From Candidatus Anaerostipes avistercoris (GTDB taxonomy: Bacteria > Bacillota > Clostridia > Lachnospirales > Lachnospiraceae): a stretch of 41,829 bases of DNA. Both the position numbers and the translations under genes were made by a program. Below, piece by piece: positions 1 to 41,829 of this stretch (its first letter is position 1; every line of letters starts with the position of its first letter). Under the pieces are notes generated by a model. The model did not search any database and had not been told where the DNA came from. It was given only the letters and a program-made list of their open reading frames with translations. The DNA lies in assembly GCA_019119895.1 (NCBI GenBank), contig DWWD01000021.1:75789-117617 (forward strand), in the 5' to 3' direction.

Positions 1-2
1 AG

Positions 3-1085
3 ACACAGGCGCAGATCATAGAAGATTTTCAAAAGGATTATCTGGCGTCAGAGGAAAAAGCTGCTCTGTGCACGAGAGTGGTGGAGAAAGAACAGGGTCT
101 TTTGTCCCATTTTCCATATGAAGAAGGATATAGTCTTTATGTTGGGATTCCTTTCTGCCCCAGCACATGTCTCTACTGTTCTTTCGCGTCTTATCCCATT
201 GGCGCGTATCAGGAATATGTGGGAGATTATCTGAAAGCTTTGGAAAAAGAAGCAGAATTTGTCAGGAATCAATATCAGGGGAGAAAACTGCAGACCCTTT
301 ATATTGGCGGAGGAACGCCGACGGCGCTCAGGGAAGAAGACCTTGAGAGAATGCTGGATGCCGTCAGCCGCCGTTTTCCATTTGAAGATATCATGGAAGT
401 AACGGTGGAAGCAGGACGACCGGACAGCCTGACTCGTGAAAAATTAAAGATTCTGTCCCGCTGTGGAGTGACAAGGATCAGCATCAATCCCCAGACAATG
501 AATGATCAGACTCTTCGGCGGATTGGAAGAAATCACACGGCGGAGGATGTAAAGGAAAAATTCTATATGGCAAGGGAAGCTGGTTTTGATAATATTAATA
601 TGGATACCATCTGCGGACTTCCGGAAGAAGGAATGAAAGAACTGGAGCAGACCTACCGGGCTATTGAGAAAATGGAGCCGGAAAGTGTGACGGTCCATTC
701 TCTGGCGGTGAAGCGCTCTTCCAGACTCCGACAGGTAAAAAATGAGTATCATCATTACGGGGCCACGCCGGCGATGGTGGCTTATGCGGCGGAATGCGCG
801 GAAAAAATGGGACTGGAACCTTATTATCTCTACCGGCAGAAAAATATACCGGGCAATCTTGAAAATGTGGGATTTGCGAAAAAAACAAAGGAATGTCTCT
901 ATAATATTTTGATTATGGAAGAATTACATGATATTATAGCAATTGGTGCAGGGACATCAACCAAGATCGTGAACCGCGGCGGACATTCCGTATCCCGGGT
1001 GGAAAATCTGAAAGATGTGTTTCAGTACATTGCACGTGTGGATGAGATGATTCATAGAAAAGAAATAAAGATGAATGAAAAATAG
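3..1085 (+). CDS. hemZ: HemZ-type radical SAM protein (coproporphyrinogen III oxidase-like), 5' end outside window
   Basis: The reading frame is open from the left edge, so the gene is cut by the window; 360 codons are visible, and HemZ proteins are usually near 500 residues. The radical SAM cluster motif Cx3CxxC is clear (CPSTCLYC, cysteine codons at 156, 168 and 177), followed by the GGGTPT segment and the C-terminal region typical of the HemN/HemZ family. Family members use S-adenosylmethionine and a 4Fe-4S cluster for oxygen-independent oxidative decarboxylation in porphyrin synthesis, but many HemZ homologues in anaerobes lack a proven substrate. A GTG at 78 could be mistaken for a start, but it lies only 26 codons before the cluster motif and the frame continues upstream. 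The next gene begins 8 bases after the stop, suggesting one operon with the HD-GYP gene and hisS. Confidence 0.85.
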   Translation, partial: TQAQIIEDFQKDYLASEEKAALCTRVVEKEQGLLSHFPYEEGYSLYVGIPFCPSTCLYCSFASYPIGAYQEYVGDYLKALEKEAEFVRNQYQGRKLQTLYIGGGTPTALREEDLERMLDAVSRRFPFEDIMEVTVEAGRPDSLTREKLKILSRCGVTRISINPQTMNDQTLRRIGRNHTAEDVKEKFYMAREAGFDNINMDTICGLPEEGMKELEQTYRAIEKMEPESVTVHSLAVKRSSRLRQVKNEYHHYGATPAMVAYAAECAEKMGLEPYYLYRQKNIPGNLENVGFAKKTKECLYNILIMEELHDIIAIGAGTSTKIVNRGGHSVSRVENLKDVFQYIARVDEMIHRKEIKMNEK

Positions 1086-1093
1086 GAGAAGTT

Positions 1094-1708
1094 ATGGCAA
1101 TCAGCTACGGAAGAAAAGACATAGAGACGCCCATACAGGCAGGATTGGAAGAGACGATCAGCCACGGGATCGTAGTGAGTAACCTGGCTTATCTGGTCGG
1201 ACGGGAACTTGAACTGGATGATAAGACCTGTTATGACCTTGCAGTGGCAGGGTTCCTGCATGATATCGGGAAAGTCCGTCTGAATTTTTATATGAATGAG
1301 AAAGAAGAAGAAATACTGGCAGTTGATGAGACCAGATACATGAGGATGCATCCGGCCATCGGATATGCGATTCTGCTGGATTATGATTACAATCAGACCG
1401 TACTGGATGCAGTGCTGTACCATCATGAGCATTACGACGGCACTGGTTATCCGCATAATTTAAGGGGAAAGGAAATTCCCCTGGCGGCAAGGATCATGCA
1501 TGTTTGTGACGTGTTCGGAGCGTTGATTTCCAATCGGGATTACCGGGAAGCATTCGATGTTGAGACGGCACTGGATGTGATTTTAGATGACGTAAAAAAC
1601 TTTGACATGAAAGTATTTCTGGCTTTTCAGCGGGTCGCCTTTTCCGGCGAAATGGAAGCTGTCATTGAGAGAGCCAGTATAGATGAATTTGAGGAGGAAA
1701 TAACATGA
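1094..1708 (+). CDS. Stand-alone HD-GYP domain phosphohydrolase
   Basis: The 204-residue protein is almost entirely one HD-GYP domain. The metal-binding HD pair is at residues 56-57 in HDIGK, a further His is at 86, and the diagnostic HHExxDGTGYP segment starts at 110. HD-GYP domains commonly hydrolyse cyclic di-GMP or related cyclic dinucleotides. No receiver, PAS or other sensory domain is attached and there is no membrane segment, so this is a bare cytoplasmic catalytic unit whose substrate cannot be told from sequence. The start ATG at 1094 has GGAGAAG just upstream. Its stop overlaps the hisS start by four bases (ATGA), so translation of the two is probably coupled. Confidence 0.85.
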
Positions 1709-2946
1709 TTACAAAGGCACCAAGAGGAACAAAAGACTGGTTTGGAAAAGAAATGGAGCAGCGTACTTATCTGGAAAAGATTTTCAGAGACCTGTGTGCT
1801 GCCTGCAACATCCATGAGATTATCACGCCAGTATTTGAGCACACAGAGCTGTTTCAGAGGGGTGTCGGGGAAACAACAGACGTAGTGCAGAAGGAAATGT
1901 ATACGTTTCTGGATAAAGGAAACAGAAGTATTTCTCTGAAACCGGAGGGAACAGCGGGAGCGATCCGCGCTTATCTGGAACATGGAATGCAGAATGACCC
2001 TCAGCCGATCAAACTGTTTTATGTAACGCCGGCATTCCGCTATGAGAAACCTCAGAGCGGAAGACTGAGACAGCACCATCAGTTCGGAATCGAGTTCGTG
2101 GGAGCTGAGAGTCCGCTGGCAGAGGTGGAACTGATTACCCTTGTGTCATCTTTTATTAAAAAAATAGGACTGAAGGATGTAAAACTTCATATTAACAGCA
2201 TCGGATGTGAAAAGTGCAGGAAAGATTATAATGAGGCGCTTCTTTCTTATCTGAGAGAGCATGAAGAACAGCTCTGTCCGACCTGCCGCGAGAGAATGCA
2301 GAAGAATCCGCTGCGTGTCATTGACTGTAAGGTTCCGGAATGTAAGGAAATCGTAAAAGATGCTCCGAGAACCATTGATTATCTGGATGATGACTGCAGA
2401 GAGCATTTTAAAATATTAAAAGAACTTCTGGAAGATTTGGAGATTCCGTATGAGGTCGACACGGAAATTGTCCGCGGACTGGATTACTACACAAAGACAG
2501 TCTTTGAATTCGTAGACAAAGATGGATTTACTTTATGCGGCGGCGGCCGTTACGACAATCTTGTGCATGAAATCGACGGAAAGGTAGCAATGCCGTCTGT
2601 GGGATTTGGAATGGGAATCGAAAGAATCCTTTATTTCCTCAATGAAGAAGGAATCGATCTTCCATGCGGGCGAGGCATCGATCTGTACGTGGGAATTCTC
2701 GGCGATGAGGCGAAATCAAAAGCTTATAAGATTGTGACAGGACTGAGAGAAAAAGGATTCGTAGTGGAGACTGATTATCTCGGCAGAAGCCTGAAAGCAC
2801 AGATGAAATATGCTAATAAGATACATGCAAAAAACACGCTGATTATCGGAGATAATGAGCTGGCAGAGAACAAAGGACGTCTGAAGAATATGGAAACCGG
2901 AGAACAGACGGATGTTACCCTGGATACGATCGGGAATTACTTATAA
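1705..2946 (+). CDS. hisS: Histidyl-tRNA synthetase
   Basis: This 413-residue class II aminoacyl-tRNA synthetase attaches histidine to its tRNA in the cytoplasm. Motif 2 is visible around residues 112-123 ([12 protein letters not shown]), the histidine-specific RGLDYYT signature at 257-263, and motif 3 from about 278 (CGGGRYDNL, then GFGMGIERI). The C-terminal anticodon-binding domain follows and the length is normal for the family. It starts with ATG at 1705 inside the ATGA overlap with the HD-GYP gene; GAGGAGGAAAT before it is a strong ribosome binding site. No T-box leader is visible directly upstream, so any such control would have to lie in front of the operon, outside the window. Confidence 0.97.
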
Positions 2947-2975
2947 AAGACAGCTTAAGAAGGAGGAGAAGTAAA

Positions 2976-3500
2976 ATGAGTGAATACGCAATTGTAGCAC
3001 CGGAAGATTTTGACGAAAGCGTATTTCGTCTGATCGGAAAAGACTGGATGCTGGTCACGGCAAAGAATAAAGAAGGAAAAGTCAATACCATGACAGCGTC
3101 ATGGGGAGGATTCGGAGTCATGTGGGGCAAAAATGTGGCAGTCACTGTACTGAGACCACAGCGCTACACAAAAGAATTCATTGACCAGACAGATTCATTC
3201 ACATTATCATTCTATGACGACGCGTTTAAGAAAGATTTATCTTATCTCGGAAGTGTGTCCGGAAGAGATGAGGATAAGATTTCCAAGACCCGTCTGACAC
3301 CGACAGACGCAAATGGAATTCCTTATTTTGAGGAAGCCAGAGTCGTGCTGATCTGCAAGAAACTGTATTCTCAGCCGATGGATCCGGAAGGATTTACGGA
3401 CGGCGGCCGCGAGCTGGACGGCGAGTGGTATCCGGAAAAAGATTACCATGTACTTTACGCAGCGGAAATTGAACAGATTCTTGTAAGACAGGATGGATAA
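2976..3500 (+). CDS. Flavin reductase family (FMN-binding split barrel) protein
   Basis: A 174-residue soluble protein of the flavoredoxin/flavin-reductase-like FMN-binding split-barrel family. Features typical of the family are the early segment with NTMTASWGGFGVMWGK (residues about 37-52), the following VTVLRPQRYTKEFI stretch, and the SGRDEDKISKT region. Relatives bind FMN and pass electrons from NAD(P)H or other carriers; the partner here is unknown. The ATG at 2976 is preceded by AAGGAGGAG. It lies 29 bases after hisS and is followed by a strong terminator, so it is probably the last gene of the hemZ-hisS unit. Confidence 0.8.
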   Translation: MSEYAIVAPEDFDESVFRLIGKDWMLVTAKNKEGKVNTMTASWGGFGVMWGKNVAVTVLRPQRYTKEFIDQTDSFTLSFYDDAFKKDLSYLGSVSGRDEDKISKTRLTPTDANGIPYFEEARVVLICKKLYSQPMDPEGFTDGGRELDGEWYPEKDYHVLYAAEIEQILVRQDG

Positions 3501-3512
3501 AAGAGAAACAAA

Positions 3513-3553
3513 GCCCTTCCCGGAGTGAAAATCCGGTGAAGGGTTCTTTTTTT
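3513..3553 (+). terminator. Rho-independent terminator after the flavin reductase gene
   Basis: An 11-bp GC-rich stem (left arm GCCCTTCCCGG, right arm CCGG-T-GAAGGGT with one bulged T) closes a short A-rich loop and is followed by a run of seven T. The T run merges with the first TTGAAC repeat of the next gene's control region. Confidence 0.9.
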
Positions 3554-3643
3554 GAACTTTTTCGAAATATAAATTGAACTTTCTTCCGGCCTGTGGTATG
3601 ATGTGCATATTGAACAGAACTTGAAATTGAACTTATATTGAAC
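3552..3643 (+). repeat. Cluster of TTGAAC repeats, candidate operator array
   Basis: Five exact TTGAAC hexamers lie at 3552, 3574, 3610, 3627 and 3638, with a near copy TTGAAA at 3621. All are on the same strand. The copy at 3574 is the promoter -35 box; those at 3610-3643 lie at or just after the expected transcription start. Spacings include 11 bases (3610 to 3621, 3627 to 3638) and 22 bases (3552 to 3574), close to whole helical turns. The downstream gene encodes its own XRE-type DNA-binding domain, so autoregulation through these repeats is a natural inference. It is not shown. Confidence 0.6.
3574..3602 (+). promoter_or_regulatory. Sigma-A-type promoter of the XRE-aminotransferase gene
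   Basis: TTGAAC (3574-3579), a 17-base spacer and TATGAT (3597-3602) form a near-consensus promoter. Transcription should start near 3609, about 58 bases before the ATG, so the last repeats fall in the leader RNA. Confidence 0.8.
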
Positions 3644-3666
3644 ATTTCGGTTTTAGGAGGAAACAA

Positions 3667-5184
3667 ATGTCAAAAGAAGTTTTTGCAGACAGGCTGAAAA
3701 TGGCAATGGCGCGCCAGGGGAAAAAGCAGGTGGACCTGATCCGGGCGGCGGCAGCCCAGGGAGTAAAACTAGGGAAAAGTCATATGAGCCAGTACGTAAG
3801 CGGAAAGACCTTTCCAAGGGAAGATACTCTGTGTTTTCTCGCCAAAAACCTTGGGGTAACGAAAGAGTGGCTGAGCGGGGAAGAAGAGGATGACCGGCAG
3901 GTGCAGAAGACAGAAGAGAGCCGGGAAAGCAGCAGTGAGAGTGAAAATCATATGTTAGGTGGGAAGAAAATGCGTGAATTTAAAAAATCTACAAAATTGA
4001 ACAATGTGTTATATGATGTAAGAGGACCGGTGGTAGATGAGGCGGCAAGAATGGAAGAAGCCGGAACACAGATTTTAAAACTGAATATCGGAAATCCAGC
4101 TCCGTTTGGATTCCAGACTCCGGACGAAGTAATCTATGATATGCGTCGTCAGCTGACGGAGTGTGAGGGATATTCTCCGGCGGAGGGGCTCTTTTCTGCT
4201 CGAAAAGCGATTATGCAGTATGCTCAGCTTAAGAATTTACCAAATGTTACCATGGATGATATTTATACCGGCAACGGGGTCAGCGAGCTGATCAATTTAT
4301 GTATGTCAGCACTGCTGGATAATGGCGATGAGATTCTGATTCCGGCCCCGGATTATCCTCTGTGGACCGCATGCGCGATTCTTGCGGGAGGCAAGGCTGT
4401 ACATTATATATGTGACGAACAGTCAGACTGGTATCCGGACATGGATGATATCAGGAAAAAAATCACAGATCGTACAAAAGCCATCGTTATCATCAATCCG
4501 AATAATCCAACAGGAGCTTTGTATCCGAAAGAAGTGCTGCAGCAAATCGTGGACATTGCAAGAGAGCATCAGCTGATTATTTTTTCCGATGAAATCTATG
4601 ACCGGCTGGTAATGGATGGAGAGGAGCATATTTCCATCGCTTCACTGGCGCCGGATCTGTTTTGTGTGACTTACAGCGGATTATCAAAATCACATATGAT
4701 CGCAGGTTTCCGGATCGGATGGGCAATATTCAGCGGAAATAAGGATATGGCGAAAGATTATATGGAAGGGGTCAGGATGCTTTCCAATATGCGTCTGTGC
4801 TCCAATGTGCCGGCCCAGTCCATCGTACAGACAGCTCTGGGAGGTCATCAGAGCGTGATGGATTATGTTGTGCCGGGAGGAAGGATTTACGAGCAGAGAG
4901 AGTATATCTATAAGGCGCTGACGGACATTCCGGGAATCAGCGCAGTGAAACCGAAAGCGGCATTTTACATTTTTCCGAAAATTGATGTAAAAAGGTTCAA
5001 TCTGAAAGATGATGAGAAATTTGCACTTGACCTTCTGAAAGATAAGAAAATTCTTCTGATCCACGGAGGAGGATTTAACTGGAATCAGCCGGATCATTTC
5101 AGGGTCGTGTATCTTCCGAGAATCGAAGTCCTGAAAGAATCCGTCAGCAAGATCGCTGACTTCTTCAGTTATTATCATCAGTAA
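3667..5184 (+). CDS. XRE-type HTH domain fused to AlaA-like alanine aminotransferase
   Basis: The 505-residue product has two parts. Residues 1-70 are a helix-turn-helix domain of the XRE/Cro type (KKQVDL...KSHMSQYVSGKTFPR), followed by a charged Ser/Glu-rich linker (71-101). Residues 102-505 form a complete fold-type I PLP aminotransferase, closest by eye to E. coli AlaA/AlaT (glutamate-pyruvate aminotransferase): it begins KKSTKLNNVLYDVRGPV, keeps LNIGNPAPFGF, PNNPTGA, and the PLP lysine at residue 341 in SGLSKS. Length from 102 onward matches AlaA (about 405). The fused domain order is like MocR regulators, but those use a GntR winged helix. It starts at 3667 with AGGAGG seven bases upstream. 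It may act as an amino-acid-sensing regulator, an enzyme, or both; catalysis looks intact. Confidence 0.9.
   Translation: MSKEVFADRLKMAMARQGKKQVDLIRAAAAQGVKLGKSHMSQYVSGKTFPREDTLCFLAKNLGVTKEWLSGEEEDDRQVQKTEESRESSSESENHMLGGKKMREFKKSTKLNNVLYDVRGPVVDEAARMEEAGTQILKLNIGNPAPFGFQTPDEVIYDMRRQLTECEGYSPAEGLFSARKAIMQYAQLKNLPNVTMDDIYTGNGVSELINLCMSALLDNGDEILIPAPDYPLWTACAILAGGKAVHYICDEQSDWYPDMDDIRKKITDRTKAIVIINPNNPTGALYPKEVLQQIVDIAREHQLIIFSDEIYDRLVMDGEEHISIASLAPDLFCVTYSGLSKSHMIAGFRIGWAIFSGNKDMAKDYMEGVRMLSNMRLCSNVPAQSIVQTALGGHQSVMDYVVPGGRIYEQREYIYKALTDIPGISAVKPKAAFYIFPKIDVKRFNLKDDEKFALDLLKDKKILLIHGGGFNWNQPDHFRVVYLPRIEVLKESVSKIADFFSYYHQ
3957..3972 (+). promoter_or_regulatory. Internal ribosome binding site and start codon inside the fusion gene
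   Basis: AGGTGGG at 3957-3963 stands six bases before an in-frame ATG at 3970. Translation from there gives 404 residues beginning exactly where AlaA enzymes normally begin. This would yield the aminotransferase without its DNA-binding domain. Alternatively it is a relic of the separate gene that existed before fusion. Confidence 0.55.
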
Positions 5185-5236
5185 ACATGATTTTGCCGGA
5201 ATCTTCCCCTGCCCAATCGATTGCCGTGATTAATAC

Positions 5237-5265
5237 TTTCACTGGGAAAATATTTATGCTATAAT
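5237..5265 (+). promoter_or_regulatory. Extended -10 promoter of aspS
   Basis: TATAAT at 5260-5265 is preceded by TGC, giving an extended -10 element (TGnTATAAT). The -35 region 17 bases upstream (TTTCAC) is poor, as is common with extended -10 promoters. The start point should be near 5272, just before the ribosome binding site of aspS, so there is no room for a T-box leader. Confidence 0.7.
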
Positions 5266-5297
5266 AACTCAGAGTTACGTAAGAAGGAGGAAATATC

Positions 5298-7094
5298 ATG
5301 GCAGAATCAATGTCAGGTTTAGCCAGGACTCACCGATGTACGGAAGTTTCCAGTCAACTGATCGGAAATGAAGTGACCGTTATGGGGTGGGTGCAGAAAA
5401 GAAGAAACTTAGGAAGCCTTATATTTATAGATTTAAGAGACCGCTCAGGACTGCTGCAGCTCGTATTTGATGAAGAGGCTTTGTCACCGGAAGATTACGA
5501 GAAAGCCAACAGTTTAAGAAGCGAATATGTCATCGCAGCCGTAGGAACTGTACAGAAAAGAAGCGCTGCAGTAAATGAGAATTTGAAAACGGGGGATATT
5601 GAGATCAAAGTCCATACGCTGAGAGTACTTTCTGAATCCGATACTCCGCCGTTTCCGATTGACGAGAATCAGACAGTAAAAGATGAGCTTCGTCTTAAAT
5701 ACCGTTATCTGGATCTGCGCAGACCGAATTTGCAGAGAAATTTAAGAATCCGTGACCATGTTACAAGAATCATCCGTAATTTCCTGTCTGATGAGGGATT
5801 TATCGAGATTGAAACACCGATTCTCGGGAAAAGCACGCCGGAAGGAGCCAGGGATTATCTTGTGCCAAGCCGTGTGCATCAGGGAAATTTTTATGGACTG
5901 CCACAGTCACCGCAGCTTTATAAACAGCTCCTTATGTGTTCCGGATTTGACCGTTATTATCAAATCGCAAAATGTTTCCGTGACGAGGACCTGAGGGCGG
6001 ACCGCCAGCCGGAATTTACACAGGCGGATATGGAACTGTCCTTCGTTGATGTGGACGATGTGATTGATATCAACGAGCGCCTGATGCAGAAGGTATTCAA
6101 AGAAGTGCTGGATGTGGATATTCCGCTTCCGATGCAGAGACTCACCTATCAGGAAGCGATGGACCGCTTTGGATCAGACAAGCCGGATACTCGTTTCGGC
6201 ATGGAGCTGGTCAATGTTTCTGAGACCGTAGCCGGATGTGATTTTATGGTATTTAAAGGCGCTCTGGAAAACGGCGGAAGTGTAAGAGGTATCAACGCCA
6301 AAGGTCTGGGTGATCTTGGAAGGAAAAAAATAGACGCTTTCGTAAGTTACGCGAAAGATTTCGGAGCTAAGGGACTGGCCTATATTCAGCTTAAAACAGA
6401 CGAAACCGTCAAATCTTCCTTTGCGAAGTTTATGAAGGAAGAAGAAATGGATGCTCTGATCCGGGCAATGGACGGACAGGCAGGAGACCTGCTTCTGTTT
6501 GCTGCGGATCAGGATAAAGTAGTATTTGACGTCCTGGGCAATTTAAGAATCCATATTGCAAAACAGTATGATATGATCGATGAATCTTTGTTCAACTTCT
6601 TATGGGTAACAGATTTTCCTCTTCTGGAGTGGAGCGAAGAGCAGAACCGCTATACGGCGATGCATCATCCGTTTACAATGCCATTTGAGGAAGATTTGGA
6701 ATTTATCGATACAGATCCGGGAAAAGTACGGGCGAAAGCATATGATATTGTCCTGAACGGAACGGAGCTGGGAGGAGGATCCATTCGTATCCATCAGAAT
6801 GATATCCAGGAAAAGATGTTTGAAGTCCTTGGATTTACAAAAGAAGATGCCTATGAGCGTTTCGGATTCCTTTTGGATGCCTTTAAGTTCGGCGTTCCGC
6901 CGCATGCGGGACTTGCATACGGACTGGACCGTCTGGTTATGTGGCTGACAGGAGAAGAAAGTATCCGTGATGTCATTGCATTTCCGAAAGTAAAAGATGC
7001 TTCGTGTCTTATGACACAGGCGCCGGGCGCTGTCGATGAAATCCAGCTGGATGAACTTGGAATTGAAATATCCACAAGCGGAGAGGAGAATTAA
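5298..7094 (+). CDS. aspS: Aspartyl-tRNA synthetase
   Basis: A 598-residue bacterial-type class II synthetase that charges tRNA-Asp. The N-terminal OB-fold anticodon domain covers about residues 1-105 (VTVMGWVQKRRNLGSLIFIDLRDRSG). The catalytic core shows motif 2 (FRDEDLRADRQPEFTQ), and the GAD insertion specific to bacterial AspRS is present in the middle (about 290-410). Motif 3 is GLAYGLDRLVMWLTG near the end. Full length for the bacterial form. ATG at 5298 with AAGGAGG upstream. It is followed after four bases by the ACT-domain gene. Whether it is strictly Asp-specific or also charges tRNA-Asn cannot be decided here. Confidence 0.97.
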   Translation: MAESMSGLARTHRCTEVSSQLIGNEVTVMGWVQKRRNLGSLIFIDLRDRSGLLQLVFDEEALSPEDYEKANSLRSEYVIAAVGTVQKRSAAVNENLKTGDIEIKVHTLRVLSESDTPPFPIDENQTVKDELRLKYRYLDLRRPNLQRNLRIRDHVTRIIRNFLSDEGFIEIETPILGKSTPEGARDYLVPSRVHQGNFYGLPQSPQLYKQLLMCSGFDRYYQIAKCFRDEDLRADRQPEFTQADMELSFVDVDDVIDINERLMQKVFKEVLDVDIPLPMQRLTYQEAMDRFGSDKPDTRFGMELVNVSETVAGCDFMVFKGALENGGSVRGINAKGLGDLGRKKIDAFVSYAKDFGAKGLAYIQLKTDETVKSSFAKFMKEEEMDALIRAMDGQAGDLLLFAADQDKVVFDVLGNLRIHIAKQYDMIDESLFNFLWVTDFPLLEWSEEQNRYTAMHHPFTMPFEEDLEFIDTDPGKVRAKAYDIVLNGTELGGGSIRIHQNDIQEKMFEVLGFTKEDAYERFGFLLDAFKFGVPPHAGLAYGLDRLVMWLTGEESIRDVIAFPKVKDASCLMTQAPGAVDEIQLDELGIEISTSGEEN

Positions 7095-7098
7095 TACT

Positions 7099-7569
7099 AT
7101 GGAGAAAATGTTATTCAGTGGTGTACAGTCTAATTCAGATGTGGCACTGATCGTAATCAGAGGTTTAAAACATCAGCCGGGAATTGCCGCCAAAATTTTT
7201 GGAGCGATCGCAGATGAGAAAATTAACGTAGAGCTGATCCTTCAGTCCATTGGACGCGGACCGGAGAAAGATATCTCCTTCGTCGTTGCCCAGGAAGACG
7301 CGCCAAGAGCAGTGGAAACATTAAAGAAAGCATTTCCGGACAATGATTATCAGGAGATTCTGTGCGATACAAAAGTCGGAATCGTATCTATTGTAGGCGC
7401 GGGAATGATGTCAAATTCCGGAGCAGCATCCAAGATGTTTGAAGCAATTTATAATAAAGGAATCAACATTAAAATGATCTATACATCAGAGATTAAGATC
7501 ACGGTTCTGATCAAGGAAAGCCGTGTGGAACGGGCAGTGGAGGCTCTTAAAGAGCAGTTCCAGGAGTAG
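7099..7569 (+). CDS. Stand-alone double ACT domain protein, aspartokinase beta-subunit-like
   Basis: The 156-residue protein consists of two ACT domains (about 15-80 and 95-156) and nothing else. The sequence matches the C-terminal regulatory half of aspartate kinase: HQPGIAAKIFGAIADEKINVELILQS, then KVGIVSIVGAGM, and INIKMIYTSEIKITVLI. In Bacillus LysC this part is also made alone, as the beta subunit, from an internal start in the same gene; here it is a free gene with no kinase domain in front. The ATG at 7099 has GGAGAGGAG before it; an upstream in-frame start at 7036 would overlap aspS by 59 bases and adds residues with no counterpart in the family, so it was rejected. It may bind lysine or threonine and modulate an aspartokinase encoded elsewhere, but this is inference. 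Confidence 0.8.
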   Translation: MEKMLFSGVQSNSDVALIVIRGLKHQPGIAAKIFGAIADEKINVELILQSIGRGPEKDISFVVAQEDAPRAVETLKKAFPDNDYQEILCDTKVGIVSIVGAGMMSNSGAASKMFEAIYNKGINIKMIYTSEIKITVLIKESRVERAVEALKEQFQE

Positions 7570-7593
7570 GAACCACAGAGAAAGGAGAACATC

Positions 7594-8829
7594 ATGTTTG
7601 ATTTTAGTGAAGTAAAGAATTTTGACAGCGAGATTGCCCAGGCAATGGAAGACGAGCTGACAAGACAGAGAAGCAATCTGGAATTGATCGCTTCAGAAAA
7701 TCTTGTATCCAAAGCAGTTATGGCAGCAATGGGAAGCCATCTGACCAACAAATATGCGGAAGGATATCCTGGAAAACGTTATTACGGCGGATGCGAATAT
7801 GTAGACGTAGTAGAAAATCTGGCGAGAGAGCGTGCGAAAGAATTGTTTGGATGTGAATATGTAAACGTGCAGCCTCATTCCGGAGCCCAGGCAAATATGG
7901 CAGTATTTTTCGCTGTTATGGAAGTAGGCGACACATATATGGGAATGAGCCTGGATCACGGTGGACATCTGACACACGGAAGTCCGGTCAATATGTCCGG
8001 AAAGAATTATCACTGCGTTCCTTATGGAGTTAATGATGAAGGATTTATCGATTATGATGAAGTAGAAAGAATCGCCATGGAATGTAAGCCAAAGATGATC
8101 ATCGCAGGAGCCAGCGCTTATGCGAGAGCCATCGATTTCAAACGTTTCCGTGAAATTGCGGATAAAGTAGGAGCTGTACTCATGGTGGATATGGCTCATA
8201 TTGCAGGTCTTGTGGCAGCCGGACTTCATCAGAGTCCGATCCCATATGCTCATGTGACAACGACCACGACCCATAAGACCTTAAGAGGTCCTCGCGGAGG
8301 CATGATCTTAAGCAGCGATGAAGTAAATAAAAAATATAATTTCAACAAAGCCATCTTCCCTGGAATCCAGGGCGGACCGCTGATGCATGTGATCGCTGCA
8401 AAAGCAGTCTGCTTCAAAGAAGCTTTATCTGATGATTATAAAGAATATATGAAACAGGTAGTAAAAAACGCGGATACTCTGGCAAAAGCCCTGATCGAAG
8501 AAGGATTTGACATCGTATCCGGCGGAACCGACAACCATCTGATGCTTCTTGACCTGAAGAAATATGACCTGACAGGAAAAGACGCAGAGAAAGTTCTGGA
8601 TTCTGTTCACATCACATGTAATAAAAATACAGTGCCAAATGATCCGAAATCACCATTTGTAACATCAGGACTCCGTCTCGGAACACCAGCTGTGACAACC
8701 AGAGGACTAAAAGAAGATGACATGAAAATTATCGCAAAAGCAATCCGATTAACTCTTCTGGACAAAAAACTGGACGAAGCGGCAGCAATGGTAAAAGAAT
8801 TAACAGACAAATATCCGATATATGAATAA
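7594..8829 (+). CDS. glyA: Serine hydroxymethyltransferase
   Basis: A 411-residue PLP enzyme of fold type I that interconverts serine and glycine while charging tetrahydrofolate with a one-carbon unit. The PLP-lysine signature [14 protein letters not shown] is intact, as are SGAQAN and the [10 protein letters not shown]-like [15 protein letters not shown] segment. Length is normal. ATG at 7594 follows AAAGGAG. It lies 24 bases after the ACT-domain gene and is followed by a terminator, so aspS, the ACT gene and glyA form one transcription unit tied to aspartate-family and serine/glycine metabolism. No glycine riboswitch is visible. Confidence 0.97.
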
Positions 8830-8830
8830 A

Positions 8831-8873
8831 CAACAAAAGGGACTCTGGCAGCGGAGTCTCTTGTTGCGTTTTT
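8831..8873 (+). terminator. Terminator after glyA
   Basis: A stem of GGGACTC with GAGTCTC (one G-U pair) around an 8-base loop is extended by CAACAA/TTGTTG with a two-base bulge, and ends in GCGTTTTT. Confidence 0.8.
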
Positions 8874-8930
8874 AAATGTTTTCCATACAATATGTCAACA
8901 ATTAAACTGATTCATATTCTGATTTATCAA

Positions 8931-8959
8931 TTGCAATATAGGTAAAATTACGTTAGAAT
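8931..8959 (+). promoter_or_regulatory. Promoter of the L,D-transpeptidase gene
   Basis: TTGCAA (8931-8936), 17 bases, TAGAAT (8954-8959). The predicted start is near 8966, leaving a leader of about 50 bases. Confidence 0.65.
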
Positions 8960-9017
8960 AGTAGTCGACAGAAAACGACATGGCTAAGGCATGATAAAAC
9001 CTATACGGAGGATAAAA

Positions 9018-10511
9018 ATGAAGATGAACAAGAAAAAGGGGTTGGCGATTGCCGGAGGAGTTGCCGCTGCGGCGATTGCTGTGGCAGTGGGAATTCATGT
9101 ACACTATTCCGGACGGTGGTATCCGGGCAGCAGGATCGATCAGGTGGATGTATCAGGCATGACATATGAGGAATCCATCCAGGAGATAGAGAACCGGATC
9201 GATTCCTATGAACTTACTATTAAAGGCCGCAGTGATGGAACTATGAAAATATCAGGAAAGGATATTGATCTTGCTCTGACAGGAGAGGATGAGATCCGTG
9301 ATATTTATGATAAACAGCATGAAAGCAGCATTCTGACATCCATTTTCGGAAGAGAAGACGGAGAAGCGGATCAGCTGATATCCTATTCCAGGGATAAGAT
9401 TGCAGAAGCAGTGGCAGAGTCAGATCTGGTGACAGGAAATAACGGGTATAAGATCACGAAGCCGGAGAATGCTACGGTGGTATATTCTTCCGGTAAACGA
9501 AGCGGCGTGGTGAAAAAAGAAGTGGAAGGAAACCAGCTGGATCAGGAGAAATTTACCGAAGCGGTCGCTGATATGGTAGAGGAACTGGAAACAGAGATGG
9601 ACATTACCGACACAGAGACATTTCCGGATGTATATAAGGAGCCGACTCTGAGGGAAGGCGATGATAAACTTAAAACCATGCAGGATACATACAATCAGTA
9701 TCTGCTTCACTGGATTCAGTGGAAGATGGGAGATAATGTAACAGAAACACTGACACCGGATACGATCAAAGACTGCATTGTCGTTGATACAAAGAATGAG
9801 AGCGTTAAGATCAGCCAGTCTAAATTAGAGGAATGGATTGAAACCTTCTGCCTGAAGTATAAGACGCAGGGAATCGCAAGAAATTTCAAGACTCATTCCG
9901 GAAAAACGATTCAGATCAGCGGAGGAGATTACGGCTGGCGTCTGGATTATGAAAAGATCGTGAGTGAAGTGATGAAAGAGCTTGAGAAATCACCGGACAA
10001 AGGCGCGATGGAAGCATATATAAAGAATCCGTCAGATTCCAACGCAGAGAAGCTTACGATTTCTCTGGAACCGGTATACAGCCATGAAGGATACCGCATG
10101 GATTTTGATAATCTTCAGAATGACTGGGATACAAAGAATTACAGTGAAGTTGATTTGTCCGCGCAGCAGGTATATATTTACAGAGACGGAAAACTGGTAT
10201 TTAACTGCAAATGTATCACTGGAAAAGACGTTCCGGACCGGATTACAAGAACGGGCGTTTATGATGTAAAAGAAAAGAAACTGACCAAGACTCTGGTAGG
10301 GGAAGACTATGAAGTTCCGACGAAATACTGGACCAGAATCATGTGGACAGGAACCGGATATCATTACAGCAACCGCAGTGACTGGGGGAAATGGTCTCCG
10401 ACATATTATAAGACTGCAGGATCTCACGGATGTATCAATCTGACATTGTCTGATGCAGAATCCGTGTATAATCTGACAAAGATTGGTGATCCGGTATTTA
10501 TTCACTATTAA
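9018..10511 (+). CDS. L,D-transpeptidase (YkuD family) with N-terminal membrane anchor
   Basis: A 497-residue envelope protein. Residues about 5-28 form a hydrophobic signal anchor after a lysine-rich start. A long middle region resembles the PG_binding_4 repeat domains found before YkuD domains. The C-terminal YkuD domain carries the catalytic SHGCINL motif with Cys at 472. These enzymes form 3-3 cross-links in peptidoglycan or attach proteins to it, and resist most beta-lactams. The start was set at ATG 9018, six bases after CGGAGG; an upstream ATG at 8991 lacks a binding site. It has its own promoter and is followed closely by a small membrane protein gene. Confidence 0.9.
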   Translation: MKMNKKKGLAIAGGVAAAAIAVAVGIHVHYSGRWYPGSRIDQVDVSGMTYEESIQEIENRIDSYELTIKGRSDGTMKISGKDIDLALTGEDEIRDIYDKQHESSILTSIFGREDGEADQLISYSRDKIAEAVAESDLVTGNNGYKITKPENATVVYSSGKRSGVVKKEVEGNQLDQEKFTEAVADMVEELETEMDITDTETFPDVYKEPTLREGDDKLKTMQDTYNQYLLHWIQWKMGDNVTETLTPDTIKDCIVVDTKNESVKISQSKLEEWIETFCLKYKTQGIARNFKTHSGKTIQISGGDYGWRLDYEKIVSEVMKELEKSPDKGAMEAYIKNPSDSNAEKLTISLEPVYSHEGYRMDFDNLQNDWDTKNYSEVDLSAQQVYIYRDGKLVFNCKCITGKDVPDRITRTGVYDVKEKKLTKTLVGEDYEVPTKYWTRIMWTGTGYHYSNRSDWGKWSPTYYKTAGSHGCINLTLSDAESVYNLTKIGDPVFIHY

Positions 10512-10530
10512 AAAGGAAAGAGGAGATCAT

Positions 10531-10911
10531 ATGACGGAAACATACGAGAAACAGGAAAAGATTTTATGGTATATTCAGATACTCTTATTTGCGGTATCCC
10601 TGTATATTTATTTCCAGATGGGAAATAATGAAATGATTCAGGTGATTCTGGCAGTGCTGTCCATGATTTCTCTGACGGCAGACCGGTTTTATTTCAGCGC
10701 AAAGATCGGACAGGATGTATATTTTTCCTATGCCGTAGCTTATGGCGTGATTATTTTGTTCGGATTAATTCTGACGATGGATTTTGCAGGTGTCTTTCAT
10801 TTTCAGGTACTGGATACTTCCGGAAGGCTGTTATGGGCGCTGACGCCGGCGCTGGTACTTCTCTGGAAGACAAAATTCATTGCGTTCCGTGAATGGGATC
10901 AGAATCAATAA
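10531..10911 (+). CDS. Small membrane protein of unknown function
   Basis: The 126-residue product has about four hydrophobic segments (near residues 12-30, 36-47, 65-85 and 95-113) and ends in a charged tail. No family was recognised. The start at 10531 is preceded by AAAGAGGAG; a reading frame from 10483 overlaps the upstream gene and has no binding site. It sits 19 bases after the L,D-transpeptidase stop, so it is probably co-transcribed with it. Its role in the envelope is only suggested by that neighbour. Confidence 0.65.
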   Translation: MTETYEKQEKILWYIQILLFAVSLYIYFQMGNNEMIQVILAVLSMISLTADRFYFSAKIGQDVYFSYAVAYGVIILFGLILTMDFAGVFHFQVLDTSGRLLWALTPALVLLWKTKFIAFREWDQNQ

Positions 10912-10927
10912 CAGCATAGAGAAAAAG

Positions 10928-10966
10928 AACTGGACCATCAGGAAGAGAAATTCTGATGGTCCAGTT
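10928..10966 (-). terminator. Terminator for the AraC gene, overlapping its last codons
   Basis: A perfect 14-bp inverted repeat (AACTGGACCATCAG and its complement) surrounds an 11-base loop. Read on the minus strand it is followed by CTTTTTCT, the better T tract; on the plus strand the tail is GGATTT. It probably stops minus-strand transcription mainly, and plus-strand read-through weakly. The stop codon of the AraC-family gene (10938-10940) is inside the hairpin. Confidence 0.8.
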
Positions 10967-11792
10967 TGGATTTACAGTAATCTCTCGGAGTACAGCCCAT
11001 GACTTTTTTAAATGTTTCAGAAAAATAGCTGCCGCCGGAAAATCCTGTGTCCCGTGCAATGGCGGACATGGGACGGTCATGAGCGGCTACCATGGGAAGA
11101 CTGCGGAAAATCCGGAGCCGGATCAGATAATCCACCGGACTGCAGTGGAGAATCCGCTGAAACAGACGGGAACATTCGCTGCGGCTCAGCTGGCAGGATG
11201 CTGCGATATCCTGAAGCGTGTGTTTTTGAGGATAGGTTTCATTAAGGTAGGTCATGGCGGCCTTGACGCGGATAATATCTTTTTTCTGCTGACGGGATAA
11301 TTCGGGAATGGAAGAAATATTCTGAAGAATATAATAGAATATTTCATTGGCAAAATGCTGGATTTTAAATTCATAGCCGTATTCCATGGACTGACAGAGA
11401 CTTGTCATTTTCTTTATATTTTCCAGGATATATTTCTGCCATGGAATTCTCGGGACAAGGGTAATATGACAGAAAGAAGAACTGCTGGTCACAGGCTGGA
11501 TGTATTTTCGGAAAACCTGGTCATCGGCTTCCGGGTGCAGAAGGTTCTGACTGATGTTAAAGACGAGAAAACGGCACGGATAGGATTTATATTTCTCCGC
11601 AAAATGAACCTGCCCCGCATTGAGAAAAAAGCCTTCATTGGCGGAGGCAAGATAAGTCTTATGGTTAATATGGAATGCCAGGGTTCCTGAGAGGATATAG
11701 ACAATCTCAAAGTCATCGTGCCAGTGGGGCGCCAGCAGCCCGGCAGGCAGGACGTCCGCATCAAAAATCTGTTTTCGGAAGTTTTTACTCAT
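10938..11792 (-). CDS. AraC-family transcriptional regulator with cupin sensor domain
   Basis: A 284-residue regulator. The N-terminal 1-130 region is a cupin-like ligand-binding domain (HWHDDFEIVYILSG, then GFFLNAGQVHF). The C-terminal 100 residues hold the two helix-turn-helix motifs of AraC proteins, with the second ending in GFSGGSYFSETFKKVMGCTPRDY, the family signature. Such proteins typically respond to a sugar or other small molecule. It is alone on the minus strand between the membrane protein gene and the LUD gene. Its target is unknown; both divergent and downstream neighbours are candidates, as is autoregulation. Confidence 0.9.
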   Translation of the reverse strand: MSKNFRKQIFDADVLPAGLLAPHWHDDFEIVYILSGTLAFHINHKTYLASANEGFFLNAGQVHFAEKYKSYPCRFLVFNISQNLLHPEADDQVFRKYIQPVTSSSSFCHITLVPRIPWQKYILENIKKMTSLCQSMEYGYEFKIQHFANEIFYYILQNISSIPELSRQQKKDIIRVKAAMTYLNETYPQKHTLQDIAASCQLSRSECSRLFQRILHCSPVDYLIRLRIFRSLPMVAAHDRPMSAIARDTGFSGGSYFSETFKKVMGCTPRDYCKSKLDHQNFSS

Positions 11793-11845
11793 TCATTCAT
11801 CTCCAAAGTAATATTGTTATAAAATCATGTCGAAAATAGCAGAAA

Positions 11846-11869
11846 TTACAATTATATTACAATGATTGT
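11846..11869 (-). promoter_or_regulatory. Possible operator upstream of the AraC gene
   Basis: Two direct copies of TTACAAT (11846-11852 and 11857-11863) are offset by 11 bases, and the second overlaps the perfect dyad ACAAT-G-ATTGT (11859-11869). The region is 55-75 bases upstream of the AraC start codon. AraC proteins often bind paired direct repeats, so autoregulation is plausible. The area is AT-rich, which lowers the weight. Confidence 0.3.
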
Positions 11870-11956
11870 GATAAAAAAGCAAGAAGCACCGGGAGAAAGA
11901 TATTCCTCCGCAGGGGCAGGATTGTGCGGAAAGCAGATATGTTTCCGCAGATGTAT

Positions 11957-12595
11957 TTAGTATCCGATATTCTCACCTACAAGGATAACTTTGATGCGGC
12001 CCCGCATGGCAGCGCTCTGACGCCTCGTTACGACAATATCACTGCAGATGCAGGTATCTCCGTAGCAGTCTGCGCAGCGTCCGGTCAGAGAACATGGAGT
12101 TTCGAGACCCAGACGGATACAGTTAGGCGGGGCTGCGATGTTTCGGACTCTGGCGACGCCGTCCTCTACACTGCTGACGACTTTGTTCATGCCGACGATC
12201 ATGATCACATGTTTCGGCCCAAAGCAGAGAGGTCCTACACGGTTGCCGGTTCCGTCGATATTGATCAGTTCACCGTCCAGCGTGATCGCGTTGGTACTCA
12301 TCAGGAAATAATCAGACAGAACGATTTTGGAGAAAATTTCTCTCCGTTCATCATAATCTTTTGCCTTATCCCGGTCGATGATTTCATAATCGCCGTTTCT
12401 GACAGCATCCATAAGACCGATTTCTTCTATGCTCATGGATCCTCCCCAGGATACGACAGAACCCTTTTCCATATAGGATAAGGCCTGTTTTAATGCATCT
12501 TCTCTGGTAGCGCAGTAGACGCCTTCCATATTTCTTTTTTCAAGGTTTCGGATGATAGTATTTGCTCTTATTTCATTTGCTTTTGCTGTGCTCAT
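11957..12595 (-). CDS. LUD domain (DUF162, LutC-like) protein
   Basis: The 212-residue protein has the LUD fold seen in LutB/LutC lactate-utilisation proteins: an early NLEKRNMEGVYCATREDAL segment, GSVVSWGGSMSIEEIGL, and LSTN-like FLMSTNAITLDGELINIDGTGNRV, which is characteristic of the single-domain LUD proteins common in Clostridia. A late cluster of four cysteines (CADCYGDTCIC) may bind metal or an iron-sulfur cluster. No lutA or lutB partner is adjacent, so a lactate role cannot be assumed. ATG at 12593-12595 on the minus strand follows AAAGGAGA. It diverges from topB. Confidence 0.85.
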   Translation of the reverse strand: MSTAKANEIRANTIIRNLEKRNMEGVYCATREDALKQALSYMEKGSVVSWGGSMSIEEIGLMDAVRNGDYEIIDRDKAKDYDERREIFSKIVLSDYFLMSTNAITLDGELINIDGTGNRVGPLCFGPKHVIMIVGMNKVVSSVEDGVARVRNIAAPPNCIRLGLETPCSLTGRCADCYGDTCICSDIVVTRRQSAAMRGRIKVILVGENIGY

Positions 12596-12628
12596 AGAAG
12601 TCTCCTTTCTTGATTTTTACCCTCGTTT

Positions 12629-12661
12629 AGTATATCATGAATTTTCATGGTATGGTACAAT
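12629..12661. promoter_or_regulatory. Divergent promoters of the LUD gene and topB
   Basis: On the plus strand TACAAT (12656-12661) preceded by TGG makes an extended -10 box for topB. On the minus strand TATACT (complement of 12629-12634) preceded by TGA makes one for the LUD gene. Neither has a good -35. Between them lies the inverted repeat CATGAA-TT-TTCATG (12636-12649), a possible shared operator. Confidence 0.5.
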
Positions 12662-12693
12662 ATCAGAGAATAAAAATGAAGGCAGGTAATGGT

Positions 12694-14694
12694 TTGAAGT
12701 CATTATTTATTACGGAAAAACCCAGCGTGGCCAGGGAATTTGCCGCCGCGCTTCAAATAAATGCAAAGAACCGGGACGGATATATGGAAGGGGATAATGC
12801 GGTCATTACATGGTGTGTCGGACACCTGGTGACCATGTCCTATCCGGACAAATATGCCCCGGCCCTTAAGAAATGGGATCTGGAGACCATCCCTTTTATC
12901 CCGGATAAATTTAAATATGAAGTGATCCCGGGGGTGAAAAAACAGTACAATATTGTTTCTTCCCTGCTGAACAGGGAGGATATCGGCACGATTTATGTGT
13001 GCACGGACTCCGGACGGGAGGGGGAATACATTTACCGGCTGGTGGATCAGGAAGCAGAGGTAGGAGACAGGAAAGAGAAAAAGCGGGTCTGGATCGACTC
13101 TCAGACCAAAGAAGAAGTGATCCGGGGAGTAAAAGAGGCAAAAGATCTGTCGGAATATGATAATCTGGCGTCTGCGGCGTATTTGAGAGCCAAGGAAGAT
13201 TATCTCATGGGCATTAATTTCTCCAGAGTCCTGACCCTTAAGTACGGATGGACCATTTCCAATTATCTGAATCAGAAACGGAGTACGGTTGTAGCCGTGG
13301 GCCGTGTCATGACCTGTGTTCTTGGAATGATCGTGAAGAGAGAAAGGGAAATCCGAAATTTTGTGCCGACGCCGTTTTACCGGATTCTGGGGCATTTTGA
13401 CTGCAGAGGATTTGAAGTGGAGGCCGAATGGAAGGCCATAGAAGGCTCCCGGTATTATCAGTCACCAAAACTTTATAAAGACAATGGATTTCTGGAGAAA
13501 AAGGACGCGGAAGAATTTATAAAATATCTGGAGGACGGCACCAATAAGGAAACGATCGTAGAGTCTTCCTCTAAGAGAAAGGAAAAGAAGAATCCGCCCC
13601 TTCTTTATAATCTGGCGGAACTTCAGAATCAGTGCTCTAAGATGTTTAAATTAAGTCCGGATGAAACGCTGAAAATCGTGCAGGACCTGTACGAAAAAAA
13701 GATGGTTACATATCCGAGAACCGACGCCAGGGTGCTGTCTTCAGCTGTGAGCAAAGAAATTTACAAAAATATCAAAGGACTGACGGGCTATGGGCCGCTG
13801 GGTGAAGCCGCGGCAGATATCCTGCAGGAGAAAAAATATCAGGGAATCGCCCGTACAAAATATGTGGATGACAAGAAGATCACAGACCATTATGCGATTA
13901 TTCCTACAGGACAGGGCGTGGCAGGTCTTGGAAAGCTTTCTCAGACAGAGCAGAAAGTATACGATGTGATCGCCAGAAGATTCTTATGCATTTTCATGCC
14001 TCCGGCGGTTTATACGAAAATCCGTCTGGAAACCCGCACGAAAGGCGAGGCGTTTGCCGCTAATTTCCGGGTACTTTCCGATCCGGGATATTTGAAGATT
14101 GCAGGAACCGGCGGGCAGAAGAAAGAAAAAGCGCTGACGAAAGAGCAGATGGATGCCATTGCATCCCTGCGTAAGGGAATGAAGCTTCCGGTGAATGATT
14201 ACGCCATAAAAGACGGAACGACAATGCCGCCGAAACGCTATAATTCAGGATCTTTGATTCTCGCCATGGAAAATGCGGGACAGCTGATTGAAGACGAAGA
14301 TCTGAGAGAACAGATTAAAGGAAGCGGCATTGGAACCAGTGCCACCAGAGCGGAGATCATCAAAAAACTGATCACCAACCAGTATATCGCGCTGAATAAA
14401 AAGACCCAGATCGTCACACCGACGCTGACCGGTGAAATGATCGTAAATGTAGTAAATGCTTCCATAAGCTCCCTTTTAAACCCTACGCTGACAGCAAGCT
14501 GGGAGAAGGGACTCACCTATGTGGCGGAAGGAACGGTTTCAGAAGAAGAATATATGCAGAAACTGGATCAGTTCGTTGCGCAGAAGACCAACAAAGTAAA
14601 AGAAACTAATTATCAATATGAATTAAGGAGATCTTTTGATCAAATCTCACCGTTTTATAAGAAAAACGGGACGGTAAAAAATCTGAAAAAGTAA
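12694..14694 (+). CDS. topB: DNA topoisomerase III (type IA)
   Basis: A type IA topoisomerase that passes one DNA strand through a transient break in another. The Toprim domain begins at the N-terminus (SLFITEKPSVAREFA) and contains TDSGREGEYIYR; the active-site tyrosine is residue 340 in MVTYPRTDA. The conserved GIGTSATRAEII motif is present. At 666 residues it is close to E. coli TopB. The start is a choice: TTG at 12694 gives the canonical MKSL beginning and has AAGGCAGG seven bases upstream, while ATG 12676 and 12637 add residues absent from the family. No zinc-finger tail is visible. Confidence 0.9.
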   Translation: MKSLFITEKPSVAREFAAALQINAKNRDGYMEGDNAVITWCVGHLVTMSYPDKYAPALKKWDLETIPFIPDKFKYEVIPGVKKQYNIVSSLLNREDIGTIYVCTDSGREGEYIYRLVDQEAEVGDRKEKKRVWIDSQTKEEVIRGVKEAKDLSEYDNLASAAYLRAKEDYLMGINFSRVLTLKYGWTISNYLNQKRSTVVAVGRVMTCVLGMIVKREREIRNFVPTPFYRILGHFDCRGFEVEAEWKAIEGSRYYQSPKLYKDNGFLEKKDAEEFIKYLEDGTNKETIVESSSKRKEKKNPPLLYNLAELQNQCSKMFKLSPDETLKIVQDLYEKKMVTYPRTDARVLSSAVSKEIYKNIKGLTGYGPLGEAAADILQEKKYQGIARTKYVDDKKITDHYAIIPTGQGVAGLGKLSQTEQKVYDVIARRFLCIFMPPAVYTKIRLETRTKGEAFAANFRVLSDPGYLKIAGTGGQKKEKALTKEQMDAIASLRKGMKLPVNDYAIKDGTTMPPKRYNSGSLILAMENAGQLIEDEDLREQIKGSGIGTSATRAEIIKKLITNQYIALNKKTQIVTPTLTGEMIVNVVNASISSLLNPTLTASWEKGLTYVAEGTVSEEEYMQKLDQFVAQKTNKVKETNYQYELRRSFDQISPFYKKNGTVKNLKK

Positions 14695-14706
14695 AAAGCA
14701 TAAAGT

Positions 14707-14803
14707 AAAAACCTCGCGTACTTCAGGCATATTTTAAGGCTTTTCCCATATATTTGATTATACAGAGAATGGAGGGCTTATGAAGGAAGGACGCGAGGTT
14801 TTT
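14707..14803 (+). repeat. Large inverted repeat spanning the spoIIIAA start
   Basis: The arms 14707-14724 and 14786-14803 are complementary at 17 of 18 positions (AAAAACCTCGCG pairs with CGCGAGGTTTTT, continuing toward TACTTC/GAAGGA). The 61-base interval holds the sigma-E-type promoter, the ribosome binding site and the start codon of spoIIIAA; the right arm is codons 3-8. RNA reading through from topB could form a stem followed by U residues, resembling a long-loop terminator. Confidence 0.8.
14729..14754 (+). promoter_or_regulatory. Candidate sigma-E promoter of the spoIIIA operon
   Basis: ATATT (14729-14733), 13 bases, then CATATATT (14747-14754) fits the mother-cell sigma-E pattern (ATA-type -35 and CATAnAnT-like -10). 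The B. subtilis spoIIIA operon is transcribed by sigma-E. Start point near 14761, about 19 bases before the ATG. Confidence 0.6.
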
Positions 14804-15712
14804 CAGATTCTGCCGCTGAATATCAGAAATATACTGCAGCAATTTCAGCTGGATATGAACAGGATGCAGGAGATTCGTCTGAGAATCGGACAGCCGGTTC
14901 TGATCCGGTATGGATATCAGGAATATTTTCTGTCAGAGCGGAGAGGACTTTCCGTTACCCGGGAGGGTGCGCATATTTTTACAAAAGAAGAACTTAGACA
15001 GGCCGTGGAATATATCAGCGGATATTCCCTTTATGCTTACGAGGAACAAATAAAACAGGGGTTCATCACCATTCAGGGAGGGCACAGAGTCGGTCTTGCA
15101 GGCTCAGCCGTGATGTCAGAAGGAAAGATGAAAGCAATGAAACATATTTCCTGTCTCAACATCCGGATCGCCCACCAGATCAAAGGGTGTGCCGCCAGAG
15201 TATATCAGAAGTGTCAGTCAGAAGGGAAACTTCTTCCGACTCTGCTGATATCTCCTCCAGGATGCGGCAAGACAACTCTGCTGAGAGATTTGATTCGTAT
15301 TGTTTCAGACAAAGGACAGACCATTGGAGTCGTAGATGAGCGCAGCGAAATCGGAGCGGCGTATCAGGGAGTTCCTCAGAACGACCTGGGGATCCGCACG
15401 GATCTTCTGGATGGATGTTCCAAAAGCGAGGGAATGAATCTTCTGATCCGGTCTATGGCGCCGGAAGTGATTGCAGTGGATGAGGTGGGGACCAGGGAAG
15501 ATGTGGACGCGCTGTTTTTCTGTGCGTTCCGCGGATGCACCATGCTGGCCACGGCCCATGGAAAAAGCAGAGAATCCCTGCTTAAGAATCCCTATATGAA
15601 AGAAACACTGGAAAAAAAGATGTTCCAGAGATATGTTGTGCTGGATCACCGCGAAAAACCGGGAGAGATAAAGAAAATTTTGGATGAAAACGGAGTGGAA
15701 CTGTATGCTTAA
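14780..15712 (+). CDS. spoIIIAA: Stage III sporulation protein AA, ATPase
   Basis: A 310-residue cytoplasmic ATPase of the mother cell, related to secretion ATPases, and thought to power the SpoIIIA-SpoIIQ channel between mother cell and forespore. The Walker A motif PPGCGKTT is at residues 159-166, the downstream acidic motif is VIAVDEVG, and the N-terminal part has the EIRLRIGQPV and VEYISGYSLYAYEEQIKQGFITI segments typical of SpoIIIAA. Length matches the B. subtilis protein. ATG at 14780 follows GGAGGG. First gene of the eight-gene spoIIIA operon. Confidence 0.96.
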   Translation: MKEGREVFQILPLNIRNILQQFQLDMNRMQEIRLRIGQPVLIRYGYQEYFLSERRGLSVTREGAHIFTKEELRQAVEYISGYSLYAYEEQIKQGFITIQGGHRVGLAGSAVMSEGKMKAMKHISCLNIRIAHQIKGCAARVYQKCQSEGKLLPTLLISPPGCGKTTLLRDLIRIVSDKGQTIGVVDERSEIGAAYQGVPQNDLGIRTDLLDGCSKSEGMNLLIRSMAPEVIAVDEVGTREDVDALFFCAFRGCTMLATAHGKSRESLLKNPYMKETLEKKMFQRYVVLDHREKPGEIKKILDENGVELYA

Positions 15713-16223
15713 AATAATCGGAGTTTTGATGATCATTGCGGCCGGAGTCAGTTTCGGCTTTTCCAAAGCGGAAAAAGAACAAAAACGGCTGGAACAGGGA
15801 ATTGCGCTGAAACGGATGCTGTATCTTCTGCAGGGCGAAATCCGGTATGGATTTACGCCGCTTCCGGAAGCGATCGCAGCCATTGCCGGCAAGACGGCAG
15901 AAGAATTCCGGCCGTTTCTGATCCAGACGGCAAAACAGCTGGAAAGCCATGCGGAAGAGTCTTTTTCCAGAGTCTGGAATCAGGCAGTCCGGGATCAGTT
16001 AAAGCCGCAGATCATTGAGACTGAATTTCTGGAAATCCTGTTATCCATGGGAGAGACCATCGGATATCTGGATCAGGAAATGCAGGAAAAGACCATTGGT
16101 TTTGCCATCGAGCAGATTGAGGATGTAATCTTTCAGATGAAAGATCAGGTCATAAAAAACTGCAGGATGTATCGTTCTCTGGGACTGTCGTTTAGTTTGC
16201 TGCTTGTGATCATTTTAATATAA
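15705..16223 (+). CDS. spoIIIAB: Stage III sporulation protein AB
   Basis: The 172-residue protein (171 in B. subtilis) has one membrane segment at each end, flanking a helical domain related to GspF-like platform proteins of type II secretion. The conserved LLQGEIRYGFTPLPEAIAAIA and IGYLDQEMQEKTI stretches support the call. It begins at ATG 15705, overlapping spoIIIAA by eight bases, with GGAG upstream; an earlier in-frame ATG at 15684 would add seven residues absent from relatives. Part of the mother-cell channel to the forespore. Confidence 0.93.
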   Translation: MLKIIGVLMIIAAGVSFGFSKAEKEQKRLEQGIALKRMLYLLQGEIRYGFTPLPEAIAAIAGKTAEEFRPFLIQTAKQLESHAEESFSRVWNQAVRDQLKPQIIETEFLEILLSMGETIGYLDQEMQEKTIGFAIEQIEDVIFQMKDQVIKNCRMYRSLGLSFSLLLVIILI

Positions 16224-16233
16224 GGAGGCTGGG

Positions 16234-16431
16234 ATGAGTGTAAATATTATTTTCCGGATTGCCGCAGTGGGAATCCTTGTGACCATTCTCGTGCAGGTCC
16301 TGAAACATTCAGGAAGAGAAGAACAGGCATTTTTGCTGACGCTGGCGGGACTGATTCTCGTTCTCTCCTGGGTTATACCGTACATATATGATCTGTTTGA
16401 AAGTGTCCAGACACTTTTTACGATCTCTTAA
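16234..16431 (+). CDS. spoIIIAC: Stage III sporulation protein AC
   Basis: A 65-residue, two-helix membrane protein (68 in B. subtilis) with the sequence order FRIAAVGILVTILVQVLKHSGREEQAF followed by a second membrane helix. It starts at ATG 16234 behind AAGGAGG, ten bases after spoIIIAB. SpoIIIAC and AD are related to each other and form part of the channel in the mother-cell membrane. Confidence 0.93.
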   Translation: MSVNIIFRIAAVGILVTILVQVLKHSGREEQAFLLTLAGLILVLSWVIPYIYDLFESVQTLFTIS

Positions 16432-16447
16432 AGATGGGGGTGAGCAT

Positions 16448-16837
16448 TTGATACAAGTGGCGCTGTTTGGAATCATTGCCAGTCTGGCGGCGATGAAGAT
16501 CAAATCCATCCGTCCGGAAATCGGACTTGCCATCGGGCTGGTATCCGCTCTGATCCTTGCGGGATATGCTCTGAATCAGATGAAGGAAGTGCTGGATGTA
16601 TTTGATACAATCCGGAGCTACTCGGGGATCCCCAAAGACTATTTTCAGATTCTGCTGAAGCTGATCGGGATTTCCTTTCTCTGCGAAATCACAACGAATC
16701 TATGCAGAGACGCAGGACAGGAGACCATAGCAAAACAGATTGAACTGATCGGGAAATTATCAATTCTTGCGGTGAGCCTGCCGATTTTCAGGGCGTTTTT
16801 GGAGACCATACAGAAACTTCTGGGGAAAGGAACATGA
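16448..16837 (+). CDS. spoIIIAD: Stage III sporulation protein AD
   Basis: A hydrophobic 129-residue protein (133 in B. subtilis) with several membrane helices and the conserved LLKLIGISFLCEITTNLCRDAGQ segment. The start is best placed at TTG 16448, preceded by GGGGGTGA; an ATG at 16388 lies inside spoIIIAC and would add 20 polar residues with no counterpart. The stop overlaps the spoIIIAE start by four bases. Structural partner of SpoIIIAC in the sporulation channel. Confidence 0.92.
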   Translation: MIQVALFGIIASLAAMKIKSIRPEIGLAIGLVSALILAGYALNQMKEVLDVFDTIRSYSGIPKDYFQILLKLIGISFLCEITTNLCRDAGQETIAKQIELIGKLSILAVSLPIFRAFLETIQKLLGKGT

Positions 16838-17955
16838 AAAAATGTCTTTTATGTGTTCTGATTCTGTGTTTTGTAAGCTGTCCGAAAACAATTTACGGAG
16901 CTCAGGAAGAACTGGACCAGGAGTCCCTGCAGGGAGTAGAATCCGTTCTGGAAGAACAGGACTCGGACATATCTTTTACCCAGATTGTAAAGAAACTCAT
17001 GACAGGAAACATCAAAGAAGCTCTGGGGTATCTGTGGGAAAAGCTTTCAGGGGATTTTTTTTCTTCTTTTGTCCTGCAGAAAGAATTCCTGAAACAAATG
17101 ATAATTGCGGCGATGATCGCGGCAGTCTTTAAGAATCTGTCAGACGCTTTTTTACAGGGAAGCGCGGGAAATGCGGGATTTTATGTAACCTACATGGTTT
17201 TTATCGCATTAATGACGGATTCTTTCTATTATCTCAACGAAACCGCCCAGGACCTTGTCCGTCTGATGATTGATTATATCAGGGGTATGATTACCGCTTA
17301 TTCCATCGCCGTCGTATCTACTTCCGGCATTACAACTTCCACGGCGGTTTATGAGTTTTATCTGATGGTTATCTATGGGATGTCGCTTCTCACGGATTAC
17401 CTGATTCTGCCAATGATCCGGATCATGTTTGTTCTGAAAATCGTAAATCATATTTCACAGGAAGAACATTTTTCCAGACTGTGCGGCACTTTGGAGAAGG
17501 CTGCTGGACTGCTGATGAAGGGATTTTTATCTCTTGTTCTTGGTGTTCAGCTGATTCAGTCTATGATTCTTCCTGCAGTGGATTCCATTAAAAATACGGC
17601 GCTGGAGAAAGGTCTGTCCTCTATTCCGGGAATCGGAGGAGGGGTAAATACAGTGATGACAACAATCATTGGTTCGGCTGTTGTCATCAAAAACAGCATC
17701 GGCGCCGCAGGCATTTTGATCCTGCTGGTCCTGGTCGTTCCGCCTCTTCTGAAGATAGGAGCCGTGGTCCTGTCTTATATGGCAGCCGGGATTCTGCTCC
17801 AGCCGGTTTCCGACAAAAGAATTACCGGGGCAATAGACGCCGTTATCAAAAGCGGCAAGCTTATGATGCAGATGATCGTAACAATGACGGTATTATTTAT
17901 CCTGTCCATTGCGCTGATCGCATTTTCAACCAATGTCAACTACTATGCGGGGTGA
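16834..17955 (+). CDS. spoIIIAE: Stage III sporulation protein AE
   Basis: The 373-residue membrane protein starts with a signal peptide (about residues 1-22, ending near IYGA) and has six or more membrane helices over residues 85-370. Family segments include TSTAVYEFYLMVIYGMSLLTDYLILPMIR-type sequence and the GLSSIPGIGGGVNTV motif. Slightly shorter than the B. subtilis protein (399). It belongs to the mother-cell channel complex. ATG at 16834 is in the ATGA overlap with spoIIIAD. Confidence 0.95.
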   Translation: MKKCLLCVLILCFVSCPKTIYGAQEELDQESLQGVESVLEEQDSDISFTQIVKKLMTGNIKEALGYLWEKLSGDFFSSFVLQKEFLKQMIIAAMIAAVFKNLSDAFLQGSAGNAGFYVTYMVFIALMTDSFYYLNETAQDLVRLMIDYIRGMITAYSIAVVSTSGITTSTAVYEFYLMVIYGMSLLTDYLILPMIRIMFVLKIVNHISQEEHFSRLCGTLEKAAGLLMKGFLSLVLGVQLIQSMILPAVDSIKNTALEKGLSSIPGIGGGVNTVMTTIIGSAVVIKNSIGAAGILILLVLVVPPLLKIGAVVLSYMAAGILLQPVSDKRITGAIDAVIKSGKLMMQMIVTMTVLFILSIALIAFSTNVNYYAG

Positions 17956-17964
17956 TGTCTGATC

Positions 17965-18411
17965 ATGGAAATGATACGATCCATTATTTTCTTTCTGATT
18001 CTGACAACCATCGCCGGGCAGCTGGTGGATGGAACCAAATATAAACCTTATGTCACCCTTGTGACGGGATTTATGCTTCTGTCTCTGATGGTCCGTCCGG
18101 TCATGACATGGATCGGAGGGGATGTGGAAATCCAGGATGTGTTTTCCCAAATTACAAAAGAGACCGATACGCTGTCTTTCGAAGAAGATGCAGCGGATGC
18201 GAGAGAGCAGCAGATTCAGAATGGAATCACAGCTGTACTGAAAGAGTATGGCATAGAAGCCCGGAGAACAGAAGTTACTGTAGATGGAGACGGCGCCATT
18301 GAAGAAATCCAGATTGAGGCAGCAGACGGAGAAAAGCAGGAAGAAAAAATAAAAACCGTACTTTCCAGATTCTATAATCTGGAAGGCGCTAATATAAATA
18401 TAAGTGAGTAG
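17965..18411 (+). CDS. spoIIIAF: Stage III sporulation protein AF
   Basis: A 148-residue protein with two N-terminal membrane helices (about 5-20 and 28-52) and a soluble C-terminal ring-building-like domain (residues 85-148, EYGIEARRTEVTVDGDGAIEEI). It is shorter than the B. subtilis protein (206). ATG at 17965 lies nine bases after spoIIIAE. Position in the operon and topology support the name more than sequence identity does. Confidence 0.9.
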   Translation: MEMIRSIIFFLILTTIAGQLVDGTKYKPYVTLVTGFMLLSLMVRPVMTWIGGDVEIQDVFSQITKETDTLSFEEDAADAREQQIQNGITAVLKEYGIEARRTEVTVDGDGAIEEIQIEAADGEKQEEKIKTVLSRFYNLEGANINISE

Positions 18412-18418
18412 AAGAAAT

Positions 18419-18958
18419 ATGATAGATAAGAAAAAACTGCAAAACATCATAAAAACCATAGGAATAAAAAAACTGCTCCTGATGCTTGCTCTTGGAATCT
18501 GTCTTATGATGTTCAGCCTGCCGTCACCCGAAGAAAATAAAAAAACGGAGACAAATCAGGAGGAGCAGGAAGAAGATTCCACAGACGCCTTTGTGAAAAA
18601 GCAGGAAAAACGACTCGTAAACGCCTTAAAACAGGTAGAAGGAGTCGGAAAAGTAAAGGTCATGATTACGGTAAAATCTTCCTCTGAAGCAGTGGTAAAC
18701 AAAGACAGTCCCTATGAGGAAAGCACAGGAGAGGATGAAAAAAGCGTAAAAGAAGATGAGGAAACCGTTCTGATCGAAGAAGACGGGAACAAGGTTCCCT
18801 ATGTGGTCAAAGAAATCCAGCCGGAGGTGGAAGGAGTTATAGTCGTTGCCCAGGGAGGAGGAAATGATATCGTTAACCAGAATATTGTTGATGCAGTATC
18901 TGTTTTGTTTCATATTTCATCCTACAAAGTAAAAGTCTTAAAAATGGAGGATTCCTAA
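18419..18958 (+). CDS. spoIIIAG: Stage III sporulation protein AG
   Basis: A single-pass membrane protein with helix at about residues 18-34, a charged linker, and a ring-building domain containing LVNALKQVEGVGKVKVMITV and EGVIVVAQGGGN, both typical of SpoIIIAG, which forms a ring in the intermembrane space. It has 179 residues from ATG 18419; GTG 18404 is an alternative that would overlap spoIIIAF by eight bases. Neither start has a strong ribosome binding site. An acidic Glu-rich insert lies at about residues 92-115. Confidence 0.9.
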   Translation: MIDKKKLQNIIKTIGIKKLLLMLALGICLMMFSLPSPEENKKTETNQEEQEEDSTDAFVKKQEKRLVNALKQVEGVGKVKVMITVKSSSEAVVNKDSPYEESTGEDEKSVKEDEETVLIEEDGNKVPYVVKEIQPEVEGVIVVAQGGGNDIVNQNIVDAVSVLFHISSYKVKVLKMEDS

Positions 18959-19525
18959 ATGAAGAAATTGTTTAAAAAAAATCAAATGATCATTACGACC
19001 CTGGCAATTATTATAGCCGTGGCAGGGTATGTAAATTATAGTGGAAAACTCGACGCATCTTCCGGCAGCAGGACAAAGACCGTATCCAATACAGCAAAAG
19101 AAACAGCAGGCGAAGTCACCGACGATATCACCGATGTGGGAGAAGCTGTTCTTACCAACGCCCAGGTGAGCAATTATGTTGCCAAAGCCAAGCTGGAGAG
19201 GGAACAGACCCACAGCAAGGCAAAAGATACGCTGGAAGAAATCATCAATGACGACTCCGTAAAAGACAGTGTAAAACAGGATGCCGTTGACAAACTGGCA
19301 ACTCTGGCAGAACAGATGGAAATGGAAACCGCCTCCGAGAACCTGCTGGGAGCCAAAGGTTTTCTGAATTCCATCGTCACCATAAGCAACGGAAATGTTG
19401 ACGTTCTGGTCAATAAAAAAGATTTGTCAAAAGTGGAGAGAAGTCAGATTGAAGACATTATTGTGAGAAAAACAGGGTGTCAGCTGGATAAGATCGTGAT
19501 CACATCCATCAAAACAGAAGATTAA
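18959..19525 (+). CDS. spoIIIAH: Stage III sporulation protein AH
   Basis: The 188-residue protein has an N-terminal membrane helix (about 8-25) and a periplasm-facing domain ending in a YscJ/FliF-like fold (IVTISNGNVDVLVNKKDLSKVERSQIEDIV-type region). SpoIIIAH pairs with forespore SpoIIQ to zip the engulfing membranes and complete the channel. It starts directly after the spoIIIAG stop, with GGAGG nine bases upstream. Last gene of the operon; no strong terminator follows. Confidence 0.93.
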   Translation: MKKLFKKNQMIITTLAIIIAVAGYVNYSGKLDASSGSRTKTVSNTAKETAGEVTDDITDVGEAVLTNAQVSNYVAKAKLEREQTHSKAKDTLEEIINDDSVKDSVKQDAVDKLATLAEQMEMETASENLLGAKGFLNSIVTISNGNVDVLVNKKDLSKVERSQIEDIIVRKTGCQLDKIVITSIKTED

Positions 19526-19549
19526 TATCCGGCAGGAGGTAAATAATAG

Positions 19550-19578
19550 TAGAAAAGCACCTTTTGATTTGATATAAT
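19550..19578 (+). promoter_or_regulatory. Promoter of the yqhY-nusB unit
   Basis: TAGAAA (19550-19555), 17 bases, TATAAT (19573-19578), with TGA before the -10 making it an extended -10 promoter. It gives the housekeeping genes their own transcription apart from the spoIIIA operon. Confidence 0.75.
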
Positions 19579-19614
19579 GACATAGGAAGAGTGCGGAGAT
19601 ACAGGAGGGTTTTT

Positions 19615-19989
19615 ATGGAAAATAGAAACGGCTATAAGATAAAAGAAAAAGGAATTCACGGAGATGTGAAGATAGCAGACGATGTGATCGCGATCATTGC
19701 GGCGCTGGCGGCCACAGAAGTCAGCGGAGTCGCAAGAATGTGCGGAAATATCACCAACGAACTTGTCAGTAAGCTGGGAATGCAGAAACTGTCAAAAGGT
19801 GTCCGCGTTAAGATTGACAACGACCGCATCATCGTTGACCTGGCGCTGGAACTGGAATATGGAGTCAATATTCCAAAAGTTTCTTCCAAAGTCCAGGAGC
19901 GTGTAAAGACTGCCATCGAGAATATGACCGGACTTGAAGTAGGTGAAGTGAATGTCCGGATTGCCGGTGTTGCGATGGATGATGAGTAA
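19615..19989 (+). CDS. Asp23/Gls24 family protein (YqhY-like)
   Basis: A 124-residue Asp23/Gls24 protein with the family core GDVKIADDVIAIIAALAATEVSGV, the central ELEYGVNIPKVSSKVQERVKTAIENMTGLEV and the final VNVRIAGV. Family members are abundant cell-envelope or acetyl-CoA-carboxylase-associated factors; in B. subtilis YqhY lies beside accBC. Here the acc genes are absent but the location between spoIIIAH and nusB is kept. ATG at 19615 follows AGGAGGG; an upstream frame from 19591 has no binding site. Confidence 0.88.
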   Translation: MENRNGYKIKEKGIHGDVKIADDVIAIIAALAATEVSGVARMCGNITNELVSKLGMQKLSKGVRVKIDNDRIIVDLALELEYGVNIPKVSSKVQERVKTAIENMTGLEVGEVNVRIAGVAMDDE

Positions 19990-20026
19990 GGCGTCCGGCA
20001 CTATATTATGATAAAGACAGTATTTC

Positions 20027-20053
20027 AGACGGGACTGGATCAGTTCCGTCTTT
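20027..20053 (+). terminator. Hairpin between yqhY and nusB, possible attenuator
   Basis: A 10-bp stem (AGACGGGACT with AGTTCCGTCT, one G-U pair) and 5-base loop is followed by only TTTGT. It may reduce rather than stop transcription into nusB, for which no separate promoter is evident. Confidence 0.5.
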
Positions 20054-20074
20054 GTATCGTAGAAAGGAAATCAA

Positions 20075-20488
20075 ATGAAAAGAAGTGAAGTAAGAGAACA
20101 TATTTTTAAGATTCTCTTCTCGGTAGAATTTTGTGAGAGAGAAGAATTTCAGGAACAGGTGAACCTGTATTTTCAGGAACACGAATTTATCAGAGAAAAA
20201 CAGCAGAAAGAGATTTCAGACAAGGTCATGGATCTGATCGATCATCTGGATGAACTGGATCAGGAGATCGCTGCCCATGCCAAAGCCTGGAATCTGACCA
20301 GAATCGGAAAAGCGGAGCTGTCCATTCTCCGCCTTGCCATTTATGAAATTCTGCTGGATAATAATGTTCCGAGAAAAGTAGCCATCAGCGAGGCAGTTTT
20401 ATTGTCAAAGAAATACTGCAATGAGAAGGCGGCATCTTTTATCAACGGAATTTTATCAAAGATTGGACAGGATGAGGATGAGAAGTAA
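20075..20488 (+). CDS. nusB: Transcription antitermination factor NusB
   Basis: A 137-residue all-helical RNA-binding protein that joins NusE at boxA sites in rRNA antitermination. The N-terminal REHIFKILFSVEF and the C-terminal AELSILRLAIYEILL...VPRKVAISEAVLLSKKYCNEKAASFINGIL are standard NusB signatures. ATG at 20075 follows AAAGGAAA. It overlaps the start of xseA by about 11 bases, so the two are coupled. Confidence 0.95.
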   Translation: MKRSEVREHIFKILFSVEFCEREEFQEQVNLYFQEHEFIREKQQKEISDKVMDLIDHLDELDQEIAAHAKAWNLTRIGKAELSILRLAIYEILLDNNVPRKVAISEAVLLSKKYCNEKAASFINGILSKIGQDEDEK

Positions 20489-21695
20489 AGTATTTTCAGT
20501 TACGCAGATTAATTCATATATTAAGAGGATGTTCCAAAGCGATTATGCTCTAAGGCGTATTTCCATCAAAGGACAGGTGTCCAACTGCAAATATCATTCC
20601 TCCGGACATATTTATTTTTCCCTGAAAGACGAGGGAAGCCAGATTTCCTGTGTGATGTTTGCCAATGCCAGACATCAGGGACTCAAATTTGACATGGAAG
20701 ATGGACAGGAAGTCATCGTAAGCGGAAATATCAGTGTCTATGAGAGGAGCGGAAGCTATCAGCTGTACGCGGATGAAATACGGCTGGACGGGATCGGAGA
20801 ACTTTATCTTGCCTATGAACAGTTAAAACAGAAACTGTACGAGGAAGGACTTTTTGATCACGAGAAGAAGAAACCGATACCGAAAGACCCGAAGAAGATC
20901 GGAATCGTCACAGCTAAAACAGGCGCGGCGATCCACGATATCATCAGCACCGCAAAAAGGAGGAATCCTTTTGTACAGCTGATCTTATATCCTGCGAAAG
21001 TACAGGGAGACGGAGCGGCTCAGACCATTGTCAGAGGAATCGAAACTCTGGACAAGTACGGAGTTGATATTATCATTGTAGGCAGAGGCGGCGGATCCAT
21101 CGAAGATTTATGGGCTTTCAATGAAGAAATCGTGGCAAGAGCGATCGCGGCGGCAGAGACTCCGATCATATCCGGAACCGGCCATGAGGTGGATACGACC
21201 ATTGCGGATTATGCCGCGGACTTACGCGCGGCAACACCGACAGCGGCATGTGAGCTTGCGGTGCCTGATATCCGGGAAGTGATCGAAGGCATCCAAAACA
21301 GGGCGCATACGCTGAATACGTATCTGAGACAGGTGCTCAGAAAATATCAGCTGAAACTAAAGCAGTATCAGCTTGCCATTGGGAAATTTGATCCGAAATT
21401 TCAGCTGCAGGAGCAGAAAATGTGTCTGGCAGAGCTGGAAGACCGCCTTTCTCTCCGCATGAAGAATCTTATGACAGAATACCGGCACCGCCTGGAAATT
21501 TATACCGGCAGGCTTCACGGTCTGTCACCGACCGCCAAACTGATCAATGGGTATGGATATCTGGAACAGGAAAACGGAGATCCGCTGGTATCTTCCGGAA
21601 ATGTAAAGAAGGGAGACAGGATATCGGTCATTATTTCTGATGGAACGCTGAAAACCAGGGTGGAAGAAGTAAGACCGCATCAGATAGGAGAATGA
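20478..21695 (+). CDS. xseA: Exodeoxyribonuclease VII large subunit
   Basis: The large, catalytic subunit of exonuclease VII, which degrades single-stranded DNA to oligonucleotides. It has an N-terminal OB fold (SIKGQVSNCKYHSSGHIYFSLKD), the catalytic GRGGGSIEDLWAFNEE motif and the GHEVDTTIADYAADLRAATPTAA stretch, then a coiled-coil arm. Length from ATG 20478 is 405 residues; ATG 20472 is an equally possible start. The small subunit gene xseB is not adjacent but about 7.5 kb downstream, which is unusual for this synteny block. It overlaps the next gene by four bases. Confidence 0.95.
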   Translation: MRSKVFSVTQINSYIKRMFQSDYALRRISIKGQVSNCKYHSSGHIYFSLKDEGSQISCVMFANARHQGLKFDMEDGQEVIVSGNISVYERSGSYQLYADEIRLDGIGELYLAYEQLKQKLYEEGLFDHEKKKPIPKDPKKIGIVTAKTGAAIHDIISTAKRRNPFVQLILYPAKVQGDGAAQTIVRGIETLDKYGVDIIIVGRGGGSIEDLWAFNEEIVARAIAAAETPIISGTGHEVDTTIADYAADLRAATPTAACELAVPDIREVIEGIQNRAHTLNTYLRQVLRKYQLKLKQYQLAIGKFDPKFQLQEQKMCLAELEDRLSLRMKNLMTEYRHRLEIYTGRLHGLSPTAKLINGYGYLEQENGDPLVSSGNVKKGDRISVIISDGTLKTRVEEVRPHQIGE

Positions 21696-22435
21696 AAAAA
21701 CGAAGGATAAAAAAGCTGGCTGTCATGTTTGTTTTCGGACTGATACTCTGCGCGACGGTACAGGTTTCCTGTTTTGCCAGAGCAGGAGGGGGCGGAAGCG
21801 GCGGAGGCGGTTCCGGAGGGGGCGGAGGCTCCCACAGCAGCAGTCATACCGGCAGGAGTTCCGGAAGGAGCAATCCGATCAGTGCGCTGGTGAACAATGG
21901 AATCATTGTTTTCATGATCTGCGGCGGAAGCATTGCCTTTGCCTGGAAAGTACGAAAGGCCAGCAAAGCGAGCAAAAAGCAGATTAGGGCATTTGAAAAG
22001 ACAGACAGCAACTGGGATTACAAAGAAATGCAGGATTATGTGCGGGAGGCATATTTTGAGATCCAGGAATGCTGGCGCAGACAGAACGCAGATTATGCGA
22101 AAGACTACTTAAGCCGGGAACTGCTGGAAACCTGGAGGACGAAATTAGCCTGGATGGAAATGCGGGATGAAGAAGAAGTCCAGGAAGATGTCAGGCTTCT
22201 GAGCGCCAAACCGGTCAAGGTAAGGAATCCGGAAGGTACAGAAAGTGATCACGTCTGGTATGTGATCCACGGCAGAATGAGAGACTACCGGATCCGGAAA
22301 TCCACCGGAGAATTTCTTGAAGGAAATGAGAAATCCGTGTCATTTTATGAATACTGGAAATTTATTTACGAAGACGGAAGATGGAAACTGGATGAGATCA
22401 AACAGAAGGACGAGATTGACATTGAGTTTCTGTAG
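21692..22435 (+). CDS. Tim44-like domain membrane protein with Gly-rich segment
   Basis: A 247-residue protein with a signal sequence (about 1-29), a (GGGGS)-like low-complexity stretch at residues 31-46 followed by a Ser/His/Arg-rich run, one membrane helix near 70-87, and a C-terminal Tim44-like domain (KEMQDYVREAYFEIQECWRRQN through VSFYEYWKFIYEDGRWKLDEI). Bacterial proteins of this type are membrane proteins of unclear function. It begins in an ATGA overlap with xseA, so it occupies the place where xseB is normally found in the operon. Confidence 0.75.
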   Translation: MKKRRIKKLAVMFVFGLILCATVQVSCFARAGGGGSGGGGSGGGGGSHSSSHTGRSSGRSNPISALVNNGIIVFMICGGSIAFAWKVRKASKASKKQIRAFEKTDSNWDYKEMQDYVREAYFEIQECWRRQNADYAKDYLSRELLETWRTKLAWMEMRDEEEVQEDVRLLSAKPVKVRNPEGTESDHVWYVIHGRMRDYRIRKSTGEFLEGNEKSVSFYEYWKFIYEDGRWKLDEIKQKDEIDIEFL

Positions 22436-22458
22436 AATCAGGAACAGGAGATGGGAGA

Positions 22459-22836
22459 ATGACAGAAGAAGAATGGATGAAGCAGCTGTCTGAACGGCTG
22501 GGAAGATCGAAATTCCGGAGCCGTTTTCATCTCAGTGACAAAGATAAAGATTACATACGGGAAAAAGGAATGGAAAAGATCCGCTCCCATGCCTGGGATT
22601 TTGTGGAAAAGCGTCTGGCTCCGGCGGTCATTCCCAACGATGGAAAACAGACGCCCATGAAAGGGCATCCGGTCTTTATTGCCCAGCACGCCACGGCTGT
22701 CTGCTGCAGGGGCTGTATCCGGAAATGGCATAAAATCTCACCGGGAAAGGAACTGACATTCCGGCAGAAAGAATATCTTGTCAATGTCATCATGGGGTGG
22801 ATTGAAAAAGAAATGAAACATGAAATAGTGGAATGA
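22459..22836 (+). CDS. DUF4186 family protein
   Basis: The 125-residue soluble protein has the core motif GHPVFIAQHATAVCCRGCIRKWHKI of DUF4186, with His and three Cys residues spaced as in a metal site. The function of this family is not known. ATG at 22459 follows GGAGATGGGAG, 23 bases after the Tim44-like gene. It is closed by a strong terminator, so the xseA transcription unit ends here. Confidence 0.8.
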   Translation: MTEEEWMKQLSERLGRSKFRSRFHLSDKDKDYIREKGMEKIRSHAWDFVEKRLAPAVIPNDGKQTPMKGHPVFIAQHATAVCCRGCIRKWHKISPGKELTFRQKEYLVNVIMGWIEKEMKHEIVE

Positions 22837-22856
22837 CTGCTGAAAATGAACAGAAG

Positions 22857-22894
22857 CACCTTTGCAGGAAACTGCAGAGGTGTTATTTTTTTTT
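22857..22894 (+). terminator. Terminator after the DUF4186 gene
   Basis: An 11-bp stem (CACCTTTGCAG with CTGCAGAGGTG) closed by a GAAA tetraloop, followed by a run of nine T. Confidence 0.93.
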
Positions 22895-22949
22895 CAAAAA
22901 ATTTCAGGAAAAAACATGAAAACAGAGTTTTTCTGGGAAAAAGAGTCTG

Positions 22950-22993
22950 TATGTTTCCGACATATTGAGATGGGAATCTGTGAGGATTAAGAT
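22950..22993 (+). promoter_or_regulatory. Promoter and candidate operator of the sugar cassette
   Basis: TTGAGA (22965-22970), 17 bases, TAAGAT (22988-22993). Directly upstream, abutting the -35, is the inverted repeat TATGT-N5-ACATA (22950-22964), a possible binding site for the RpiR regulator encoded at the end of the cassette. No convincing cre (CcpA) site was seen. Confidence 0.55.
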
Positions 22994-23028
22994 GACATCA
23001 GAACAGAAAAGATAAGGAGGAAACAATC

Positions 23029-24417
23029 ATGAAGAAAGCAGTAAAGATCGTAACCATCGGCGGCGGAAGCAGCTATACACCGGAATTAATGGAAGGATTC
23101 ATCAAACGATATGAAGATCTTCCGATCAGAGAAATTTGGCTTGTGGATATTGAAGACGGAAAAGAAAAAGTAGAGATTGTCGGAGGACTGGCTCAGAGAA
23201 TGTGGGACGCTTCCCCATATGATGTAAAAGTATATACAACCATGGATCGAAGAGAGGCGCTGAAAGATGCGGACTTTGTAACGACACAATTCCGGGTGGG
23301 GCTTCTGGATGCCCGTATCAAAGACGAAAGAATTCCGGCGCTCCATGGAATGCTGGGACAGGAAACCAACGGAGCGGGAGGTATGCTGAAAGCATTTCGT
23401 ACCATTCCGGTGATCGGGGAGATTATCGAGGATATGAAAGAATTATGCCCGGATGCGTGGCTGATTAATTTTACGAATCCAAGCGGAATGGTAACAGAAG
23501 CTGCCATCAAACATTTCAGATGGAAAAAAACCATTGGTTTATGTAATGTACCGACGATCGCTATGATGGCGGAACCGAAGCTGGTAGGGAAGAAACCGGA
23601 AGATTTAAATTACCGCTTTGCAGGAATCAATCATTTCCACTGGCACAAAGTCTATGATGAAAATGGAGAAGATCTGACGCCGCAGCTGATCGAGCATATC
23701 AATGAGAAAAATGGAGGAACACCGGCAAATATTTACCAGGCAGAATTTCCTCTGGAACTGCTTCACAGCATGAATCTCCTGCCATGCGGATACCACCGCT
23801 ACTATTACGTAAAACAGACAATGTTAGATCATCTCCTGGAAGAATTCCGGGAAGGAGGAACCCGGGCGGAACAGATGAAGCAGACAGAGAAAGAACTGTT
23901 TGAACTTTACAAAAATGCAGAGCTTCACACAAAACCGGAGCAGTTATCCAAGCGGGGCGGCGCCTACTACAGCGACGCGGCATGTGAATGTATCCGGGCG
24001 ATCTACACAAACAAAAAGATTCATATGGTAGTCAGCACACAGAACAATGGCGCAATTTCATGTCTGGATGATGATTCCATCGTAGAAGTATCTTCCATTA
24101 TTTCTGCAGCAGGAGCCCAGCCGATGGCATTTGGAAAACTGCCGGCGGCGGAAAAAGGATGGCTTCAGATGATGAAGGCAATGGAAGAATGTACGATTCA
24201 GGCTGCTCTTACCGGAGACTACGGACTGGCACTGGAAGCTTTTGTATTGAATCCATTAGTGGAAAACAATAATGAGACACAAAGAGTACTGGATGAACTT
24301 CTGGTAGCTCATGAAAAATATCTGCCGCAGTTCCATGATAAAATCCAGGAATTAAAAGCAAAAGGCATCCATACGGATGACCCGGTAGTAGCAGATTTAA
24401 TGATCCATGGAAAGTAG
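23029..24417 (+). CDS. GH4 family 6-phospho-beta-glucosidase
   Basis: A 462-residue glycoside hydrolase of family 4, which works through NAD+ and a divalent metal by oxidation, elimination and reduction. The dinucleotide motif GGGSSYTPELMEG is at residues 9-21, NPSGMVTEA follows INFT, and the metal-binding Cys is residue 172 in GLCNVP with His 202 and 204 in NHFHWH. The CN rather than CH after the glycine-leucine pair is the form found in the beta-glucoside branch (CelF, LicH, BglT). It would cleave an imported 6-phosphoglycoside in the cytoplasm. ATG at 23029 follows AAGGAGG. First gene of the cassette. Confidence 0.9.
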   Translation: MKKAVKIVTIGGGSSYTPELMEGFIKRYEDLPIREIWLVDIEDGKEKVEIVGGLAQRMWDASPYDVKVYTTMDRREALKDADFVTTQFRVGLLDARIKDERIPALHGMLGQETNGAGGMLKAFRTIPVIGEIIEDMKELCPDAWLINFTNPSGMVTEAAIKHFRWKKTIGLCNVPTIAMMAEPKLVGKKPEDLNYRFAGINHFHWHKVYDENGEDLTPQLIEHINEKNGGTPANIYQAEFPLELLHSMNLLPCGYHRYYYVKQTMLDHLLEEFREGGTRAEQMKQTEKELFELYKNAELHTKPEQLSKRGGAYYSDAACECIRAIYTNKKIHMVVSTQNNGAISCLDDDSIVEVSSIISAAGAQPMAFGKLPAAEKGWLQMMKAMEECTIQAALTGDYGLALEAFVLNPLVENNNETQRVLDELLVAHEKYLPQFHDKIQELKAKGIHTDDPVVADLMIHGK

Positions 24418-24424
24418 GATCAAT

Positions 24425-25498
24425 ATGAGCGTTGAAAAAAAGAGATTTGGCATTCTCCCTGACGGGAGAACTGCCGGTCTTTACAAAATAAAAAATCAAA
24501 AGGGTTTTGAAGTCCATGTAACGGATTTCGGAGTTAATATCGTATCTCTGCTTGTGAAGAACAGGAATGGGGAAAAGAAAGATGTGGCGCTGGGATTTGA
24601 TCATTTAGAAGATTATATGGACAACCATGGAATGTTTGGAGCAACTGTCGGCAGAAACGTCAACCGTATTTCAAATGCAGAATTTGAGATTGACGGCAGA
24701 ACACACTGTCTTGCAAAGAACCGGGGACGCCATAATATCCACAGTGACAAAGAACATGGATTTCACAAAGTACTGTGGGACGCAGAAATCATAGATGAAA
24801 ACGCAGTAAAGTTTTCTTATGTAAGTCCTGACGGTGAGCAGGGATTCCCGGGAGAGCTGAAAGTAACGGTAACTTATACCGTAACGGAAGCCGGCGGACT
24901 GATCATCTCATATGAAGCGGTGAGCGACAAAAAAACACTGATCAATCTGACCAATCACAACTATTTTAATCTGGGCGGTCATGAAAGTGGCAGCATTGAA
25001 GATACGGAAGTGAAAATTCTCGCCGATGAGTTTACGCCGGTAGATGAAGATATCATTCCGACGGGAGAATTCAGACAAGTGGAAGGGACGCCGATGGATT
25101 TTCGCAGGAGAAAGCGCATTCAAAAGGATATTTCAGATGATTATGATCAGCTGAAATATGGAAACGGATACGATCACAATTTCGTAATACGCAGCAGCGG
25201 CTGTGGTATCAGGAAAATAGCTGAAGCATATCAGCGGCAGCAGGGAATTCTTATGGAAGTTTATTCTGATCTGCCCGGACTGCAGTTCTATACGGGAAAT
25301 TCAATATGTGATATTCAGGGAAAAGGAGGTGTTATTTACAGAAAAAGAAGTGGATTTTGCATGGAACCACAATATTTTCCCAACAGCATTAACACGGAAA
25401 CATTCGAAGCGCCGGTGTTTGATGCGGGAGAAAAATATCATGCAGCAGTAATGTATCAATTTGTCTTAAGGGAGGAAAAAGAAAATGGCGAAAAATAA
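24425..25498 (+). CDS. galM: Aldose 1-epimerase
   Basis: A 357-residue mutarotase that interconverts alpha and beta anomers of aldoses. Conserved segments are GATVGRNVNRI (substrate Arg), the first catalytic His in NLTNHNYFNLGG, GYDHNF, and the catalytic Glu region near FCMEPQYFPNS. The start chosen is ATG 24425, seven bases after AGTAGGA; ATG 24407 lies in the GH4 gene without a binding site. It probably handles the free sugar released by the GH4 enzyme. It overlaps the PTS gene by 14 bases. Confidence 0.9.
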   Translation: MSVEKKRFGILPDGRTAGLYKIKNQKGFEVHVTDFGVNIVSLLVKNRNGEKKDVALGFDHLEDYMDNHGMFGATVGRNVNRISNAEFEIDGRTHCLAKNRGRHNIHSDKEHGFHKVLWDAEIIDENAVKFSYVSPDGEQGFPGELKVTVTYTVTEAGGLIISYEAVSDKKTLINLTNHNYFNLGGHESGSIEDTEVKILADEFTPVDEDIIPTGEFRQVEGTPMDFRRRKRIQKDISDDYDQLKYGNGYDHNFVIRSSGCGIRKIAEAYQRQQGILMEVYSDLPGLQFYTGNSICDIQGKGGVIYRKRSGFCMEPQYFPNSINTETFEAPVFDAGEKYHAAVMYQFVLREEKENGEK

Positions 25499-27632
25499 AG
25501 AAAAAGGCTCCGTGTTTGCAGTCATCCAGCAAATCGGGAAATCATTCTTTTTACCGGTTTCCGTACTGCCGATCGCAGGCGTACTGCTGGGACTGGGATC
25601 ATCATTTACCAATGAAAAAACAATTGCGGCATATCATTTGCAGGGTATCCTGGGAGAAGGCACCATATTAAACGGACTGCTGACCATTATGTCGCAGGTA
25701 GGAAATACAATCTTTGGAAATCTTCCGTTGATTTTCGCGCTGGCAGTTGCTCTGGGAATGGCGAAAAACGAAAAGGCTGTTGCGGTTTTATCCGCAGGCA
25801 TCTCCTTCTTCGTTATGAATTCAACGATAAACGCAATGCTGAAGCTTACAGGAAGTATTCTGCCGGATGGAAGTTACGCTCCGGATGTTCTGGAAGGCTC
25901 CATTACAAATGTCTGTGGTATTGATTCTCTGCAGATGGGTGTATTTGCAGGTGTTGTAGTCGGCCTTGTCACTGCGGCTCTGCATAACCGCTTTTATAAA
26001 CAGGAACTGCCGGCGGCATTATCCTTTTTCTCCGGCGTCAGGTTTGTGCCGATTATCAGTGTCATTGCTCATATTGGCGTTGGAATTATCTGTTTCTTTA
26101 TATGGCCAACAATTCAGAATGGAATTTTCGCATTAGGCGATCTTGTATTAAAATCAGGATATTTCGGAACTTTTATTTTCGGATTTTTGGAGAGAGCGCT
26201 GATTCCGTTCGGACTGCATCATGTATTTTATCTGCCGTTCTGGCAGACAGCCCTTGGCGGTACTGCAGTGATCGACGGCGTTACGGTAGCAGGAGCCCAG
26301 AATATCTTTTTTGCAGAACTGGCGTCTCCGAACACCGTCAGATTCAGTGTGGAAGCATGCCGCTTCATGTCTGGAAAATACTCATTCATGATGGCAGGAC
26401 TTCCGGCGGCAGCATATGCAATGTACCGCTGCGCGAAACCGGAAAACAGAAAAGTAGTCGGAGGATTGCTTTTCTCCGCAGGTTTGACTTCATTTTTGAC
26501 AGGTATTACAGAGCCGATTGAATTTACATTCCTCTTTATCGCTCCGGGCTTATTTATTCTTCACTGCGGATTTGCAGGATTATCTTTCCTTCTGATGCAT
26601 CTTCTGAAAATCTGTATCGGAACAACATTCTCCTGCGGTCTCATTGACTTTACATTGTACGGAATTTTACAGGGACAGGCAAAAACAAACTGGATGATGA
26701 TTCTGCCGGTATTTGTAGTTTACGCAGTTTTATATTATTTTATTTTTAAATTTATCATTGAAAAATTTGATCTTCCAACACCGGGACGGGAAGACGATGC
26801 CGATGAAATCAAGCTTTATACAAAGGCTGATTATCAGAAAAAGAAAGGGAAAAATGAAGACCTTGTGTCTCCGCTGATTCTGCGCGGCCTTGGTGGAGTA
26901 TCCAACATTACTGATATTGACTGCTGTGCCACGAGATTAAGAGTTACGGTAGTGGATGAAAATAAAGTAGAAGACGGATATCTGACCCAGTCTGGATCCA
27001 AGGGGATTATCCGAAAGGGAAATGGAATCCAGGTCATTTACGGACCGCAGGTTTCTATTATTAAAAGCAACTTTGAAGAATACGTTCAGGACTGTGCGCA
27101 AGAAGGCATTGAATATGAAGACGATATAGTATCTCCCATAAAATCCGATGATAAAGAGAAAAAATCTGCGGATTACGGTCATGGGGAACTGGTTGCCCCG
27201 GCAGATGGAAAAGTAAAACCGATGAAAGAGGCGAGAGATGAGGCGTTTGCGTCCTGTGCCATGGGAAATGGAATTGTAGTGGAACCGACAGATGGGACTA
27301 TCGTTTCTCCTGCAGACGGTGTTGTGACGACTGTAATGGAACCATCGCTTCATGCGGTAGGAATCCAGACAAAGGGAGGAATCAATATCCTGCTCCATCT
27401 TGGCATTGATACAGTAAAAATGGAAGGAGAAGGATTCAAAAGCTGGACCGCTTCTGGAAAGAAGGTAAAGGCCGGAGAAAAACTGATTACCATGGATATT
27501 GAAAAAATCAGAAAAGCAGGATATCTTCCGGATGTCATGATGATTGTCCTGGATGAAGAAGGGCTTCCGGACATGGACTATCACACAGATTTCACAGCCA
27601 GAAAAGGCGATACCGTTGTAGCTGAATATTAG
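25485..27632 (+). CDS. PTS sugar permease EIICBA, glucose family
   Basis: The 715-residue protein is a three-domain phosphotransferase-system transporter in order C-B-A. The membrane EIIC domain spans about 1-430 and is close to the glucose/maltose type (GLPAAAYAMYRCAKPENRK, LTSFLTGITEPIEFTFLF). EIIB (about 460-535) has its phosphorylated Cys at 481 in CATRLR. EIIA (about 565-715) has the active His at 638 in LLHLGIDTVK, with the second conserved His in HAVGIQTKGG. It imports and phosphorylates a sugar at C6; the substrate is presumably a glucoside split by the GH4 enzyme. Having its own EIIA, it only needs EI and HPr. Confidence 0.9.
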   Translation: MAKNKEKGSVFAVIQQIGKSFFLPVSVLPIAGVLLGLGSSFTNEKTIAAYHLQGILGEGTILNGLLTIMSQVGNTIFGNLPLIFALAVALGMAKNEKAVAVLSAGISFFVMNSTINAMLKLTGSILPDGSYAPDVLEGSITNVCGIDSLQMGVFAGVVVGLVTAALHNRFYKQELPAALSFFSGVRFVPIISVIAHIGVGIICFFIWPTIQNGIFALGDLVLKSGYFGTFIFGFLERALIPFGLHHVFYLPFWQTALGGTAVIDGVTVAGAQNIFFAELASPNTVRFSVEACRFMSGKYSFMMAGLPAAAYAMYRCAKPENRKVVGGLLFSAGLTSFLTGITEPIEFTFLFIAPGLFILHCGFAGLSFLLMHLLKICIGTTFSCGLIDFTLYGILQGQAKTNWMMILPVFVVYAVLYYFIFKFIIEKFDLPTPGREDDADEIKLYTKADYQKKKGKNEDLVSPLILRGLGGVSNITDIDCCATRLRVTVVDENKVEDGYLTQSGSKGIIRKGNGIQVIYGPQVSIIKSNFEEYVQDCAQEGIEYEDDIVSPIKSDDKEKKSADYGHGELVAPADGKVKPMKEARDEAFASCAMGNGIVVEPTDGTIVSPADGVVTTVMEPSLHAVGIQTKGGINILLHLGIDTVKMEGEGFKSWTASGKKVKAGEKLITMDIEKIRKAGYLPDVMMIVLDEEGLPDMDYHTDFTARKGDTVVAEY

Positions 27633-27646
27633 AAAACAGAAGGAAA

Positions 27647-27726
27647 AGGCATCTCACTGCGGAACCGCATCCGCATGAGGTGCCTGCTTTGATTGGATGG
27701 CGGACTTGCCGCCTGAGGATGCCTTT
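27647..27726 (+). terminator. Competing hairpins between the PTS gene and rpiR
   Basis: A long hairpin (AGGCATCTCA with TGAGGTGCCT at 27647-27685, extended inside by TGCGGA/TCCGCA) is followed only by GCTTTG. A later segment, TGAGGATGCCTTT (27714-27726), can pair with the same left arm (AAAGGCATC-TCA), and a small hairpin (GGCGG/CCGCC) lies between. The layout resembles alternative RNA folds or a leaky terminator lowering rpiR expression relative to the transporter. Confidence 0.5.
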
Positions 27727-27757
27727 GTTATGATAAAAAGAAAAGAAGGAAAAAGAT

Positions 27758-28627
27758 ATGGATTTAGAACATATGATTCGCATATCAGAGGGATTGACGC
27801 CTCTGGAAGCAGAGATTGGTTATTTTATTTTGCAGAACAAGGAATTGGCGGAGGAATCTTCCATTACAGAACTGGCAGAGGAAATCCATGTTTCCAAATC
27901 TGCCGTATATCGGTTCTGCAGAAAAATAGGATTAAAGGGATTTAATGATCTGAAAGTACTGCTCGCAAAAGAATTAACACAGAAAAAAGACAATATAGAA
28001 ATGATTGATGTCAATTATCCTTTTAATCGTGAGGACGGCCCGCAGGTGATCGCGGATAAGTTATTAAAGCTGTATGAAACAGCCATTCATGACACCAACC
28101 ATTATATTGATCCGATGGAACTCCAGAGAGCGGCCCGGATGCTGCATCATGCCAAAGTGATCGATATTTATACACATGCCCATAATTTGAACGCCGCGGA
28201 GAATTTTCAGGACAAAATGCTGACGATCGGACGTACGGTGAATTGTCCGACATCCTTTTATAAGCAGAGATCGACTGCCCTGGCGGCAGATCAGAGCCAT
28301 GGAGCGATTGTTCTTTCTTATTCCGGCAAAGCAACCTATATACCGCCGATCGTCAAAGCTCTGCATCAGAAGAAGATACCGGTCGTGCTGATCGGAAGAA
28401 TGGGAAGCAATCTGTATCCCCAGTATATTACCCATGCGCTGTATATCAGCGGCAAAGAAAATCTGAGAGACAGAATTTCACAGTTTTCTTCTTATATTTC
28501 CATGCAGTATATGATGGATGTATTGTTTGGATGTATTTATAATATGGACCGGGAAAAGAATATTGAATACCTGAAAAATGCCATTGATTTCATGGATGAC
28601 AGGCAGGTAGACGAGGAAGACCGGTAA
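27758..28627 (+). CDS. RpiR-family transcriptional regulator
   Basis: A 289-residue regulator with an N-terminal helix-turn-helix of the RpiR type (TELAEEIHVSKSAVYRFCRKIGLKGFNDLK) and a C-terminal SIS sugar-phosphate binding domain (VIDIYTHAHNLNAAENF, GAIVLSYSGKATYIPPIVKAL). These regulators sense phosphosugars. It is the last gene of the GH4-galM-PTS cassette and probably controls it. The ATG at 27758 follows AGAAGGA. A terminator lies just downstream. Confidence 0.9.
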   Translation: MDLEHMIRISEGLTPLEAEIGYFILQNKELAEESSITELAEEIHVSKSAVYRFCRKIGLKGFNDLKVLLAKELTQKKDNIEMIDVNYPFNREDGPQVIADKLLKLYETAIHDTNHYIDPMELQRAARMLHHAKVIDIYTHAHNLNAAENFQDKMLTIGRTVNCPTSFYKQRSTALAADQSHGAIVLSYSGKATYIPPIVKALHQKKIPVVLIGRMGSNLYPQYITHALYISGKENLRDRISQFSSYISMQYMMDVLFGCIYNMDREKNIEYLKNAIDFMDDRQVDEEDR

Positions 28628-28654
28628 CAGGGAAAACTTTATCGTTTGTCATTG

Positions 28655-28686
28655 ACAGCACAGGTTCGAATCTGTGCTGTTTTCTT
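28655..28686 (+). terminator. Terminator after rpiR
   Basis: A perfect 9-bp stem (ACAGCACAG with CTGTGCTGT), loop GTTCGAAT, then TTTTCTTC. The loop resembles a tRNA T-loop but no other tRNA part is present. Confidence 0.85.
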
Positions 28687-28777
28687 CTGAAACCGAAAAA
28701 GATATAAAAATCTGTAAGTTTTTCTAAATGAGAAGAAAAAACTTTTGAAAATTGTACAGTTTTTTCTAAAATTTTTC

Positions 28778-28806
28778 TTGATATTCTTAAGTTGAAGATA
28801 TAAAAT
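28778..28806 (+). promoter_or_regulatory. Sigma-A-like promoter in the rpiR-xseB gap
   Basis: TTGATA (28778-28783), 17 bases, TAAAAT (28801-28806): a near-consensus pair reading toward the small frames and xseB. Confidence 0.6.
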
Positions 28807-28838
28807 AATGTTCCAAATTGCCCAAGAAATCAAAAAAC

Positions 28839-28868
28839 TTGTGCATTTTACAACATTTATTTTATAGT
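28839..28868 (+). promoter_or_regulatory. Second sigma-A-like promoter in the gap
   Basis: TTGTGC (28839-28844), 18 bases, TATAGT (28863-28868). Weaker than the preceding one and in AT-rich sequence, so it may be incidental. Confidence 0.4.
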
Positions 28869-28878
28869 ACGATTTTGA

Positions 28879-28944
28879 AGAATCAACAATAAAATTCAAG
28901 AGTTGATAAAGGATGGAGAAATTGAACAGGTGCGACGTGGATAA
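28879..28944 (+). pseudogene. Possible relic of an AbiEi-like antitoxin HTH domain
   Basis: A short frame between stops reads NNKIQELIKDGEIEQVRRG and then a stop. The pattern (LI-KDGEIE-VRRG, normally followed by tyrosine) resembles the end of the N-terminal winged helix of AbiEi-type antitoxins. Only some 20 residues remain, so the assignment is weak. Confidence 0.25.
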
Positions 28945-28965
28945 AGTAAGGGAGGTGCTCGAAAT

Positions 28966-29106
28966 ATGGCTGTAAAAAATCAGGCCGCATCAATATTGGC
29001 AGCCGGCACAGTGAAGTCGCTGCTGCTCTTTTTCAGTAGAAAGAAATTGTTATTTATGCTATTATTATGGAAGAATCATACAAGGAGACACTTTGGGAAA
29101 AGATGA
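28966..29106 (+). CDS. Possible small protein of 46 residues
   Basis: The frame starts with ATG 28966 behind an excellent ribosome binding site (AAGGGAGGTG, eight bases away). The product begins MAVKNQAASILAAG, contains a hydrophobic stretch from about residue 18 to 35 and ends with a basic tail (RRHFGKR). No family was recognised. The start codon overlaps the end of another short frame (28913-28975). The xseB promoter lies inside its 3' half, which argues somewhat against a conserved protein. Confidence 0.3.
   Translation: MAVKNQAASILAAGTVKSLLLFFSRKKLLFMLLLWKNHTRRHFGKR
29037..29065 (+). promoter_or_regulatory. Promoter of the xseB-ispA-dxs unit
   Basis: TAGAAA (29037-29042), 17 bases, TATTAT (29060-29065) preceded by TGC, an extended -10. 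Both boxes resemble those of the yqhY promoter. It would restore expression to xseB and downstream genes now that they are cut off from xseA. Confidence 0.55.
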
Positions 29107-29187
29107 AAAAGTGGCGAAAACATGTACTCAGGGCTGGCCGTCGCACCAGCGGCCTGGTACAATATACAAAAAACAAGGAGCAGAAAT

Positions 29188-29397
29188 ATGGCAAAGAAGG
29201 AATTTAGCATTGATCAGGGCTTCGAGCAGCTGGACGATATTTTAAAAAAACTTGGAAGCGAGGACGTGAAATTGTCAGACGCGGTCAAGCTGTATTCCGA
29301 GGGAGTCAATGTGGTAAAAGAATGTAAAGATTCTCTGGATCAGGTAGAAAAAGAATTGATTATTTTAAACGAAGATGGGGAAGAAAATGAAATTTAA
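29188..29397 (+). CDS. xseB: Exodeoxyribonuclease VII small subunit
   Basis: A 69-residue helical protein with the family pattern SIDQGFEQLDDILKKLGSEDVKLSDAVKLYSEGV and a C-terminal LDQVEKEL helix. Several copies bind the long arm of XseA to make active exonuclease VII. ATG at 29188 follows CAAGGAG; a longer frame from 29122 adds residues not seen in XseB. It overlaps ispA by 11 bases. Its partner xseA lies at 20478-21695. Confidence 0.93.
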   Translation: MAKKEFSIDQGFEQLDDILKKLGSEDVKLSDAVKLYSEGVNVVKECKDSLDQVEKELIILNEDGEENEI

Positions 29398-30280
29398 AGA
29401 TGAGATGAAAGAACGGACAGGCCATATTGAGGCGGTCCTGGACTGGTACCTGCCTCGGCCGGAAGGACTGCAGAAGACAGTTCTCACAGCAATGAACACG
29501 ACAGTAAAAGCAGGAGGCAAACGTCTCCGGCCGATGCTGATGGAAGAGACATATCATATGTTCGGAGGAGAGGGAGAAGTCATCGAACCTTTTATGGCGG
29601 CCATTGAGATGATCCATACCTATTCCCTGATCCATGACGATCTTCCGGCGCTGGACAACGATGATTACAGGAGAGGGCAGAAGACCTGTCATATTGTCTA
29701 TGGAGAAGACATGGCGATCCTGACAGGGGATGCCCTGCTTAATTATGCCTATGAAACAGCGGCAAAAGCATTTGATATGGCCAATGAACGGGAGACAGGC
29801 CGCGTGATCCGGGCCATGAGAATCCTTGCGTCAAAACCGGGAATCTATGGGATGATCGGAGGCCAGGTGGCAGACGTGGAGCTGGAAGGCACTCCTCTTA
29901 CGATAGAACAGATTCTGTTTATCCATAAAAACAAGACGTCTGCGCTGATTGAGGCGTGCATGATGATCGGAGCGGTGCTTGCTGGCGCGGAGGAAGAAGA
30001 AATCCAACAGATGGAGCAGTGCGGAGAAGCCATCGGGCTGGCTTTTCAGATTCAGGATGACATTCTGGATCTGGTGGGAGACGAAAAAGAGATCGGCAAG
30101 CCGGTCGGCAGTGATGAACGCAATCATAAGGTCACGTATGTAACCCTCAAAGGGCTGGAACAGTCCAGAAAAGATGTCAGAGAGATTTCAATGAAAGCCA
30201 TAAAAATCCTGAAAAACTATGACCGTGAAAATGGCTATCTGACCCGGCTGACGGAATATCTGATCAGCAGGACAAAATAA
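29387..30280 (+). CDS. ispA: Farnesyl diphosphate synthase (polyprenyl synthetase)
   Basis: A 297-residue trans-prenyltransferase that condenses isopentenyl diphosphate with allylic diphosphates to farnesyl diphosphate. The first Asp-rich motif DDLPALDNDDYRRG, with the two-residue insertion of bacterial FPP synthases, and the second, QIQDDILD, are intact; GGKRLRP near residue 45 binds diphosphate. The start ATG 29387 is preceded by GGGGAAG; ATG 29375 has no binding site. Exact product length (C15 or C20) is not certain. It feeds undecaprenyl and quinone synthesis together with dxs. Confidence 0.92.
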   Translation: MKFKDEMKERTGHIEAVLDWYLPRPEGLQKTVLTAMNTTVKAGGKRLRPMLMEETYHMFGGEGEVIEPFMAAIEMIHTYSLIHDDLPALDNDDYRRGQKTCHIVYGEDMAILTGDALLNYAYETAAKAFDMANERETGRVIRAMRILASKPGIYGMIGGQVADVELEGTPLTIEQILFIHKNKTSALIEACMMIGAVLAGAEEEEIQQMEQCGEAIGLAFQIQDDILDLVGDEKEIGKPVGSDERNHKVTYVTLKGLEQSRKDVREISMKAIKILKNYDRENGYLTRLTEYLISRTK

Positions 30281-30318
30281 AAGAACCCGAAAGAATCCGG
30301 GTTTCAGGAGGAATCAGC

Positions 30319-32196
30319 ATGTTAGAAAAAATAAATCATCCTAACGATATTAAAAAGATCCGGCCGGAAGATTACAGACTTCTGGCAAAAGAAATCCGCC
30401 GCTTTCTTTTATATCACGTCAGCAGGACCGGAGGTCATCTGGCATCCAATCTTGGAATCGTAGAACTTACGATGGCCCTTCACCTCGTTCTGGATTTTCC
30501 AAAAGATCAGCTGATATTTGATGTGGGACATCAGTCCTACGTCCATAAAATACTGACCGGAAGAAAAGCCGGTTTTAAGACTCTGCGGCAGTTTCACGGA
30601 ATGAGCGGATTTCCCAAGAGAAAAGAAAGTCCCTGTGACGCTTTTCACAGCGGACACAGTTCCATGTCCCTGTCAGCGGCGCTGGGAATGGCAGCGGCAA
30701 GGGATACCAATCAAACCGATGAGACCATCGTTGCGGTGATCGGAGACGGGGCGCTGTCCGGAGGGATGGCATATGAGGCCCTCAACAACATGGCAAGGCT
30801 CAGAGAGGAGAAGAAGAATCTGATCATCATTCTCAACGACAATAAAATGTCCATTGCGGAAAATGTAGGCGGCATGTCAGCATATCTGAACAAAGCCAGG
30901 ACAGAGAAAGGATACGTGGAATTCAAAGGAAATGTAGAGCAGTCTCTGGCAAAAATACCGGGAGTCGGCGACCGGCTGGTCCGGGTATTGAAGAAATCCA
31001 AAGATTCCATCAAACAGCTGTTTGTTCCGGGCATGATGTTTGAGGATATGGGGATCACTTATATAGGACCAATCGACGGTCACAACATCCCGCAGATGCT
31101 GGAAATCTTTCAGCGGGCAAAACAGCTGGATGAGCCGATCATTATCCACGTGGTGACGAAAAAAGGAAAGGGATATCTTCCGGCAGAGCAGAATCCTGCA
31201 AAATTCCACGGAGTGAATCCTTTCAATGTGAAGACCGGAGAGATGAAAAGTAAGGCGTCCGGGCCATCGAATACAGATATTTTCGCGGACACTATACTGG
31301 AAGCCGCAAAGGAAGATCCGGCGATCACAGCAGTGACGGCAGCCATGCCGGATGGAACCGGACTGCAGAAATTCGGGAAAGAATTTCCGGATCGGTTTTA
31401 CGATGTGGGAATCGAAGAAGAGCATGCGGTGACATTCTGCGCGGGAATGGCATCCAGAGGACTGAAACCGGTATTTGCCGTATATTCTACATTCCTGCAG
31501 AGGGGATTTGATCAGATTCTGCACGATACGGCCATTGGCAATTACCCTGTTTTATTTGCGCTGGACCGTTCCGGCCTGGTAGGCGCGGACGGAGAGACCC
31601 ATCAGGGAATCTTCGACATTCCGTATCTGTCCATGATCCCAAACATGGCGGTTCTTGCGCCGGTCAATGGCAGAGAATTAAGAGAAATGCTTCTTTATGT
31701 TTTGAAGCACCCGAAATGTCCGACGGCAGTCAAATATTCCAGAGGCGCCGCGGAGACTCTGTATGAAGAACAGTTTGAAGATATAGCCTGGGGCAAAGGA
31801 CAAATCTTAAAGGAAGGAAAAGATGCTGTTATCTTAAGCGTGGGAAATATGCTTCCGGAGGCGGTCAAAGCAATCGAATCCCTGGAAAAACAGAGATATA
31901 AGATCGGCCTTGTAAATCCGAGATTTATAAAACCGATGGACAAAGAATTGCTGGACCAGCTGGCGGAAACCTATCCGCTGATCGTGACCCTGGAAGAAGG
32001 TATCTTAAATGGAGGATACGGCTCCATGGTCATGCAGTATCTGGTACAGAAAGGATACAAAGGAAACATTCGAAACATCGGCATCGAGGATCAGTTCGTG
32101 GAGCACGGCTCCATTTCCGAACTGCGGAGCATGCTGAAAATAGACGGAGAACACATTGCTGCTTCCATGAAGCAGTGGCTGGAGAATAGAAAATGA
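30319..32196 (+). CDS. dxs: 1-deoxy-D-xylulose-5-phosphate synthase
   Basis: A 625-residue thiamine diphosphate enzyme that joins pyruvate and glyceraldehyde 3-phosphate in the first step of the methylerythritol phosphate pathway. Signatures include RTGGHLASNLG, DAFHSGHSSMSLSAALG, the TPP motif GDGALSGGMAYEALNN, and in the second domain DVGIEEEHAVTFCAGMA and DRSGLVGADGETHQG. Normal length. ATG at 30319 follows AGGAGG. A small hairpin (AACCCG/CGGGTT, 30284-30303) lies just upstream. It overlaps tlyA by four bases. Confidence 0.97.
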   Translation: MLEKINHPNDIKKIRPEDYRLLAKEIRRFLLYHVSRTGGHLASNLGIVELTMALHLVLDFPKDQLIFDVGHQSYVHKILTGRKAGFKTLRQFHGMSGFPKRKESPCDAFHSGHSSMSLSAALGMAAARDTNQTDETIVAVIGDGALSGGMAYEALNNMARLREEKKNLIIILNDNKMSIAENVGGMSAYLNKARTEKGYVEFKGNVEQSLAKIPGVGDRLVRVLKKSKDSIKQLFVPGMMFEDMGITYIGPIDGHNIPQMLEIFQRAKQLDEPIIIHVVTKKGKGYLPAEQNPAKFHGVNPFNVKTGEMKSKASGPSNTDIFADTILEAAKEDPAITAVTAAMPDGTGLQKFGKEFPDRFYDVGIEEEHAVTFCAGMASRGLKPVFAVYSTFLQRGFDQILHDTAIGNYPVLFALDRSGLVGADGETHQGIFDIPYLSMIPNMAVLAPVNGRELREMLLYVLKHPKCPTAVKYSRGAAETLYEEQFEDIAWGKGQILKEGKDAVILSVGNMLPEAVKAIESLEKQRYKIGLVNPRFIKPMDKELLDQLAETYPLIVTLEEGILNGGYGSMVMQYLVQKGYKGNIRNIGIEDQFVEHGSISELRSMLKIDGEHIAASMKQWLENRK

Positions 32197-32999
32197 AAAA
32201 AAGATTAGACGTATTACTGGTAGAAAAAGGACTGGCATCTTCCAGGGAGAAAGCCAAAGCAATCATCATGTCCGGCATCGTTTTTGTGGACGGACAGAGA
32301 GAGGATAAAGCCGGTTCGACTTTCGATGAGACAAAAGAAATCGTTCTGAAAGGAAAGACATTAAAATATGTAAGCCGGGGCGGCCTGAAACTGGAAAAGG
32401 CCATGAAAAATTTCGATATATCACTGGATGGGAAAATCTGTATGGACGTGGGAGCATCTACCGGCGGGTTTACTGACTGTATGCTGCAAAACGGCGCTGT
32501 AAAAGTTTATTCCGTCGATGTAGGCCACGGTCAGTTAGACTGGAAACTCAGAAATGACGACCGGGTTGTCTGTATGGAGCGCACTAACATGCGTTATGTA
32601 ACAGAGGAGGACATTGATGAACCGGCTCAGTTTGTTTCCATCGATGTTTCCTTTATTTCCCTGACGAAAATCCTGCCGGCTGTTTACCGTGTTCTGGAAG
32701 ACGGCGGTCAGGTGGTGGCTCTGATCAAACCTCAGTTTGAGGCGGGAAGAGAAAAAGTAGGAAAAAAAGGCGTTGTAAGGGACAAAAAGGTTCACGAAGA
32801 GGTCATTGAGAAAATCTGCAGTTTTGCGGCGTCCAACGGCTTTGAACTGCTCCATCTGGATTATTCTCCGATTAAAGGACCGGAGGGAAATATTGAATAT
32901 CTGCTTCATATGAAGAAAACACAGACAATGGAAAATGCACATGACCTGGAAAAGGAAATTCCGAAGGTCGTACAGGACTCACATGAGGATTTGGCATAA
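32193..32999 (+). CDS. tlyA: TlyA-family rRNA 2'-O-methyltransferase
   Basis: A 268-residue protein with an N-terminal S4 RNA-binding domain (KRLDVLLVEKGLASSREKAKAIIMSGIVFVDG, residues 2-34) and an FtsJ-type S-adenosylmethionine domain (MDVGASTGGFTDCMLQNGA). In mycobacteria TlyA methylates 16S and 23S rRNA; Firmicute homologues such as YqxC are assumed to do likewise. It sits between dxs and nadK as in many Clostridia. ATG at 32193 lies in the overlap with dxs. The final 25 residues are a loose, acidic extension. Confidence 0.9.
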   Translation: MKKRLDVLLVEKGLASSREKAKAIIMSGIVFVDGQREDKAGSTFDETKEIVLKGKTLKYVSRGGLKLEKAMKNFDISLDGKICMDVGASTGGFTDCMLQNGAVKVYSVDVGHGQLDWKLRNDDRVVCMERTNMRYVTEEDIDEPAQFVSIDVSFISLTKILPAVYRVLEDGGQVVALIKPQFEAGREKVGKKGVVRDKKVHEEVIEKICSFAASNGFELLHLDYSPIKGPEGNIEYLLHMKKTQTMENAHDLEKEIPKVVQDSHEDLA

Positions 33000-33010
33000 A
33001 GAGGAAGAAT

Positions 33011-33871
33011 ATGAAGAATTTTCTAATATTGACGAACGAAAAGAAGGATCCTGGGCTGCGCGTATCGAAGCATATCCAGGAGTATATTGAAAAATCCGGC
33101 GGCACAGGCTACCGGATGTGTGACTTTACAAGAGACATTCAGGAAAACATCAACTGTGTGACGGATCTCACAGAGTGTGTCATTGTTCTGGGAGGCGACG
33201 GAACCATGCTCCATGCGGCAAGGCTTCTGGCGTCCCATGACCTTCCGATGGTGGGGGTCAATCTGGGAACCCTTGGATTCCTGACAGAGATTGAGGTTCC
33301 TAAATTGTTCGAAGGGCTGGATTGTCTGCTCAACGATAAATTTATTGTTGAGGAGAGATCCATGCTGGAAGGAATGGTCATCCATGAGGAGCGCTCGACG
33401 TATCATTCACTGGCGCTCAATGATATCGTAATCACCAGGAGCGGCTTTTCCAGAATCATTACCATGCGGATTATGGTAAATGGAAAGTTTTTGGATAATT
33501 TTGCGGCAGACGGTGTGATCATTTCCACACCGACCGGCTCTACCGGCTATAATCTTTCTGCCGGCGGTCCGGTGGTAAATCCAAAGGCGAAGGTGATCCT
33601 TGTGACACCGATCTGTCCTCATTCCCTGCACGCCAAAAGCATGGTCCTTTCTCAGGAAGATGAGATTGAAATCCATCTGGAAAATGTCAGGGAAAACCAG
33701 CTGGAGGAAGCCTATGTTACCTTCGACGGGCAGGTGGCGCAGAAACTGAACCCGGGAGATGTTTTAAAGATTGGAAATTCCAGAAAATCAGCGAAAATCA
33801 TCAAAGTAAACGGCGATAGTTTTTATGAGACCTTAAGAGTTAAAGTTGGGGGAAACTATGAAGAAAAATAG
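33011..33871 (+). CDS. nadK: NAD kinase
   Basis: A 286-residue enzyme that phosphorylates NAD+ to NADP+. The GGDGT motif is at residues 61-65, followed by the conserved NLGTLGFLTE, and the second substrate-binding region STPTGSTGYNLSAGGP. Length is normal. ATG at 33011 follows AAAGAGGAAG, 11 bases after tlyA. It overlaps the argR start by 14 bases. Confidence 0.96.
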   Translation: MKNFLILTNEKKDPGLRVSKHIQEYIEKSGGTGYRMCDFTRDIQENINCVTDLTECVIVLGGDGTMLHAARLLASHDLPMVGVNLGTLGFLTEIEVPKLFEGLDCLLNDKFIVEERSMLEGMVIHEERSTYHSLALNDIVITRSGFSRIITMRIMVNGKFLDNFAADGVIISTPTGSTGYNLSAGGPVVNPKAKVILVTPICPHSLHAKSMVLSQEDEIEIHLENVRENQLEEAYVTFDGQVAQKLNPGDVLKIGNSRKSAKIIKVNGDSFYETLRVKVGGNYEEK

Positions 33872-34316
33872 ACAGGAAGCAATCATTGAATTAATCCGGA
33901 AATATCCCATAGAAACCCAGGAAGAACTCCTTTCGAGACTCCATCAGATGGGATTTCAGACAACGCAGGCGACGATATCAAGGGATATCAGAGAACTGGA
34001 GCTTACGAAAGTTCCCACGGCAGACGGCAGACAGGCCTACAGTCTGCTGGGAAGACAGGACAAGGACAACCGGAAATACAGGCGCATTTTGTCAGAAGCC
34101 ATTGTTTCCATGGAACTTGCGGAAAATATGCTGGTGGTAAAAACCGTTTCCGGCATGGCCATGGCTTCCGCAGCTGTGCTGGACGCAATGGAAATCCAGG
34201 GAATGGTGGGAACCATTGCGGGAGACGACACGATCATGTGTGTCATGAAAGATAAAAACATCGGAAAAACCGCAATGGCAGAGATTGAAAAGATGATGAA
34301 GAATGCAGAAAGATAA
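33858..34316 (+). CDS. argR: Arginine repressor
   Basis: A 152-residue ArgR/AhrC protein. The N-terminal winged helix has ETQEELLSRLHQMGFQTTQATISRDIRELEL, with the SRDIREL recognition helix, and the C-terminal hexamerisation and arginine-binding domain ends in GTIAGDDTIMCV. It represses arginine synthesis and may also activate catabolism. The ATG at 33858 follows GGGGGAA; a TTG at 33846 is less likely. Synteny with recN and spoIVB matches B. subtilis ahrC. Confidence 0.95.
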   Translation: MKKNRQEAIIELIRKYPIETQEELLSRLHQMGFQTTQATISRDIRELELTKVPTADGRQAYSLLGRQDKDNRKYRRILSEAIVSMELAENMLVVKTVSGMAMASAAVLDAMEIQGMVGTIAGDDTIMCVMKDKNIGKTAMAEIEKMMKNAER

Positions 34317-34329
34317 ACGGTGACATAAT

Positions 34330-36012
34330 ATGCTACAGAACTTACATGTAAAAAATTTAGCGCTGATCGATGAAGTGGAGATCACATTTCATGAGCATTT
34401 AAACATCCTGACCGGAGAAACCGGAGCCGGAAAATCCATTCTGATCGGTTCCATCGAAAGTGCCCTGGGGAAGAAAGTCTCTAAAGATATGATTCGCCCG
34501 GGAGCGAAAGAAGCGGTCATCGAGCTTTTATTCTGGGTGGACGATCCGGATCTGATCCGGGAAATCGAGTCCTTTGACCTGACGGTAGAAGAAGGACAGG
34601 TTTTCATCAAGAGAGTCATCCATGAAAAACGAAGCATTAACAAAATCAATGACAGCACGGTCACCCTTCAGACCCTGCGGGAAGTATCCCACAGGCTGTT
34701 TGATCTTCACGGGCAGCAGGAACATCAGACACTGCTGAAAGAGAAAAATCATCTGACCATGCTGGACCATTTTCTGGGTGAGGAAGACAGAAAAGATCTG
34801 GAAGCCTGCAGAAGCACCTATCAGGAATATACGAAGATTTCACAGGAAATCGAAGAACTGGCGATGGATGACCAGAAGAGACTGCGGGAAATCGGATTTC
34901 TGGAGCATGAGATTAATGAAATCGAAGCGGCGGAGCTGGTTCCCGGAGAAGATGAAGAACTGGAACAGCAGTACCGGAAAATGCTCCACAGCAGAGAAAT
35001 CGCCGCGGCATGCGGCGCAGCCAGCCGTCTGACCGGGTACGAGGACGCCACAGCCATCGGAAATCAGCTGACGGAGAGCATCCGCCAGATTCAGGAAGTC
35101 AGCCGCCTGGATGAAAAGGTGGCTCAGTTCCATGAACAGCTGCTGCAGATTGAAGACCTGCTGGGAAGCCTTCATCAGGAAATGGCAGATTATATGGAAG
35201 ATATGGAATTTGACCCGCAGACATACGCTGAGACAGAAGAGAGATTAAATCTGATCAACAGCTTAAAAGATAAATATGGAAGAACCATAGAAGAGGTGTT
35301 ACAATACGCAGAAACTTCCGCAAAACGTCTGGAAATCCTGCAGAACGCCCAGGAACAGATTCAGGAATTAAAACAGCAGAAGGCAAAGATCGAAGAAAAA
35401 TATCAGAAATCAGCAGGCCGTCTTTCCAGGACCCGCAGAAAAATCGCGAAAATGCTGGAAAAAGACATCACTAAGGCATTGGAAGATTTGAATTTCCTGT
35501 CTGTTACCTTCAAAGTGGAAGTAACGGAAGAAGAAACCCTGTCTGCTGATGGAATCAACCGGATTCGTTTCATGATTTCAACCAATCCGGGACTCCCGCT
35601 GCGGCCGGTACAGGAAGTGGCATCCGGAGGAGAATTGTCCAGAATCATGCTGGCCATGAAATCCGTCCTGGCAGAAGTGGATAAAGTGGGAACCCTGGTA
35701 TTTGACGAGATCGACACCGGAATCAGCGGAGAGACCGCCAACCGTGTGGCGAAAAAAATGGCAGTGATTTCAAGAAAACACCAGGTCATTGCCATTACCC
35801 ATTTGCCGCAGATCGCAGCAATGGCAGACAGCCATTATTATATAGAAAAGAAGACAGATCAGAAAAGAACGACCACAGAAATCCGAAGACTCAGCGAAAA
35901 AGAATCACTGGAAGAAATTTCCAGGATGATCAGCGGAAATGAGCGCACGGAAACATCAATGAAAAATGCGGAAGAAATGAAATCTTTAGCAAATGACGCA
36001 AAATTATACTGA
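34330..36012 (+). CDS. recN: DNA repair protein RecN
   Basis: A 560-residue SMC-like ATPase acting early in double-strand-break repair. Walker A GETGAGKS is at residues 29-36, a long coiled coil fills about 150-380, and the signature ASGGELSRIMLA plus Walker B LVFDEIDTGISG lie in the C-terminal half. Full length. ATG at 34330, 13 bases after argR, with a weak binding site (GGTGACATA), suggesting coupling or low expression. A hairpin follows. Confidence 0.96.
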   Translation: MLQNLHVKNLALIDEVEITFHEHLNILTGETGAGKSILIGSIESALGKKVSKDMIRPGAKEAVIELLFWVDDPDLIREIESFDLTVEEGQVFIKRVIHEKRSINKINDSTVTLQTLREVSHRLFDLHGQQEHQTLLKEKNHLTMLDHFLGEEDRKDLEACRSTYQEYTKISQEIEELAMDDQKRLREIGFLEHEINEIEAAELVPGEDEELEQQYRKMLHSREIAAACGAASRLTGYEDATAIGNQLTESIRQIQEVSRLDEKVAQFHEQLLQIEDLLGSLHQEMADYMEDMEFDPQTYAETEERLNLINSLKDKYGRTIEEVLQYAETSAKRLEILQNAQEQIQELKQQKAKIEEKYQKSAGRLSRTRRKIAKMLEKDITKALEDLNFLSVTFKVEVTEEETLSADGINRIRFMISTNPGLPLRPVQEVASGGELSRIMLAMKSVLAEVDKVGTLVFDEIDTGISGETANRVAKKMAVISRKHQVIAITHLPQIAAMADSHYYIEKKTDQKRTTTEIRRLSEKESLEEISRMISGNERTETSMKNAEEMKSLANDAKLY

Positions 36013-36040
36013 TTTGATCTGAGATAATAGACGCATAATA
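36011..36040 (+). promoter_or_regulatory. Candidate sigma-G promoter of spoIVB
   Basis: CATAATA (36034-36040) matches the forespore sigma-G -10 pattern CATnnTA. The -35 at the 18-base spacing is GATTT, matching three of five positions, so it is weak. In B. subtilis spoIVB is made under sigma-F and sigma-G. The start would be near 36047, inside the left arm of the following hairpin. Confidence 0.4.
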
Positions 36041-36077
36041 AAAAGGATGTATCACAAAAGAAGGTACGTCCTTTTTT
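36040..36077 (+). terminator. Terminator between recN and spoIVB
   Basis: AAAAAGGATGTA (36040-36051) and TACGTCCTTTTT (36065-36076) pair over 12 bp with one G-U pair, around a 13-base loop, ending in a T run. The T run abuts AGGAGG of spoIVB. Confidence 0.85.
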
Positions 36078-36090
36078 AGGAGGTAAATTT

Positions 36091-37308
36091 ATGAGGAAAA
36101 TCTATTATCGAAGGATTTTGTTTGTGCTTCTGCTGCTGAATCTTCTGGCCTTCGCCTCGCTGTATGTAAAATACTGCAGAGACCGGCTGCCGTCTTCCAT
36201 TCATATCGAACAGGGCGAAGAGACATGTTTCCAATATGATGTGCCGGTTACCGCGACAATCAATGATCAGACCATAAAGCTGGATCAGCCTTTCGTATTC
36301 AAAGAAGACACCACCGGGCAGTATGAAATGAACGCCAGCCTGTTCGGCAGGATTCCATTAAAAACCATAAAAGTAAGCGTCGTCAAAAGTCAGGAAGTCG
36401 TTCCCAGCGGCAAAGTCGTCGGTATCTATGTGGAAACCGACGGACTCCTGGTACTGGATACCGATACTTTTACCGGGATCGATGGGGCAAACCACGCGCC
36501 CAGCAGCCAGAAACTATATCAGGGTGATTATATTTTGACCGTTAACGGAAAATCCATACCTTCTAAGGCAGATTTCATGAAAACGATCAACGAAAGCAAC
36601 GGAGAGGAAGTGACGCTGAAAGTAAAACGAAATCATAAAGAAATTTCCATTAAAGTCAAACCTGTCATGTCGTCCACAGATCATCAATATAAGATCGGAG
36701 CATGGGTCAGAGACAACACACAGGGAATCGGCACTCTGACCTACACCAGCGGCGAAGACTTCGGGGGACTTGGCCACGGCATCTGTGATATGGATACAGG
36801 AGACTTAATGGAAATCAAAGGCGGGTATCTCATCAGTGCCAATGTGGATACCATCGCAAAGGGAAAATCAGGTTCACCGGGGGAAATTGTTGGCAGTATC
36901 TATTATAAGGAAGAAAATTTAATAGGATCCATTGATAAGAACACAGAAGTCGGCATATACGGAAGCTGTAATCCATCCAGTCAGAAAAAATATAAAATCG
37001 GCTACCGGCAGGACATCAAAGAAGGGAAAGCATACATTATTTCAGACATCAGCGGAGAGTCAAAGCAGTATGAAATCAAAATCCGAAAAGTCAGCCAGGA
37101 CAGTACCAACACAACGAAAGGAATGGAAATCGAGATTACGGATAAAGAACTTCTGAAGTTAACCAATGGCATCGTCCAGGGCATGTCGGGAACGCCCATC
37201 GTTCAAAACGGAAGATTCATAGGCGCCATCACCCATGTCTTTGTCAGTGACCCTTCCAGGGGTTATGGAATTCTGGCAGAAACGATGCTTTATGAAATGG
37301 AAAAATAA
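36091..37308 (+). CDS. spoIVB: SpoIVB serine peptidase
   Basis: A 405-residue forespore protease that triggers pro-sigma-K processing by cleaving SpoIVFA. After a membrane anchor (about 9-27) comes a PDZ domain (residues about 110-195) and an S55 peptidase domain. The triad is visible as His229 in GLGHGICD, Asp351 and Ser366 in GMSGTPIVQNG; the Asp-Ser distance of 15 agrees with the B. subtilis enzyme. ATG at 36091 follows TAGGAGGT. In most spore formers spo0A is next; here it is not. Confidence 0.95.
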   Translation: MRKIYYRRILFVLLLLNLLAFASLYVKYCRDRLPSSIHIEQGEETCFQYDVPVTATINDQTIKLDQPFVFKEDTTGQYEMNASLFGRIPLKTIKVSVVKSQEVVPSGKVVGIYVETDGLLVLDTDTFTGIDGANHAPSSQKLYQGDYILTVNGKSIPSKADFMKTINESNGEEVTLKVKRNHKEISIKVKPVMSSTDHQYKIGAWVRDNTQGIGTLTYTSGEDFGGLGHGICDMDTGDLMEIKGGYLISANVDTIAKGKSGSPGEIVGSIYYKEENLIGSIDKNTEVGIYGSCNPSSQKKYKIGYRQDIKEGKAYIISDISGESKQYEIKIRKVSQDSTNTTKGMEIEITDKELLKLTNGIVQGMSGTPIVQNGRFIGAITHVFVSDPSRGYGILAETMLYEMEK

Positions 37309-37310
37309 AG

Positions 37311-37363
37311 AGAACAATCTACCTGCAAATAAGAAATATTCACAGGTAGATTGTTCTTTTTTT
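37311..37363 (+). terminator. Terminator after spoIVB
   Basis: A perfect 15-bp stem (AGAACAATCTACCTG with its complement at 37343-37357), 17-base A-rich loop, followed by a run of seven T. Confidence 0.93.
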
Positions 37364-37631
37364 CATACTTTTTCTGATGATATAAGAATAGTCCGAAAGT
37401 ATTACACTTTGCGTCTGACAAAAAACTGTAAAATGTAATACATTCTGCTAAACATTATAAACAAATCAGGCGATTTGTCAACGTATTTTACAATTTTGTT
37501 ACAAAAAAATTTTTAAAAAATTTAAGAAATGCGGTTGATTTTTTTATTTTTTCTTTTGATTTGCAGTCAGAATTCTAGTCAGAAGAATCGCTTGAAACCG
37601 TGTATATCAGCAGAGAAAAAGGAGGTAAACA
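37364..37631. other. AT-rich region upstream of the integrase gene
   Basis: No gene is seen. The region contains two TGTAATAC-type dyads (37396-37410, AAAGT-N5-ACTTT; and 37433-37443, ATGTA-A-TACAT), a loose promoter (CTGACA, 18 bases, TACATT at 37416-37444), a very AT-rich run (37480-37560) and two direct copies of AGTCAGAA (37565-37572, 37577-37584) 40-60 bases before the integrase start. These are possible arm or regulatory sites of the recombinase. Confidence 0.5.
37398..37408 (-). repeat. 11-bp inverted repeat, left copy, flanking the integrase gene
   Basis: AGTATTACACT here is the exact reverse complement of AGTGTAATACT at 38842-38852, beyond the other end of the integrase gene. The two could be recombination sites in inverted orientation, or chance matches in AT-rich DNA. 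Confidence 0.4.
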
Positions 37632-38801
37632 ATGGCAAGACGAGGAGAAAACATTTACAAGAGAAAAGACGGAAGATGGGAAGCGAGAATTATTTTCGAT
37701 TACACCCCGGAAGGAAAAGCATGCTACCGCTATCTCTATGGGAAGACCTATCAGGAAGCCAGGAATAAGAAAAACAGGATGCTTGCAGAGCTTCAGAATT
37801 CTTCTATGACCCGGACATTTCAGAGGAATTATCTGAAAATCACACTGGATCAGGTCATGGAGGAATGGCTGGAATCCCACAGAGACTCTTTGAAAGAGTC
37901 AACCTACACGACCTATGTATCGCTGTATGAACGGCATTTGAAACCTGATCTTGGAAACTGCCGGATGACGGCACTGACAACAGAGAAAATCGACGCGTAC
38001 CTGAAAGAAAAACTGAAATCCGGCCGTTTGGATCACAGGGGAGGATTATCACCGAAAACGGTAGCTGATATTCGTTCCGTTCTTCTGATGGGACTGAAGT
38101 TCGCACGAAGTAAAAAATATCCTTGTGCTGACAGTGGAGAGATTTTCTATCCATCCATGCATTCACAGGAGATTCAGGTGTTGTCTAAGCTGGAACAGCA
38201 AAAATTGGAAGAAGCCGTGTTTGCTGCTAATAATTCTATATCAGCCGGAATTCTTCTGGCACTTTACAGCGGACTTAGAATCGGTGAAATCTGCGCTCTG
38301 CAGTGGAAAGACATCCGTTTCGAAGAAAAGAATCTGCAGATATCAAAAACAATTATCCGAATTCGTAATCTGGATTCCGATTCAAAACAGAAGACAAAAG
38401 TGATCATAGATCGCCCAAAAACGGATACTTCCATACGTACAATTCCGCTGCCAGAATTTTTGATTGAATATTTAGAAGACTTCTGGAAAGAAGATGACAC
38501 ATATCTTCTGACCGGAACAAAATATTTCATGGAGCCGCGGATTTATTTGAGAAAGTACAAAGAGATTTTAACGGAGGCAGGGCTGGGAGATTATACTTTT
38601 CACTGTCTCAGGCATACTTTTGCTACCAGATGTGTGGAAAACGGTTTTGATGTAAAAGCGCTCAGTGAGATTCTGGGTCATGCAAATGTCAGTACCACGC
38701 TTCAAAGATATGTTCATCCTTCCATGGATTCCAAACGGGAACAGATAGAACGACTGGCATCTGCTTCTATTTGCCGTCAAAATAAGCCGTCAAACGATTA
38801 A
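37632..38801 (+). CDS. Tyrosine site-specific recombinase/integrase
   Basis: A 389-residue integrase. The N-terminal arm-binding domain (GENIYKRKDGRWEARIIFDYTPEGKA) resembles those of conjugative-element integrases, then a core-binding SAM-like domain (LDQVMEEWLESHRDSLKESTYTTYVSLYERHL), and the catalytic domain with Arg216 (SGLRIGE), His324 and Arg327 (HCLRHTF), His350 (LGHANVS) and Tyr360. All catalytic residues are present. ATG at 37632 follows AAGGAGG. No excisionase, relaxase or phage genes are visible near it, so it may be a solitary recombinase acting on the neighbouring polysaccharide locus, or the edge of an element continuing beyond the window. Confidence 0.92.
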   Translation: MARRGENIYKRKDGRWEARIIFDYTPEGKACYRYLYGKTYQEARNKKNRMLAELQNSSMTRTFQRNYLKITLDQVMEEWLESHRDSLKESTYTTYVSLYERHLKPDLGNCRMTALTTEKIDAYLKEKLKSGRLDHRGGLSPKTVADIRSVLLMGLKFARSKKYPCADSGEIFYPSMHSQEIQVLSKLEQQKLEEAVFAANNSISAGILLALYSGLRIGEICALQWKDIRFEEKNLQISKTIIRIRNLDSDSKQKTKVIIDRPKTDTSIRTIPLPEFLIEYLEDFWKEDDTYLLTGTKYFMEPRIYLRKYKEILTEAGLGDYTFHCLRHTFATRCVENGFDVKALSEILGHANVSTTLQRYVHPSMDSKREQIERLASASICRQNKPSND

Positions 38802-38841
38802 AAAACTATATTTACAGGGGAGTGTTCTTATGAAATCTAAT

Positions 38842-38852
38842 AGTGTAATACT
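38842..38852 (+). repeat. 11-bp inverted repeat, right copy
   Basis: AGTGTAATACT, reverse complement of 37398-37408. It lies 41 bases after the integrase stop and just before the hairpin at 38858-38898. Confidence 0.4.
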
Positions 38853-38857
38853 CTAAG

Positions 38858-38898
38858 AATATCCCTATCCTTTTATTGTATAAAAAGAATAGGGTATT
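38858..38898 (+). other. Hairpin between the integrase and polysaccharide genes
   Basis: AATA-T-CCCTAT pairs with ATAGGGTATT over 10 bp with one bulge, and the interior CTTTTAT/ATAAAAAG extends the stem. There is no T run on the plus strand, so it is either a weak terminator or a leader element of the polysaccharide operon. No convincing promoter for that operon was found. Confidence 0.45.
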
Positions 38899-38953
38899 TG
38901 ATAAGAGAAATTTGTAAAAAAATGGGGAGTGTAAAGAAAAGGGTGAAAAAGAA

Positions 38954-40378
38954 GTGGAAATGAACCGTTCACAGATGCAAAATTTGATTCTATATATGTG
39001 GGATGTTGCAGGAATAACCATAGGATATTTCCTGATGACCTACATACGATTCTATTCTAATGGGTACATGTACTGGATCAGTGACAGCAGAGTTTATTAT
39101 CGTTGGATTTTTGCAGTATTTATGTTGACCCTAGTTTATCTGATATTTTATCCGAATAAAGATTTCTTTAAGCGCAAATTTAAGAATGAATTAGTATGTA
39201 ATCTAAAAACTAATGGTATGGCAGGAGTATTAATGGCAACAGCTGCTTATTTGATACAGGATGCAGATGAGTATTCCAGATTTGTTTATTTGGGAACGAT
39301 TGTTTTTAATTTATGCTGGATGCAGATTGTACATTGTATTTATAGAAAATATGTGCTGGATAACCGTGAGCGTGTAAGAACAACACGAAAGATTTTAATT
39401 ATTTGTACAAAAGATAAAGCAGAAGAAATTGTATCCAACATTATAAAAGAAAAAATATATGATTTGTGGGTGGAGGGGATTATTGTAATAGACGCGGACA
39501 TGACTGGACAAAAAATTTGCAATATTCCTGTAGTTGCTAATTATCGCTCCATGTATTTGTATGCGACCAGATCTGTAGTAGATGAAATATTTATACAGAC
39601 ATCTTGTTTTGAAAAATATAAGATGCAGGAAGTTATTACAAAATTTGAAGAAATGGGCGTGAAGGTAAATTTGAGTATTGATTTGCTGAATCTTAATGTA
39701 CAGGCTTCAAAACAATTAGGAAAGATTGGTGCCTATTATACAGTGGCTTTTACAGGAAAAGAGGCTTCTCTTCGAATGCTGTTTGGGAAAAGGCTTTTGG
39801 ATATTATTGGTGGTCTGGTTGGAGTTTTTATGACAGGCATTATAACTATTATTTTAGGGCCGCTTATAAAATTAGAATCACCTGGTCCAATTTTCTTTTC
39901 TCAAAAGCGGGTAGGAAAAAATGGGAGAATTTTTAAAATTTATAAATTCCGCTCTATGTATGCAGATGCAGAAGAGAGGAAAAAAGAACTAATGGCTCAA
40001 AATGAAATGAATGGTCTGATGTTCAAGATGAAAGATGATCCACGGATTACTAAAATCGGGAAATTTATCCGAAAAACAAGTCTGGATGAGTTTCCGCAAT
40101 TCTGGAACGTTTTAAAAGGTGACATGAGTCTGGTTGGGACAAGACCGCCAACAGTGGATGAGTTCGAACAATATGATCTGCATCATAAGAAGAGACTGGG
40201 CATGACACCAGGACTTACCGGAGTATGGCAGGTCAGCGGCCGCAGTGATATTACTGATTTTGAAGAAATTGTTAATATGGATGTTGAATACATAGAAAAC
40301 TGGAGTTTGAAACGAGATATTGGGATTTTGTTTAAAACCGTTCAGGTTGTATTAAGCAGCGAAAGCGGTGCGAGATAG
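38954..40378 (+). CDS. Polyprenyl-phosphate sugar-1-phosphate transferase (exopolysaccharide initiation)
   Basis: A 474-residue enzyme of the WbaP/WcaJ type. About four or five membrane helices cover residues 10-135, a CoA-binding-like/Rossmann region follows, and the C-terminal 200 residues are the bacterial sugar transferase domain (KRLLDIIGGLVGVF, SPGPIFFSQKRVGKNGR, KFRSMYADAE, RKTSLDEFPQFWNVLKGDMSLVGTRPP, GLTGVWQVSGRS). It transfers a sugar-1-phosphate from a UDP-sugar to undecaprenyl phosphate, the first step of exopolysaccharide or capsule repeat synthesis. The start is GTG 38954 with GGGTG eight bases upstream; ATG 38960 is possible. Codon use is more AT-rich than in the preceding genes. 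Confidence 0.92.
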   Translation: MEMNRSQMQNLILYMWDVAGITIGYFLMTYIRFYSNGYMYWISDSRVYYRWIFAVFMLTLVYLIFYPNKDFFKRKFKNELVCNLKTNGMAGVLMATAAYLIQDADEYSRFVYLGTIVFNLCWMQIVHCIYRKYVLDNRERVRTTRKILIICTKDKAEEIVSNIIKEKIYDLWVEGIIVIDADMTGQKICNIPVVANYRSMYLYATRSVVDEIFIQTSCFEKYKMQEVITKFEEMGVKVNLSIDLLNLNVQASKQLGKIGAYYTVAFTGKEASLRMLFGKRLLDIIGGLVGVFMTGIITIILGPLIKLESPGPIFFSQKRVGKNGRIFKIYKFRSMYADAEERKKELMAQNEMNGLMFKMKDDPRITKIGKFIRKTSLDEFPQFWNVLKGDMSLVGTRPPTVDEFEQYDLHHKKRLGMTPGLTGVWQVSGRSDITDFEEIVNMDVEYIENWSLKRDIGILFKTVQVVLSSESGAR

Positions 40379-40408
40379 AAAAAAGAAAATAATTGTGGGG
40401 AAAGAACG

Positions 40409-41653
40409 ATGCATAAGGACATGCAAAATGTGTTTCTGGTAGGAGCTAAATCATTGGGCGCCTATGGAGGATATGAAACATTTGTTAATAAACTAACGGA
40501 ATATCATCAAAACGATAAGCGAATTAAATATCATGTAGCGTGTAAAGCAAACGGCGATGGGTGTATGGATGAAACAAAGCTTGAGGGAGTAACGAATATT
40601 ATAAAAAAGAATGGCGAAACCAAAGAATTTACTTACCATAATGCTCGTTGTTTTAAAATCGGGATTCCAGAGAAATTGGGACCTGCTCAGGCAATTTATT
40701 ATGATATTAAGGCTCTTTCAGAATGCTGTAAATATATTGCAAATAATCATATTAAACATCCGATTGTTTATATTATGGCGTGTCGAATAGGTCCGTTTAT
40801 GAAGTATTTTTATAAGAAGATACATCGATATGGAGGAAAGGTGTATTTGAATCCAGATGGACATGAATGGATGAGAGCAAAATGGAGTGTTCCAGTCAGA
40901 AGATATTGGAAACTATCTGAACAAATGATGGTGAAATGGTCTGATTTAGTGATTTGCGATTCTGTGAATATTGAAAAGTATATTCACGCATGTTATGACG
41001 GAGAAGGAATTAAAGGGAAGAATCCTAAAACTACTTTTATTGCCTACGGAGCAGAAACCAGAAAAAGTAAATTATCAGATGATGATGAAAAATTAATTCA
41101 ATGGTATAAAAGCAAGGGCTTAAAACCGAATGAGTATTATTTAGTAGTAGGTAGATTTGTTCCAGAAAATAATTATGAGATTATGATAAAAGAATTTATG
41201 AGGAGTCATAGCAAGAAAAATTTTGCGATTATTACGAATGTAAATGATAAATTTTTAACTGAACTGGAGCAAAAACTTCATTTTAAAAAAGATAAAAGAA
41301 TTAAATTTGTTGGCACGGTTTATGATCAGGAGCTTCTAATGAAGATTCGAGAAAATGCATATGGGTATTTTCATGGACATGAAGTTGGAGGTACAAATCC
41401 ATCTTTATTAGAAGCTTTGGGAAGTACAAATCTAAATCTATTATTAGATGTTGGATTCAATTGGGAAGTAGCAGAAAATGCTGCATTTTATTGGAAGAAA
41501 AATCCAGGGGATCTTTCTAAGTTGATTGATAAATCAGATGAATTAGATCAACAGGAAATTGAAAAAATGGAGAAAAAGGCAAAGCAAAGAATTAAAAAAG
41601 CATATAGTTGGGAATTTATCTGTAACCGATATGCTGAGGAATTTATGAAATAA
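40409..41653 (+). CDS. DUF1972 / GT4-type glycosyltransferase
   Basis: A 414-residue glycosyltransferase beginning NVFLVGAKSLGAYGGYETFVNKLTEYHQ, the pattern of DUF1972 proteins such as streptococcal rhamnosyltransferases (WchF/Cps2T-type). The C-terminal half has YYLVVGRFVPENNYEIMIKEF and VGGTNPSLLEALGS, typical of the GT4 donor-binding fold. It probably adds the second sugar of the repeat unit on the lipid carrier. The sugar is not certain. ATG at 40409 follows GGGGAAAG, 30 bases after the transferase gene. Confidence 0.88.
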   Translation: MHKDMQNVFLVGAKSLGAYGGYETFVNKLTEYHQNDKRIKYHVACKANGDGCMDETKLEGVTNIIKKNGETKEFTYHNARCFKIGIPEKLGPAQAIYYDIKALSECCKYIANNHIKHPIVYIMACRIGPFMKYFYKKIHRYGGKVYLNPDGHEWMRAKWSVPVRRYWKLSEQMMVKWSDLVICDSVNIEKYIHACYDGEGIKGKNPKTTFIAYGAETRKSKLSDDDEKLIQWYKSKGLKPNEYYLVVGRFVPENNYEIMIKEFMRSHSKKNFAIITNVNDKFLTELEQKLHFKKDKRIKFVGTVYDQELLMKIRENAYGYFHGHEVGGTNPSLLEALGSTNLNLLLDVGFNWEVAENAAFYWKKNPGDLSKLIDKSDELDQQEIEKMEKKAKQRIKKAYSWEFICNRYAEEFMK

Positions 41654-41683
41654 AATATTTAAATATCATGAGGTGAAAATATA

Positions 41684-41829
41684 ATGAAAAAGGACTTGAA
41701 AATTGCTGTTGCAGGTACAGGTTATGTAGGGTTGAGTATAGCAACTCTTCTCAGTCAGCATCATAAAGTTTTTGCTGTGGATATTATAAAAGAAAAAGTA
41801 GATTTAATTAATAATAAAAAATCACCGAT
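41684..41829 (+). CDS. Nucleotide-sugar (UDP-glucose) 6-dehydrogenase, cut by window end
   Basis: Only the first 48 codons are present. They begin [29 protein letters not shown], the GxGxxG NAD-binding motif and the YVGL signature of the UDP-glucose/UDP-ManNAc dehydrogenase family, followed by the [12 protein letters not shown] segment. It most resembles UDP-glucose dehydrogenase, which would supply UDP-glucuronate to the polysaccharide, but related dehydrogenases start alike. ATG at 41684 follows GAGGTGA. Confidence 0.85.

Follow-up and report, generated by a model that had tools for sequence, protein, structure and literature searches.

The fusion gene and its two domains

The window analysed here, the whole stretch of 41,829 nucleotides, contains at positions 3667–5184 of the forward strand a single open reading frame in which a Cro/CI-type helix-turn-helix (HTH) domain is followed by a complete AlaA-type aminotransferase. 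The gene encodes 505 amino acids plus a stop codon, relatives of it were found, and the sequence AGGAGG at 3655–3660 can be read as the Shine-Dalgarno (SD) sequence of the full-length start. Three parts can be delineated on the same strand: a phage CI-type HTH domain (residues 1–73; 3667–3885) with the recognition region KLGKSHMSQYVSGK, defined by matches to sequences of known structures and by conservation; a linker (3886–3969), which is hypervariable in both sequence and length in the alignment of fused loci; and the aminotransferase domain (3970–5181), identified from family and PDB matches and from the conservation of its active site. The domain pair was found within a single open frame in 116 loci, of which 106 are distinct by their last 400 residues, and such a recurrence means that it did not arise by chance. 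The preliminary description had proposed a survey of the pair and of its PLP-site residues; with one more distinct fusion contributed by four loci added later, it now comprises 107 distinct fused proteins, in which these residues are kept. Near-identical rows were thinned to 74 for the tree, the internal-SD test, the neighbour comparison and one of the TTGAAC counts, and a protein with a different HTH (L132, see below) was excluded from all fused counts.

On its 3' side the fusion gene is followed by an aspartyl-tRNA-synthetase-like gene (5298–7094; Pfam tRNA-synt_2 and GAD). The assignment of an operon function from neighbouring genes was rejected, as within the thinned set of 74 fused loci the frames of at least 150 amino acids were common to at most 2 of 70 upstream and at most 2 of 69 downstream neighbours. 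A structured leader or riboswitch was likewise rejected after an Rfam scan of 3300–5300, which gave no match at gathering score. Elsewhere in the window, a tyrosine recombinase frame (37632–38801), presumably of the phage type, is located directly after the gene at 36091–37308, which we take to be SpoIVB-like, and the genes downstream are presumably of the exopolysaccharide type.

Residues 7–73 of the fusion protein match the structures of the N-terminal domain of the TP901-1 CI repressor (E about 5e-10), which bears out the XRE/Cro-type assignment made in the preliminary description. Pfam HTH_31 and HTH_3 match the HTH as well, both under their curated cut-offs, and no GntR family is present among the Pfam matches of the protein, so that the architecture, as previously suggested, differs from that of MocR. 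By its sequence, the domain is the one with which phage CI repressors of the TP901-1 type bind DNA. In TP901-1 CI, the Q45A N48A change weakens binding (PMC11149083, in part). The Gln matching CI Q45, located in SQY, is invariant in 110 fused rows (the 107 distinct proteins plus L150, L151 and L153, which duplicate earlier rows), and the second position (N48) is mostly occupied by Ser. The HTH was also detected in 69 records of the phage collection, 57 of which are Streptococcus, Staphylococcus or Lactococcus phages. Among the HTH matches there are six records entitled 'Bacteriophage sp.', at least three of which are contigs carrying the HTH-AlaA fusion itself. These three (L232, L233 and L234; MT839381, MT839198 and MT838394) are unverified, unannotated and look bacterial; taken for phage homologues by title, they were rejected as such and excluded from the phage evidence. 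In L234 (MT838394), the fusion is interrupted by a stop in the linker.

The alignment of residues 101–505 with E. coli AlaA (4cvq) is gapless and runs from end to end (E 1.5e-174), with a score of 585 bits versus 336 bits for the second-best PDB sequence. The top family match was the NCBIfam alanine aminotransferase model (385 bits versus an equivalog cut-off of 534), and since this cut-off was missed, the substrate specificity is one that we infer; the enzyme appears to be an AlaA-type alanine aminotransferase. When residues are numbered along the gapless AlaA alignment, K341 is the PLP lysine and R479 the carboxylate arginine. The earlier reading of a complete AlaA-like enzyme with intact signatures could be upheld. 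In the same manner, 20 active-site positions of AlaA (PMC4094517, in part) were mapped. Eighteen of them never vary among the 110 fused rows, including Tyr15, Arg18, Asn179, Asp207, Lys240 and Arg378 (AlaA numbering), and V205 and L377 (numbering of the window's protein) vary once each. V118 of the window's protein, invariant in the fused rows too, corresponds to Ile17, the one active-site residue of those given in PMC4094517 (in part) that is not kept. The same 20 positions look much alike in 34 unfused rows. In the genome from which the window comes, a search for alanine dehydrogenase (TIGR00518), positive in 8 of 14 control genomes, gave no match, and the other aminotransferases are at most 33% identical, i.e. 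none is a close AlaA paralogue. Taken together with the retained catalytic residues, this indicates that the aminotransferase domain in all likelihood functions as an enzyme.

AlaA is a dimer, the interface of which is shaped by the N-terminal arm, and when a substrate mimic is bound this arm is ordered and folded over the active site (PMC4094517, in part). In the fusion, the HTH is attached to that very arm; moreover, MocR proteins sense via aminotransferase folds and often bind direct repeats (PMC5320631, in part). Both points favour a ligand-gated regulator, in which the aminotransferase domain would be mainly a sensor and the substrate or the PLP/PMP state would switch DNA binding; the preliminary description had suggested that alanine, glutamate or pyruvate flux might be sensed in this way. 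The catalytic residues, which are as in unfused enzymes, and the two genomic absences just described speak against this tentative option, which in our judgement falls somewhat short of an even chance. It is nevertheless compatible with the self-repression discussed below, not opposed to it; that substrate occupancy of the AlaA arm alters DNA binding is speculative.

The TTGAAC array upstream of the fusion gene

The DNA at 3552–3643 had been put forward in the preliminary description for a binding test, and its five copies of TTGAAC (all on the forward strand) make it a likely binding site. The first candidate operator copy (3552–3557) ends the T run of a terminator-like sequence, which was recognised by eye at about 3514–3553, 5' of the array, and is absent from the promoter scan. 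The second candidate copy (3574–3579) coincides with the −35 hexamer of a promoter predicted in that scan and is separated by 17 bp from the putative −10 hexamer TATGAT (3597–3602), assigned solely by its match to the consensus (9/12). The remaining copies, at 3610, 3627 and 3638 (3610–3643), are situated between the −10 hexamer and the ribosome-binding site.

Within the 200 bases 5' of the full-length start, 329 copies of TTGAAC were counted in 100 fused upstream regions, where first-order Markov resampling would give about 14, and none was found in the corresponding 200 bases of 25 unfused alaA genes. The number of regions was reduced from 106 to 100 by the omission of L052, L054, L058 and L098, in which no start was recognised, and of two loci with less than 200 bases upstream. 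At least one copy is present in 97 of the 100 regions (67/70 in the thinned set) and at least three in 78, eight regions contain a single TTGAAC and no GTTCAA, and in L116, L121 and L124 the count is zero; for L116 the start finder, a simple pattern, chose a start that lies too far upstream, and the zero of this locus is possibly too low. TTGAAC or GTTCAA was also found upstream of all four fused loci from outside Lachnospiraceae. One copy forms the −35 hexamer in 87 regions, in 80 of them at exactly 17 bp from the −10 hexamer; copies lie 3' of the −10 hexamer in 74 regions and between the two hexamers in 13. The gaps between successive copies peak at 19–21 and 40–43 bp, with lesser peaks at 29–31, 11 and 8 bp, spacings that are mostly as expected for copies lying on one face of the helix. 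Some fused upstream regions show drifted relatives of the operator such as TAAACTT. Drifted operator-like copies (ATGAACTT, ATAAACTT) occur upstream of L114, L115, L117 and L121, which belong to one part of the tree, and may possibly reflect the co-evolution of HTH and operator.

The scan of viral sequences with the window HTH alone gave 19 matched stretches and no relatives, while the scan with an alignment gave 134 relatives, 80 of which were kept; after 14 repeats or short ones had been dropped, 66 distinct upstream regions were counted. The mean number of TTGAAC/GTTCAA per 300 bases 5' of the viral HTH is 4.29 versus 0.32 in shuffles, the remaining viral sequence also having 0.32 per 300 bases, and at least one such motif is present in 65 and at least two in 63 of the 66 regions. 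In some viral loci, such as L236, the layout is closely similar: two copies of TTGAAC at a distance of 22 bp lie in T-rich sequence and are followed by TATAAT. No AlaA match was found in any of the 80 viral loci carrying this HTH. The OL operator of TP901-1 is GTTCATGAAACGTGAACT (PMC4941734, in part), and its half-site TGAACT, as published there, is the core of the TTGAAC arrays at fused genes. In the fusion gene as in the gene of TP901-1-type CI, an operator-like sequence of the TGAAC(T) type is found in the gene's own control region, although the published OL is an inverted repeat and direct repeats prevail at fused genes. The array would accordingly be read as the binding site of the fusion's own HTH, and the capture of HTH and operator-promoter together from a phage seems to be the simplest reading. 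It might be argued that the arrays are bound by another protein with the HTH as a mere passenger. This appears very improbable, as loci have either both array and HTH or neither, and as the motif is identical to the half-site of the operator used by this HTH family in phage (PMC4941734, in part).

The search for further targets was performed by scoring TTGAAC pairs and strict arrays. Twelve pairs were found in the window's own genome, four at the fusion promoter and eight elsewhere, versus 3 for a control with the reversed pattern, and this excess outside the promoter is what would be expected if the HTH controlled other genes and the self-site were secondary. Seven of the eight outside pairs, however, are without the TTGAACTT form at the first copy, and in 22 fused genomes 33 strict arrays were located at the fusion gene (in 16 genomes; none in six) versus only 3 elsewhere, the reversed control giving 8. 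Twelve genomes with unfused alaA yielded 3 strict-array matches, as did their control (3). At the level of strict arrays a regulon is hence not supported, and we regard its existence as improbable. No target other than the fusion gene's own promoter was seen to recur. Since the strict arrays in these fused genomes are almost confined to the fusion gene, the likely role of the full-length protein is autorepression, and the position of the candidate sites in and behind the promoter points to repression as well.

A probable second start within the linker

The linker alignment led to the proposal of an enzyme-only start at an internal ATG (M102; 3970–3972, forward strand), preceded by the SD-like sequence AGGTG (3957–3961), which can be read in the window and is of moderate strength there. 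This ATG sits where unfused alaA genes start, with an SD there. An ATG is present at the enzyme start or within three codons of it in 101 of 106 fused loci; at this place L014, L069, L084 and L093 lack both ATG and GTG, and L082 has GTG. In L126 the ATG is three codons upstream with no visible SD, and L221 has no internal ATG. As the internal ATG is missing in some fused loci, the short form cannot be indispensable.

With all sequences treated as independent, i.e. with relatedness ignored, the mean pairing energy at the internal ATG was −10.2 versus −4.5 at 1196 other in-frame ATGs, the true starts giving −11.1 (25 unfused) and −10.0 (102 full-length). The anti-SD string used was an assumed one, the 16S end not having been found in this assembly. 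Synonymous recodings of the internal sites, under the same treatment, had a mean of −8.1, and 94 of 101 sites lay below their own recoding mean, the average rank of the internal SD among the recodings being only 0.24. The SD core was present at the junction in 56 of 70 thinned loci, while of 770 control windows taken further upstream 65 contained it. Where the junction has Gly-Gly, its first Gly was encoded by GGA in 41 of 47 cases, compared with 746 of 1994 for Gly codons in general (Fisher 4e-12, again ignoring relatedness). Four loci (L024, L029, L033 and L048) retain the SD core although it encodes other amino acids there and is read in a different frame. The internal SD of the window itself (−7.8) is weaker than the mean of its own synonymous recodings (−9.6) and, taken alone, would not convince.

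The internal SD and ATG may, of course, be relics of the fusion event or a requirement of a Gly-rich linker, in which case no second product would be made: unfused enzymes begin at the same place with an SD, 4 of 106 fused loci lack ATG and GTG, and the SD of the window is moderate. We find this explanation unlikely, because the rest of the linker is hypervariable, the SD core outlasts changes of amino acids and frame in the four loci named above, codon choice favours GGA, 94 of 101 sites pair better than their mean recoding, and losses of the internal start are few on the deep tree. As an ATG and a ribosome-binding site are kept within a hypervariable linker, a second, enzyme-only product is probably made from the internal start.

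Distribution, proposed circuit and related systems

Among 298 Lachnospiraceae genomes, 84 gave a match at E 1e-120 or better. In 29 of these the alignment starts from the N-terminus, and three more loci (L128, L130 and L131) were found to be fused on reading, which gives 32 of 84 genomes with the fusion; the rest comprises one genome with a different XRE domain (L132) and 51 with only the unfused enzyme, part of which were read and the others judged from the alignment row. One of the 32 (G062) harbours both a fused locus (L107) with a TTGAAC array and an unfused paralogue (L133) without an array. The scan of genome contigs revealed 531 relatives, and all 80 that were kept span the query from residues 1–5 to 503–505. 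According to record titles, the fused relatives occur in gut Lachnospiraceae, including Blautia and Mediterraneibacter. In the order sample (294 genomes, 44 with a match), none of 10 outside Lachnospiraceae was fused; in the class sample (293 genomes, 29 with a match), four outside Lachnospiraceae were fused; in the phylum sample (299 genomes, 22 with a match), the sole fused one was the window's own.

In a quick tree of 109 rows, rooted at the midpoint and with many weak forks, all 74 fused rows fall into one clade of 79 (SH-aLRT 96), inside which five rows are unfused. The label fused/unfused changes six times on this tree (at least four by starred branches), a pattern most readily accounted for by a single gain and some five losses of the HTH fusion, and from its distribution the fusion is to be regarded as an old, conserved Lachnospiraceae gene. 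The preliminary description had named the lack of the HTH in close relatives as an observation that would speak against it. Such relatives do exist, namely the five unfused rows, none of which has TTGAAC in the 300 bases 5' of the start; they read best as secondary losses. L132 (genome G245), located elsewhere in the tree, combines an unrelated XRE HTH (Pfam HTH_3, E 4e-12) with an AlaA 66% identical to that of the window; this fusion, with its different HTH, appears to have arisen independently. In L181 (G520), AlaA follows another N-terminal part in one frame of 704 codons; this part presumably represents a CPBP-type membrane protease.

We consider it probable that the gene encodes a self-repressing alanine aminotransferase, which uses a captured phage repressor domain with its operator-promoter and has an enzyme-only second product. 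In an ancestor within Clostridia, a TP901-1-type repressor HTH with its operator-promoter would have landed ahead of alaA in the same reading frame. The full-length protein would be an AlaA dimer with two HTH domains carried on the N-terminal arms via the variable linker and facing same-direction repeats, so that the helically phased TTGAAC copies could be bound. Since such copies overlap with the −35 box and in most cases occur downstream of the −10 hexamer as well, their occupation would lower the transcription of the gene when the enzyme is abundant. With the ancestral alaA ribosome-binding site and ATG kept in the linker, the same mRNA may yield free AlaA, which would provide the enzyme activity and might also enter mixed dimers, in which HTH domains would be fewer. 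Binding, the direction of repression, the dimer form, translation of the second product and the joint capture of HTH and operator are all what we infer from sequence comparison. That a domesticated phage immunity switch operates here as a one-gene feedback circuit, with the two products and their mixed dimers setting the strength of repression, is a further step which could equally well prove right or wrong.

If the self-repression model is true, the source of an aminotransferase-linked regulator was here a phage repressor instead of GntR, and a phage repressor-operator module has been repurposed for the feedback control of central nitrogen metabolism. The fusion gene also offers a directly testable two-product gene, and should phage antirepressors such as Mor still be bound by its HTH, the alanine metabolism of the host could be unlocked by an incoming phage. 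The arrangement had been called uncharacterised in the preliminary description, in line with which no paper on an XRE-aminotransferase fusion was found in the open-access literature searched, subscription papers lying outside that search.

Compared with known systems, the fusion shares with TP901-1 CI the sequence type of the HTH and a closely similar recognition region. TP901-1 CI, however, continues into a CI oligomerisation domain and the fusion into AlaA, C-terminal CI oligomerisation domains being absent from the fusion protein. E. coli AlaA, in turn, is a chain of 431 residues without any part matching the HTH of the fusion. The MocR regulators (GabR, PdxR) resemble the fusion in joining an N-terminal HTH to a fold-type I aminotransferase, and their operators are commonly direct repeats (PMC5320631, in part), as are the TTGAAC copies at the fusion gene. 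They differ in that MocR proteins have a GntR winged helix, whereas the fusion has a Cro/CI HTH and an enzyme that is AlaA by sequence; furthermore, unlike MocR, the fusion has an internal start, and no target besides its own gene was seen to recur. Among the trigger enzymes, BirA and PutA are examples of metabolic enzymes that have their own DNA-binding domain and control related genes. In comparison with them, the fusion contains a different enzyme, a phage-type HTH with a phage-type operator and a probable enzyme-only product. It is therefore predicted to be a variant of aminotransferase-linked regulators or trigger enzymes, and not a MocR.
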